Source: Craspedostauros australis (taxonomy: Eukaryota; Bacillariophyta; Bacillariophyceae; Mastogloiales; Achnanthaceae). Taken from it: 64,000 bases of DNA. The position numbers were made by a program, and so were the translations under genes. The DNA is taken from contig JAMXDE010000006.1 in assembly GCA_026770025.1 (NCBI GenBank), positions 868,001 to 932,000 on the forward strand. The letters are read 5' to 3'. Positions 1 through 64,000 of the stretch are shown here, piece by piece. The notes beneath the pieces were generated by a model that did not search any database, had not been told where the DNA came from, and saw nothing but the letters and a program-made list of their open reading frames with translations. Position 1 is the stretch's first letter; each line of letters begins with the position of its first letter.

Positions 1-1
1 T

Positions 2-1000
2 GTAGGACCAATCAAGTATCACCTCGGCGCAGACTTCGACCGTGACAAAGACGGAACCCTGACTATGAGCCCGCAATCTTACATCAAACGGATGCTGGCG
101 AATTACGAACAGGTGCATGGGGAGCTTCCACGGACCTACACCAGTCCCATGGAACACAACGACGCCCCCGAGCTAGACACATCACGTGAACTAAACCCTG
201 TAGAGACCAGACAGTTTCAATCACTCATCGGTGCCCTTCAATGGTGCATCACATTGGGACGGTTTGATATTGCTGCAGCTGTGATGACTTTGTCTAGATT
301 CAGAGCTCAACCCAGGATTGGTCACATGGACCGCGCTAAACGTGTGTATGGATACCTCCGAAAGCGTTCTGACGCCGCCATCAGGTTCAGAACAGGGATT
401 CCAGATCACGAGCGCTTCTTCAAGGTTCCTGACCATGAATGGATGTACTCTGTGTATGGTGATGCCGAAGAGGAGACCGCGGACGACGATCCAACACCCA
501 AGGGCAAGGCAGTTCGTATGACAACGTTTGTAGATGCCAATCTCATGCACTGCAAAGTGACAGGCAAATCTGCAACTGGTGTTCTCCATCTGCTCAACCA
601 GACACCCATCGAATGGTTCAGCAAGCGCCAGACCACCGTCGAGACTGCAACATACGGATCGGAATTCGTCGCGGCAAGACAGGCAACAGAGCAAGTGATT
701 GCGATGCGCCTTACTCTTCGTGCAATGGGGATTCCACTGGACGGACCCGCCTGGATGTTCGGAGACAACCAGAGTGTGATCACTTCCTCCACCATTCCCA
801 ACAGTGTGTTGTCCAAACGACACAACGCATTGGCGTACCACCGCGTGCGTGCCGCAGTAGCTGCGAAGATCCTGCATTTCTGCAAGATAGACGGAACGGA
901 AAACGTAGCCGACATCATGACCAAGTTCCTTCCATGGGCGAAGTACTGGCCGTTAGTGAGGCCGCTTCTGTTCTGGAAAGGAGAGACTCTGGGTGGATGA
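2..1000 (+). mobile_element. Ty1/copia retrotransposon 3' part: RT end and RNase H (partial)
   Basis: The frame is open from base 2, so the coding part continues beyond the left edge; only about the last 330 residues of the polyprotein are seen. They cover the end of the reverse transcriptase and the RNase H domain. RNase H acidic residues are visible in TTFVDANLMHCK, ATYGSEFVAAR and FGDNQSV, followed by the copia-type tail SKRHNALAYHRVR. The product would degrade the RNA strand during cDNA synthesis in virus-like particles. It is clearly related (I estimate about 70% identity by eye) to the C-terminus of the next element at 1,786-7,074, so the two belong to one family but are not recent duplicates. 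The frame has no internal stop in the part seen. A purine-rich tract follows the stop codon. Confidence 0.93.
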
Positions 1001-1731
1001 ACAAGACTCCCGACTATAGGGGAGTATCAACATCTAGATCGAAATTAGGTACCCATCTCCCATGACTGAAACGTGATTCACTATTTTTTGATTCGACTCG
1101 ATTTGAGAGTATAGTCGAGTGAGTCTTGATACACGATTGATATTTGGTCACTACTGTCATCGAACATGACGTAGGCACTGACATCATCGTATGACGTCAG
1201 AGGATCGGTCATTGTGATCCTCGGAATCGAGATTATATTTTAGTCATGGTATGCTGACCTGTCTAGCCTAGCCGAGTGCATCATCGAGCACGTGGCAACA
1301 ACATTTAGAGTAGAGATCGTCGTCGTCAGAGGTGATGCATGCATCTCGTCGACGTAGACGGATCAATACATATATGATCAAACAGAGATCAAGATTAGGC
1401 AAGACCAGGAGAGATGAGGAAAGACCCAAAGGCAAGAATAACACGGAATATTGTGTAAATCAACATGCCATCTTGGGCAATGTTTTAGGAAAGACTGCGA
1501 GAGAAACCACGAGGTAATCAAGCAGCACGTTAGCAACCGTGCATTAGGCACCATCATTAGAAATAGGAGATCATCATCTCATAATCCAAACTCAATCATC
1601 AATTGACACACCAATAACTTAGCAACCAAATACACCAAACATCTCCAACTTCACCTATTGGATTGATCACCCAGGCGGCGTCGTAAGTGCAGTGTTTGGT
1701 GCTCCCCTCTTGTCCTGTGTGTAATTGCTGA
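1001..1731. other. Inter-element region: probable 3' LTR of element 1 and leader of element 2
   Basis: This AT-richer, non-coding stretch separates the two copia elements. It should hold the 3' LTR of the first element and the 5' LTR plus leader of the second. I looked for the sequence that follows the second element's polypurine tract (TATTAGCACAACGC) and did not find it here, so LTR boundaries cannot be set. Near its right end, 1,683-1,738 has intron-like ends (GTAAGT ... TTATCAG), just before the polyprotein frame opens. No convincing tRNA-Met primer binding site was seen. Confidence 0.5.
1018..1024 (+). promoter_or_regulatory. Polypurine tract of first copia element
   Basis: AGGGGAG lies 18 bases after the stop codon, where copia elements prime plus-strand DNA synthesis. 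The same GGGGAGTAT string follows the second element's ORF (7,094 on), which supports the role. The 3' LTR would then begin near 1,025 with TATCAACA, an inference because no partner LTR is in the window. Confidence 0.55.
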
Positions 1732-1785
1732 TTATCAGGTATCTCCGACGACTCCGACCATCGCCGCGTTATCATCGACGCAGCG

Positions 1786-4700
1786 GTGGAGAACGTTGAC
1801 GACCTCACCTTCCTCACCAAGGAAGACCTCGACGGTCTTCATCGCGACTTCACTCCCACCTCGGGAGACCCATACTCATGCCGATTGACTGCGCTGCACA
1901 TTCGCAAGATCCTCGCACTCCCAATGTGGTATGACGCACAAGCTGGCGACGGCGACTCCGTCTGGCTTGACCTGAATGCTGCGAGGCTCCAGACCTTCAT
2001 GAGAACCGAACTCAAGAAGCGCATGGATGCCTCCATGCCGACACCCGAACCCACCATGTCGTCCATGGTGACACCACCACCACCACCTGAACCTGTCTCT
2101 GATGGAGCCGCTGCCTTCGACAAGGGCATCAAGCGGAACCTCAGCGACTATCCGATCCTGAAGAGCGACGACCAGTTCATGGTCTTCGACCGACGTCTAC
2201 GAGCCACCGCTGCAGCGCACGGTGTGAAGAACGTCGTAGACCCCGAGTACCTCCCGACCCAAGATGAGTCTGAGCTGTTCGACAAACAGCGCACCTTCCT
2301 CTTCTACGTCTTGACCCACTGTCTCAGGACCACGAAGAGCCGCAACTGTCTCCAGGCATACGCCGATGACGAGAACGGTCATGGGGTGTATACCATGCTC
2401 CGTGAAGAGTATGCAACCGGAGTAGCTGCGGCCAACAAGGCCCAGCTGATCCAAGAGGAGATCCGAAACCTCAAGCTGAATCACTCCTGGAACGGCAGCC
2501 GCGAAGCCTTCGTGAACAGTTGGCTCAGCAAGATCAACGACCTCGAAGAGATTCAGGATGCACCTGTCTCTGAGGACTGGAAGCTCCAGTGGCTCAAGGA
2601 GGCCATCACCCCTGATGCTGACCTCTTCCGTTCCCTCGACGACGCCGATGCTCTCCAGAGCAACTTGGCGTTGGCAACAGGAAAGACCAACTTCAGGTTG
2701 GACTTCGATGCCTTCCTTGGTGTTGTGCGCAGATCCGCACAGCGCAATGACCTGCGCGTCCCACGCAACAAGGCCAAGCGCAGAGTCAATAACACAAACA
2801 AGGAAGCAAGTAACAACGAGAAGAAGACCAACCAATCCAAGAACAAGAACACGAACAAGCGAATCCCAGACAACGAATGGAAGCAAATGACATGGGATCA
2901 AAAGAAGGCCCACATGCAGTCCAAGGGTACTTGGGACCCCAAGTACACCAGGGATGCATCGAACAGACAGGCCAACAAGACATCCACCGCTGGCAATGGG
3001 GGAGATGGACAAGCCAAGCCCACCTCAACCTCCGGCAGCGCCGGTTCTGACGAACTCCCCGGCGATGCCATCAAGCGCATGCTGGCCAATGCCACGACCA
3101 ACACCAACACTTCTGACGAAGTGATCATCCAGGGCAAGGTCTACCGTGCTGTTCAGGCCACAGTCCTGCAATACAGCTTCAACAAGACCGATGTTGCGAA
3201 GTCCGGTTCCCTGATCGACAGCGGAGCGAATGGAGGATTGGCAGGCGATGATGTGACTATCATCAGCCGTACCAACCATACCGCCGACATCAGCGGAATT
3301 GGAGACACCGCAATCGTCAACCTGGACATCGGAACAGTCGCTGGACTCGTCATGTCCACCGAGGGACCTATCATCGCGAAGTTCCACCAATACTCCCTCT
3401 ATGGCAAGGGCAAGACGATTCACTCGACGAATCAGCTCGGTGCCTTCGGTCTCGATGTCAACGAGCGTCCTCGCGAACTCCCTGGAGGGAGACAGACAAT
3501 CATCGTGCCTGATGGGCATGTGATCCCTCTTTCCATCCGACAGGGCCTGTCCTACATGGACATGAGGCCTCCCACACGCAAGGAGATTGACACGTACCCT
3601 CACGTGGATTTCACTGCCGACGAAGAGTGGGACCCATCCACTCTCGACCACGAGTTCACTTTGCCGAACGAGATCTCTGATGGTGTCCCAGACGACGGCG
3701 TCCACTCACCGGACTCCATCGAAGTGTTCACCAGTGAGACCGGTGCCCCAAACCAGGGTGCTATCACTCGTGCGAAGCCGACGATCGACTACGAGGCCCT
3801 CCGTCCGTACTTTGGATGGATCCCGGCCAGAAGAGTCCAAGACACTCTCAAGTGCACGTCCCAATGGTACCGCACCTCCGAGCGGTTCACCATGCGAAAG
3901 CACTTCAAGACCCGGTTCCCTGCCGCGGACGTGGACAGGCTCCACGAGACTGTTGCCATGGACACGTTGTTCTCTGACACACCTGCACATGACGATGGTG
4001 TGCCAGGACATGGTGGCAGCACGATGATGCAAGTGTACGTGGCCGTGGATTCTCGCTTCACCGCAGGATTCCCCATGACATCGGAGAAGCAAGTCGCTTC
4101 CACTCTCCAAGACTTCATCCGGCGTCATGGAGCTCCTGACCTCCTGATGTCCGATAACGCGAAATCCGAGATCGGATTCAAGGTGCAAGACATCCTCCGA
4201 CAGTACTCCATCGCTGATCATCAGAGCGAGCCGGAGCACCAGCACCAGAACGCCGCAGAGAGGCGTATCCAAGACATCAAGCGCATGACGAACGGCATCA
4301 TGGACAGGACGGGCACACCTGCTCGCTTCTGGCTCATATGCACCATGTATGTCATTGTGCTCTTCAACCACTTGGCTCAGCGCACGGCAGGAAACGTCAC
4401 GCCAATGCAGGCAGCCTATGGACACCGTCCCGATGTGAGCAAGTTCCTTGCCTACCGTTGGTGGCAACCGGTGTACTACCGTGTGGAGAAACCTGGCTTT
4501 CCCAGCCAGTCCAAAGAACGAAAAGGAAGGTGGGCCGGACCCTGCCTCCACAAGGGTGACGAACTGACCTTCTGGGTGTTGGACGATGACACCCGACAGC
4601 TCCTCCCTCGATCCTCGATCCGTGCAGCCGACGAGCACGGCTCCCGCAACCTGCGTGTCGACTTTCCCCTGGCCGACGTTGGGGAGGAAGACGGCTCGGA

Positions 4701-7074
4701 AACGAACCCACCCGATGATGGGGAGCTTGAAGACGACGTCCCAGTGCCTGATGGAATGCAACCAGTTGTCCATTCCCTCGGAGACGCCGTTCTTTTCGCT
4801 TCTGCGGAGTCCGATCCTGGAACGGCGGACATGGCAAGAGTCTCCATCCCTCGGTTCACACCAGAGGATCTCATCGGCAAGACCTTCCTGTACGACCGTG
4901 ACGGACAGAGAGTCAAGGCCGAAGTCATCCAACGCGTCAACGATGCAGATGCAGCGAACCACCAGCGAATCAAGATGTTGCTCGCCTTCGACGATGGAGC
5001 CACCAACGAACTCATCTCCTACGTCCAGCTGTCCGACATCATCGAACAGCAGCTCGAACGCAACGAAGACGACGAAGACGGAGTATGGGGATTCCAAGGC
5101 ATCATTGGACACGAAGGACCTCTCGCTCCGAACGCCAAGACCTACAAGGGGCCCCGATACAATGTCATTGTACAATGGGATGACGGATCAACAACATCCG
5201 AACCACTCTCCACCATGGTGCAAGATGACCCTGTATCATGTGCGGCATACGGTCGCAAGAACGGATTGCTCGATCAGCCTGGATGGAAAAGGCTGAAGAA
5301 GCTCTCTGACCGACAGGCTCGAATGGAGCGCAAGACCTCCATCAACAAGGCCAAGAAGCACACCAACGCACCCATCTACCAGTTCGGTGTTCAGGTACCA
5401 CGCAATCACCAAGAAGCCGTATGCCTCGACAAACGCAACGGCAACACGCTCTGGGCAGATGCTGAACGTACTGAGATGGAACAGCTCTTCGGATATGAGA
5501 CATTCCGATCGCTCGGTAAGACCAAGACCGTTCCAGACGGATACCAACAGATCCGGCTGCAATGGGTCTACGCGGTCAAGCACGACCTCCGACACCGAGC
5601 ACGATGTGTGGCAGGTGGCCACCTGACGGATCCATGCAAAGACTCCTCCTACGCCGGAGTTGTCAGCTTGCAGTCACTCCGAATCGCCCTACTCGCTGGC
5701 GAACTGAACGGACTCAAGACCATGGTCGGCGACATTGGAAACGCCTACCTGGAGGCATACACGAAGGAGAAGATCTGCTTCGTAGCCGGCGACGAGTTCG
5801 GGGAGCACGCAGGCCACATGCTCACGATTGTCAAGGCGCTCTACGGCCTCCGGACATCCGGAGCTCGCTTTCACGAAGCGCTGGCAGATACCCTCCGAGA
5901 CATGGGCTTCCAGCAGTGCAGGTCTGACCCCGATGTATGGATGCGTGATGCAGGTCCGCACTGGGAATACGTATGTGTGTACGTAGACGATCTCATGGCG
6001 GTCATGTCTGACCCACGTTCCTTCTTCGACACTCTCACCTCGCAGTATGGCTACAAGCTCAAGGGTGTCGGCCCCATCTCCTACCATCTAGGAGCAGACT
6101 TTGGGAGAGACAGCGACGGCACAATGAAAATCAGCGCGCGTTCTTACATCAAACGCATGCTCACGAACTACGAACAGATGTTCGACGGACCACCCAACAA
6201 GACCAGCTGCCCCATGGACAAGGACGACAGTCCTGAGCTCGATACGACACCCGAGCTCGGGGAGATCGATCGAACCAAGTACATGTCGTTGATCGGAGCA
6301 CTCCAATGGTGTGTGTCTCTGGGAAGGATCGACATACATGTGGCGGTCATGACTCTCTCCCGTTTCCGTGCATCACCAAGAGCAGGACACATGGACAGAG
6401 TGAAACGCATCTACGGGTACCTTCGAAAATACCCAGACGCTTCCATCCGCTTCCGAACCGGAATCCCCAACCATGAAGACCACTATGACATCCCGCAGCA
6501 CAAATGGATGTACTCTGTGTACGGACCCAACCGAGAGGAGCTGCCAGCGGATGCACCAACAGCCAAAGGCAAACCAGTACGTACCACGACTTTCGTTGAT
6601 GCGAATCTCATGCACTGCAAGGTGACTGGGAAATCAGCAACCGGTATCGTGCATCTCATCAACCAAACACCCATTGAATGGTTCTCGAAGCGACAGTCCA
6701 CCGTGGAGACGGCCACCTACGGATCAGAATTCGTGGCAGCACGGTTGGCAACAGAACAGATCCTATCCATCCGCTTGATGCTGTGCGAAATGGGAATACC
6801 AGTGGACAGCCCAAGCTGGCTCTTTGGTGACAACCAGAGCGTAGTCACATCATCCACCATCCCAACCAGTGTACTATCCAAGAGACACAACGCACTGGCC
6901 TACCACCGAGTCCGATCGGCCATCGCTGCTGGAATGATGTACTTCATCAAGATCAAGGGAAACCAGAACATCGCCGACATCCTCACGAAATTCCTTCCAC
7001 GATCGGTTTTCTGGGACCTCATCCAACCACTGTTGTTCTGGAAGGGCAACACCGATCCCAACCACATCAAGTGA
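1786..7074 (+). mobile_element. Ty1/copia retrotransposon Gag-Pol polyprotein, intact frame
   Basis: A single frame of about 1,760 residues holds every copia domain in order. A Gag-like region occupies about residues 1-440 and has no CCHC zinc knuckle. The protease Asp is in LIDSGANGG (about 478). The integrase D-D-E triad is at about 726, 790 and 825 (VAMDTLF, LLMSDNAKS, NAAERRIQ), with spacing of 63 and 34 residues. A chromo-like acidic linker around VIVQWDDGS...EPLSTM follows. The reverse transcriptase has YVDD at about 1,399-1,402, and RNase H acidic residues lie near 1,605, 1,648 and 1,682. Residue numbers count from a GTG at 1,786. The frame is open from 1,732, but its first ATG is only at 1,924, after sequence that looks coding. 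A spliced leader or non-ATG start is therefore possible. The intact frame implies recent activity. Confidence 0.95.
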
Positions 7075-7547
7075 CTGTGAAAAGATGCGTTTCGGGGAGT
7101 ATTAGCACAACGCTTTATTCACCTGATTCGTTTTCTGATTAGTCTGTCCTGGTATGTGCTGAAACGATGCTTTCCTCAGACACATGATTTTCGGCATAAG
7201 AGGGACACACTAGGGAGAACATCAGAGATTCGGTCTGGCCATCGCCCGGCAAACATGTGATGCCCAATTCGACCTGATATACTTCCCAACTAAACCTGAA
7301 ATGACAACACACTCGACGACCTCAAGCATCATCAAGGGAATGTGGAATCGACAGAGCCATGGAACGGTGATGAGTGACGTCGACACAGAAGACATCATCG
7401 CCACATCATGGGTCATCTCCACATCAGAACAAGATCGGATTCGAGGTGCAATGACTGAGAGCTGACCTTGAAGACAACAACATGAGATACAACTCAATGA
7501 AGATAACATAAGAACTAGAAGTCACTCAACCCAAACAGTGTCTTCAC
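7075..7547. other. Probable 3' LTR and flank of second copia element
   Basis: This non-coding sequence lies between the copia stop codon and the end of the minus-strand Cys/Pro-rich gene. It should contain the 3' LTR starting near 7,100. I could not find a matching copy upstream of the element, so the right boundary is unknown. The splice-donor-like ACTTAC (minus-strand GTAAGT) at 7,546-7,551 marks the edge of the neighbouring host gene. Confidence 0.45.
7094..7099 (+). promoter_or_regulatory. Polypurine tract of second copia element
   Basis: GGGGAG lies 19 bases after the polyprotein stop, matching the tract behind the first element. The 3' LTR probably starts at 7,100 with TATTAGCA. Confidence 0.55.
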
Positions 7548-9860
7548 TTACCAGCTTGTCACCCTCGTCCTGAAAGACTTGATCTCTCTTGAAGGACTCG
7601 TGTGATTTCGCTGTGTACGATAACGAGATAACACACCAGTTGCACATGTCACCATTTCAGTGTGCTCAAAGATTGTTGAAGTGACATCTCCTGGAACTGA
7701 AAGGCAGGCAGCCTTCAGTGTGGGTAAACCTGTTGGCATGGCTGACGGTGCGTCAGACGGTTGGTGAGATGGTAGATTGGACGGCATATCTGACGGCGAT
7801 GAGCTTGGGATGCTTGAAGGCATGTCTGACGGCATGTGAGATGGAAGATCAGACGGTTGATGAGATGGTAGATTGGACGGCATGTCTGACGGCGATGAGC
7901 TTGGGATGCTTGAAGGCATCTCTGATGGCATGTGAGATGGAAGATCAGACGGTTGATGAGATGGTAGATTGGACGGCATGTCTGACGGCGATGAGCTTGG
8001 GATGCTTGAAGGCATCTCTGACGGCAACTCTGACGGCATGTGAGATGGAAAATCAGACGGAAGATCAGACGGTTGATGGGATGGTAGACTGGACGGCATC
8101 TGAGACGGAAGATCAGACGGCATGTCTGAAGGCGATGAGGTAGGAGCCGATGTTGGAGCGCTGGTCGGTGCTGATGTGGGAGCTGATGTCGGGGCGCTGG
8201 TCGGTACCGAAGTTGGCGATGCAGATGGCAACTTGGTTGGATTGCTGGTTGGTCGTCTTGTGATGGTGGGAAGAGGAGTGGGGAAGAACGTCGGGCAATC
8301 TGTGGGCAAGGCGTCCTTACCCACACAGTACTCATCCACCTTGTCTCCTGTTGGATTGTTGTTGCTGTCGTTGCCTCCCTTTGGACAGGCCCCATCGACA
8401 TCGCTGATGATGTAGAATTCGTCGGAGTTGCACTCCGTCTTTGTCATACATCCCCTGCAGCTATCAACACTGCCACATCCACCAGGAGGGATGACGAGGT
8501 CGGTTCTCATCATGTCACTGAAGCCCATCTTCTCGCATGACCCATCGGCGGCACACCCACCATCACCAATGGTCAGGCTGCCTGCATACTTGCCAGCAGT
8601 GCCATGATCCACAGTTGAGTGGGCATCCTTGCAGGCGCTGCTGCCAACGCATGCATTCGGGCCAATGTTGATATGGCTGCGGAAGCGATATGACGGTGCT
8701 GATTGCTCCACACGACGGCCAGCGGAGTTGCATGCGTCTGATCCAACGCATGCGCCGGTCTGGATGGTGACATCACCATGAGAACGACGTCCCACTCCCT
8801 CGCAAGATTGAGGGGTGGTGCATGCCATCTCACCGACGAAGGTGACTCCTGTGATGGACGGGTTGATCTCATTCTCATTCATTAACTCACATGCACTTGT
8901 GCCAATGCAGGAGGAATCGAGGATGAGGGGATTGGGGCCCATATCCTTGCATGCGCTGTCACCAGTGCACGCCGTGATAGCGACGGTCATGAATGGAGGA
9001 GAGTTGGAGGCGGAACCGGTGACTGAGGTGCATCCTGAGGGTCCTTGGCAGCATGGGGTGGGGACGGGAGGCGATTGCATCGCAGCGATGGCTGCGCATG
9101 CTGCCTTCATTGCGTCTGGTCGTTCGGTGACGAGGATCGCGTTAGTGGCAGCGATCAGGGACAATTGGCCCGAGAGCACGCCATTCGACGCGTACTTATT
9201 GAATAGCTTGCGTGCCGCTCCTTCGCCAAGGTCTCCTGCACATGCGAAGAAGTTCTGCAGTTGCTTGGATTCCTTGACGGCAGCTACAGCCTCATGGCAT
9301 GACGACTTGCCAGCATTGCAGATGATGGTCTTAGTGCGGGCTTCTTGCGGTGTGAGGATGGCGGTACCATCTGGCTGGCAAATGACTTCGATGGAGGAAT
9401 CAACGGAAGCTGGATTGGCTGTCGGCTGCGAAGTTGGCGATGGTGTTGGTTCTCCTGCTACTGTGTCTATGGGCGAGAGGGTCGGGGAGTGTGTGGGGCT
9501 GGCGGTTGGTTGGGTCGTCGCCGTCTCGCTGGGGGTCGAGCTGGATGCGATGGATGGCGCCGCCGTTGGAAGGTCTGTGACCAATGAGGCAGGCGGTTCA
9601 GTGGGCAACGGGGTCGGTACAGAGCTCTCCAGATCAGTCAGATCAGTCGGATAAGCTGTTGGTGGCACGCGGTTGTTTTTGTTCTGTTTCACTCCCTTTG
9701 GGTTGCCGACGATGGTCTTGAGGGTGTGAGTTCTCCTCATCATTGTATGCCATTCTTCCTTCTGGTTTACGAGATTGTTGGTGCCCCGCAGCTTGGCGTA
9801 GGTCGTTGCCATGTTGGCGACGATGAGCATAACCGTGATAGTTGCCTTTGTGATGATCAT
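7548..9860 (-). CDS. Secreted Cys-repeat / Pro-Ser-rich (mucin-like) diatom protein
   Basis: A 770-residue protein with an N-terminal hydrophobic signal (MIITKATITVMLIVANMATTYA), so it is likely secreted or cell-wall associated. A Thr/Pro-rich spacer (about 65-155) follows. The middle part (about 155-500) is Cys-rich with a recurring unit of the form C-x-G-x-x-A/S-C, for example CTGDSAC, CIGTSAC, CVGSDAC and CVGSSAC. The C-terminal third is TSAPTSAP then SxxP repeats (PSDMPSDLPS), typical of diatom surface proteins and likely glycosylated. The function is unknown and I recognise no enzyme domain. The last 50 or so residues are unlike the repeats. The stop codon TAA lies within CTG|GTAAGT, so the real gene may splice to a further exon beyond the retrotransposons. 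Uncertain: the 3' end. Confidence 0.8.
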   Translation of the reverse strand: MIITKATITVMLIVANMATTYAKLRGTNNLVNQKEEWHTMMRRTHTLKTIVGNPKGVKQNKNNRVPPTAYPTDLTDLESSVPTPLPTEPPASLVTDLPTAAPSIASSSTPSETATTQPTASPTHSPTLSPIDTVAGEPTPSPTSQPTANPASVDSSIEVICQPDGTAILTPQEARTKTIICNAGKSSCHEAVAAVKESKQLQNFFACAGDLGEGAARKLFNKYASNGVLSGQLSLIAATNAILVTERPDAMKAACAAIAAMQSPPVPTPCCQGPSGCTSVTGSASNSPPFMTVAITACTGDSACKDMGPNPLILDSSCIGTSACELMNENEINPSITGVTFVGEMACTTPQSCEGVGRRSHGDVTIQTGACVGSDACNSAGRRVEQSAPSYRFRSHINIGPNACVGSSACKDAHSTVDHGTAGKYAGSLTIGDGGCAADGSCEKMGFSDMMRTDLVIPPGGCGSVDSCRGCMTKTECNSDEFYIISDVDGACPKGGNDSNNNPTGDKVDEYCVGKDALPTDCPTFFPTPLPTITRRPTSNPTKLPSASPTSVPTSAPTSAPTSAPTSAPTSAPTSSPSDMPSDLPSQMPSSLPSHQPSDLPSDFPSHMPSELPSEMPSSIPSSSPSDMPSNLPSHQPSDLPSHMPSEMPSSIPSSSPSDMPSNLPSHQPSDLPSHMPSDMPSSIPSSSPSDMPSNLPSHQPSDAPSAMPTGLPTLKAACLSVPGDVTSTIFEHTEMVTCATGVLSRYRTQRNHTSPSREIKSFRTRVTSW
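7755..8130 (-). repeat. Coding minisatellite, 96-base unit (SxxP repeats)
   Basis: On the plus strand the string TTG(G/A)TGAGATGGTAGA recurs at 7,761, 7,857 and 7,953, an exact 96-base period, then again in a variant form at 8,073 after 120 bases. Each unit encodes 32 residues made of eight-residue SxxPSxxP blocks. The near-identity of units suggests recent slippage or unequal exchange. Confidence 0.9.
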
Positions 9861-11169
9861 CTTTGGTAATGATGCTTCTGCTGTTATGGTCAGGATAGCT
9901 TGAATTTCAGATGGGCAGTCTGCTTTCGCGGTGGTTGCGAATGATGGTCAGCTTGTAAGACTGTAGTATTTGTAATGATTGTTGGCTGCTGGCTGTTGGT
10001 TGGCGATAATTCTGAAATCTGTTGGTCGGCTGTTGTTATGACAGACAGCGTTGCTATTCAAAGCAACAGATGAAGAGATGTCGAATCGAATCGATGAAGT
10101 TTCATGGGATGTCTGTGAAGAGTCCTGTGGTATTGCCGTTGTTGTTGCGAGACGGCAAATGGCTGAACACTTCTGATCACTCAAGTGAAGTACGAGTATG
10201 GCAAGGAGACACGTGATGGTCTGTCAGAGAGTGGAGAGTGTCGCGCAGTGGTTGGTTGGTGTTTGCCGCGAGGAGTTATCTGTGCGCTTTTCGCCTTGAT
10301 TTGGCAAAGGAAAGTCGCTCGAGGTTATCGTTGTGATGCTTGGCTGCAAGGCTTGGCTGCGATGCTCCACAACAACACGCGCAAAGAGAGAAAACTCAGC
10401 ACAACCGACACACTCCGTCCACAACGAAGGAAAGACCATTCACAGTGTGTTTGCCCATCGTCGAAAGTGGATGCGAAACGTTGAATCAGCGGAAATAGAC
10501 ACAACTCAGACATCCTGTTTGCTATGACTGGCTGGTGTACATAGAAAGACGACTTCCCGTTGACAACTGTTCGGGCCTCCCCAATTAACAAGTCGAAGCG
10601 CACCCAAGACAGAATTGTATCAACCAAGACATGATTTGTCCGTCGGAGAAATTGAGGCTCTGGGCACCATTTCATCACGGAAACAGCCAAGCCCACACGA
10701 GAGTTCCTCTGTGGCCAGCATCCAAGACTTTGGCCAGTCGGTGCCAGTTGCAACCTCTTTTCGTTGCATTCGCGCATCGCAAAAAGGACACTCTGCAGTC
10801 ATGCTGAGTTGATGCGATTGTGTTCGTCCAAGTCCTCTGATCTCTGCAGAAAGTACGTTCGTCTTGTTGAGGTGACACTGACAATCAGGACAAGATCGCC
10901 ACCACGCCATTCCTGACACCATCAGCAACAACGGAACAAAGATGGATCCATTTGCGATCCTTTTGCCATCCAACTACCATCTCTCATTGTGCAGAAGTGA
11001 AACCACAGCACACACTACCTATTACACCACCCAACAAGACAACATCGATCACCTGCCCACCGCACTCGTGTCCCGTGCATATCATACAATCCCAATACTG
11101 CCACGCTTGCACTGCACTCCAATAGAAGTCCTCTGTCGACGCAACAATTCCACCATCGCAGAACACTCA
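9861..11169. promoter_or_regulatory. Divergent intergenic region, 1.3 kb
   Basis: This lies between the start codons of the Cys/Pro-rich gene (minus) and the lumenal pentapeptide gene (plus), so it should hold both promoters. I see no supported gene: the open frames here have no recognisable domain. GTACGAGTATG is present at 10,190, a string also found at 13,414 and 17,129. An in-frame upstream extension of the pentapeptide ORF back to 10,942 exists, but its sequence is not protein-like. Confidence 0.4.
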
Positions 11170-11910
11170 ATGAAGCTTATCAGCATCTTCGTGGCCATCG
11201 CGCCTTTCCTTTCCTCCGCCGGTGCGTTCTCGGCACGTGCCCCACGACGCCAGATCGGAACTGCCCTGCAGGCCTGCAACGGGAGAGCAGATGACGCGGT
11301 CGCAGCCACCAGCAAGCATGCCAAGATGCCATCGTTCCTTTCCTTCTTGGCCAAGACGGCCGCGACGACCGCATTAATCGGATCCCTCACCTTGGCCGGC
11401 GACGCTGCATTCGCGGACACCGGCGCCAGCACCAGCGCCAACGCCAAGATCACCACGGGCGGCGCATCCACGCTGCAATCCGGCAGGACCATCGCCATCA
11501 CGCGCGGCGTCAACCTCGACGGCAGCGACTTCTCGGGACAGAACCTGCGCGGCGTCGCCTTCCAGCAGAGCATCGTGCGCGACACCAACTTCAAGGGATC
11601 CAACCTGTACGGCGCCAGCTTCTTCGACGCCACGCTGGACGGATCCAACTTTGCGGATGCCGACATGTCGCTGTGCAACATCGAGATGGCGCAATTCAAC
11701 CGCGCCAACCTGCACAACACCGTCTTGCGCGAGATGTACGTGTCGGGCGCCACCCTCTTCGAAGGCATCAAGGACATCGAGGGCAGCGACTGGACCGACA
11801 CGTATTTGCGCAAGGATCAGCAGAAGTACCTGTGCAACCACCCAACCGCCAAGGGCACCAACCCAGTCACCGGCGTGGATACCCGAGAGAGTTTGATGTG
11901 CAAGGACTAA
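11170..11910 (+). CDS. Thylakoid-lumen pentapeptide-repeat protein
   Basis: A 246-residue protein with a three-part leader. An ER signal ends in SSAGAF|SARAP (ASAFAP-type plastid motif), then a second hydrophobic stretch ends in AFA|D, a thylakoid processing site. The mature protein would sit in the thylakoid lumen. About residues 110-210 hold pentapeptide repeats of the A(D/N)Lxx type (LDGSDFSGQNLRG, TNFKGSNLYGASFFDATLDG, SNFADADMS), which fold as a right-handed quadrilateral beta helix. Lumenal relatives are known in plants and cyanobacteria (TL17-like), mostly of unknown role. I chose the ATG at 11,170 because the longer frame from 10,942 would bury the signal peptide. It is convergent with the P450 gene. 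Confidence 0.85.
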   Translation: MKLISIFVAIAPFLSSAGAFSARAPRRQIGTALQACNGRADDAVAATSKHAKMPSFLSFLAKTAATTALIGSLTLAGDAAFADTGASTSANAKITTGGASTLQSGRTIAITRGVNLDGSDFSGQNLRGVAFQQSIVRDTNFKGSNLYGASFFDATLDGSNFADADMSLCNIEMAQFNRANLHNTVLREMYVSGATLFEGIKDIEGSDWTDTYLRKDQQKYLCNHPTAKGTNPVTGVDTRESLMCKD

Positions 11911-12350
11911 AGAGGTTTGAAGGGCGGAACTCTGCTACAGCGGTTGAAGGTTTGGCGGTGTCTTGAGTCGGGTAGGGTGATGTCTTGATCGTCTCCGTAC
12001 GAGGACACGTGTGGTATCAGTACTGCTACACTGATGAATTGAGGCCCGTGGTAGTCCGAGCATGGCGATGTATGAACAAGCTGTCCATCACGAACACATG
12101 CAGTAACAATCATGCCGCACGAGTACGGCCACGTACGCACAAGCATCAGGCTGGTGATAACCTCAGTAAGCCAACGAAGTCACACTGCTGCTATCACACA
12201 CATGTTTATAGTATGCAGAAGCCGTCTGCTCCGCTCTGTCGCGTGCGATCTCAGCAATCTAAAAGGGCACACTGCTGTAAATCGTTCACGAAGCGCTCTA
12301 CGAGCACTCTGAATGAATTCATAACGACACCAAACATTGATTGATTCATT
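11911..12350. other. Convergent intergenic region, no gene seen
   Basis: These 440 bases separate the 3' ends of the pentapeptide and P450 genes. They presumably hold both 3' UTRs. No ORF, RNA gene or clear repeat is supported. Confidence 0.5.
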
Positions 12351-15300
12351 TTATTTGTGCATGGGGCAGCCTGTCTGTCCATCATTCTTGCCCGAAGGAT
12401 TCGTCGCGCTGCCTTGTGTGGAGATCTCCTCGGCGGATGCAAAGGACTGGCCGTTGGCATTCAGTCCGCGCTTCAGGTGCTGCTGTTCCCACCAACCGCC
12501 GGATTCTGGGATTGCGTCGTCGTCTTCTACACGCTTCACCTTCATGTTCAGTCCGTTCATGGTGTGGATAGTGGCGCCAGTCTGCATGCCGACATCTTCT
12601 GGGCTGCCGTCGAATGCAAAATCGAACTTCTTCAACACCATGGACTGAAGTTCCAACAAAGGAACAAATGATGTCAACACAGAAATGTATCACATGCATG
12701 GTGCAGAGTGTGAGGCTTTGTCATCTTGTAATCGCCACAGCGATACCATACACTTCCCTCACACAATGCGCGCACACGAAACCAAACCAAGCCAAGTTGA
12801 ATCGAATCCAACCCAACGCAACAAGCAAAACTTACCATCGTGACAGTCGCCTCAAGCATGGCAAATTGGTCCCCAACGCATTTGCGCGAGCCGCCGCCGA
12901 ACGGGAGGAAAGCAAAGTCGGTTGCCTGCTCGTTGGGGTACAGGCCGGATACGCGGTCGGGATCAAATCCCTGCCAACCTTTCACCATGCCGTTGGTGAA
13001 TTTGCGCTCGAACCGGGTGGGGTCGAAGGTTTCTGGATTCTCCCACAATTCTGGACTGCGATGCAGATTCCAGGTCGACACGAAGATGTCGGTTCCTCTC
13101 AGTATCTTGATGCCATCCTTCATCTCAGAGCTGCCTTGTGGCAAATTGTCTTCGCTGCGCGCTCGTCGGATGAGGACTGGCGGCTCTGGGTACAGTCGCA
13201 ACGACTCCACGAGGGCATGACGGAGCTTCTTCATCGCAACAACATCGTCATAATCTGGACGTTCCTTGCCGGCAAGAACGGTGCGCACTTCGTTCTGAAT
13301 CTCCTTCAGCATCCCAGGATCGCCCTGGTACAGCTCGAACAGCGTCCACGTGAGCATCGCCGCGGTCGTTTCTGTGCGACATGTTGTGTGGGAGCATGGT
13401 ATTGTCGCGTAGAGTACGAGTATGGCAACATTAATTGAATCGAGCGTCATGTTGTTTCGGTCGCGCCCAAAGTATTCATGTGATGGAAACGACGACGACA
13501 GTTCACTCGTGAGATGGGCATGGTATGCACAACTGAAATGATCGGCCCAACCGTACACACAGCAAATGCTCACTCTCGATCTCATTCTCATGCGCATATA
13601 CGCATATTGTCATCTTCAATGGACACGAAATCGAAACCAACACCGCATTGCCATCATGTTGCATTACACTGCCCCATGCATGCCTTCGACTTACCGTGCC
13701 CCGCGATCAGCATGGTCATCAAATCATCTCTCAGCACCATCGACGACAAATCCTCTCCGCGCATGTCGACGAGGAAACGCAGCAAGGATGGATCTTCCGA
13801 ATTGTCACGTTCCTCCAGCTCTTCCACGGTCGCTTCCTTGCGCGTGGACACGGCTTCGTTGATGAGATCGGCAAGGATGTCATCGAGCATGGTCATGTCT
13901 CGGCGGAACTCCACCTGACCTCCCATCCATTGGTCGGCGTAAGGGAGATTCCAGTAGGGGATGAAGGAGGAGGACCTGTGCTCGGCCTCACGCAGGACGC
14001 GGTAGACGGCCTTGACGATGGGCGATTCGTTGGTGACGGAACCGAAATCGTAGTTGAAGACCGCCTTGCCGATGATGTCGAGCGTGACGGAGCAGAACCG
14101 TTCCTCCATGTCCAAGACTTTCCCATTCTTTTTGTCCAAATCGTCGCAAAGAATCTCCGCTCGTTCATTGAACAACGTGACCATGCGGTTCAACCATCGT
14201 TTGTGAAATCCTGGCACGACGGCTCGTCGTCGTACCTGTTGGGGCACGGAATATGGAAAGATGGAATGTCATATGGAGTGTAACAGTATTGATGAATCAC
14301 CCGTGCGGTATGGTATTGAGCAGCATGGTACGATATGTGACACAGCAAATTGATGTGATTGTTGACCCCATCCAATGCAAATGCAAATACAATAAGATTG
14401 GGTGAGTGAATGATGGTGCAAGTGGCGGTTGGGTCATTGTCTGCGTGATTCCCGTCGCCATCAATCAATGTTGCAATGTGACCGAGACCCAACTACCATC
14501 CTCCAAAGCAAACGGCATGCACATGCACACGTGTGGATAGCACTTACACGCCACGTGACTGGATCAGCAGGAATCAATCCTTTCCCCATGATGGGTTCCA
14601 AGATTTCTGCCAGCATTCCCTTGCAGTACTGATCGGGCGATGCCGTGCGCAGAATGTGCTTGGCCATGACGGGATCGGAAATGACGAGGAAGGCCTTGGG
14701 ACCGAAACTGAGATTGAAGATGGGACCGTAATCCTTGAAGTACTTGGCCAGCAGGAGGAAGAGGGGACCGCCAGCAAGGGTCTGGAGATCACCGCCCAGA
14801 GCGCCTTTGATGAAGGAGAAAAAGGAACCTTCGTACTTTTGGATGACCGCCGTTGGCACGGACGCCATTCCCAGCGCGGATCCCAATCCCAAGGCCGATG
14901 CGATGTTGGCCATCGTGAGGACCACGACGTCGAGAAGGCCGACGGGGCTGGGCGCATCGTTCTTGGACATGAGTCGTTGCTTCGTGACGAGGAAGTCGAG
15001 GACGGACGGCTGTCGCACCCAGCTTCCATCCTCGCGCAGACGCAATCCGGCAAAGTAGCGTCGCATCTTTTCGATCTCCCAATCGAATCCCTTCTGACGG
15101 GCGGGATCTTCATCCCAGGCATTGATGAGATTGGATTCGTAGGTGGACGTGTCGAGGAGCTGGATCTTGTCACGCCGGTTTGGAATGCCGCGTCCTTTGA
15201 CCTTCATCCTTTCAGGGTACGCCGATTTGGACTTGTCACGTGTGTCCACGTCGATATCTCGTTCCAGGTCGGAGGAGACGAAGCGTTGCGTGCTTGTGAC

Positions 15301-15426
15301 GGCGGCCGTGAACTCCGGCATTGTGACCAACGAGGGTCCCATCCGATTGGCCGGTACGAAGGCATCGATCTCAACGGTGGCCGATGCCAGTACCAGCAGC
15401 AGGCTGCAAGCGACACTGAGCTTCAT
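12351..15426 (-). CDS. CYP97: CYP97-type cytochrome P450 (carotenoid hydroxylase family), plastid-targeted
   Basis: Four exons on the minus strand: 15,426-14,548, 14,235-13,695, 13,371-12,836 and 12,644-12,351. They join in frame to 749 residues, with donors GTAAGT and acceptors CAG. P450 marks are complete: W-R/VRRRAVVPGFH after exon 1, the oxygen-binding I-helix AGHETT (471-476) spanning the exon 2/3 junction, ESLR (ExxR), and the heme loop PFGGGSRKCVG with Cys at about 638. The heme-loop context and the C-terminal TTGATIHT-like segment (QTGATIHTMNG) point to CYP97. In plants this family hydroxylates carotene rings for xanthophyll synthesis; diatom CYP97 members are thought to do related steps. 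The N-terminus has a signal peptide and IDAFVP, consistent with plastid entry. The first 200 residues before the P450 core are longer than usual. Confidence 0.92.
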
Positions 15427-17319
15427 ACTGATGGGGCGATGAACGAGCGTTCACAAAGAAGAGAGTGTTGGTTGATGAGAATTGATTGAGCAGAAATCAG
15501 GAGCTGCCGTCTATTCGTGCGTCGCTTGGTCGGCGTGATGTGTGCTTGGATGCGAGAGCACAGTCACAAGTGAGGGCGCTTGTGTGGTGCGATGGAGGAG
15601 TTTGTTCCAAATCCTCTCTCTCTCTCTCTCTCTTGTTTGAAATGCGCACTTGTTCAGTCTGACGTCTTTTGATGGCTCTCGAGATTCCGATTGATGGGTG
15701 TGTACGATCGTCAGAACAGGAAGAAGAAGAATCGTTGCAGGTGACTCGTTGAGAGTGCTTGCAAAAGCAGAGTAAGAGGATTGGCAGGATTCCGATTGGT
15801 TCTTCTACCAGCAGACCGAGGGACTCTCGTTCATCCAATCTCAGCACCAACGATGGTGATGATAGCAACGGTGATGATGTCGGTGGTGGTGGTGATCAGT
15901 GATGTTGCGGGTATCGACTGAGATTGTGGCGCTGATGGTGGCTATGATGTGGAGAGTCGCGATTGGCTGCAGGGTGCAAAAACCGAACAACCAGCCGCAA
16001 AGGAGGAAACAACGGGTGAGAAAGCCATGCGCGTGTGCGTTCGTTGGACGAGTTCTTGATGGGTTGTGTCGTTGCGCGTAGTTTTCTCGCGTTGTTTGGA
16101 AGATCGCCAATGACCCGGACGTTCAACAACCAATCAAAAACTCATGGGCGCTCAACGCGTGACACGCGTCGACGACAAACCAACGAGATAACAACACCTC
16201 TCCACTCTCGGTGGACGTGTGACACTTCAACTACGAAATGTTGAACATCGGGATCACTTTCACCCACGCAACACGCGAATGAGAACCACCCACCAACAGG
16301 AGGCGCAATTCCTGCCGACCCGCAAAACAGATGTTGCTTCACCAATGGTTCCCAAACATGCCGCAGAACATGGAGGTCGCTACGACTATTGTTCTGTCTT
16401 GCTATCTACCCTCGTTTGCATTCACAACTGTGGCGACGATCAGCATCTTCGCCTTTCAGCTGCGGGAGCACAGTAGAGTACGATCTGGAGTGCTAGTTGG
16501 AGCAATCCCATTGGAGTATAGGCGTCACAAATCCGATCCTTCGTCACCACCTCGCCCCATTCCCACCGATCTCGGAGTTCGGAAAGCGTTCCATCCTTGG
16601 GATACAGGTTGCGGATGGTGCCTCTGCACACGTCGCTCGCCCGATTGCCCACCGTATCCAGCGCACGCGTCCGGCGCACGATATCTTCAACCCTTCTCTT
16701 CCGTTTCAGTACGATTGCTCCGCCGATACAAGTGCACCATCATGCAACGAGAACCGCAAAATGCGCTCTTCAACCAACTATCAACAACCATGTCGAGCCT
16801 CCGATGCCTACAACGCTCCTGATGCCGCCTTCAAGTGACCAATCGACGAGCTCGGCACTCTCTCTTGATTCGTTTCTTTGGGAATCGCAAATCGTGACTC
16901 ATCTGACTATCACCCGTGACTTTCAATCATGAATCAGACGTGAATGGAAACACTGACAAAGTACCTTAGCTACAAGTGTCCTTCAACTTGGCTCAACTCA
17001 ACATGCATCGCATTTGGCTCAATTATCAGCATTGGAAGACGGTGCCAGAGGCGATGACGTTCCTAGCAGGAGCGGTTGATGTCGAAGGACCCTGCTTCAC
17101 CTCACATGGGATACTAGAGAGACGCGTAGTACGAGTATGTATTCATGAAAGCAGTATCAGCACGGTTCCTAAAACCTGTTACTCTCTCGAGCAGCGCAGA
17201 GCCACGGATCTACTCTGCGAGCTAGTCCGCTCTATTCGCTATGCAGTTGATGCTGCGCTGTGACCTCTTGTATTGTGCGCCGTGCAAGTTGCTGCACTAT
17301 GCTCTCATTGGCACACATT
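15427..17319. other. 1.9 kb intergenic region without supported gene
   Basis: This lies upstream of the P450 start and downstream of the dioxygenase stop, so it should contain the P450 promoter and the dioxygenase 3' UTR. Contents seen: a (CT)n tract at 15,614-15,633 about 190 bases above the P450 start, and one GTACGAGTA at 17,129. Open frames at 16,331-16,822 and 16,976-17,263 show no domain, signal or conserved-looking composition, and I do not call them. Confidence 0.4.
15614..15633 (+). repeat. (CT)n microsatellite upstream of P450
   Basis: About ten CT units lie 188 bases above the P450 start codon. On the gene's strand this is a GA-rich tract in the presumed 5' region. Confidence 0.85.
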
Positions 17320-19383
17320 CTAAGTCTGGTCGGACTCGAAGTCCTTTGGCAGCCAGTCCATCATCTTGTTGATGGCCTTGTTCAGTCCGTTCTTCTCGAC
17401 CATACGACGTTCGTCTCCGCGCCATTCCTCATTGTCATCCCAAGTGAACCACGACACGGCGTGGTATCGGTCGCCCTGGAAGACGTCGCGTCCGTGCAGG
17501 GCGCGGTAGTTGTCCACCAGCAGAACATCACCGGGTTCCATGGCGAGCGCCGTGATGTGCTTCTCGCTGGCGCGCTTGATCTCGTTGCAATCCTCCAGGC
17601 TCAGTGGCTCCATGGTATCGGCGTAGAAAACCTCGGTCATGCCGACCTCTGGCACGCCGCATGGACGGCGGTCCCGCAGCTTGCGCGCGTGGTTGTGAGC
17701 ATTGTTGAACCACACGGGCACGCCTGTGACTGGGTGTCGGTTGATGGGAGACTCGGCGATCTCGACGGCCTGCAGACGACCCGGCTTGCCATCCTGCTCG
17801 TACATCATCTCGAGGTCCATGTCGAACTTGGGTGCGACGGCGGCATCGACGAGGTTCTTGACCCCGTCCTTGAGCATGCCCGGAAGGGCGGGTGGGAGAT
17901 CGAGGTTGCTGACGGAGATGCGGATCTCGCGCTGGTACAGCTTCTTGAGGAGCTCGGTGTCGAGCTCGGCGAGGATGGCGGCACCGTCTGCGACGAGGAA
18001 ACGTCCGCCGCCCTCGGTGGCCTTCTGGAAGCACACGAAGGCGGCGTAAGCGGCGGTGCGCTTGGTGGTGGACTCGCTGTGGAGGCCGATGTAGTGTCCG
18101 CGCAGAGATGGCTTGTTGACCTCCTCGTAGAGGGCGTCGCGCTCCGAAGAGAACTTGCGCAGACCGGAGGAATGCAGAGGATCGAGGCATGGGTCGAGGC
18201 CGAGGGACTCGTACATCTCACGGTGTCCCTTGACGGACTTCATGAGATCGAAACCGCGGAACCAGATGGCACCATACTTCAAGAGCTCGGAGCGGATCTT
18301 GTCCTTGTTCTCGACGAAGTAGGCGGCGCCCTTCTCGTTGTCACCCTTCTTGGCACGGATCTCCAACGGGCAGTGCGGCATCTTGGCTGCCTCGCGCTGG
18401 GCTTTGACGACGTCAATTCTGCAGGTGATGAACGATATAGAATACGTAGATTATACGAGAGAGCATGTCACAGTGTTAGAATGATGGAATTGTAGGACGC
18501 GCGTGTGTGCATGGATGTGTTTGAAAGAACATGTGAGAAAAGCGTGTGTTGTCGTATGGTACGCAGAGATTTGGCGCAGACGTGCAGGCGTGAGCACCGT
18601 ACGATGATACCCCGGCGAATGGATTCCCAGCGCACGTAGATGATCCCCTCATGTCTTGTCACCAACAAAGGCATTTGCGCCAGACAAGTGCTCGTTCCTC
18701 AAAACATTCGTGAAGGTCCGCACGCACAGTGCTGACGAAACCATACGATGTGCCACCATTTGGCACGGTATGATACCTCATCATGTGATGTGATGCGCAG
18801 CTGTTCCTCCAATTTGATAAATTTGACCAAATGCGTGCTTTCCCGAACGTAATGTAGTGCGCCATCACCGCAATCAATCCATCAATCAATCCATGTATCA
18901 CATCAAATCGTATCATTGCAACGGTGATTTTCACACCTCATTTTTTGCGTTGAGGGAAGTTGGCATTGCTTCTCTCTTGTCAAGAGCAGTGAGTCGAATG
19001 ACCAAGCGAAATCGCTGATGGTCCCACTGTCGCTCCTGGTACGCAGCTCAGTGTGCGCAATGCGAGCTGCCTGATTGCTGCGTCTGCGTCAATGTTTTCG
19101 CTTACCCCTCGGAGTTCCATCGTGTCAAAGGGCATTCCCACATTCCGCTGCGATCTGGCTTGTCCATGTCGGACTCCATGTACTTGTCCGGTGTCAGACC
19201 CTCTCTGTCCTCCCATTCTGGGACCCATCCCGCACCTGGTGCCTCGCGGACCGGTGTGGAGGTCTCTGGCTCCATGGTGGATGATGCCAACGCTGTGCGT
19301 GCGCCGTGCATGGTGGTTGGCACGAAGGCGTGCGCCGTTGCCACAATAGATGCGGCAGCGAGGGCTGTGGCGGAGATCTTCAT
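17320..19383 (-). CDS. Plastid-targeted TauD/TfdA-like Fe(II)/2-oxoglutarate dioxygenase
   Basis: Two exons, 19,383-19,106 and 18,418-17,320, join through a GTAAGC donor and CTGCAG acceptor (intron 687 bases) with the split codon GG|A, giving 458 residues. The junction reads TRWNSEG-IDVVKAQREAAKMPHCP. The N-terminus is a signal peptide ending in AHAFVP, an ASAFAP-like plastid leader. The core resembles TauD/TfdA (clavaminate-synthase-like) dioxygenases: iron ligands H206-x-E208 in GLHSEST, distal His about 401 in RALHGRD, and an Arg shortly after (GDRYHAVSW) for 2-oxoglutarate. Glu in place of the more common Asp of HxD is accepted in this fold. The substrate is unknown; a hydroxylation in plastid metabolism is an inference. 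It is head-to-head with the Ycf49-like gene. Confidence 0.88.
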
Positions 19384-20009
19384 GGTTGCGGTTGCTTTGT
19401 GTGTGCGTACGTGTGTGGATGTGTACGTGTGTCAAGCAAAGGATTCTTCCTTCTTGTCTTTGTTCTTCGTAATTGTAATTGTGGTTGTGTTGTTGCTTTC
19501 CTGTTGTCTCTGGGATGGGGATGGATTGTTGTGTTCAGTGTCGTCACGAATACACGTACCTACAACTGCTCCACAAGAACCGACAACAACGATCATCCAC
19601 GCACAACAACGACAGCGACGATACGCCACGAAATTGCCCTGTGATGAAGAAGGTTGCGTGACGCAGCAGAGAAAGATACGATAGGACCCGGAAGTTGAAG
19701 TCAACAAAAACCGACTCGTGACCCATTCCATTTCTCAGACACGAGCAATGTCAACACGCACTTTGGGGAGAAAACGCCGATCCATCGACAACAACGACCA
19801 ACACATCTTCACGCAAAAGCAACGAGAACAACGACGACAACAACTACGACAACAACGAAAGAATCCTTGGCTGGTTTGCACTCATTCATTGCAAACCGGT
19901 TCATTGTGGACACTGATCTCAAATATCTGAAGATCTGACGAGCTGAAGAAGAGGACAATTCAGACCCCGCTACTCTACTCATACTGATACTCATACTCGT
20001 ACCAATATC
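19384..20009. promoter_or_regulatory. Divergent promoter shared by dioxygenase and Ycf49-like genes
   Basis: These 626 bases separate the two start codons of divergently transcribed, plastid-targeted genes. The plus-strand gene is preceded directly by ACTCGTACCAATATC. This contains TACTCGTAC (19,994) and TACCAATAT (20,000), both found near other genes in the window. No ORF is supported. Confidence 0.45.
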
Positions 20010-21883
20010 ATGATGTCCCGATCATCCGTCGCTTTTGCGGCCGTGGCCATCATGGCGCTGGCAACACAGTCATCGGCCTTCGTGCCATCGTCGTTGTCCT
20101 CGTCGACGGGAGCCGTGCACCAACAAATGAGAACGGCAACGGCAACGGCATCGTCTGCCACCGCAACATCTCTCTCCATGATGGATCCGGCCATGTTTGA
20201 GACCGCCGCTACAGCAGCATCCACATTCATGGAACAGGCGTCGTCGACGACGTTGGCATTCACCGATCAAGGACAGAACCTCGCCGGCATCTTCTTCCAG
20301 GCATCTCTGCTGCCGTACCTGCTCTTTCTTCTCTTCCTTGGATACAAGAAGAACAACATCGATCCCATCGCCAACTTCGGCTTCCAATTCGTTCTCATCT
20401 TCGTTCTAGCAACCATTCCATCCGGAATCATCTCCAAGGCGACTTACGGAACCTCCTTGGCCAACGTGGATTGGCTGCATGGTGGTGCGGAGTGGTTGCT
20501 GACGGCTGCCAACGTGCTCATTGTAAGTCTCATGATGGAATGGTGTGTTGAGTAATTGGCTGCACTCTGGCATTCATTCATTTCTTCATTGGCGTTGGCG
20601 CTGGCGCTGGCTTGTCGTGCGCTCGGCAAGATCCGCACCGAAATGCCACTGAGTGCTTGGACTGACAACCCCAACATGTTGCATGCGCTCACGACCATAC
20701 TTGATATCTTTGCCCAACCCATTTCAAACACCATCGGCAGGTCCTCGGTCTCAAGGAATCGTCGACCAATCCAACTCCACCAGGCCCCAATCCGGGCCGC
20801 CTGTTCGCATTCGGCAGCGCCGCCGTGTTTGCTGCAGCATGCGTCATGGGACCGCAGATGGGATTTGATGCACACACACCCTTCCTGGCCGGAATCGGCG
20901 ATCTGCCGGCCAACACCATGCAGAGCGTCGCACCATTCTTCCATGCCGAACCTGAAAATGCCCTGTCCGTGCCCACATGGGGCATCCACTTTTCATCCGT
21001 CATCGAATACCTCGTCGCTATGAATCTGGTGTGGCGATTCTCCGAGGTCACCGGCAACGAGAAGTGGAAGGGTCTCACGTGGGGCATGCTGCCGCTGCAT
21101 GCCAGCGGTATCTGCGCCTGCACGTACCATTTCTTCTACAACCCCGCCGCGCTGCAATTCCTGGTCTCCATGCAGGCCGGACTCACCCTGTTGGGCAACG
21201 TGACGTGCGCCATTGCTGCTTTCCGTATCGCGCAGAGTAACGGATGGACGTTGGGAGAAATGAACCCATTGTCGAAGAATGATGAAGATGCTGCTGGCGT
21301 CGCGACTGGCGGCGGCATGTCTGCCGACGGCGCCGCCGCCATGTCCTTGACGTTGAGAGAACCTGAGGAGAGCAACGCTGTCCTTGCAGCCAAGATTCTG
21401 GGATTGACCGTCTTCCTTTCGTACGCCGTCAAGTACGGTGAGCTGGGATTGGACTTGCCATTCACACCCAACGCACCGGTGGCATTGGCAATGGTGCTGG
21501 GTATTCCAGGATTGACCGCATTCAACTTTTACCAGAAATCGCAGGCGGATGGTGCAGGATTTCCAAACCTCATGGGCGACAACGCCCTGTCGATGGACGA
21601 CGTGAAGAAGTACGGCGTGTCCGGCACTTTGGCGTACGTTCTGACGGAGCTTGCATTCTGGGCAGTTGCCTTTCCAGTCGCATCCACGGCGCTGTACCAG
21701 ACGACGGGTCACTGGCCGGATGTCGTGAACGACACCGTGGACAGAGCCGCTGTCATCGGCTTCATCTTCGCCGGTGCCAACATCGCGCGCGCGTTGGTGC
21801 CGCTTCGTCTCGGAGCCGCCCTCGCGCTTGCGCCCTGGGTCGATGAGAACATCATCAACCGCGAGGAGACTTCGCAGAATTGA
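20010..21883 (+). CDS. Ycf49-like plastid membrane protein (DUF3593 + DUF2499 fusion)
   Basis: Exons 20,010-20,522 and 20,741-21,883 (donor GTAAGT, acceptor GGCAG) join in frame to 551 residues. The leader is a signal peptide with QSSAFVPSS, an ASAFAP motif, so it is plastid targeted. Residues about 88-180 resemble DUF3593 (SLLPYLLFLLFL, ATIPSGI, YGTSLANVDWLHGGAE). Residues about 240-335 resemble DUF2499/Ycf49 (SVPTWGIHFSSVIEY, WKGLTWGMLPLHASGICACTYHFFYN). A third hydrophobic part follows (LSYAVKYGELGLDLPFTPN, then VSGTLAYVLTELAFWAVAF). In cyanobacteria and some plastid genomes these DUFs occur as separate small membrane proteins of unknown role. Multiple membrane spans are evident. A start at the second Met (20,013) is equally possible. 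Confidence 0.85.
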
Positions 21884-22513
21884 CTGGAGTAGAGCACCCT
21901 ACCTGTGTAAGCGACTCTCGCATCCCCGTATGCACGCTATGTAGTTATTGTTACACTACATTATAACACATAGATACGGGCATATAGTAGATGTGCTTTT
22001 GCTCCATGGATGAACTCGTTTGTGGCACATGGCTGAAGTGAAATAGAAGACGAGGACAGAGTAGAAAAGTCCTGCTTTGTGATACGAGCAATCGGACATA
22101 CTCTTCGATGGGACGTATCGGAACTCGGGCCAATCAACCAGCCCATCAAAGAACAAAAACACCTCATGAATAAGTGGGCCGCAGAACGAGATTGGCAGTG
22201 GATGATGCAAAGAATTCTGATTATCATTGTATTATTGTGCGAGCTATGATTCCTCGTTGTTGCTTGCATCGGCACAAGTATTGTAAAGTAAACAAACAGA
22301 GAAGATTCGAGCGGAGTAGAGCCGTACGATGGGGAGGACTCTCGGTGGTGGCGTTGCCGTGATATTCGTATGAAATGCTGGACGAGATGGCGGGTTTTGC
22401 TTTGATCGACCAGTTCCAAATCTTGCTGGCTCCGTCACAGTTTGGGTGTTGGGTGGAGTATCAACGTATTAGAATACATGGTACTCCAGAGAGTAGAGAG
22501 AGAGAGAATCGAC
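21884..22513. other. Convergent intergenic region, no gene seen
   Basis: 630 bases lie between the 3' ends of the Ycf49-like and exchanger genes. The sequence is AT-richer than the flanking exons and shows no supported ORF, RNA gene or long repeat. Confidence 0.5.
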
Positions 22514-24488
22514 TCACAACTCCCCTGTGCCATCGGTGGATTCCGGAGCCAGAGTGATCACCTTCTCGAACCAAAAGCCGACGGCAATCATGCAGTACGT
22601 TGTGATCAGCAACGATCCTTCCAACCAGTTGCTTCGGGGAGTTGCGAGGCACACGGAGACAGTGAAGACGGAGAGGATGTAGAGGATGATCTCGAAGTGC
22701 GGGAAGTTGAGGTTCATTGGCCTGTCGACCATCCATCCCACCAGCACGGTCAACGGGACGACGAAGAGCGAAATTTGAGTGCAAGATCCCACGGCGACTG
22801 TTGTTTGGGATTGGAGATGGCAGAATCGATATGTATGGCGTGAATACATTGGCGTGGATACATTGGCGTGGATACATTGGCGTGGATACATTGGTATGGA
22901 TGTCCGCAGGGTTTGGATGCATGAGCGGATGGATGAACGTGAAGAATGTGTGTGAGAGTGTGAGTATAAGTGGGCAGACACTTGGCCGTGGATCAAGACA
23001 ATGCAGTGTCCAATGACGCCGTGAAAGATGGTTGCGCAAGGTTGCACACTTCGAACCACTTGACTGCACGCTGATGTTCAACTTACCTCCCATGGCGAGA
23101 TCCATCTTGTCCTTCATGGCAACGGAGATGGCCGTGATGTGCTCGACGGCATTCCCCACTATGGGGAGGATGATCAAACCAACGAATGTTCGACTGACGC
23201 CGGACTGGTCGCAGTACCCATCGATGCTGTCCACCAGGAACTCGGAGAAGAATGTGACCAGCAGGGTGGAGATCAAAAGGCCGAGCATGGCCACGTTCAG
23301 GGAAATGGAGGCCGCCTCATCATCTTCGTCAGGAACGGCACCGGATTCAGCCGCGGCGGGGGTGGCGCCGTTGGCTTCTCCGTCATCGTGCGAGACTTCC
23401 TTCGTGTGTTCGGATCCTTCCCCTTCCTCCTCGAAGACGTGGGCGTGAGTCTTGAGCTGGAAGACGAGCAGCTGGATGTACATGAGCATGAGGAAGATGG
23501 CGGCAGCACGCGAGATGGTGAGGACGGACTCATCGTCGACCTTGTAGTACTGCGCGAAGGGCGTTGGCAGGACGAATGCGATGCTGCTGAGCGCCAGCAA
23601 AGCCATGTTGGCGGTGGCGACGGTTGAATTGAAGGACTGCTCTGTGTAGCGGAGACCCCCGAAGAAGAAGCAGCAGCCCAGGACGAGAAGGAGGTTGGAG
23701 AAGATGGAGCCGATCATGGAGGCCTGCACGACGCGTATCTCGTTGGCCAGGAGGGCCTGGATGGCCACGACGACCTCCACGGCGTTTCCGAAGGTGGCGT
23801 TGACCAAACCGCCGATGGTCTCGTTGGTGTGAAGGGCGAGCTCCTCCGTGAAGTCTCCCAGGATGGCCGCGAGCGGGACCATGACGAAGAAGTTGAGCCA
23901 GAAGATCCAGGTGGGGCTCCATTGGTGCGTGGATGCCCACCAGGCCAAGGGCATGAGGGCCAGGAAGACGGAGATGGGCTTGCCAAGGATGATGATCTTG
24001 AGGGCCTCAGCCGTGGTCGGCGCCTCGTAGGGCAGGTACTCGTCCTCGAAGATGGTGCCCGAGCCGCTGGCCCCGGACGCCACGAGAGGGTCGTTGGCCG
24101 CCTTCATCAAGCTGGTGCGCTCGCTGGCCTGCTCCGCAAGCGACTCGACGCGGAACTCCCTGCCGCTGGTGTTGTTGCGCTCGTGCGATGCCGCCCGCAT
24201 GAGACGAGCTCGACGGGCTTGGACGAGCCACTTCCTCGCGGCCAGCTTGGCGTCGATGGCGCCCATGCTGCCCTCGCGTTTCGTCTGGGAGCTGATGGGC
24301 TGAGGAGCAAAGTCCCGCGGTGATTGCGCTGTGTGCATGGTCTGGCTCATCATGTCATTGGCGAAGCGAGAGTTGCGCTCGCTTTCCACGTGGTAGCTGA
24401 GCGAGAGACCTCTGTCTCCGGTGGACGCCTGTCGAGGTGAACGGTTGTTGATGGCGAGGATGCTGCTGTCGACACTTCTGGTACTCAT
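22514..24488 (-). CDS. CAX-type Ca2+(cation)/H+ exchanger
   Basis: Exons 24,488-23,087 and 22,797-22,514 join (GGAG|GTAAGT ... CAACAG|TC) to 561 residues. The protein has a long hydrophilic N-terminus (about 150 residues) and then two sets of membrane spans separated by an acidic loop. The CAX alpha repeats are clear: NATFGNAVEVVVAI in the first half and [34 protein letters not shown] across the exon junction in the second. CAX proteins use the proton gradient to load Ca2+ or Mn2+ into vacuoles or related compartments. The intervening acidic segment (about 330-375) is rich in Glu/Asp/Ala and likely soluble. The start is the ATG at 24,488. The N-terminal Ser/Arg-rich region may be regulatory, as in plant CAX autoinhibition, but that is inference. 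Confidence 0.93.
22844..22899 (+). repeat. 14-base minisatellite in exchanger intron
   Basis: Four tandem copies of ATACATTGGCGTGG, the last with two changes, lie inside the single intron (22,798-23,086) of the exchanger gene. Confidence 0.92.
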
Positions 24489-25855
24489 CAAGGGCGATCC
24501 GAATGCTCTTGTGGAGGCTGGGAGAAGGTGTCCTCTGCTGTGGATACGGATATGAGAACGGGAACGGATACGGATACGGATACGGATACGGATAAGAGTA
24601 GTGCTAAGAGATCCTAGCTTGCTGAGTGCTCTACTGCTATGTATAATAGTTGTATCTTCTTGTGCTTCTGTGACGGTGGCTGTGGCTGTGGAGTGCTGCG
24701 GCTCGTGCTTAGTCTTGATCAGTGGCGGGGATGCGGCTGCGTTGGGTTTGGCCCTTGGTGATCAACGAGGTGTGTGGACGATTGGGGGAAGAGGACTGGC
24801 CTGTCGGGGGGGGGCAGATGGCGGTCGTGGAGAGGTGCGCTGTGCGAGTTGCGAACGAGGATGCGCTGTTTGTGGTGTTTTTGTACCAAACGGACACGAG
24901 AAGTGCATCTTGGCGTAATTGCGCCCGTCGCTATTGTCGGTGCGAGAGAATCGCTCCGAACCGAACAACTAATCTTGCGGGCAGTTCACAGCCCAATTCT
25001 GTGATGTGTCGCGCCGGCCGTGCCCAAAACGGTTCGAAGACATGATCATCGGAGGATTCATCCCTGTTCCATCGAGTTGAGTCCCGAACACTGAAGCGAC
25101 ATGTGAATGTCTCTATGACACTAAACGGACACGAAAACGCCTACACAAGACTCATCCGTGACAGGTGCTTCTTGGATTTCTTCGACTCTTTTTGCGTTCG
25201 TGCCACGACAACTCGTGAGGTATCTCAAGCAATGTAGAGTGGAGTGGAAGCAACCGCTTCTGTTTCATTTCGAATCCACGTGAAGTGGCTCCCTGATCGT
25301 TGGAACCTGTGGAATGTTTGGCTGTTACGGATGGTTCGTGACAGGATGACATATGTGCGAATCCATAATTCGACCAATCGTTTGTTGAATCATGAGTTAG
25401 TAGTTTGAATCGTTCGACGAGTGAAGCAGGGCTGTTTGTGATCTATTTTCGTTCAATTGTGTATGGCCGCCGTCCAGACCAAATATTTTCTCATTAATTT
25501 GCGTGCTTCGAATAACCAGACCAAACAACAGAATCCAGAACCAAAACACAGAAAACAAGACGAGACAACACACGGAATTGAGCGCGCTGTATGCACACAG
25601 GAAGCACAGGAAGGTGGAACGACACACCCACAGATCCATCCCACAAGAAGCACATCACTGCCCATTGCTCACTTTCCACAACAACATTCAAACACCAAGC
25701 CAACGAGTCGAGCAAACACCCCCATCGTGGACAACAGCAGCAGCGCGGTCGGAAACACCAGTCTTATTCTGAAGCAGAAGTACACACAGAAAGATAGGAA
25801 GAACAAAATCCGCCGATTCCCAACAGGCAAGCAAAGCGGAGTGCAGACAATCAAG
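24489..25855. promoter_or_regulatory. Divergent intergenic region, 1.37 kb
   Basis: This lies between the exchanger (minus) and the small coiled-coil gene (plus), so both promoters should be here. Contents: the GGATAC repeat near the exchanger start and a GGGGGGGG run near 24,808. Open frames at 24,601-24,918 and 25,457-25,882 have no domain or credible start and are not called. Confidence 0.4.
24566..24595 (+). repeat. (GGATAC)n hexamer repeat
   Basis: Five GGATAC-type units lie about 80-105 bases above the exchanger start codon. The unit is not a known telomere repeat. Confidence 0.85.
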
Positions 25856-26509
25856 ATGGCAGTAAGTTGGATGCGATACTAATACGCATGCGCGATTTCA
25901 TCTGATCACAGCAGCTTGGACCTTGGACTTTGATGGGACACGCTGTCTCCGTGCACATATTGCACACGGAACGCTCCGTCATCGAATGTAATACCAACAC
26001 ACAGATCATGATCGCAGGGAAGACGCCGCTGTCAGTCGGCTCAATGGCAGCCACAAAGGCGACATGAAATCGCCACAAACTCTCCAATCTCACTCCATCG
26101 ACATACTCCCTGCCCCTCCCCTCTGTGGCATTCGTATTCGGATTCCTCTGTGTTCCACTCGTACCATGCCACACAATCGACATGCGACCACACGCAATGA
26201 CAGGAGACGAATTCAGTCGCAGAATTGGAGGCCCGCGTCAAGGCGCTGGAGGATGGTGCCAAGTACGATGCAACCCAAGTCGTGCTGAAGCAACGTGAAG
26301 AAGAGCATCTGTTGCAACTTCGTGCGATCAAGGAAGCAATGCTTGCAGAAAAGAACGCGGGCGGCGGAGCCAGCAGCGAAGAAGCGGAGCAACTCAAGGC
26401 GGAGAACGCAAAATTGAAAGCACTGGTGACGAAGCAGGAATATCGCATCAAGCACCTGATCAATGGCTTTCAGCGGGCCTTGGATGAGAAGGCCGCAATG
26501 AAGGCGTAG
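25856..26509 (+). CDS. Small coiled-coil protein
   Basis: The best model has a six-base first coding exon (ATGGCA, 25,856-25,861), a 342-base intron with GTAAGT and ACAG ends, and exon 2 at 26,204-26,509, giving 103 residues starting MAETNSVAELEARVKALEDG. The protein is almost entirely helical with heptad-like Leu/Ala spacing (ELEARVKALED, LKAENAKLKALVTKQEYRIKHL), with a Gly/Ala/Ser break near residue 65. It probably forms a coiled coil. I do not recognise a named family. Exon 2 is well supported by composition. The tiny first exon is an inference from frame and splice signals; acceptors at 26,217 and 26,223 are the wrong phase for this donor. Confidence 0.65.
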
Positions 26510-27765
26510 ATTAGACTAGAGAAGAAGGAGGATACTCGATTGGAGTGGGAGACGTGATGTGGCAAGGATGGGCTTGATGGCTTCGTTGAATGATGATGAT
26601 GATTGTGATGATGATGAAATGGTCAACGCGGCATGGGAAGCACGGATGTTGAACCGTCACATGCATACAACGCCATAGCGAGCCATGCTGTAATAGAAAC
26701 AGGTCGTGGAACCACGGAGAAGAAGGAACAGAAGACAGTCGCACCCCAACCAAACGCATTGTGCCATACGAGATCAATTTGTAGAGTACGGCATTGTATG
26801 GCGTCATAAATGCGGAACATGAACTTGGTCTCGAATTACCGCCCTGTGTCCTTTCCGCCATACTCTGTATCAGTGCCGTGCGACCTATGGAGGTATCCAT
26901 GTTGCTTGTCGTCGATGAGTGCCGTGAAGAAGCTCGTTGGGTGGCAGAGTCTTGTGGACCTCCTACTCTCTTCCTTGTGGATGCATAGTAGTAGATCGTA
27001 CGGCCAATCGTGCCTTGCCCGCAGGAAAGAGAATGTCATAGTACTCGTGATTGGAGTTTCGCCACGAACCGAAATGTGCCAAGGCATTTTTTGTCGTGTC
27101 CACAAGAGAGTCTGTTCATCTCTTTGGAGCATCCCAACACGACCAAAGTGCCACCAACAACCAGCGTCTTTTGTGCGAGGGCCTCTGCCTCTCTTGCGGG
27201 AAGGACTGCCATTTGCTGTTCCTGTCGTTGTCGTTGCTGCCATTCTCTCCGCTGACAAACAGCTTCAACGAAGTTGACAGCAGACCACTGATCTATTATA
27301 TTATTCTACATTATATTCTGCAACACCTCGCTATCTCTCTTGGCGTCGTTGTCTCCATTGCCATCGACAAATACGTTATTGTGAAACAGACAAAGCATCC
27401 TGTTGCTGCCTTCGCCACTGGTTCTCCCCAACGTCTCCGATACTCTGTCGGACTCACGCTACGAATAGTCGTACGACTCCACTCGCACTCCAATCCATCT
27501 GGAGCGCTGTCCAACGGACTTGAGCACGTCGCAGGGCAGACTCTATTTCCACAAGCAACGGTGGTAGCAGCCCATTATCATCTGCGTGCATAACGAGGAT
27601 CAGGTCATCGACGCTGAGACTGTACTATACTACGCGAGGACAGGCAAGCGGCGAACCACAAGGGCGTGTTCACTCATCAAGGCATTCAACGGCCGCAGCC
27701 ACAGCCACAGCGGGAAGACAAGCGCAATCACAAACGCATATAATACATACGCACGCAGATACAAG
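26510..27765. other. 1.26 kb intergenic region without supported gene
   Basis: This lies between two plus-strand genes and should contain the 3' UTR of the coiled-coil gene and the promoter of the DUF445 gene. TA-rich sequence (TATTATATTATTCTACATTATATTC near 27,294-27,318) is the only notable feature. The open frame at 27,051-27,593 is not protein-like. Confidence 0.4.
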
Positions 27766-28382
27766 ATGGGATTCGAGGCAGAGTACGCATGGTGGGAATA
27801 CTTCATGATCCCATGGATCGCCGGGTTCGTGGGCTACGTCACCAACGTCCTGGCCTTGCAATTGACGTTCTATCCTCTCGAATTCGTTGGCATCGAGCTG
27901 TTCCGGCTGGAGAATGAGCCCTGGGGCATCATCGGCTGGCAGGGCATCATCCCCACCAAGGCACGCAAGATGGCCTCCATCAGCTTCGATCTCATGACGC
28001 AGAAGCTGCTGTCCATCCACGATATCTTCGGTCAGCTCGATCCCGTCAAATTCTCCCAAGTCATGGAGGACCCCCTGCTGCTCATGATGGATTCCGTCAT
28101 CAATGAAGTGGCCAACGAGTACATGCCGCAGGCCTGGAATCAGTTGCCCAAGGAAGTGCGTGACGACATCATCGTCACGGCCGATCGTGAAAGCCCGGCC
28201 TTCATGGCCGCCTTCATGAAGGACATGCAGGAACACGTGGAAGATGTGGTCGACATTAAGGAGCTCTGCGTCAATGCCTGCGTGGAGAACAAACATTTGC
28301 TGGTCAAAATGTGAGTGGACACCGTGTGGTTGTGATTGAATGCGTGGTCGCGGACTACTCTGCTCTGTTGTCCAAAACGGCG

Positions 28383-28419
<37 letters not shown>

Positions 28420-29285
28420 CGTTGGCAATGGAAATTCACCCATTCATTTGCTGTCTTTCTCACTGCTCTTCATCTCTCTAATTGTACACGTGTTGATTCA
28501 TCACGTCCATGTTCGGACTTCCTTTTTGGGCGTGCTTCCACGCACTCGTGCGCTTACGCTCACGCTCACGCTCACAACAATCCAACAGCTTCCAAGAATG
28601 CGGAGACAAAGAATTCATCTTCATTCGACGATCCGGTTTCTACTTCGGCTTCCTCTTCGGTGTGCTACAGATGACTGTCTGGTTGTTCTACGATGCCGGT
28701 TGGATATTACCCGTTGCGGGCTTCCTGGTGGGATGGGTCACCAATTACATTGCGCTCAAGGTCATCTTTCAACCGCTGGAACCCAAGCAGATCCTGTGCT
28801 GGACGTTGCATGGCATCTTCCTAAAGCGACAAGTCGAGGTCTCCGAAACCTTCGCGCGCGTCATCTGCACGGAGATCCTCCACGTCAAGGCGATGTGGGA
28901 CGCCATCTTCACGGGACGGCTGTCCAAGAACTTCTTCGCCATGCTGCGTGCGCACACGCTCGTCTTCACCGACAAGATGATTGCCGAAATCAAGCCCTTG
29001 GCCATCGCTGCGATGGGCGCGGACAAATTCAATCAGATGAAGGAGTCGATCGCGCAGAAGGTGCTCGAGAAGATCCCCGACGTCATCGACGCATCGTACG
29101 AATACACGCAGGAGGCGCTGGACATGGAGGCCACGATCCGCGTCAAGATGGCGCAGCTATCGTCATCCGATTTTGAGGGAGTCCTGCATCCGGCATTCCA
29201 GGAGGATGAAATTCAATTGATTGCGTTGGGCGGAGTGCTGGGTGCTGCTGTGGGCGTCATTCAGTTATTCACGTTATTCGGCTGA
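27766..29285 (+). CDS. DUF445 family membrane protein
   Basis: Exons 27,766-28,310 and 28,589-29,285 join (AAAAT|GTGAGT ... CAACAG|C) to 413 residues. The junction reads LLVK-IFQECGDKEFIFIRRSGFYFGFLFG, the usual DUF445 signature. Hydrophobic segments lie near the N-terminus (MIPWIAGFVGYVTNVLAL), in the middle (FYFGFLFGVLQMTVWLFY, LPVAGFLVGWVTNYIAL) and at the C-terminus (IALGGVLGAAVGVIQLF). Each half has a paralogous G-(Y/W)-V-T-N-x-(L/I)-A-L motif, showing internal duplication. The family is found in bacteria and in photosynthetic eukaryotes, and its function is unknown. No clear signal peptide precedes the first span, so the cell membrane it occupies cannot be told. I chose the ATG at 27,766 because upstream sequence is unlike the family. 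Confidence 0.88.
28382..28419 (+). repeat. (GTT)n microsatellite in DUF445 intron
   Basis: Twelve or more GTT units lie within the intron 28,311-28,588. The antisense reading gives a poly-Gln stretch in a spurious frame. Confidence 0.95.
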
Positions 29286-29687
29286 GAGAGAGGATTGATC
29301 GATCTGTGCTTCAGCGGTTGTTATCTCTATCTCGAGACTATGACTTTCTTGTACAATTAGGCATGCATAAAGCGTAGAACAATTGGATTCTTCGACGAAT
29401 TCACACAAAATAAAGTGTCGTAGTGTGGATAGAGTGCACTCACAACAGCATACTTTGCTGGCCTTGTCCGACGTCGAGTAGAAGTCTTCAGGTCGCTGCA
29501 GTAGAGCTTGTGTAAGCATATTCTTCTTCTTCTTCTCGAGAGAGATGCAGAATAAGGGGAATCGCTAAATCATGATATTGTTGCGGTGGTGCTTCCGCTG
29601 ATATGAATAAACATCACTGTTCACACTTGCATCCTGTCTCCGAGTACTCTCCCTCTCTCTCTTTCTAGAGCAGAGAATGGAGAACAT
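29286..29687. other. Convergent intergenic region, no gene seen
   Basis: About 400 bases lie between the DUF445 and reductase 3' ends. A short CTT tract near 29,521 and a CT-rich tract near 29,650 are present. No gene is supported. Confidence 0.5.
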
Positions 29688-31082
29688 CTAGTACAGCTTT
29701 CTGGCACCGTTGGTGTCGTACTGTTCACCTGGAGTCTTGATGACGTTGCCATCATCGTCGATGAACTCCGACTTTTGCTGCAGGACGAAGCGCTGGAAGA
29801 ATTTGGAAAGGATGCGGTCGGTGGTCAAGAATTCCACGCTGCCGCCGTTCTCCTTGGTTGCGAGGATCTTTGGAACCAAATCGGCAGCAACCTCCTCTGG
29901 CTGGGCGGCCAGAACACCGAAGGGGAATTTGCGCAGCTCTGGTGTGGAATCATCGAGAAGGAGCTTGGTGAAGACCATGCCTGGGGAGAGGTTGTGGACC
30001 TGGATCTTTCCCTGGGTCTCGCGCTTGTCGTATCCCTGAACACCTTCGTCCAACTCCTTGACGAGGGTCTCGGTGAGCTGTGGGAGACCGCGCTTGGTGG
30101 CACCGTAGCATGCATATCCTGGTGTGCCACCACCCTTGACGCCGGATCCGACGGTGTTGAAGATGTGTCCGGTGACACCCTCCTGTGGATGTCGGAAATG
30201 ACAGGAAGAGACGAAGATACGAGTCGAGTGGAAGAAGAGAAGAATAAAATGAGCACGGTGGAATCCATCGCAGAAATTACACGTGCACAAATTCATCGCA
30301 TCTGGCGACGATGCAGAGCAATTCGTTTCATGCTCCAAAACAAGCCGGGAAGATCGGTACATTTCCAGCAGAGCTCAGCCAAGGCCACATCGACACAAGA
30401 TGGAGCAGACTCGTAATACGCATGATGGAAACGATCATTCGTCAAGTTAGCCAGCCTGTCAGCCAACCACCCAGTGCACCAATTAAGTTTCTGAATACAT
30501 GATGAATCCATTCGAACACACATGCCTTCGACCAGAACGCACCTGATTCTCCATGATGGACATGGCGACCTTGGTGCAGGCAAGGATTCCCAAAAGATTG
30601 ACCTTGACGACGGCCTCGACCTGGGCCAGGCTGACCTCGCGCAAATCACGGCGTCCGCCGTTGATGCCGGCGTTGTTGATCCAGTAGTTGACAATGCCCA
30701 TGTTCTTCTTGGCGAATTCACCGAGCTGCTCGACGGAGGCGGAGTCCGAGACGTCGCATTTGGTGTGGTAGATGCGTCCTTGTGGGTGACGTTCGCGAAG
30801 GACATCGGCAGCGGTCGTGCAGTCCTGGATGTCGCAGATGACGACGTCGAATCCGCGCTCCATGAATTCGCCAGCGTAGGCAAAGCCAACGCCGTTGGCT
30901 CCACCGGTGATCACGACACCACCAGCGGCATCGGGACGTGGGACGGGATCCTTGGTCTGCACCTGCGGAGTGGCTGGAGAGTTGTTGGACTTTTGGAAGT
31001 TGGCGAAGAATCCCTGTGGTGCGAAGGCACCGACTGCGTTCAGCAGGCCAGAAATCAGGAGGATGGCCAATGTTGACTTCAT
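29688..31082 (-). CDS. NYC1/NOL-like short-chain dehydrogenase, plastid-targeted
   Basis: Exons 31,082-30,543 and 30,182-29,688 join (AATCAG|GTGCGT ... CCACAG|GAG) to 344 residues. A signal peptide ending in NAVGAFAPQGFF gives an ASAFAP-type plastid leader. The Rossmann dinucleotide site is TGGANGVG (59-66), with NNAG at 136-139 and catalytic Tyr206-x3-Lys210 in CYGATKRG. The segment VNLLGILACTKVAMSIMENQ, then GHIFNTVGSG, and later SPGMVFTKLLLDDST, closely follow chlorophyll b reductases of the NYC1/NOL type. Those enzymes reduce chlorophyll b to 7-hydroxymethyl chlorophyll a in plants. Diatoms lack chlorophyll b, so the substrate here is probably different; that is inference. Confidence 0.88.
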
Positions 31083-31590
31083 AGTTGCGTCTTTGTACAG
31101 GGTACTATCCTCGTATTTGTGGATTTGGGGTGGAGCACAAGGTTGTTGTGGGGAGACATCTGTTGTTGGGCATCGTGGGGCATCGTGGGGCGTTGGTGTG
31201 TGTTGAAGATCGGTGGACAAAATGTGGTATGGATCAAACGGATCTGTCGATGGTCATGGTCCATGCGTTTCTGTTGCGTTTTCGTCATCGGGAAGGCTTC
31301 TTCAACCAATCCGACGATCTTATTGGCTGACACGTGGAATGAAGATTCAACACGACTCGATTGCACATAATTTCTCGGGACTTGACATTTCTTTCTCACT
31401 CAAATATGATATCTACCTCATGTACCAAACGACAGTCTACCCCCAACTAACAACTACGTGAACCTTTGTGTTGAGTAGAGTGCTCATAGCTTCCCTTGTC
31501 CCTTAATACAATACATTAAAATTGTGCTTGAGTGATTATTTGTTCATTTATAATACAATGCATGGTCTATGCCTGACAGCGAATGTCACA
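31083..31590. promoter_or_regulatory. Intergenic region upstream of the NYC1-like gene
   Basis: 508 bases lie between the reductase start and the stop of the next minus-strand gene. They hold the reductase promoter and the neighbour's 3' UTR. No ORF is supported. Confidence 0.4.
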
Positions 31591-34086
31591 TCACATTGCG
31601 GATGGCGATGCCACGGGATGCAATGGTGCCAAAATGGCTGCCACCAACGGTGTGGATGGTGCTTCCACATCGAGTGGCATCGGCGTTGCGGTCGCGGCCG
31701 TTTCCAGCGTCTCCATGGGTTGATCATCGAGCGATTTCGGACTTTGGTGCTGCAGCTGCTGCTGTGTTATCGTCGCGGTCGATTCGTCGGTGTCAGTCTG
31801 TTCCATGTCGGTCGAGTGGGCATCTTGTGACTCGGACTTTGCGTCGCGCGTATCTTGTGGCGTCTCGCCATCGTTGCCACGGTTGGCTCCATCGTCGCCG
31901 TCATCGTGCTCGTACTGCATCTGGGTTGGCGGCATCATCTTGCCATCACTACTGAGCTCTCTGTCCACGATGCTATCGATGGGAACATGGGGTGACAGTA
32001 TTTGTGGCGCGGCTGCTGCATCGCCCTGTGCCGTGTGAACGAGATGACTTCCGCCTCTTAGCACGGAGTTTTCGTCTGAATACCCAATGCGTGACTTGTC
32101 GTACACGCGCAAGAATAGCTGCTGCTGCTGCTCGTGATCTGCATGATCCTGGCTGCGACCGCTGTGAGATGTTGTGTGGTTCGTTGCAGAACTGCTGTTT
32201 TGCTGAGTCGTCGATGCCTGCCGCTGCTGTGTTCCGCCCTGCTGTTGGTAATCCCATCCAACTTGCAGTAACTCCTGAATGCCATCCTCGGTCAAGTATT
32301 GCGATTGCTTCCACGTCTGGTGCTGTTTCTGATTGTGCCTCATGGAATGCGCCGAAAGCACAAGCAGCGAAGTGGTCGAGATTGTGAAGATCATCAAGCC
32401 CAATCCGAACCACTCTCGCAATTCCCAATCGAATGCATCGATGCGATGCGCAAACGTGGCAAGTTGCAGATCATCTTCATTGGGAGGGTGTTCAGTGTGG
32501 CCACCACCGCTATCCGATGACACGTAGTCGCCTGAGTCCTTCGACGACACAAGTCGGCCCGGTCCGATGTCGCTTTCATCTTCAAGACCGAGGATAGAGA
32601 CTGCGAGGACTGGGAAGTTACCGTCGCCCGCCGGGTCCAAGATGTACGCATGACGGAGCTTGGAGTGCACGTACTCCTGTTCGATGGCGTCGTTGAGGAC
32701 CCACGTACAGACATGGCTGATGTTGCCCAGCACATGCGCGTTGAGGATTCGCGCACCATTCAACCAGTAGGCTTCATAATCGATCTGGATGTGGTACCAG
32801 AAGTGTGAAGGTGCAGTCTCATTGCCAGCGGCGATGGCATTGTCGCCATGCGGGTTTTCAATAGCGACACCAGCATCGATGGTGACGCTATTGTTGCCAT
32901 CGTCATAACTCGTTTGCTGGGTGTCAGGAAGAGACACGTTATCCGGATCTGGGACGAAGGGCGCAATGTCCATTTCTGTCTCTGTGTTGTTTGGGGGAAG
33001 AACGTAAAGGAAACGTCCACTTGTCTGGAGCGCATTCGATGTGGAGGATCGATCATCTCCACCAATCTCAGGAGAATGCAACATGTTCGAGGAGAACGAA
33101 GCCGCCGACCGCGCTGTATTGGCGTCGCCGGCGCTGCGCAAACTCCTCCACGCGTATGAACCTGCATCACGAGCAATGGTGGCAAAATTTCCCTCCGGTG
33201 CGAGTGCGGGATTGAGATAGGACGTCTCATGGACCAAGTTGGCAAGAGGATCATGATGTCGTCCATCGTCCGAGGTGGATGGGATTGGTGGTCCGTTGTC
33301 ATCGTCTTGCGGCCGGGTCCCTTTCAGTTGGACATGAAACGGCGATCGAGTTTCCAGCAACTTCGTGATGACTTGAGTCGACAACCGCAGCAGCTGTCTT
33401 TTGTCGTCAGTGGTAAGTTCGTTCGGTGATCCCTCCAGTGCCACACTGAATACGACAGCCGCATATGGTGGGAACAATGACTCTGTGTCGCCCTCATGAT
33501 CAGGCTGGAGCATGGTGCTGTTGTCGTCGGTGCTGTTGTGCGTGCTGTCATATTCGATGAAGTCTTCGCATCCCGGCACCCGATGGATTCCTTTGTCACG
33601 GTACCACAAGCAGTCCTTGGGCCCAAGAGGTCCTCCGCCGCCTGGATACGGACTTTGCTCATCCACACTGTTGCCGTTGGTTCTGCCATCTGTGCGGCCA
33701 TCTGTGCGGCCATTGTGGTCTGACGATGATTTGGGCTCCTCATCTCTCGATCGTTGCCGTGTTGATTCGAGCTGCCGTGTCTGCGTCCGCATTGCTTGCT
33801 CCAGCACCTGCAACTGTGACTTTGGCAGGTCTCCAGATAACTGATGCCGCCGCCACTGCTGCTGCTGTTGCTGCTGATCCTGCTGTTCACTGTTATTGTC
33901 ATAACCATCTCCTTCATCACCATCGATAGCAGCTGCATCGTCCATGTCCACCAGCAACGCCTGTCCATCATCCATCGGAATCTTCACAGCACGCACATCG
34001 CTGTTGGTCTGCCGTATTCGAACGGACGCTGCATCGGCACTAACGAACCCTGCCAACAGCAGGACTAACGAACGTATTCTGGGCAT
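31591..34086 (-). CDS. Large single-pass membrane protein of unknown function
   Basis: From the ATG at 34,086 the protein has 831 residues; the longer frame to 34,299 would hide the signal peptide, so I prefer the shorter start. The N-terminus is a signal peptide (RSLVLLLAGFVSADA). The lumenal or extracellular part (about 20-570) is hydrophilic, with a Gln run, a DGRTDGRTDGRT triplet repeat and several N-x-S/T sites. One membrane span (FGLGLMIFTISTTSLLVLSA) lies near residue 575-600. A cytosolic tail of about 230 residues, rich in Gln, Ser and Asp, follows. This is type I topology. I recognise no family. The region HFWYHIQIDYEAYWLNGARILNA and the flanking WVLNDAIEQEYVHS segment look folded and would be the best search bait. 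Confidence 0.75.
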   Translation of the reverse strand: MPRIRSLVLLLAGFVSADAASVRIRQTNSDVRAVKIPMDDGQALLVDMDDAAAIDGDEGDGYDNNSEQQDQQQQQQQWRRHQLSGDLPKSQLQVLEQAMRTQTRQLESTRQRSRDEEPKSSSDHNGRTDGRTDGRTNGNSVDEQSPYPGGGGPLGPKDCLWYRDKGIHRVPGCEDFIEYDSTHNSTDDNSTMLQPDHEGDTESLFPPYAAVVFSVALEGSPNELTTDDKRQLLRLSTQVITKLLETRSPFHVQLKGTRPQDDDNGPPIPSTSDDGRHHDPLANLVHETSYLNPALAPEGNFATIARDAGSYAWRSLRSAGDANTARSAASFSSNMLHSPEIGGDDRSSTSNALQTSGRFLYVLPPNNTETEMDIAPFVPDPDNVSLPDTQQTSYDDGNNSVTIDAGVAIENPHGDNAIAAGNETAPSHFWYHIQIDYEAYWLNGARILNAHVLGNISHVCTWVLNDAIEQEYVHSKLRHAYILDPAGDGNFPVLAVSILGLEDESDIGPGRLVSSKDSGDYVSSDSGGGHTEHPPNEDDLQLATFAHRIDAFDWELREWFGLGLMIFTISTTSLLVLSAHSMRHNQKQHQTWKQSQYLTEDGIQELLQVGWDYQQQGGTQQRQASTTQQNSSSATNHTTSHSGRSQDHADHEQQQQLFLRVYDKSRIGYSDENSVLRGGSHLVHTAQGDAAAAPQILSPHVPIDSIVDRELSSDGKMMPPTQMQYEHDDGDDGANRGNDGETPQDTRDAKSESQDAHSTDMEQTDTDESTATITQQQLQHQSPKSLDDQPMETLETAATATPMPLDVEAPSTPLVAAILAPLHPVASPSAM

Positions 34087-35659
34087 GATGTGATGATGAT
34101 ACGCGATGTTGTGTGACGGTGTGCTGTGCGCCAGCGTGATGCGATGTGGAACCGCTGGGTCCGATGATGCGTTTGGGCACAGTGCAAGCAGAACGCACGA
34201 CTCCCACACGCCTCCGTCTTCCGCAAGGATGAATCGGCCCAACCTGGTGTGGAGGACGGAGACGAAGGAGCGCCCAGCGAAGGAGGAAGGCAGGGTCAAT
34301 TGGGCGATGCCTTTCTTCTTGCTGTGTCCTTGTGCGAGTACGAGCTATGGTGTGCGAGTGTGTGTGAGTGTTTGCGTCTGTGAGTGTGTATTGGTACACC
34401 CCCCCCAGCAGGCAGAAGAGGCTCTTTTCTTCGAACTTGTTCGAGATAGAGTAGCTTCTTCTTGGTGGCCCTGCTTGATGCCTTCGCTTGTCTCTGCGTC
34501 TGCGTCTGTGTCTCTGTCTCTTTGTCTCTGGAGAGACTTGTGATCGCGCCTCTGTCGATACCAAGTCTTTCAGCGTCTCGTAACCCAATCCAACGCTGTT
34601 GCCATTCAAGCTATTGCAGAGTATAGCAGAGAGTACCGCAGGCAACAACTTTGCTCCCAATTCAACGGCAATGCGACTGGAACCGTGATGTGATGTGCTT
34701 TTTGGCGTCTTCCTGCTTGGCCTTCCGTTTTCTGTTCGTGGTTGGTGTTGTTGTGGAAGCATCACAAGCAAGAACACAGAAGAAGAGCAACAACGCACCA
34801 AAATTTGAAAGACGACGCGCCAAAACACACAGAGATCACGCCAAAGAGGCGACTGCGCCAATCCGTGGTAAATGTCGCATACGACATTACTGACACTCTT
34901 CAATCGTGCGACTTGCGCTTCCAACAATCGGTTAGTCGATGTAGTCGGCCTTTGTATGTGGACAGTCATTGTTTCACCGAGCGAATGGTGCTTGGAAGTT
35001 AAGTGTTCGGTTCGATGAATGACCGTGCTAATCATGACACGTTGTTCGCCGTAATTGCATCAATCCCAACGGAGATGAAAACACCACGACGACATGGTTG
35101 GACAAAAACAACGCGAAGGCGGCGTTCGCGCCACAACCATGAGAGAAATCGGGGAAAAGACCGAGGATGAAATGGACCGCCTCACCATTTCCACGAACAA
35201 GAAAGACACACAGAGACCAAGAAACGCAAGTGGGGACGAATGGAGCAGCGGTGGTGGTGCGTTGTGTGGTACTCGTAAATGCAATCGAAACCGTGCACTC
35301 TGGCTGAGCAGCAGTAATCGTGCAGCACCACCTCCTCCATCAAACCGCCCTTCTGTGATCCATCGCGACTTCTAACCTTGTGCGGAAGGCCGCGCCTGTT
35401 CATTCCATTGTTTTGGCTGCATCCGCAACACCGAGACAACCTCCACAGAAGAGGTTCCATCGCAACGCCACATCCAAAGGCGAAGGTTGCCATCATCACC
35501 ACAAACTGTGCATATTATACATCACGGCTATCAGCAGGCAGCATCCATAGACAGCATCCATAGACAGCATCAATATAGTAGACACATCGGCATCTCACCT
35601 GCATCCAACACAATACCGACACGATACCGACACGATACCAATACGACCGACTCGCACCA
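34087..35659. promoter_or_regulatory. Divergent intergenic region, 1.57 kb
   Basis: This lies between the membrane protein (minus) and the M6-like gene (plus). TACCAATAC at 35,636 sits 24 bases before the M6-like start, preceded by three CGATACCGACA-like units (35,612-35,640). A C8 run occurs near 34,400. Nothing coding is supported. Confidence 0.4.
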
Positions 35660-37804
35660 ATGAGGACGATTAGCATGAGCATGAGCAGAGCCCTATTCGG
35701 CGCCGTTGTCGTGCTTGCATCGCTACCATCCACGCTGGTCGGCGTCCAGGGCAGCGTCCAGGGCAGCACAACCAACAATGAACGCGATCTGGCCATTCTG
35801 GACATCTACAAGCCAAGGATCGTGCCTCCATGGCTGTGCGGTCTGCAATCGGAGACGTCCATCTGCAGGAACATGGATGCGATTGTCATGGACCAGCGCC
35901 ACGTGGCCTCGAAGGCCTCCGAATGGGGCGTGCTGGTGCTCATGCTGCAGTTCCAGGACCACGGCGACCGTCCCCTGGTGCACCCGCAGGACATTGAGGA
36001 TCTGTTCAATGCCAGGTTCGAGGAGGACCTGGGCTCCCGCACGCCCACAGGCTTGGATTTGGACGGAAACAACGGAAACAACGACACTGTGACAGTGGAA
36101 CAGCAGCAAGACGGGGACGGCAGCAGCAGCAATGTGTGGAAGACGCCGGTGGCGTCCGTCAACACGTACTTCCAGGCCAACTCCTTCGGCAAGTTCGACA
36201 CCAAGGCCACCATCATCCCATGGACGATCGTCAATCGCACGGCCGCCAGCTGCCTCGGTTCCAACGCCTTGGTGCTCGAATGCCTGCACCCCATCCTCGA
36301 AGACTTGGACGCTCGCCACGCCGACACGAACCAGCTCTTCGATTGGCGTCACGTCGACCAGAATCGCGATGGCGTCATCGACTCCCTCGTTCTGTTGCAC
36401 AGCGAGTACCACTCGCCCTCCGTGGCGGACGTCACGAGCCAAGTCGGCGACGCCCATGCCGCACCGTACACGGCCTCCGTGCCGGAACTGGGCCAGTGGA
36501 AATCAAACGTCTTCGACATGCAGGTGGCGACCTACAGCTCCATGTCGGCCTTCGCGGCCATCCACGATCCCGCCGTCATGGCGCAGGCGCAGCAACTGGA
36601 TGGCAACGTCTATCGCGCGCCGACGATTCACCTGCGCACCATCCTCATAGAGCTCATGCATTCCATCGGATTCCCGTCCCTCATCCCGTCCAATCCGCGC
36701 GAAGAGGGCCATGGAACGGGGATGTACTCCCTGCTGTCGTTGCCACCGCCCATCACAGAAGTGCCCAACACGCAGACGACCAGCATGCTAGATCCCTGGT
36801 CGCGCTATCAGCTGGGATGGATCCAGCCCATCCAAATCAAGGGCAACGGCAAGTTCGACAGCGAACCGTCCAGCGTCAGCGCCAACACGTCCGTCTACAT
36901 CCTCTCCAAGTCCTATCCGGAGAACGAATACCTCCTCATCGAGAACAGGGACACGCTCCTGTTCGACGCGCACCTGCCCACGCCTGGTATCCTCATCTGG
37001 CACATCGACGATCGCATTCGTGGCAACTACCGCGCCGGCGGCCCGTACCAGGACGGATGGCCGCAGAACAACAGGCATTATCAAGTGCGCGTCCTGCAGG
37101 CCGATGCGCAGTACAACTTGGAACAAGGCAACAATTTCGGGGACATCGGCGACTACTACCGAACGGGCAGCGCGACGTTGGGACCCTCCACGGGCGGACG
37201 ACGGCTTTCGTCGCATCATCTTCGCAATAATATCTTCAATCAAACAGGACCCATCTACCCAAACACGGACTCGCATCAAGGCGGCGTCGTCGTTGCCACG
37301 GGCATCGCCATTGGCAACTTCACGACGGACGATACCACGAAATCATTCCAAGTCACAGGTTTCAGCACGGACCACGACAGCGTAGGCGTCGATCTGAGGG
37401 GCGAGGTGCTCAAACAGTACTCCAACAAATGCTTGGTCCAAGTCAATGTCAAGTACTGCGACGATCTCATGGATATCTTTGTCGATTCGCGGCGGCATCT
37501 TGAACAGTCGGACGATGGTTGCGAATGCTATCAGTGGTGCGCCGAAACGGGCGAGGCCACATGCTGTCCCTACGGCACGGCCTGCAACATCAACTGTCCG
37601 CGGGGACGATTCGTTGCGGGATGCGTCATTCCGACCAAGAAACAAGACGACGACGACAAGCACACGGAGGTGGAGCCGCCCAAGTACGAACCCGTCTCGG
37701 ATGATGTGACGGATCCAACGCAACCACCAACGTCCGGTGCTGCGGGCATGCTGTATCGCTGCGGTGTGGCAATCGTGTGCGTCATTCCTTTCCTTTGGAT
37801 ATGA
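35660..37804 (+). CDS. Secreted M6-like metalloprotease homologue lacking the first zinc His
   Basis: A single-exon protein of 714 residues. It has a signal peptide (FGAVVVLASLPSTLVGVQG) and a C-terminal hydrophobic end (YRCGVAIVCVIPFLWI) that could be a membrane or GPI-type anchor. The middle follows the M6 (immune inhibitor A-like) peptidase fold: LVLMLQFQDHGDRP near the start, VNTYFQANSFGKFDTKATIIPW, FDWRHVDQNRDGVIDSLVLL, and GILIWHIDDRI later. The zinc site, normally HExxH, reads I330-E-L-M-H334 (LIELMHSIGFPS), so the first His is Ile and Zn-dependent proteolysis is doubtful. A Cys-rich module (about 600-655) precedes the tail. It may be a non-catalytic binding protein, or an enzyme using other ligands. 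The fold assignment is good; the activity is uncertain. Confidence 0.8.
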   Translation: MRTISMSMSRALFGAVVVLASLPSTLVGVQGSVQGSTTNNERDLAILDIYKPRIVPPWLCGLQSETSICRNMDAIVMDQRHVASKASEWGVLVLMLQFQDHGDRPLVHPQDIEDLFNARFEEDLGSRTPTGLDLDGNNGNNDTVTVEQQQDGDGSSSNVWKTPVASVNTYFQANSFGKFDTKATIIPWTIVNRTAASCLGSNALVLECLHPILEDLDARHADTNQLFDWRHVDQNRDGVIDSLVLLHSEYHSPSVADVTSQVGDAHAAPYTASVPELGQWKSNVFDMQVATYSSMSAFAAIHDPAVMAQAQQLDGNVYRAPTIHLRTILIELMHSIGFPSLIPSNPREEGHGTGMYSLLSLPPPITEVPNTQTTSMLDPWSRYQLGWIQPIQIKGNGKFDSEPSSVSANTSVYILSKSYPENEYLLIENRDTLLFDAHLPTPGILIWHIDDRIRGNYRAGGPYQDGWPQNNRHYQVRVLQADAQYNLEQGNNFGDIGDYYRTGSATLGPSTGGRRLSSHHLRNNIFNQTGPIYPNTDSHQGGVVVATGIAIGNFTTDDTTKSFQVTGFSTDHDSVGVDLRGEVLKQYSNKCLVQVNVKYCDDLMDIFVDSRRHLEQSDDGCECYQWCAETGEATCCPYGTACNINCPRGRFVAGCVIPTKKQDDDDKHTEVEPPKYEPVSDDVTDPTQPPTSGAAGMLYRCGVAIVCVIPFLWI

Positions 37805-37978
37805 TGATGCAATCGGGTCAAAACGGGGGATTTGTTGCACAGACAGTAGTGATATACACACCATACATAGCGCAGCGTAGCGAATGGCACAAGGGACTAT
37901 AATGATCAAAGTTGCATCTGCGATTCAGCACATACAAGCCATCCAGTCGTCTTGCAGTTGACTTGGTATAATCCAACT

Positions 37979-40900
37979 CTATTCACACTCCTGCAAATAC
38001 CGTTGCTTGTCTTGTGCCGCCATTTCCTCGAACTTTTGCTTGTCTTCATCAGAAATGGACTTCCATTGTCGCCCGAGCTCCTTGGAGATGTCGCCGAGCT
38101 TCGTCAAGGTCTTGGCAACCTCAGGCCTTCTTTCACCACAAAAGAAGATGTACGCAGATCTGGGTCGTTTGGGTTGGTTGGAAGATGCGCTGCTCCGTGC
38201 CTTCGATTTGGACTTGGACGCCGTCTTCTTCTTCTTCTTCTTCTTCGTCGTCGTCGTCTTCTTGGGTTTAGCACCGGTCTCCTGATTGCATTCCTCCTCC
38301 CATTGCTTCTTCTTCACCTCGTACTCTTCCTTCGACTGCTGCGCCAGTCCATCAAACGCTGCTCGGTCCGCTTCAGAGATCTTTGACCACTGCCGGGCAA
38401 GCTCCTTCGAGGCCTCTCCAAGCGAGCTTGTGGATTTGGCAACTTCCGATCGTCTGGCCGCACAAAAGTGTAGATAGGCCGACAGTGGACGTTTTGGTGC
38501 CTTTGGCAAGTCCGCGCCCGCCGACGATGACACGCCCCTCGTCTTCCTGCCCTCCTTGGCAGATCTGGTTTTGGGGTTTGCCGCCTTCTTCTCGATGAGA
38601 GCCCACGCGGTGTCCAGAGGTAGGTCGGATGGGTCCTCCATGTACTCGGCAGGCAGTTTGGCATTCACCTCCCTCCAGTTGATGTAGGAGCCAAAACGAC
38701 CTCGTTTGACGGTCACCATGGAACCATCCTTCTCGCCCACCTCTACCAGTACGCCTCGTGCAGTTTCTAATGTACGAGTAGAGCGGAGAAGCAAGCATCG
38801 AAGCGAAGGTGAGTTCTCGAACATTGTATTGTACAGCCATCCCTGGCATCGACAACAGTCGCCTGCATACCACACTCGCACAGTAGAGTCATTCGACACA
38901 GACAGTCACACATGTTAGTATAACCCAAGCTCACAACACATGAAGCAAGTCATTGAATCGATCCCGACACAAACTAATTCAGCGAAACTCACTCGGACTG
39001 TTGATGATGCGTTCCGTGACGATGGCTTCAGCTTCTTCGGCATCAATCCAAATGACATCAGGGTCGTTCTTCTTCAGGTTCGCGTAGGTACCGTCGTACC
39101 TCAAGTACGGACCGTAGGGACCGATCGAACCGACGATGGGCTTTCCATGCAACGTGCTGATCGTCTTGGGAAGCTCCAGGTACTTGATTGCCTCCTCGAA
39201 CGTGAGGCCGATCAGATCCGACAAGGATTGATCCGATTCAGAAACCATACTCGCATCGATGTTTCGCATTGAACCAATGCTGCGGGGAAGGCTGTGAGTG
39301 GTTGTCTTCTCCTCTCCGTCTTCACCCCACTGGAGGTACGAACCGTAGCGTCCCACCTTGATGAACACTGGACGGCCATCCTCGGGGTGTTCACCGACGA
39401 TCTCACCGCTCGATTCCTTCGACTTGAGGATCCTTTCCAGCATGGGTTGAGTGATGGAAGAGATGTCGGCAGCCAGTCCGGGAGGCAAGCTTGCGGATAC
39501 TGCTTGCTGCGAAGTACTCGCAGTCTCCGCGCCATCGTTATCATCATTCTGTGAAGTGTCGTCCACCTTTTTCACGTACGGTCCCCACGGACCGATGAAT
39601 AAGCCCACATTGTTGGCCGCGTCACCGGTCAACGAAGGGAGCTGGGCTCTGCGCGCGACATCAGGCTCGACCTCCTTGTCGATCCTGTCGATCTGAGCTG
39701 CCAGGCCGCTGTCGCCTTTGTAGAAGTTATCGAGATACTTGATCCGTTCTGCTTCGGCCACATCCGTGTTTGCGATGTGATCCAGCTGCTCCTCCATGCG
39801 TGCCGTGAAGTCAGAATCGACGAACATGGGACAGTGATCCTCCAGCAAAGAGCACACGACGAAGGCAGAGAGTGAGGGGACCATGGGACCTCGTGCACCG
39901 GCAGATCCGGTGAAGTCGTCACCACCGGCTGCACGCTGGGCGACAATGTCCATGCCCGAAACCTGCTTCTTGGTACCGCGGATGGAATCTTGATTGGCGG
40001 CGATGGGACTTCCGACGTAGGCTCTGTCACGCAGCGTCTTCACGATGTTCGCGTACGTGCTGGGCCTTCCTACGCCGAGGAGCTCCAATTCACGGACGAA
40101 GCTGGCTTCAGTGTACCGCGCGGGAGGTTGCGTCACATGATCTGTGCAGGAAATAGACTTGCATTGCAGCGGTTGGCCTTCAGTGACGGATGGCAGTTCC
40201 ATTCTCTCTTTGTCAGCATTCGACGCGTACACCGTCGTGTATCCGGGATCTAGCACAACGCTTCCTGTGGTTCTGAACTGCACATCTGTGTTGCCGTCGG
40301 TGCCTTCGATTGTCACGGTGGTCTGATTGGAGATCTGCGGCGGCATGCACGATGCCACAGTTCGTCGGAAGATCATCTCGTAGACCTTCACCTCCATAGG
40401 ACCGACTTTGGATGGAAGATCAAGCGGAAGTAAGAACTTGCCATCGGGCTGGATGGCAGGGCGGATTGCCTCGTGGGCCGCTTGCGGGTCTACTTCTTTC
40501 GGTTTCTCGCTGCCGTCATCTTTTGTCGATGACCTCTTCATCTTCTTGGTTGATTTCTTTGCCTTCGACGGGTCCTTGGGCTGGAAGTTTGCCTTGCCTC
40601 CGTAGTTGGTCACGATGCAATCTAGCACGGCAGCCACCGTGTCGTTGGAGAGATGGTCGGAGTCGGTTCTCATGTAGCTGATGTATCCATTCTCGTAAAG
40701 TTTCTGCGCGCACTGCATGGTCTGGCTCACTGACAGAGCCAATCGCCTGTTCGCCTCCTGTTGTATGGTCGACGTAATGAATGCAGTGGGCGACTGTGTT
40801 TTGCGTTTCGTGGACTTAATCTCGCCGATCTGCCAGCTCCAATCATCAGGCGAAGCTTCGATTCGTTTCGTCAACTCCGTTGCCTCGGATTCCATGAGGT

Positions 40901-42218
40901 GATGCTTCTTGCGTCCAGCCCGCGTCAGCTTGTTTGATTCGTTGGGTTCGAAGTCGGCAGTGCCAGAGACGAGCTTGATTCCATCGATGGCAACAAGATC
41001 AGCGTCAAAGCCTTTGTCATGATGGACGAGCTCCAGACTAGCGAATGTCCCATTCAAGCTCCAGTACTCCGATGGCTGGAACCGCAGTCGCTGTCGCTCG
41101 CGTTCCACGATCAATGCCATTCCTACAGATTGGACCCGACCAGCCGACAATCCCGGGGCGATCTTCTTCCACAGAACAGGGGATACCGTGAATCCAGCAA
41201 GCCGATCCAGCACGCGCCTCGTTTCCTGAGCCTGTACAAGGCCGTCCCTCAACGAGTCGGACGGATTCTGGATGGCCTCGACGATCGCTTTTGCAGTGAT
41301 CTCGGTGAATCGAATACGAATGGCTGGCAGTTGGTCCCCTCCGACGCCATTCTTCTTTTTCTTTTTGGTGTTCGTTGACTTTCCATTCTGCAGACACTCG
41401 AGCAGATGCCATGCCATGGCCTCGCCTTCGCGATCATCATCCGTCGCAAGGACCAGCTGCTGAGCTTTATCTGCCCAATCCTTGAGTTCCTCGAGCAGTC
41501 GGATCTTGCCTGGCATGGTGATGTACTCGGCCTCGTACCTGTCGCCTTCCAGATCGATCCCAGGTATGAGTTGGTCCTTGGATGTCTTCTGTTTTGGCAG
41601 ATCGCGAATGTGGCCCATGCAGGATGTGACGACGAAATCATAGTCGAGGTCATTTTCCTTGACATGCTTCTGCAGAATCTTGGAGATCGTGGAGCACTTG
41701 CTGGGCGATTCAACGATGACGAGCTTGAACGGTCGTTTGGATGTATCAGTCGGGCCGAACACGGACAGCGACTGTTGCTTGGCGAATTTCGGCGCTGACG
41801 ATGTTGACGGTGCTGGCGCTGGTGGTGCTGTTGTTGCGGAGTACAGCCGGAATGTGCTCAGACGCAGCGGCCTTGGCTGTGGCACGCCAAGAAAACAGCG
41901 ACCGTGATGACATCGACGAAGATGATGGCTGTGGAGCAGGTGATCGTGTTGGATCATTCCAACGGGATTGCATGCAGGTTGGAACACTTGCGGCGTGGCG
42001 GAAACAGCACGCCGGCGAGTAATGGTAGAACGAGCGATGTCTGAGTTGAGAGACATTGATGCTCTTGCAGATCGTTGAACACGGCCATTTGTGGCAAAAC
42101 CCGAGATGAATGAGTGGGTCACGCGAAGCTGCAGCAAAGACACCATCATGCCGAGCATCAAGATCCTCGCAGACATTCCTGCTGCCATTGTCACTGTGGA
42201 TGCTGCAGTCGTTGCCAT
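37979..42218 (-). CDS. Bacterial-type DNA topoisomerase I fused to two HMG boxes, probably plastid-targeted
   Basis: Exons 42,218-38,993 and 38,766-37,979 join (CCGA|GTGAGT ... CATTAG|AA) to 1,337 residues. The Toprim domain starts at about 164 (KLVIVESPSK, Glu170) and has DDDREGE at 260-266 for Mg2+. The active-site Tyr is 515 in ISYMRTDS. This is the type IA architecture of bacterial TopA, which relaxes negative supercoils by nicking one strand. C-terminal topoisomerase repeats follow (GPWGPYVK, GRYGSYLQWG, GPYGPYLRYDG, GRFGSYINW). Exon 2 then adds two HMG boxes: about 1,164-1,235 (KAPKRPLSAYLHFC) and 1,268-1,337 (NQPKRPRSAYIFFC), joined by a Lys-rich linker. The leader (SLLQLRVTHSFISGF, then Arg/Ser-rich) suggests organelle, probably plastid, targeting. 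It likely acts on plastid DNA topology. Confidence 0.9.
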
Positions 42219-42814
42219 CCCCTCACTGCCACTTCCAGTATTGAGAGTATACTACTCTAGTTGGTATCCTGGATGATGATGGGGCAGGGTACCGCTGATG
42301 GTTGGTTTGTAACTCGAGTACTTGTGTAGTATGGTAGTGTGGAATAGTAGGTAGGATACACCGAAGTGATAGCGACACGGAGAGTGATTACACGAGCGCA
42401 GCTCTTCACGGAACAAAATGATTTTTTGTCAACTGTCTGAACATTTGTGGTGGGAGATGTGTTTGACGTTTGCGATCCACTCGTGTCTCAACTAAGGAGG
42501 TATGACTGGAAGAGAATGAGACAGGTCACGGACGAACAAGTACTGATCTAGCCTCCTCTTGACATGCCCTGAAACCAGATTGAATTACACATCTGGATTC
42601 TGACACCAAGACGGATCCTGACGTGTTGCAGTGGCGAGGATTGCAAGCAGAGAGAAAGGATGCAAACAACAGAAACATCGCATCACTCTCACAACAGCAG
42701 CATCCATCACATCGAGCATCAAGCAAGCGCGCGGTTTCGTGGTTGATCATCGAAAACCCGTCCTTCCTTGCTGTGAAAATTTTCCTTTCCCCTCCGCCCG
42801 TCTCTCTTCCCGCC
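42219..42814. promoter_or_regulatory. Topoisomerase promoter and leader of DIRS-like element
   Basis: This lies between the topoisomerase start (minus) and the first ORF of the retroelement (plus). The exact left end of the element is not visible: I found no terminal repeat shared with the 50.4-51.0 kb side. ORF1 is open upstream to 42,623, but without an ATG. Confidence 0.4.
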
Positions 42815-45127
42815 ATGCCGGTCTTCGATTTCGGGTCCGTTCGCTCTGCCTCTCGCTCGTCTCCTTCGGGTGGTGGCGGTGGCTCTGCGGCCCCCACTGG
42901 TGCCCCTTTGGGTGCTCCTGCTGGTGGGTTGTTTCCGCCTTCTGCGGTGGCGTCTGTTACTGGGGGGGTTGGTGATGGCGATGCGGTGGTGTTGTTGTTG
43001 TGGGTCGAATCTGTGGGGTCCATCTGTGGTGGTATCATTGGGGGCTCAGAGGAGAAGGGCGCTGTGCGCTTCTGCACTCGCTCTCTCTGTCCAACGAAGA
43101 GCCATGTCGGGAACAAGGCTCCCCTGCGCGATGGGAGCTTCTACGTCCGCACCATCAAGGCCGACCAGGCACGATTGGCGCCCTCCATCGACGCGTCATG
43201 GTTGCCTGTGTCCATGACCAAGGAGGACCTGCTGTCTGAGCTCAAGGCTCCAGCAGTGTGGCGTGCCTTTCTCCGCGACCTTGCCACCTCACGCCTCCGT
43301 GTCGAGGCTGGCGAGGATGTACCGATCGTCTCAGTTGACGATTTCGCGGCTGTTGAGGACTTGGCATCCCCTCGCCGCCTCGCTCTCCGCATCAGCCCAC
43401 GCGCAGACGAGGTCTCCTCCATCAAGCTGCAAGAGCTGGACATCGTGGCACCTCTGCCAGACGAGTACCGAGTCTCAGACGACACTGACCCTGCCATCAC
43501 TGGCGCCGTCGTTCTGATTGAGAACTGGGAACAGGTCCGCTCCAACTTCGCGCAGCTGGAGAAGATTGTTGCTGGCATCGAGAAAGGACAGGGCGCCGTT
43601 CGCAACGCGGTTGCGGATGACATCAGCGCCGTCATGGTCAGCCTACAGCGTCTGCACACTCAAGATCAGCTCCTCAGCGCTCGCATGGGCGAGGGAGCCA
43701 GTGCTGACGAGACGCTCAGTGAGCAAATCCTCGGCATCCGATCTGCGGTGGAGATGACCCACCAGAAGGTGCTCGACTTTGAGCGCTCTGGTGCGGCCAG
43801 ATTCGCGCGTGAGTGGGCCACCCAGCTTCCCACTCTGCGCTCATCGCTTGACGAGCTCTTCACTCATTACAGCAACTCGGTCAATGCCATCGTTGGTCGC
43901 CTGGATTCCCTGGAGTCCAAGCCATCCTTTTTGCCGGAGCGGTCCTCTCCTTCTCGTGGAGTCTCCTTTTCTCCCGTCGCTTCCACCGCATCCATCGCAA
44001 CCATGGTGGATGATGCCGTCGAGCGCCGCTTCCGCACATTCGAGCGCGACATGGAGGCCAGGCTTTCTGCTTCCCGCTCGGTCCCAGGCATCTCCGCACC
44101 CAGCGGTGTTGGAACTGACCTTGCCGAGCGGCTGAACGAAGCAGAGTGTCGCGTGGAGCAAGCCCTTCGACTCCAATCCGACCATGCCTTCTCGACCGAC
44201 AGCGACACCTTCGCATCGCTTGAGGACGTTCGCGCCTGGATGGACTCCAACAATGTCAAGTCAGTGGGATTGTTCTGGGATATGTTCTCCTTGCTCGTGT
44301 CCATGAACTCCAAGGCCAACAAGAGCGGCAAGGATCGCGCCGATGAGGGCTACTCTGCCAGTCGCATTGCTGCCACTGTTGCTGAGATTGACCTCGCCGC
44401 GTCCATGGGCCACATCCGTCCCGTCGCTCTCTTTGCAAAGAACGGTCGTGGAGAGCTCTCGCCACCTGAAGAAGGCCTGGCCGCTGCTCCCAGCTGGAAC
44501 AAATGGGCCAATGGCATGTCATCCTACCGTGGCATCGTCTCCTCGTCCTACCGTGGGTACCTACAAGGCATCAACGGAAAGGTCCCGTCCTGTGGCAACC
44601 CTGCCCAGGCGGCCCTTGCTCGCTACCTTAGTAGGCGCGCTGAGATCCATTGGCATGGGCTCACCTCATTCATGCAGACCTTCTACCATGACCTCGTGTC
44701 GGCATCCAACTTTCAGGCCGCCTCGGCTTGGAACTTGGTCGGCCGATGCGTCTGCTCCGTCTTTGACGAGCTACATCTGGTCCGATCTGACTCCAGTTTG
44801 GTCGCTGGCGAGATGGCGAGCCTCGACAACAAGGCCAAGGTCCTGTGGTCCGTTCTCCGCTGTCATCGCATCATGGACTCGCTCCTGGAGGTCGAATTCC
44901 ATGGGCATCCTGCCCTTGCTCGGGCGCTGTCCATGTACCAGCTCTCTGAGCGTGTCGACAGGTCCGAGATGGAGAAGCTGCGCGATGAGCTCAAGCTTGT
45001 CAAGTTGCTGGCACAGGATGCCATGGACGAGGCTGAGCGCAGCGGCAAGAAGGCTGCTGAGGCCAAGCGGGCTGGTGCCAATGCGAAGAACGAGCTCAAC
45101 CAACAGAAGAAGAAGAACAGTAACTGA
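42815..45127 (+). CDS. DIRS-like ORF1, putative Gag-like protein
   Basis: The ATG at 42,815 (MPVFDFGSVRSAS) is the only in-frame Met before the body and gives 770 residues. A Ser/Gly/Pro-rich N-terminus is followed by long helical, charged segments (for example IENWEQVRSNFAQLEKIVAGIEKGQG) and a Lys/Ala-rich C-terminal coiled coil (DEAERSGKKAAEAKRAGANAKNELN). No zinc knuckle is present. Its place ahead of the RT frame argues for a structural, nucleic-acid-packaging protein, as in other DIRS elements, but there is no direct domain evidence. Confidence 0.75.
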   Translation: MPVFDFGSVRSASRSSPSGGGGGSAAPTGAPLGAPAGGLFPPSAVASVTGGVGDGDAVVLLLWVESVGSICGGIIGGSEEKGAVRFCTRSLCPTKSHVGNKAPLRDGSFYVRTIKADQARLAPSIDASWLPVSMTKEDLLSELKAPAVWRAFLRDLATSRLRVEAGEDVPIVSVDDFAAVEDLASPRRLALRISPRADEVSSIKLQELDIVAPLPDEYRVSDDTDPAITGAVVLIENWEQVRSNFAQLEKIVAGIEKGQGAVRNAVADDISAVMVSLQRLHTQDQLLSARMGEGASADETLSEQILGIRSAVEMTHQKVLDFERSGAARFAREWATQLPTLRSSLDELFTHYSNSVNAIVGRLDSLESKPSFLPERSSPSRGVSFSPVASTASIATMVDDAVERRFRTFERDMEARLSASRSVPGISAPSGVGTDLAERLNEAECRVEQALRLQSDHAFSTDSDTFASLEDVRAWMDSNNVKSVGLFWDMFSLLVSMNSKANKSGKDRADEGYSASRIAATVAEIDLAASMGHIRPVALFAKNGRGELSPPEEGLAAAPSWNKWANGMSSYRGIVSSSYRGYLQGINGKVPSCGNPAQAALARYLSRRAEIHWHGLTSFMQTFYHDLVSASNFQAASAWNLVGRCVCSVFDELHLVRSDSSLVAGEMASLDNKAKVLWSVLRCHRIMDSLLEVEFHGHPALARALSMYQLSERVDRSEMEKLRDELKLVKLLAQDAMDEAERSGKKAAEAKRAGANAKNELNQQKKKNSN

Positions 45128-45154
45128 GACGCGGCTCCTGAGTCGGCTGTTGCA

Positions 45155-48100
45155 ATGGATGGTGTGGATTCCAGACCATCCTTGCACGGCGTGACTCGGG
45201 GCACAGTTGGGCGCAGGTTGCAGCAGACTGATTGCTGTGCGGGCGTCGTTGCTTCGCGATGCCCGGCTTGGGTGTTCGATCTTGACTCGCTGGGGCTGTC
45301 TGTCGGTTTCATCGCCGGCTGGTCTGGCTCTGACGAGGATGGCGCGATCATCCGGCAGCTGCTCCCATTGGTGGTGCTGCAACCAGCAGCACCCTCTGTG
45401 GCGCAGCTCAACAGCGTTAATCTGCTACTAGCCGAGCATTCCATCACCAAATCCCTCTTCTCTGCTGTTGATGCCAGTTCTCTCGTTGTGGTTGCTTCAT
45501 CGCATCGCTCTCGCTGGCTTCCACCTGGTTGGTCGGCAAGGTCTTGGCGCGTGGAGCACTCACAGGTCGGTGGCGTCACCGATGCCGTAGGCTCTCCGAC
45601 TATCTTCTGGCGATGCCCTTCGCCTCCACAAGGCCCCCTACAGATTCATTCGGTTCCTCGCACTCTGCACTCGGTGCTGGACGACAAGCAATCGTCTCAG
45701 CACTGGCATCCTCCTCCTCCACCCAACCTCAATGTTGGACCTCTTCGCGTCATCCGCGTGGACGCCGTGAAGGTGTATGGTAAACCTGTGCTGCATCCTG
45801 GTGGTCTCATCCCGATCGGTTGCCTTCGGTCGGAGTTTGTGCTGGCGCCTTCCGTGTTCGGTCGTGGCAAGTGGTGCGCTCGCCCGCTTCGGTCGTTCGA
45901 GCGTCTTCGTGCGCTCGACTTCCCTGATACGGTTGCTCTCACCCTTCCTTCTGCTTCTGCTTCTGCGCTCCCAGGCAAATTGTTCTTCTCTGTTTTGTCC
46001 CAACTTTGCACATTCAACGAGGGGGGTACTTTTCTTTTCGATTCTTCTTCCTTTGCGACTGGCTGCCGTCCTGTCAGTTCGCCTCCATCTTCCGCCGGTC
46101 GCGGCTTGAGTCCGTCTGCAGCGGTATTCATTCCTGGATCCGCTGCAGCGGCATCTACCGCTCACCGTGTTACTACCAACTCTATGTTGCTACCATCTTC
46201 TGGCGATTCCATGCCTCTCACTTCATCGCTCCACACCATCAGCTCCGTCTCTCCTCCTGCCTCGTCACTTACCAACGACAACTCGTCTTGTACTCCTGAT
46301 TCCACAGATTCATCAGCAGCCAGTCACCCTCCCATCAAGACATGGGTGGCTCCATCAGAACTTCAGCGCAGCGTGCTGGAGGAGGCAGAATGGAACCGGC
46401 GCGCTCAGAAGGCTACTAAGTCCGACGACGCATCCATTCCCACTCACCTCTGGATGGATCAGCTGGTCAAGGGTTCTGTAAATCAATGGGATACGGCGGA
46501 TATGCAGAACCTGGAAGCCGGATGCAATGGCCTGAGGAGATGGATGTTGGGATGGTGGAGTCGACGTGTCACCACCTCCTTCTGGAGATGGTACTGTCGG
46601 CATCACCCCTCCCTGCGTCGTGTCACCACCAAGGTTGTTGCTGTTTCAACTGATGGCATCTACCGATGGAACCGGAAAGGCAGGGCAAGGTATGCAGCAT
46701 GGCGAAGACAGAGGCGACAGGCCTCACCCGATATATTCGATGCTGCTTGCGATGCAATCGCTCGAGTGTGTCGCTCCACTTGGTGGAATTGGGACGACGG
46801 ATCTCGCCCTCTGTTCTGGAGGTGGGCCAAGGAATATCAGACTATCATTCAAGAGGGTCTGCCGGTACACTTTCAATCGTCGCCGCCAAGCTACACTCAA
46901 CCGCAACGCAACGCCAATGATCCTCACATCCGAGACATGATGGCAGCCAAGCTGTGCAAGGTCCGACAAAAGCGATACATCATCCCAGGCACTGTTCACT
47001 CTCTCACTTCGTTCTTCGGGGTACCCAAGGGAGAGACCGACATCCGCATGGTGTATGATGCAACTGCAAGTGGCCTCAACGACGCTGTCTGGGTGCCTGG
47101 GTTCCCACTCCCGACTCTGGACACTCACCTACGAGCTGTGGGCACCAACACCTTCATGGCTGACAACGACATTGGAGAGATGTTCCTTAATTTCATGCTT
47201 CATCCATGCCTGAAGCGGGTCTGCGGTGTCGACATCACACACTATCTGACTGAAGAGGACCCCAAGGCTGGTAACAAGCTTGTTTGGGAGCGATGGGACC
47301 GGGCAGCAATGGGCTTAAAGTCTTCGCCTTATCAAGCTGTCCAAGCCATGCTCTTCGCCGAAGAAGCTATCCTGGGGTCCCACACTGATCCGCTCAACGT
47401 GTTCCAATGGAGCCAAGTCCGGCTGAACCTCCCTGGATCGGTGAATTACAATCCATCTCTTCCTTGGGTTTCGAAACTGGACACCAATGGCAACATTGCA
47501 GCAGATGCCTTCATCTACGTGGACGATGTCCGTCCTACTGGAGGCTCACAAGACATCTGCTGGCGAGCTACCAAGCGAGTGGGACACATGCTGGCCTACC
47601 TCGGTATTCAGGACGCGGCCAGAAAGCGTCGAGCTGCTACCAGGACCCCTGGTCCTTGGACTGGGGCAGTGGTGGTGGCACATGACTCAGGTGTGTACGC
47701 CACGGCAACACAAGAAAAATGGGACAAGGGCCGCGATCAGGTGGCCTCTGTCCTGGTAGATCTTGTGAAGAGTGACACCATCGAGCGAAAGAAGCTGGAA
47801 CGCATACGAGGATTCTTGAACTACCTTTGTCAGACCTACAAGCCAATGACACCCTACCTGATCGGATTCCATCTCACCATAGATGGATGGAGAGAAGGAA
47901 GGGATGCAGACGGCTGGAGAATCCTCAACTACATCAACCAGACAACATCAACACATGTCGAAACAGGTGATGCCACTCCTCCACCTGAGTACGTCAAGCC
48001 TGCTCCGCGTCTTGCTTCCGACCTTGAGGCTCTTCATCAGTTCTTCGCACCACCAGAGCCACCACTTCGTCTTATGCGGCCTGGTCATTCCATTCGAGCC

Positions 48101-49048
48101 TGGTACGGTTTTGCAGATGCATCACAAGCCGGATTTGGCGCTTCCCTTCAGGTCGGCAATGACATTGCCTTCCAGTACGGCGAATGGACCTCAGAAGAAA
48201 ATGAAACCAGCACATCAAACTGGCGTGAGCTCAAGAACTTGGTCGAAGCCTTGAAAGAATGGACTGCCAAGTTCAAGCTGGAAGGGAGCGAGGTGTTCCT
48301 CTTCACGGATAACTCCACAGCTGAGAGTGCGTTTTGGAAGGGAAATTCAACTTCCAAACGCTTGGCGGACCTGGTGCTCGAGATGAGACTGCTTGAAATG
48401 AGGTCAAACATGATCTTGCACGTCATACATGTCAGTGGAGATCGGATGATACTTCAAGGCACAGACGGATTGTCTCGGGCCGATCACAGCACCGGCGTTA
48501 TGGCTGGACAGAGCATGCTGCAACACATCCCTCTCCACTTGCAGCCATCAGATCGAAGAGGCAATCATCTCAAGGACACCATGAGAACATGTATGGAGGG
48601 AATCGAATACGAATGGCTCACCCCTGAAGGATGGTACAGTACAGGTCAACGGCGAGGCAATTTTGTATGGGAATCTGCTCCTGCAGCTGCGGATGCGATG
48701 ATCGATCAGATTGGCAAAGCTCGGCACAAGCGACCCCAGAACCTGCACGTGGTCTGCATACCCAGATTGATGACTGGTCGGTGGCGGAGGAAGCTGTTGC
48801 GGTTGAGTGACTTCTACTTCAAGGTTGAACGGTGTCATGAATGGCCTGCTCACCTGCTGGAGCCTTTGTTTGTCTTCATTTGTCTTCCTTATCTCTCTTG
48901 GAACCCCAGACTCGACGAACAACGCAAGCTATTGGAAGAACCAAATGAGGTTCTGCTGCAGCGAGGTGTGTGGGAAGCTGATCCAATCAGGTGCAGGCGT
49001 GTTCTGCGCGAACTTCTCCAGTCCGCGCGGGCCCTTTGCCCCCTGTAG
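45155..49048 (+). CDS. DIRS-like ORF2: reverse transcriptase and RNase H
   Basis: 1,297 residues. The first 470 or so are Ser/Pro-rich and unrecognised. The RT domain begins near residue 590. Its first motif is FGVPKGETDIRMVYDATASGLND (about 618-640), followed by FMADNDIGEMFLNF and the catalytic FIYVDDVRPTG (about 785-795). RNase H follows from about 985 with GFADASQAGFGAS, NWRELKNL, FTDNSTAESAF and GTDGLSR, which together supply the acidic residues of the active site. This RT type is recurrent in diatom and dinoflagellate genomes beside recombinase ORFs. The frame is intact. The last 70 residues overlap the start of ORF3 in another frame. Confidence 0.92.
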   Translation: MDGVDSRPSLHGVTRGTVGRRLQQTDCCAGVVASRCPAWVFDLDSLGLSVGFIAGWSGSDEDGAIIRQLLPLVVLQPAAPSVAQLNSVNLLLAEHSITKSLFSAVDASSLVVVASSHRSRWLPPGWSARSWRVEHSQVGGVTDAVGSPTIFWRCPSPPQGPLQIHSVPRTLHSVLDDKQSSQHWHPPPPPNLNVGPLRVIRVDAVKVYGKPVLHPGGLIPIGCLRSEFVLAPSVFGRGKWCARPLRSFERLRALDFPDTVALTLPSASASALPGKLFFSVLSQLCTFNEGGTFLFDSSSFATGCRPVSSPPSSAGRGLSPSAAVFIPGSAAAASTAHRVTTNSMLLPSSGDSMPLTSSLHTISSVSPPASSLTNDNSSCTPDSTDSSAASHPPIKTWVAPSELQRSVLEEAEWNRRAQKATKSDDASIPTHLWMDQLVKGSVNQWDTADMQNLEAGCNGLRRWMLGWWSRRVTTSFWRWYCRHHPSLRRVTTKVVAVSTDGIYRWNRKGRARYAAWRRQRRQASPDIFDAACDAIARVCRSTWWNWDDGSRPLFWRWAKEYQTIIQEGLPVHFQSSPPSYTQPQRNANDPHIRDMMAAKLCKVRQKRYIIPGTVHSLTSFFGVPKGETDIRMVYDATASGLNDAVWVPGFPLPTLDTHLRAVGTNTFMADNDIGEMFLNFMLHPCLKRVCGVDITHYLTEEDPKAGNKLVWERWDRAAMGLKSSPYQAVQAMLFAEEAILGSHTDPLNVFQWSQVRLNLPGSVNYNPSLPWVSKLDTNGNIAADAFIYVDDVRPTGGSQDICWRATKRVGHMLAYLGIQDAARKRRAATRTPGPWTGAVVVAHDSGVYATATQEKWDKGRDQVASVLVDLVKSDTIERKKLERIRGFLNYLCQTYKPMTPYLIGFHLTIDGWREGRDADGWRILNYINQTTSTHVETGDATPPPEYVKPAPRLASDLEALHQFFAPPEPPLRLMRPGHSIRAWYGFADASQAGFGASLQVGNDIAFQYGEWTSEENETSTSNWRELKNLVEALKEWTAKFKLEGSEVFLFTDNSTAESAFWKGNSTSKRLADLVLEMRLLEMRSNMILHVIHVSGDRMILQGTDGLSRADHSTGVMAGQSMLQHIPLHLQPSDRRGNHLKDTMRTCMEGIEYEWLTPEGWYSTGQRRGNFVWESAPAAADAMIDQIGKARHKRPQNLHVVCIPRLMTGRWRRKLLRLSDFYFKVERCHEWPAHLLEPLFVFICLPYLSWNPRLDEQRKLLEEPNEVLLQRGVWEADPIRCRRVLRELLQSARALCPL

Positions 49049-50408
49049 GTCAGCTTGGTGCGGCTCGTGCTATGGCGAGATTGGAGACAAGAACTTTCCT
49101 GTCCAAACTGCCAACGACGATGACGGTATCGATCTCACTCCGGATATCGACAAGACTCGCTTCCGAATAGCCCGAAACGGTGACCATCTTATGGTGCCGT
49201 TTCAGTGCGATCGCTGTCACTTCCGCAATATCATGCTCCGCGAGCCACTCAACCACAGACAACAGGATCGAGAGATGCTTGTCTACATTCGACGAGCCAA
49301 CCTCGACGCCTTTTGGAGCAGAGAACCATCCACTGTCGCGGCAAATCTTCGCGAAGCCCGACGCATGGAAGCTTTTGCGGATCGGTTGAACATCCCATCC
49401 ATCAGCGCTCCCATGGGTCCCTTCCCGCTTCAAGACTCGTGTGGCATGGCTGGAGCAATGGCAGTACTCGACAGGTCCTTGGATACAGGTCGCTATGCGA
49501 CCAATGTTCAATGGGAGACCTTTCGACGCACCAGGTCGGCCATCACCAATATTCACCAAGCGGGGGTTGCTGGACTTGGGGAGTCTGTCATGGCATACGA
49601 GAGGTCCCGCATGTGGATGTCAAGTGTGCCGTCGCATCAGTTCTGGTTCACTCGATTCATGGAAGGTACCCACAGGAGAGTGGGGCAGATCCGCAAGCCA
49701 GCTCGTGCCTACACCATTGACGAGATCCATGGGCTGGAAGCTCTGTTGGAGCACGAGTGGAGAATGGACAACGATCACTCCCGGCGCAAGAGAACCGCAG
49801 AAGTGGCTATGCTTACAATTGTGGCCTTCTGCACCGGGCTGAGGGGAGAGGAGATGCTACAAATCGACCTTCTTGCTACCTCTTCGAGTCTCAAGCATCT
49901 TCAAGATACGAAGCTTCCGCACGCACGGCTCGCCATCATCGGTCGCACCAAAGGCAACAGGCATGACGGAGCACGATTCGACGTTCCATGTGTGAAGACA
50001 ACTTCAGGCACCGGATTACAACCCGGTAAATGGATCAAGCGAATGGTGCGACAAGTCGAAGGTGCGGGACTTCGTAATGGCAAGCTTTTGACAAGGAAAC
50101 TGAATCCGCCGAGGCTCCTGGAGTTTCGGGACGACGTATATGTGGCGCTGGAGGCCTTGCAGGCCCAAGGCATAATCGATACAGAGGTGGATATCCGAGA
50201 CAAATACGGTCTTGACCGTTCAGCTCGCAGAGGGTCCACTTCTCACGCGATCAACATGCGTGTTCCAAGAGATATCATCATGGCAAACAACAGATGGCGA
50301 ACCGAAGCCAACTCAGTCTCGGGAAACCCAAGACTGGACATGGTGGACACCTACTCAGCACTGGAGTCACTGCTTCCTGCTGTATTGGAGTACTCGAAGC
50401 AGATGTGA
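48837..50408 (+). CDS. DIRS-like ORF3: tyrosine recombinase
   Basis: 523 residues from the ATG at 48,837 (the frame is open further up, but from GTG). The C-terminal half has a tyrosine-recombinase catalytic core. Box I Arg is in FCTGLRGEEM (about 337). The box II region is SARRGSTSHA (about 463), then NNRWRTE (about 483), and the likely nucleophile Tyr is in VDTYSAL (about 504). The first His of the usual HxxR is not present: the equivalent position reads Arg (RSARRG). It would insert the circular cDNA into the genome. The N-terminal half is less conserved. It overlaps the end of ORF2 by 212 bases, so its expression needs reinitiation, splicing or a separate transcript. Confidence 0.85.
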   Translation: MNGLLTCWSLCLSSFVFLISLGTPDSTNNASYWKNQMRFCCSEVCGKLIQSGAGVFCANFSSPRGPFAPCRSAWCGSCYGEIGDKNFPVQTANDDDGIDLTPDIDKTRFRIARNGDHLMVPFQCDRCHFRNIMLREPLNHRQQDREMLVYIRRANLDAFWSREPSTVAANLREARRMEAFADRLNIPSISAPMGPFPLQDSCGMAGAMAVLDRSLDTGRYATNVQWETFRRTRSAITNIHQAGVAGLGESVMAYERSRMWMSSVPSHQFWFTRFMEGTHRRVGQIRKPARAYTIDEIHGLEALLEHEWRMDNDHSRRKRTAEVAMLTIVAFCTGLRGEEMLQIDLLATSSSLKHLQDTKLPHARLAIIGRTKGNRHDGARFDVPCVKTTSGTGLQPGKWIKRMVRQVEGAGLRNGKLLTRKLNPPRLLEFRDDVYVALEALQAQGIIDTEVDIRDKYGLDRSARRGSTSHAINMRVPRDIIMANNRWRTEANSVSGNPRLDMVDTYSALESLLPAVLEYSKQM

Positions 50409-52876
50409 TCCATCTGCGGGGACGACGAGGGGGGAGAGAACGGCTCCATTGTGCCAGCACACACACTGCCACACTGGAGCTGATTCAAGCTAGGTGCCAT
50501 CATCTTCGCTCACCCAATATTGACCAGAAAAGGACAACCATGGGAACTTGACGCTGTCGTTCCAAATGGCTAATCCAGGAAAATATATGGGCACGTATCT
50601 GGAATCGAACTACATGTTCTTCCATGCGTTGCGAAGCTCTGCCTGCCACCAATGGCGTGAGGACTCGGTCGACTGATTGTCGGCCGGTCCACAACTACCC
50701 CCCACGTTAGCACTTCAATACAGTAGAGTAATAAGTATACTCCTACGTATTGACGTACCACCGTGTGACAATGTGAAGGAAGCTGCACAGGTCGCAATGA
50801 ACACACAGGATGACCGAGGTGGTCGGTGGAGGTGGCCACATTAGCCTATCATTTCATGAGATGAGCCCATTCAGGATACGATAGTAGAATCGTGCCGATT
50901 CTGAAGAGAAGTGGCTAAATCATCCTATTATGTTGCAGATACTATATTAGTGAAGTTACAAGCTCCAGGGTCTTGCAGTTAAAAAGTTTATATTTCTCGC
51001 ACCAGGCTACGACTAGTGGCTATTGGCTAATTTCCGGTTTTTTGGCACTTATTGGTAATTATTGGTAACCATTGGCATATCGCCGACGGCACAAGCAACC
51101 ATTCGATGAGTTGATGGCCGTTGCCTGACATCTTTGCATCATTAGGAAGAGGAGAGTGAGAGCTCTCTGTTGATGTCTTCATTGTCTGCAAACGGTCTCC
51201 GCTTCATGTTCATCTCGATGCCTCTTTTTACCCTTGATCGGCCTTTTTCATACGGACGACATACGGACGTGGTTTCAGATTTTTTCGTTGGTAACCATTG
51301 GTAACCACGTAGAGTCTACGACGTTCTGGTACAGAAATTTGTTGCTTTGTCGTCCAACCTCGACCAACCGTCTTCCAAAGACCCGCATCCAATTCTGTTT
51401 TGTCTATTGCTCAAGTGGATGGCATGGTTGAATTCGTCGCTTCATTCTGCTTCGGGTGATGTGTTGGTCAAAGGTCCAGAGTGCTTTTGTGTGTTGTGTT
51501 GGGTGTTTAAAGTTAGTCACTAATGCTCGTGACAGCCATGATCATCAATCCGTGAACGCACAAAAGTTCGCGCCAAAAATTATCGTGCTTTTTACGTGTT
51601 GTTGAGTCGGACTGTGCTGTTCACCTGAGTCTGGCTACTTTATGCGAGGTTGTGCCTTGCCCTGATGTCGGATCATCGTGTCGTTGCTTTCAATAGACGC
51701 AGTATCCTCTCCTTAACCTGCCCATGTAGCCTTGGTCTTCGAACCTAACTTCCTCCAAAGATATACCAACTGCAAGTTGTGTTCTTCGCTTTGTCACGTG
51801 GTATCCTTGCAAGGAAACATCGCTTCCTGATCAGGCCCCACAACTGTCTCCATTGACGCCAGTTGCTACACCCTCCCAAAGACTAACCACGCATCTCATG
51901 CTCATGCGATGGGTGAAGTCGTTGACGCAGTCGCTGTTCATGCCCCATCAAACCACGTTCGAACCGTTCTGTGGAGGAAGCCTCATGTTCTTTACTGATC
52001 TCCAGTGCAACTATGGCCAATCGAACACTGGCCTCTACATTGCACACGCAATAAATGCTAAAATGCGCGCACATTGCGTGGAAATTATGCGCGGCGCAGT
52101 TGCACATGCTCAGCGATGTGGAGGATCCAATGAAGAGCGGTCAGAGCATGGCGAGATTCGACTCCTCAGTGCGAAACAGTCGACTCTGCTCTATTCTAGA
52201 CTGCTCTTGTGTGCTGCTGATATCCAAGGGATCATTGCTCCCCCAAGCAGGATGGATACAATGATGCACATACATCCAAGTTGCTTTTGCCAAGACGGTT
52301 GCTGGTGCACTGTATTCCGGAGTAGAGCTGAAACGCTATTGCAGAACTTATCAACCATATCAGCAACCGCAATGTTGTACGATGAACGAAGCCACAATGG
52401 ATGATACCAGGATGTAAGGAACTGATCATAGCATGTGAGGAACGCACCGGTTGGCACCACATTGTTTTGTGATCATTTCAACCATGTGTTAACACGCGCT
52501 GAGGCACACAGAAATTCGCCACGATACATCGCGGTGATTGGCATTCGTGAATGGCAACGACGAGTGGCGGCTCCAGAGAAACGAACAGATCTCGACAACG
52601 ACCCATTCAATCACCACCAAAGTTGGAGAGGGTGATGAAATGCCACACATGAGAGTTCTCACGAAAGGAGAGCTCAAACAAACGGAGCGGCTTGGACTTG
52701 CCGAGGAGGTTTGTGTCAAAATTGGTGGTTTTTGGGCCGGTTCGCGTGGGACTGACGTACAAAATGTACCAGCGTCTACGTCAAAATTGACTCATACGAC
52801 TAGTTACCAATCGTTACAAATGGTTACCAAAACATTTGGCCTCCACTCAAGCCAAAAGACACCAGAGTAAAGTATT
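50409..52876. other. 2.5 kb gene-poor region with GGTAACCA-type repeats
   Basis: This is the right flank of the DIRS-like element, up to the LON-like gene's stop. It is AT-rich and has no supported gene. TTGGTAACCATTGG-like strings occur near 51,055 and twice near 51,290. Inverted forms (AGTTACCAATCG, ATGGTTACCAAAA) lie near 52,803-52,830, suggesting the remnants of a separate mobile element with degenerate inverted ends. An open frame at 51,853-52,404 lacks an ATG at its start and any domain. Confidence 0.4.
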
Positions 52877-54100
52877 CTAATTTTGTTCCATGCTACGTGC
52901 AACATCGTCCCTCACATCCGTCAGCCAAAAGTTTGCCAACTTAAGCCGGTTCACCACGCAGTCCATGCCCAGCGCATGCTCTCGGTACACGGAATCGATG
53001 TGCAATGCACTGGACGTCGAGAATGCTGCCCAGCTGAGGGCGCTCAGCTCCTTCCACGAATACAGATGCTCGTCCTCTGACTCGCACTGCCTCGCTTGTT
53101 CCGCGGATATGTGATATCCGATGTTATCAGCCAGAAGAGCTTCATCGAACGCTTCCTGGAATCTCTGCCACCTTGTGGAGTGCGAGTTGGCTTGATCATC
53201 CGGACTAGAGCACTCTCCATCGTCGTCATTCATGTCACGTGTAGCGTCGCCCGACTTGGAATCCCGCGGTGTCGCAACAAACTCGACCTGACCTGCCGGC
53301 CTCGTGACTTCGTCGCACAATGGGGCGAAGTTGATGGACATCCATTCGTCGTTGTCATCATCGGCATTGCTCATGTTTTGTTCGATGGCGTTTGTGTCGT
53401 GTAGCAGGTGCATGATGGATGCGCAGAGATGGTTGGCATCCACGAGGTCCTTCTCCTGGACGTCTCCATCCTCTAGCTCCGCTACGATCGCCCCCAACGG
53501 CATGCCGTTGAGTTCGAGGTTGTCCATGCCCTCGAATGTCACCGCATTGCCGTTTTCATCATCCAGAACGAAACTCTCCAAGCGCACTCTGCCCACTACG
53601 CGTGCACGGCAGAAGACCCCGAGTTCACCTCCCATCAGGCTCTGCTGCTGTATTTCCAACAAAGGCATGGTATCGAGCACGCCCGTCTGGTCGGTCTCGG
53701 CATCGTACTTCGTCAATCCCACCGCGAACATGCCCTGGTGCACATCGACGATCTGTTGGTAGAGACGGACTTCCTCGTCTTCGTTCCAATGGAAGTGCAT
53801 CTCTTGTCCTGGCAGCACAACATCTTTGGAATCCACCATGTGGATGGGAAGTCTGCGCCGTATCAGCGAATCTGCGACACCGTCATACTGCAGGCTCTCG
53901 TCCAGAGGGAGGTCACGCCATTCCGCGATACCGAACAAGGATGTTCGCGTCGGCTTCGGAGTCGGTGGTGCGTGTGGATGTTGGTTTGCAACGTTGACGA
54001 AGGCATGCGTTTGCGTGACTACAGCCGCGATAAGCAAGGCGAACATCATCCGCTGCTTGATGGTATGATTTGGAGTAAGAGTATGACTACTGCACTTCAT
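52877..54100 (-). CDS. LON-substrate-binding-domain-like protein with plastid-type leader
   Basis: A 407-residue frame. A start at the inner Met pair (54,049 or 54,046) is more likely because it gives a clean signal peptide, MMFALLIAAVVTQTHAFVN, with an ASAFAP-like HAF motif. The segment around 80-200 (RRRLPIHMVDSKDVVLPGQEMHFHWNEDEEVRLYQQIVD, then FAVGLTKYD and GELGVFCRARVVGRV) resembles the N-terminal LON (PUA-like) domain, without the ATPase or protease part. In other organisms stand-alone LON domains bind substrates or join E3 ligases. The C-terminal 200 residues are acidic then helical, and unrecognised. Plastid location is likely; function is unknown. The LON match is by pattern only. 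Confidence 0.7.
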   Translation of the reverse strand: MKCSSHTLTPNHTIKQRMMFALLIAAVVTQTHAFVNVANQHPHAPPTPKPTRTSLFGIAEWRDLPLDESLQYDGVADSLIRRRLPIHMVDSKDVVLPGQEMHFHWNEDEEVRLYQQIVDVHQGMFAVGLTKYDAETDQTGVLDTMPLLEIQQQSLMGGELGVFCRARVVGRVRLESFVLDDENGNAVTFEGMDNLELNGMPLGAIVAELEDGDVQEKDLVDANHLCASIMHLLHDTNAIEQNMSNADDDNDEWMSINFAPLCDEVTRPAGQVEFVATPRDSKSGDATRDMNDDDGECSSPDDQANSHSTRWQRFQEAFDEALLADNIGYHISAEQARQCESEDEHLYSWKELSALSWAAFSTSSALHIDSVYREHALGMDCVVNRLKLANFWLTDVRDDVARSMEQN

Positions 54101-54953
54101 TGTTGTGCTGGTATTACTGGTATTGGTACGGATGCAAGGTGCGCGGAGATGGATGTGGTGATGGAGTGATGGAGTGAGTGATGAATGAGACCATCTGCGC
54201 TTCTGATGACGGTTTCACAAGTTTTCTGGATTGGGTCTTTTGATGCCGCAGTTAGAAAGGATGGATGGCACTATGGGCACGTCAGATGAGTCGAGTGCGA
54301 GCTGGGCACAAGAGTGTTGCTGTTGTGCGGTGGTGGTGGGGGAATCCCTCAGTGCAACAGTGATGCTGACGACTATCTTGCTGTGTTGGTTGTGACCGAA
54401 CAACGCACACATCAGTTCTGTTGTGGCGTTTGCATTGGCAGTTGTGGTTGTCATCGGCTGCAGTGATCCACAAGTCGCAGCCGTACGTACCTCGGACAAC
54501 AAGTCGTACGCACCCATCAAAAACGCAAAATGTGATGACAACTGACTCATCCCCACAAAGAAACGTGTTTTTGTCGCGTGCCACGCATGGACCAATCACG
54601 TCGCTTCGTGATGTTCGGAGAGAATTTCAAAGAAGAGCAAACGAAGTCCATGAGCTAAATCCGAAACGACATCCCTGTCGTCGCCACCTCCCCGAAAGTA
54701 CCACTATCAAGAATGCGACAAAGCTAGATCAATTCCTCCGCTGATGGTCTACTACTATTCCAAACCCGATCTATTCCAACACATACTCTACTTCACTCCA
54801 CTCCACTCCAATCCACCCCAGCTCAGGCAACTCTATCATTTGTACAGTTATGACGAACCAAGCGCAGCTGGCACATGATTCTGATGTCTCATCGTCTTCT
54901 TCAGGGTCAGACTTCGCCATCGAAGGGTATTGCACGAGCTTGCTCCATCTCTG
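54101..54953. promoter_or_regulatory. Intergenic region upstream of the LON-like gene
   Basis: 853 bases lie between two minus-strand genes. TACCAATAC (minus strand, 54,128-54,120) lies 20 bases above the LON-like start, next to ACCAGTAATACCAG repeats. The rest should hold the promoter and the 3' UTR of the E2 gene. No ORF is supported. Confidence 0.4.
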
Positions 54954-56063
54954 TTAATGTTCCTCAGCGCTGCTCTTGCTGTGGCTGTGACTATCACTAC
55001 CGCTGCCTCCACTGATAGTGCTGCTCGGGGTTGCGGTGGTATCGTCTGCAGGATCGTCAAAATCGAAGACTTTCTGCTCCATCATTTTTCCGTGATCGAT
55101 GACAACCTTTGGGTGCTTCTGTGATTGCGTCTTGAGGGTCGTCTTCCACGACAGGCTCTCTTTTGCGCATTTCTGCATCTGATCCAACGTGCTGGTCATG
55201 GACCCGATTTCCTGCGGATTCGTCAGCATGTGAAGTCGCAAACATTGCACCAAAGCCAGGATCGTCCATTTGGGACTCCAGGATTCCGGGTGAAATGACG
55301 ATGCCGACAGGCAAATGTTACGGTGAGTTTGAAACCGCCCGCTGGGCGTCCACATCTGCACACGAGGTGGCGTCGCTGGATAGTCCTTCGGCAGCATGAT
55401 GACGCCGTGGTACAGACCGTCCGCATATATCCCGCACCCACGGAACGAGAAATGCCAATGCTTCAGGTTGGTCGACAGTGGTCCGAGCACCAGCGGAAGC
55501 GCTTCGGGATTGTCTTGGCTCTCACCTTTCTTTGCTTTGGCGCGTGACTTGCGATTTCGGACTGGCTCTCCTTTGACCCAATCATACGCGATCCCCATGT
55601 CGACGACATCCTTGTACTCGGTCCGTATTCTTCGCACTGTTGGTGACATCTGCGTGTCGGATGCGGATGGCTTGGATGTTGCCTTGTTCTTCTTGCTGCT
55701 TCCCTCTTTCGAGGCACTTTGCGATTTGTTCGATTTGGACTTGGTCGGTTTCTTCTTCTCTTTCTTTGGCTTCTTGGCGCTTTGCTCGTCCTTGGCCTTT
55801 CCAATATCATCATCATCATCATTCCCGTCACTGCCATTGCCGTCAATGCCGTTGCCGCCACCCCGCACAGCAATCCCCTGCAGCTTGCTCGCAACGATGA
55901 ATGCACGACCCCCTTCTTGCTTGCCTGCATGGTTGGCCATCTTGCCAATAACATTGCTGCTGTCCATCGGAGGCCGCTTGGCTTCTGCCCCACCCATCAA
56001 CGTGACGCTGCGCACCCACACAACGGCGACAGCCACCCATGCCAGATCGGAAAGGCGCTTCAT
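54954..56063 (-). CDS. UBE2J/Ubc6-type ubiquitin-conjugating enzyme with N-terminal signal peptide
   Basis: From the ATG at 56,063 the protein has 369 residues; the frame extends to 56,291, but the upstream part looks non-coding. Residues 1-28 are a signal peptide (LAWVAVAVVWVRSVTLMGGAEA). A disordered Lys/Asp/Ser-rich linker runs to about 138, then the UBC fold (about 140-310). The catalytic Cys251 is in HRNICLSASSFHPESWSPKW, with TPSGRF in place of the usual HPN; both are family marks of UBE2J/Ubc6, which serve ER-associated degradation. Canonical members face the cytosol through a C-terminal anchor. Here no tail anchor is seen and the N-terminal signal would carry the enzyme into the secretory route. 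A periplastid (SELMA import) role is therefore possible, by inference. A 25-residue insertion lies before WHFSFRG. Confidence 0.85.
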   Translation of the reverse strand: MKRLSDLAWVAVAVVWVRSVTLMGGAEAKRPPMDSSNVIGKMANHAGKQEGGRAFIVASKLQGIAVRGGGNGIDGNGSDGNDDDDDIGKAKDEQSAKKPKKEKKKPTKSKSNKSQSASKEGSSKKNKATSKPSASDTQMSPTVRRIRTEYKDVVDMGIAYDWVKGEPVRNRKSRAKAKKGESQDNPEALPLVLGPLSTNLKHWHFSFRGCGIYADGLYHGVIMLPKDYPATPPRVQMWTPSGRFQTHRNICLSASSFHPESWSPKWTILALVQCLRLHMLTNPQEIGSMTSTLDQMQKCAKESLSWKTTLKTQSQKHPKVVIDHGKMMEQKVFDFDDPADDTTATPSSTISGGSGSDSHSHSKSSAEEH

Positions 56064-56538
56064 GGTTTGCACTCGTTCCTTTCTTTGATTGCTCTCTATC
56101 TTGTGGGTTTGGAATTGAACGGGAGCATTTGCGCGAGTATTCATGCGGCTGCCGATCCACGCAATTGTGCCAACAACGCCCTCTCGGGTTTTGCTTGGTC
56201 TCTCCTCTCTTGGTGAGTTCCACATGTTGATCGTGGCAGTTTGTGCTCTCGTTTTGTGGACACGATCCTTCCTTCGCGATCCTTGGCGCACTCCGTGACT
56301 AGCGAGTCACGGATCTGAATTCTCAAAATTCGCCCATCTTGTGCCACGACTCCGTTCCCCTTGGTCTGTGGTCTGCTCGCACTTCCATGATGACATGAAC
56401 GCCGTCGACGACAATCAGGAGGGAGCAATACTTGGACAACGGCAATACTCACAACCATAGTAGAATAGTAGGTACCAATACAGTATTACGACTATTATAG
56501 TAGTATAATATTCTATAATATCAAAGAGAGGAGAAAGC
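56064..56538. promoter_or_regulatory. Divergent promoter of E2 and helicase-associated-domain genes
   Basis: 475 bases separate the start codons. TACCAATAC occurs at 56,473, and a TA-rich run (ATTATAGTAGTATAATATTCTATAAT) precedes the plus-strand start. No ORF is supported. Confidence 0.4.
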
Positions 56539-57933
56539 ATGGCTCAGTCAAAGCCAAAGGCGAAGAAACAGCCGCAGCCCAAGTCGAAGCCCAAGCCATC
56601 AACAAAATCCAAGTCAAAGTCGAAGGCAGAGTCGAAGCCAGAGGTGAGGGCCAAGCCAGAGTTGAGGGCCAAGCCAGAGGTGAGGGCAAAGCCAAGGCGG
56701 AGAAAGCCACCACAACCACCATTCGCCCGTCAAGTGTTTGAGCCATCCGCAACGGCCGTGCGAGAAAGGCGATGTCGCAACGACTATCCCAGCGGCCACC
56801 TGCTCGTGCTCTTGCCACCCCAGGAGATGATTGACAGTCTCGACGACGACGTCGCCTTGGACGATCTCATCAACCATCCACTCTACGGTGCCTTCTTCAA
56901 CGTCTTCATGGTCTATCGCACCAGCTTCTACAAGGCCAACAAGTCCCACAGGTACCGCATTTCCATGTACATGATGGAATACGTGCGAGCAGGCGGCGTG
57001 CACCATCGCAAGATCACGGATGAATTGCGCAAGAAGGTGATGGGTTCCTTTGCGGATTGCTGTCACGAGACGGAGAGCAACAAGCTTGGCGATGATGCGA
57101 CGTCCAAGTTCCTCATTCCCGTCAAGAATGACGTCTACATCCAACAGCGCATTCATGATCTCGGCGTCTCACTCCTTGTGTACTTGCGACGCTTGGACAA
57201 GATAGAGAATGAAAAGATGTTAGCGAAGGATCCCAAAGCGAAAAAGCGCAAGGCCAAGACCGCAAGGAAGAGTACGGTGTCGCCCAAGGCGTCCACGTTC
57301 AAGATTCGCAACACCATGGCGTCGAAGAGCGCCTCAAAGTCAGCTGTTGTCACCGCAACGTGGAAGCGGGAGACCGGCTCGTCGTCTTCCACGGACAACA
57401 AGAGTGCAGCCAAAGAGCTTCAACAGTACTATCCACATCCATTCGCCTCCACCGCACAGAAACAGCCACCAGCACCAACAACAACAACCCACACCTCGCT
57501 GTACCAGAATCCGTTGAACAATGTCACAAATTGGCAAACCATGTGGAAGCAGCTTCTCGAATACCGCCAGGCGTTTGGCCACGCCAACGTCCCATCGGGA
57601 TGGGCGGGGAACGTGGCCTTGGCGGACTGGGTGACGCAGCAACGGCAGATGTTCCGAGAGACGAATGGGTACCGCCAGCCGACGTTTTTCGAGAGAGAGC
57701 GCAAGCGGAAACTGTTGGACATTGGGTTTGATTGGAGGTATCCGCAACGCAAACCCAAGGATGACAACAAGGCAGCCGACGATCGAGATGGTGGATGTGA
57801 CAACAAAGACAAGAACGATGAAGATGCTGAACACAATCACGACACATCTGGCGCAGACTTTGAGTATCGTGAGAGGATCCTAAGTGGCGGGAATCTGTTC
57901 CTCAACGACTCGTTGGTGCCACTGTTGTGGTAG
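56539..57933 (+). CDS. Helicase-associated-domain protein, probably nuclear
   Basis: Single exon, 464 residues. The N-terminus is a Lys/Pro/Ser-rich basic tail with a repeated RAKPE(V/L) unit (about 1-60), suitable for nucleic-acid binding or nuclear import. A folded part (about 80-230) holds HPLYGAFFNVFMVYRTSFYKANKSHRYR and is unrecognised. A single helicase-associated (HA) repeat lies at about 340-410: WKQLLEYRQAFGHANVPSGW ... LADWVTQQRQMFRE ... RKRKLLDIGFDW. HA repeats are abundant in diatom proteins and likely bind DNA; no helicase core is present. The C-terminus is acidic. Function is not known. Confidence is high for the gene and moderate for its role. Confidence 0.82.
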   Translation: MAQSKPKAKKQPQPKSKPKPSTKSKSKSKAESKPEVRAKPELRAKPEVRAKPRRRKPPQPPFARQVFEPSATAVRERRCRNDYPSGHLLVLLPPQEMIDSLDDDVALDDLINHPLYGAFFNVFMVYRTSFYKANKSHRYRISMYMMEYVRAGGVHHRKITDELRKKVMGSFADCCHETESNKLGDDATSKFLIPVKNDVYIQQRIHDLGVSLLVYLRRLDKIENEKMLAKDPKAKKRKAKTARKSTVSPKASTFKIRNTMASKSASKSAVVTATWKRETGSSSSTDNKSAAKELQQYYPHPFASTAQKQPPAPTTTTHTSLYQNPLNNVTNWQTMWKQLLEYRQAFGHANVPSGWAGNVALADWVTQQRQMFRETNGYRQPTFFERERKRKLLDIGFDWRYPQRKPKDDNKAADDRDGGCDNKDKNDEDAEHNHDTSGADFEYRERILSGGNLFLNDSLVPLLW

Positions 57934-58162
57934 GCAACATGCGGCGATGAGGACTTGCATGTATGTATACATCTACGACTGCAATTGAGACACGCCTGGA
58001 TTCAGGAAGCGCAATGTCATACACCGCTTGAGGAATTGTATACAAATGCAGCTTGGAGGCCGATGATTGATGAATGTATGGTATGACCCGCTCGAACGAG
58101 TCGTATTGATTGCACAGATGTACCAAGACTAACATCATAGTATAATAGTACACATCGTATCG
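57934..58162. other. Short convergent gap
   Basis: 229 bases lie between the 3' ends of the HA-domain and PH-domain genes. Nothing further is seen. Confidence 0.5.
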
Positions 58163-61100
58163 TTATCCACGGATTGATCGCGAAGGGCTTGCGGCCGAAG
58201 AGACGACCGATCCGGCGTCTGACATCGTCGAACCAGCACCTCCACGGACTTGCTCTTCGTTTCGGATTATGCCTTGTGTCTTCAAGAATCGCATTTGCTG
58301 GGCTCGTTGGATGGCTTGGCGTTCGACCAGCGACAGGCTTACATTCTGAAGTGCGTATAGTAGAGAGTATTCCGATAGCATGGTGTCGTACATAGAGAAG
58401 CAATTGAAAAGTATGCAGGCTGTGAGGTTGGTACGTTGCGCAATCATCCAACAGGATACAAGCTGCAACCATGTCACATCACATCACGCCATACCATGCC
58501 AACGCCAACACTTACCGTCGACGCCTCCGATGCAGTATCTGCAACCTTCTTTTCGTCACTATGTAACTTTTCAGCGTTCGTGTATCCGCTTGTCGCGTAG
58601 GACCCGCTACGGGCGGAAGTTTCATCGTCACTCATGGTGACGCCGAGAACGCTGTTGTCCAACACATCTTCGAAGCGTCGTCCCAAAGTGGCCAGGAAGC
58701 CACCGCGGCTGGGCGATGGCCGTTTGTGCCTTTTGGATGAATCGCCGCTGGATGTGGTGTTGATCGTTCTGCCCAACGATGGCGACGCCGTATTGTTTCG
58801 AACGGGCGTCGCCACCTTCATGCTGTTCGTATCCATGCGCACTTTCACCGGCGTCGTCTGTCTGTCAGCTTCAAGTCGCGCACGCTGAGCGACACTCAGC
58901 TTGGGCTTGGAACCGAGACTCGACGCGGATCCCGAATCTGCTTGCGTTGCTGCGGTTGTACTTCCTGACGTCGGCGGAGTGGATGAGACGTACTTTGGGG
59001 CACTGCTGCTGATACCGCCACTGCTGCTGGTGCTTGTGTTGTTGGCGGCCGTGGTGGCGTTGCTGCTGCTGGTCTCGTACCGAGGCACCTCGTTTCGCAA
59101 ACGCGAATTGCTCATTAAAGACGGAGCCTTGCTGGAATGGACGGACATGATGGTGTCCAATTTAGGCGCAGAAGATGCATTCTCAGCCCGATCCAGGAGC
59201 TGTTGCTGCTCGTAAGATACTCCGATGACTGTGGGAGGTCCTTCCTGAGTGGTTTGAAGCGGTGCCGTTCGCTGCGGGATCATCTGTATGTTGGGTGTCT
59301 GCTTTTGTATGTGATGCTGCTGGTACAGGAAGGCAGCGTCAAACTGCTTCTGCGTTCTGTCTTCCGTGAGCTCCGACATGTGAGATTTGTTATCATCGTC
59401 GTCCTTGTTGTTGTTGCTGCTGCTGCTGTTGCTCACCATCCTTCGCGTGCTGCTGCCCCGCGTAGGTTGCGGTTTGCTGTACGCAGCCGGAGCAGGGCTT
59501 GGTTCTTCATTGTCTTGCACCGACGACGGTGTGTTCATGAGAATGCCATCGAATTCCGGCTTGCCAGGAGGAGGCAGAGACGGCGAGGCGGATCGCGGCA
59601 ACGGGGCATCATTCACTGATCCAAAGTCACCGCGACTTACTGACTGCGTGGCACGCACGGTACGGCCGACCATGCCAGGCGCACTCGTCGCATCGAACAT
59701 GTGGTCGTACTCCCCGTCCCCACCGTACACGCTGCCCGCAGCAGACATCATCTCCATCATGTTCTGCTGCATCTTGACATGCGATTCCATCTTCTCCACG
59801 TATCGTTCCAATCGCTTCGCGTTCTTTCGTTCCTGCTCGATCTCTATCTTGGCCACCGAATGGTTGCTGCGATAGCCTCGGACCTCCTTGCTGAGATCCT
59901 TGACGACGCCCCGGAGCTCCAGCACCTCCTTCTTGAGCACGCGCTTCTGCTCCTTCCACTGGTTCATTTTGCTGCGCGTCGTGGATTGGTACATCGTCAT
60001 CTCTACCTTCTGGTTGGCCAGATCCTTCTGCACGTCCTGGTACTCCTTCTGCGACAGGAGGTACTTCTGCTGCAAGGTCTCTAGCTGCGTCTGCCAGGTG
60101 TTCTGCTGCTGCATCATCTCCTGCTTGACGTGCGCGAGTTCGGCCTCGAGCTGGTGCACCTTGGTCTCGTCGCCCTGCGTGCGCTGTTCGAGCTGGGACT
60201 GCAGCTTGGTGACCTTGGAGGTACAGTCGCCGCAGGTCTCCTCTAGCACCTTGGTGTAATCGCAAAGCAGCTGGACCGCGGCAAGCAGGCCCAGATCCTG
60301 CGACTGTATCGTCTCGAGATCCGTTCGGTAGGCCTTCTTCGCGGCCGGTGCGCTGGGTTCGCTGCGCTCTAGCGTGTCCTGCACCAACCGCCAGCAGTTG
60401 CGTCGCGTGTCCTCCATCTGCGATCTGACGCGGTAGAGCTCGTCATGCTGATTCTGCTCCTTGAGCTGCGCCTCGTCGAGCTGCGCGTGCAGGATCTGCA
60501 GCTGCTGGGAGAAGCCTTCGCAGACCTGCTGGTATGCCTCCTTCTCGTCGACGAGCGAGGAATGGCGCTGGTTGAGCAGGGCCTGCGTCCAGTCCTCGCC
60601 CTCCGACTCCGACGTCGAGCAGAAGTAGAAGCTGCGCAAATCCGGGTTGACGGTCTCATCGCCGGCCAGCTCGAGCAGCAGGTTGTTCTTCGAATTGCGA
60701 TGTATCGTGGTGTAGCATTCCAGATCGATGATGCCGGCCGGTTGCAGGGAGGCGGAATCCATGGTCCCGGTGTCCACCGCGCTGCCGTCCGGTGGCCCCG
60801 ACGTGGACACGGCCGCGGTGCCCGTGCCCCCACCTAAAACATGGTACAGGCTGGACCTGGGCTGCTGCTGCTTGGCCTCCCCACGCTTGCCGTAGCCGTG
60901 CTGCACGGCCTGGTTGAGCATCTCCTGCTGCTTCGACGTGAGCTTGGGTGGCGATACGTTGGTGACGGTGTTGGGATGCACGACGTCGAAGTAGTAGAGG
61001 AAGGTGTGCGGCACGACGCAGCACCATCGCGACTGCCACACGTGCTGCTCGTTGCGCTTGAACAGGTAGCCCGTCTTCGTGGCCAGCAGCTCTAGGACCT

Positions 61101-61254
61101 CGGGCGATCGCGGCGGCGCGCTCTTGATCGTGCAGGTGGTGTTGAGGTTGCTGAACCACAGCGAGGACTTGAGGTTGGTGCGGTTCAGCACAGCGCGCTT
61201 GGCATCTTCGCTGGCCTGGCTGATCTGGGCCGACAGACCCTGTTTGGCCGCCAT
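58163..61254 (-). CDS. PH-domain coiled-coil protein
   Basis: Exons 61,254-58,516 and 58,345-58,163 join (TCGACG|GTAAGT ... CTTCAG|AAT) to 973 residues. A pleckstrin-homology domain starts near residue 60 (KTGYLFKRNEQHVWQSRWCCVVPHTFLYYFD). It resumes after a Gln/Gly/Ser insertion of about 80 residues at GIIDLECYTTIHRN and ends with the Trp helix GEDWTQALLNQR. PH domains bind phosphoinositides or proteins at membranes. Residues about 235-490 form a long coiled coil, and the rest is Ser/Pro/Asn-rich and disordered. The second exon adds a short helix (SLVERQAIQRAQQMRFLKTQGI) and a Ser/Gly tail. Likely a membrane-associated scaffold or trafficking protein; no enzyme domain is seen. Confidence 0.88.
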
Positions 61255-63113
61255 CTTTCTCTCTTTCCTTCTGCGATCGATTGAATGATCGATTGGAAGG
61301 GATGCTCCGAACTCAATGTCTGTCTGCGATTACAAATGCTTTCAGAGTAGGGTCTCTCTCTTTCTCCTTCTCTGTTGCAGGGCGCACAATCCCAGCGGAG
61401 TGCAGTTCTCCAGCTGTTGGAATCTCCTGTCGAGTGATCACCAATGCTGACGATTCTACCAATTCTACCAATGCCAACAATTCTAACAATGCTGATGCGT
61501 TCTCCTGATGATGATCGTGAATGTTGTTGTGGATGTCGCTCTTCCTGCAACTGCTCCAGTTCCTCCCAGTGTTGCTTGCTGTTGGTATGATGTCGTTGAT
61601 CGTTGATTGTTGATTGTTGATTGTTGATTGTTGATCGTTGTTCACATCCAAACCAAAGACAAGAGACAGAGATGGCAGAGTTCCGAGAAGGAGGTCGGTG
61701 TTGGAAGATGCAGGCTGCGCGATGTCGTGTGCCATGTGATGCTGTTACGGCTTCTTTGTTGTTTCATCAGTTGTTTCGTTTTGGTCATCTGCATTGGATG
61801 TGGCAGACGCGGAAAGGAACATTGCAACTGTATTCATGCACGAATGTAATCCAGTATTTTGCATGTCGTAGATACTCGGCCAACGGTTATATTCGTGAGC
61901 CGAACAACACGAACTGCGCGTTGATCTCTTTGCAATCACTTTTTGCGTCGTGGTTTCAAGTCGTGTCTGTACGTTTGTCCGCAACGAGCAAGACATGTTG
62001 TTGGTGGTACTCTCTCATGCAGTAGTACTTTGCATTGTGGTACTTGACACCGAAGATACGGTCTCCATTCCGGCTTTGCTGACGTACAACGCGACAAACA
62101 AGACCAAACTTCCCGACCCAAGAAGCAAATCGGCAACCTCCACAAAATTATCGGCGTCTGTTGTCCATCGCGGCATTGTCAGATCCTGCCCCGAAGGCCA
62201 CGGTTGGCTGTGGACGGAGACATCACCAAAGACAGACACAAAGGAAGAAGCAGCACCAATACGAAGGCACATGAATGGTACCCCCAGAGAGACACAGAGA
62301 GAGGTTACGAGTACACACAGACGGCATCAAATAGGACTGGAAAGACAGAGCATCTCTCCCTTGTGCGCTCCAGAGAGAGATAAGGCAACATAGACCCTTC
62401 TATACCATTTTTACAGATAGCGTTCATCTGCTCTTTCATTGGTGCCTCCACGAGCAGTTAGATTCCGGCTCTCTCTTGGGTGCAATTGCAGTCTACCCGA
62501 AGTCATCACACAACGATTCTCGCGCCACACTCCACCCTGTGCCGTATCTCCATTGATCACATTGATCGTCGACGAACCCAACTGCTCACGTCTTCTCACA
62601 ACAAGCACAAACCACAGACGCGAAGAGGCAGCCCAGTTTGCGGAGCCAACCAACGCGAATCCACATCGCTGATTGATTTGCGGATTTGTTCCGACAACAG
62701 CCGAATTGAGAAGCACGCGTTACAGCAACGGCAGGGACGACGACAACGCAAGCGAAACGAGAACAAGGGTCATAATCGTACGACTAGTCCACAACAGAGA
62801 GGAGGCCACCAATACAAACTTCCGCAAAGTACGATCTACCCTGATCATCCCGAAACTTCAGCTTGGAACTTTGCACTTTCGGTTGCATCTGTGCCGGCGC
62901 TCGTGTCCCACACAAACGCAATACAAGACGACGCTGTCGCCACCGTCGTCATCACAGACGCACCACAAATAACCACATTTGAAATACAATAGAACCGATC
63001 GGTGGCAGCAGCCAGCGACAGAAGCAACGCAACACCCGAACATAAACACAAATACTACGACGAATACAACGACGGATTCGAACAGGGAATCTTTCTCTCT
63101 CTCTCTCTTCACG
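61255..63113. promoter_or_regulatory. Divergent intergenic region, 1.86 kb
   Basis: This lies between the PH-domain gene (minus) and the amino acid transporter (plus). It holds a seven-base tandem repeat at 61,595-61,640 and a CT-rich tract (63,090-63,108) just before the transporter ATG. Open frames at 61,950-62,393 and 62,480-62,992 have no domain and are not called. Confidence 0.4.
61595..61640 (+). repeat. (GTTGATT)n minisatellite
   Basis: About six tandem GTTGATT/GTTGATC units lie some 340 bases above the PH-domain gene. Confidence 0.9.
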
Positions 63114-64000
63114 ATGGTAGGATCCACCACCAAATCCCCGTTCTTCCGACCATCCGAGCGATCGGATCGATCGCAGTACGATTACACACGAACGCCAAGC
63201 GGCAAGCACGTCAAGGTCAGCCGGAGGAAGCAACGGTCCTCCAAGTCGGCAGATGCGGGCGGCTCGTCATCATCCACAGACGCTGGCGACAAGGAGAAAA
63301 AGTCCACCGTGGTCGGCTGCGCCGCCAATCTCATCAATGCCATCGTCGGATCGGGCATCGTGGGGCTGCCCTATGCCATCCAAAAGGCCGGATTCTGCGC
63401 AGGCACCGTGCTCATCGTCCTGTGTGCGCTGCTCACGGAAAAATCGTTGCGCCTCCTCATCGAAACCGCGAAGCATGCGCAGGTCCCCACCTACGAACGT
63501 CTGGCCGAGGCGGCATTTGGACGCGCAGGATTTAGATTCATCGCGCTCAACATGTTCGTCATGGCGTACGGTGCCATGCTGTCCTACCTCATGATCGTCA
63601 AGGATACCTTCAGCGCCATACTCGGGGTCTCGGAGGACAATCTTCCCATGAAACGCGCCGTGCTCTTTGTCATTTCCATCACAATCATGGTGCCATTGTC
63701 GAGTCAGAGAGTGAGTGCGCAAGACGCGAAGATACGGACATACAGCGGGCGCCATTGCCAATCAATCCTCTCGTGTGATGTGTCCGCCGACTGCATGGCA
63801 TCCTCGTAATATCCTCACACTCTCACTCCATCTTGCTCCACCCATGCATGAAATTGTCTGTCCACTCATCATGTACTCACTCGTTCACCCACGTACTCGC
63901 TCACTCACTCACACACTCAAATATCCTAATGCACACCCAGGATATGGCAAACTTGGCCAAGACATCCAGCATGAACGTCATATTCGACATCATCATGATA
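63114..64000 (+). CDS. SLC38/AAAP-type amino acid transporter (5' part)
   Basis: Exon 1 is 63,114-63,710; a GTGAGT donor and CACCCAG acceptor lead to exon 2 from 63,941, which runs off the window. 219 residues are visible. A hydrophilic Ser/Lys-rich N-terminus of about 65 residues precedes the first span, GCAANLINAIVGSGIVGLPYAIQKAGF, the unwound first helix that binds substrate and Na+ or H+ in this family. Further spans follow (GTVLIVLCALL, FIALNMFVMAYGAMLSYLMIV, AVLFVISITIMVPLSSQR). The junction reads PLSSQR-DMANLAKTSSMNVIFDIIM, as in SLC38 transporters. It likely moves neutral amino acids across the plasma or vacuolar membrane; substrate and location are not readable here. Confidence 0.9.

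Follow-up and report, generated by a model that had tools for sequence, protein, structure and literature searches.

A bacterial-type topoisomerase I gene predicted to continue into two HMG boxes, with a probable plastid leader, in Craspedostauros australis

The window, which is the whole stretch of 64,000 nucleotides that was analysed, holds a locus at which a bacterial-type topoisomerase I (TopA) appeared to run on into two eukaryotic HMG boxes. The locus raises the question of whether these parts belong to one gene and, if so, where the product would act and what the boxes would do there. The features of the gene, termed TopA-HMG here, are collected in Table 1. Splicing of the two exons gave a product of 1337 residues with its sole stop codon at the end. 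The coordinates, the reading frame, the one intron and the continuation into two HMG boxes that had been given in a preliminary description were recovered as described by the splice translation and by Pfam.

Table 1. Features of the TopA-HMG gene, in positions of the window and residues of the spliced product
Feature	Residues (aa)	Position (nt)	Strand	Remarks
TopA-HMG gene, ATG to stop		37979..42218	minus	spliced product 1337 aa
Exon 1		42218-38993	minus	
Intron		38992-38767	minus	226 nt, GTGAGT...TTAG
Exon 2		38766-37979	minus	
Leader	1-160	41739..42218	minus	hydrophobic signal-peptide-like stretch, then VTHS/FISGF, then basic Ser/Thr-rich, acid-poor region; assigned by eye
Toprim domain	165-278	41385..41726	minus	VESPSK (169), DDDREGE (260); Pfam
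Type IA core (Topoisom_bac)	324-736	40011..41249	minus	Pfam, NCBIfam
Active-site Tyr515 in SYMRTDS	515	40676-40674 (codon)	minus	
Insert of about 40 aa past last core motif	about 737-776	39891..40010	minus	alignments
C-terminal GxxG-type repeats of exon 1		38994..39641	minus	GPWGPY 876, GRYGSY 956, GPYGPY 1033; approximate borders
Last TopA C-terminal repeat	1088-1141	38570..38731	minus	GRFGSY 1098; exon 2; Pfam
HMG box 1	1163-1233	38294..38506	minus	
Lys-rich linker between boxes	1234-1270	38183..38293	minus	
HMG box 2	1271-1335	37988..38182	minus	two residues short of C-terminus

The catalytic part was evaluated by family matches and motifs. Over the whole protein, Pfam gave Topoisom_bac (2e-95), Toprim_C_rpt (2e-35, three stretches), HMG_box (5.5e-25, two stretches) and Toprim (9.2e-17), and exon 1 matched the NCBIfam family TIGR01051 (topA_bact) with 521.4 bits against a cut-off of 456.4. 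The columns of the Toprim Glu, the DxD-type motif and the active-site Tyr in YMRTDS were invariant in a five-row alignment that set the query beside four TopAs, two of phage and two of plasmid records; we take these residues to have their catalytic roles in the query. Judged by these matches, the type IA catalytic core is intact and the protein is a bacterial-type topoisomerase I. The earlier claim of a full type IA core with a Toprim domain and Tyr515 was thus borne out by Pfam, NCBIfam and the position of the motif. The insert of about 40 residues was missing in three of the four TopAs aligned with the query, the fourth of which ends before this region, and in all 10 loci readable there among the 13 compared. 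No zinc repeat was reported by Pfam in the protein, and no SWIB domain was among its Pfam matches at E 0.01.

The connection between the enzyme and the boxes was assessed mainly within exon 2. Alone, this exon gave HMG_box (1.2e-27, two stretches) and Toprim_C_rpt (4.5e-13) in one open frame, and PF00505 reached 96.5 bits over two stretches, with a cut-off of 25.4. Exon 2 thus carries the final topoisomerase repeat and both boxes in a common frame, which makes the fusion independent of the intron. Moreover, Met occurred after residue 1070 only at 1092 and 1118, both in the last repeat, and at 1324 in box 2, so that any HMG protein initiated at a Met and including box 1 would also have to include some of that repeat. 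The preliminary description had named a separate HMG gene in exon 2 as the case that would overturn it; this candidate was rejected, as the exon opens in frame with the final repeat of TopA. With exon 1 as its only training sequence, a codon score was above zero in 7 of the 8 windows of exon 2. Its weak values fell on aa 1173-1204 in box 1 (-0.07, with 0.16 for another frame there) and on aa 1269-1300 in box 2 (0.02). In the 74.8 Mb genome, a single copy of the exon 2 DNA was found; 5 further matches were short and fell on the Lys-coding stretch. The gene model was built from genomic sequence, and retention of the intron would cut the protein short, so a wrong model was also considered, in which exon 2 is another (HMG) gene or the fusion is an artefact of assembly or splicing. 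This is very improbable in view of the single frame shared by the last repeat and both boxes, the lack of any Met from the end of that repeat up to box 2, and the single occurrence of exon 2. The TopA-HMG fusion is robust at the level of the sequence and is known here from the genome of one species.

The exact exon join was not unique, with several GT-AG pairs in frame. A rival intron of 130 nt has the same donor as the 226-nt intron, uses an acceptor at 38863 and also keeps the frame. The extra 96 nt of that version scored -0.21 per codon, in the non-coding range of a codon score that was trained on the TopA-HMG gene itself (coding windows of the training gene at least 0.06; non-coding windows with a mean of -0.26 and a maximum of -0.04). 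The pyrimidine content of the tract before the acceptor was 76% at 38767, whereas that at 38863 was 48%. The sole branch-like TACTAAC was found 148 nt before 38767 and 52 nt before 38863, which speaks against 38767. Because the 96 nt scored as non-coding and the pyrimidine tract at 38767 was better, the 226-nt intron appears to be the better choice and the acceptor at 38863 less likely, though TACTAAC is nearer to the latter. Either acceptor leads to the same fusion. Without splicing, the protein would end after residue 1079, lacking the last repeat and the boxes; hence, a TopA form without HMG boxes is conceivable through intron retention.

The two boxes were related to each other and to known HMG proteins. 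Box 1 and box 2 shared 32 identities over 59 alignment columns, and their alignment score was 175, whereas the maximum of 1000 shuffles was 51. HMGB1 was the best match among solved structures, and TFAM aligned across both boxes. The two intercalation sites of HMGB1 box A are Ala16 and Phe37, and DNA is bent and underwound by the HMGB1 boxes, which show little sequence specificity (PMC4498601). Opposite these two residues, box 2 has Ile and Leu in the alignment, and box 1 has Leu and Leu at the wedge positions by likeness to box 2. The numbering of A16 and F37 in the alignment to box 2 is the one that we presume to apply. Furthermore, the PKRP, SAY and W residues were kept in both boxes. On these alignments, both boxes are HMGB-like and carry an apolar residue at each of the two intercalation sites, and a role of the boxes in DNA bending is plausible. 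Between the boxes, a Lys-rich segment of 29 residues (aa 1244-1272), whose borders are approximate, had a net charge of +13 with 12 Lys. A structure predicted for exon 2 from its single sequence had low confidence (mean pLDDT 55.9). In this model (pTM 0.20), box 2 formed three helices (203-210, 213-236 and 239-260) and box 1 two long helices.

The occurrence of such a fusion elsewhere was explored with an HMG profile built from ten boxes of the same genome, including both query boxes, so that the query matches it by construction. No HMG box at E 10 or better was found in 2107 ORFs of at least 150 aa from 187 bacterial, phage and viral-contig loci of TopA relatives. With exon 2 as the query, 600 pattern matches in viral contigs yielded 0 confirmed ones. 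No description of a TopA-HMG fusion was found among the open-access papers listed, which were the best-ranked ones where there were many, and database entries may hold it unremarked. The term HMG is absent from the main text of a survey on microbial type IA C-terminal domains (PMC9369019), and the passages on plastid enzymes, nucleoids and TopA tails contain no such fusion. The combination of TopA with two HMG boxes was thus absent from the bacteria and the open-access papers covered.

The position of the enzyme among type IA topoisomerases was examined within the genome and beyond it. PF01131 had 6 matches in the genome at three loci, one of which was the TopA-HMG gene. The other two had their best PDB matches in TOP3-alpha (C4 near 577 kb) and TOP3-beta (C7 near 1392 kb); beside TopA-HMG, the nuclear assembly of 74.8 Mb thus yielded no further bacterial-type TopA. 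Relatives were collected with an alignment query (best 80 of 590 confirmed in genome contigs; 59 of 92 in viral contigs), and the exon 1 part as a single query gave 24 pattern matches in genome contigs, with 0 confirmed. Bit scores were obtained for 180 loci in four groups. The best and median values were 469 and 421 bits for the cyanobacterial phylum (32 loci), 444 and 398 bits for other bacteria (70 loci), 351 and 322 bits for alphaproteobacteria (20 loci), and 320 and 223 bits for viral contigs (58 loci). Two IMG/VR matches (L149 and L153) were 43-44% identical to the query over an N-terminal stretch. This looked high, but the genes next to them have a bacterial or phage appearance, and values of 45-46% are reached over the same stretch by one viral contig and by other loci from bacteria.

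A quick tree was calculated from 62 rows, namely the query and 61 bacterial or phage rows picked by hand, with no bootstrap. The end branch of the query was very long (2.72), and its placement was flagged as unsure by the program. The query sat, unresolved, in the half of the tree that excludes alphaproteobacteria, and 7 short TopAs of the cyanobacterial phylum were in the other half together with them. Holding the query with 14 longer cyanobacterial rows gave the best tree found, whose likelihood exceeded that of the free quick tree by 10.5 log units. When the query was held with 8 alphaproteobacteria, the likelihood was worse by 18.0, and this grouping was not rejected (p-AU 0.148) in an AU test that compared the cyanobacterial and alphaproteobacterial groupings only. 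The core thus appears nearest to cyanobacterial TopA in a placement that is not firm, which agrees with a cyanobacterial origin and does not prove it. Trees have assigned a cyanobacterial origin to the plastid TopA of red algae, whereas green plants have the alphaproteobacterial type (PMC3914683).

The leader was inspected for targeting signals. Plastid proteins of ochrophytes carry a signal peptide followed by a transit peptide with an aromatic residue at +1, in an ASAFAP-like motif, and Phe after the cleavage site is a mark of plastid import in these algae. The sequence around the predicted cleavage site of TopA-HMG, ...LLQLRVTHS/FISGF, fits the rule of signal plus transit peptide by eye, and the region of aa 37-160 contained 26 S/T, 15 R/K and 3 D/E. 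The nuclear assembly gave 61 light-harvesting (LHC) matches, and psbA had no match in its 90 contigs. Three of the four LHC loci that were read begin with MKFTATLIAALAGSAAAFAP, the fourth being without a clear frame, and the LHC leaders of this genome contain ...SAAAFAP. We take the leader MKFTATLIAALAGSAAAFAP to be of the fucoxanthin-protein type known from diatoms, which points to a photosynthetic host among the ochrophytes. A similar leader (STVAFSPR) was carried by the GyrA-like gene that was the best hit of PF00521 in this genome. The TopA leader is probably of the same kind as the diatom-type LHC leaders, that is, a bipartite plastid leader as predicted by eye. The likely plastid leader of the preliminary description accordingly stands as a prediction, through its likeness to the LHC and GyrA-like leaders.

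A plastid role of TopA-HMG is likely. The TopA of red algae was located to the plastid by GFP (PMC3914683, PMC4166229), and some proteins with a single observed location may be dual-localised according to the authors of the former study (PMC3914683). Action in mitochondria or the nucleus was weighed as an alternative, with the HMG boxes serving mitochondrial DNA, as TFAM or Abf2 do, or chromatin. Arabidopsis TopA is targeted to both plastid and mitochondrion (PMC3914683), and mitochondrial DNA is packed by HMG-box proteins, namely Abf2 in yeast and TFAM in mammals (PMC13108849). However, the signal-peptide-like stretch followed by HS/F resembles the leaders of the GyrA-like gene and the LHC proteins, and the GFP data place red algal TopA in the plastid only (PMC4166229), so that this alternative is improbable. 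HU-like genes were also present in the genome (4 matches at 3 places); therefore, the HMG boxes need not be the packing protein of the plastid.

The reading that we favour, and hold to be fairly likely, is that this is the one nuclear-encoded, plastid-targeted TopA of an ochrophyte, with HMG boxes that tether the enzyme, raise its processivity and help set the topology and packing of the nucleoid. The leader would take the protein to the plastid, where the two boxes, with little preference for particular sequences, may bind and kink DNA that is bent or underwound. The substrate of type IA enzymes is underwound DNA capable of opening; hence, the enzyme would be kept at such sites by a tail that binds them or brings them about. 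The boxes and the linker would thereby tether the enzyme to underwound DNA able to open into single strands. We infer that the tail raises processivity, as do the lysine repeats of actinobacterial TopA, which resemble histone H1 and give processivity (PMC7398561). In the closest parallel, the chlamydial TopA with its eukaryotic-type SWIB tail, processivity is lower than in the E. coli enzyme (PMC12445093), so the sign of the effect of the tail could be either. The tethered enzyme would relax free negative supercoils and oppose the plastid gyrase. In supercoiling assays that combine a topoisomerase I with HMG boxes, the boxes leave constrained supercoils. One such assay, with HMG boxes and topoisomerase I mixed with relaxed plasmid, is described in PMC4498601. 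With both activities on one chain, constrained supercoils may be kept in the same way, and supercoils held by its own boxes would be left unrelaxed, so that this protein would have a share in setting how the plastid nucleoid is packed and what topology it has at rest.

The boxes could instead be a mere general DNA-binding tail, comparable to basic or zinc-repeat tails, for which bending or a nucleoid role is unneeded. The C-terminal tails of TopA differ between lineages (PMC9369019, PMC12445093, PMC7398561), and the charge of the linker by itself would suit such a tail; yet the apolar wedge residues, PKRP, SAY and W that both boxes keep are needless for a tail acting through charge, and this explanation is rather unlikely. 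Beyond the favoured reading of a tethered plastid enzyme, TopA-HMG may represent a class of ochrophyte plastid TopA that is relaxase and architectural nucleoid protein at once, its boxes holding constrained negative supercoils on the very DNA relaxed by its active site, so that one protein sets both packing and resting superhelicity of the plastid chromosome. This extension is possible and is offered tentatively.

To our knowledge, the organisation of plastid DNA and the control of its supercoiling in the red lineage are poorly known. If the proposal is true, parts of the host chromatin were welded onto an endosymbiont enzyme, with a relaxase joined covalently to eukaryotic DNA benders. Parallels are found in the TopA-SWIB of chlamydiae and the lysine repeats of actinobacteria. 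TopA-HMG would offer a single protein for testing how topology and packing are coupled, and it would be of more interest if it belonged to a conserved ochrophyte class.

The plastid TopA of the red alga Cyanidioschyzon merolae (CMI252C) is similar in being nuclear-encoded, bacterial-type, plastid-located and of cyanobacterial affinity; compared by description only, it differs in that an HMG box is not mentioned for it in the passages that deal with it (PMC3914683). Like chlamydial TopA-SWIB, TopA-HMG is a bacterial-type TopA with a C-terminal domain of the eukaryotic chromatin type, whereas the chlamydial enzyme has SWIB, zinc-finger repeats and a bacterial setting in place of HMG, Topo_C_Rpt repeats and the predicted plastid (PMC12445093). 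Actinobacterial TopA also has no zinc fingers, and that of M. tuberculosis combines Topo_C_Rpt motifs with lysine repeats (PMC12445093); folded HMG boxes are absent there, the scan of actinobacterial loci having found none. With HMGB1, TFAM and Abf2, TopA-HMG shares a pair of HMG boxes and the short linker that joins them, but those proteins have no enzyme attached. HMGB1 has an acidic tail, which is missing in TopA-HMG, where only two residues follow box 2. TopA-HMG is a TopA with a lineage-specific DNA-binding tail, which is a known kind in a new form.

Open reading frames lie on both sides of the gene for the topoisomerase I (TopA)–HMG fusion (Table). The convergent frame had no Pfam match, and its stop codon and that of the fusion gene were 174 bases apart. 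Pfam likewise matched none of the three consecutive frames upstream, and a PDB search with the 1297-aa frame gave no match. Judged by eye, this frame resembles a DIRS-kind reverse transcriptase/RNase H polyprotein. No repeats of at least 60 bases were found when window positions 42200–51500 were searched.

Features of the window and of the nuclear assembly
Feature	Position	Strand	Location
Three consecutive long ORFs (834, 1297, 533 aa)	window 42623-50408	+	directly upstream of TopA gene
714-aa ORF	window 35660-37804	+	convergent with TopA gene
TopA insert, about 40 residues	window 39891-40010	-	directly after last core motif
HU-like (Bac_DNA_binding) gene	G000:C6:482107-482992		nuclear assembly
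HU-like gene	G000:C5:190560-190796		nuclear assembly
HU-like gene	G000:C5:263699-263926		nuclear assembly

Three tandem HMG boxes occur elsewhere in the genome in one open frame (L005–L007, G000:C43:490503-491306). Of the eight boxes from elsewhere in this genome that were compared with the second box of the fusion, the third of these was the nearest to it. The nuclear assembly also holds HU-like genes, so packing proteins of bacterial type may be present in the plastid alongside any HMG function.

The insert that follows the type IA core was missing in all ten loci where that stretch was readable. In three genomes of the cyanobacterial phylum (G030:C64, G036:C136 and G044:C33), the match to TIGR01051, the profile of the bacterial TopA family, was interrupted at the equivalent profile position (about 508–514), and this break in the alignment suggests that these TopAs may carry an insert at the equivalent spot.
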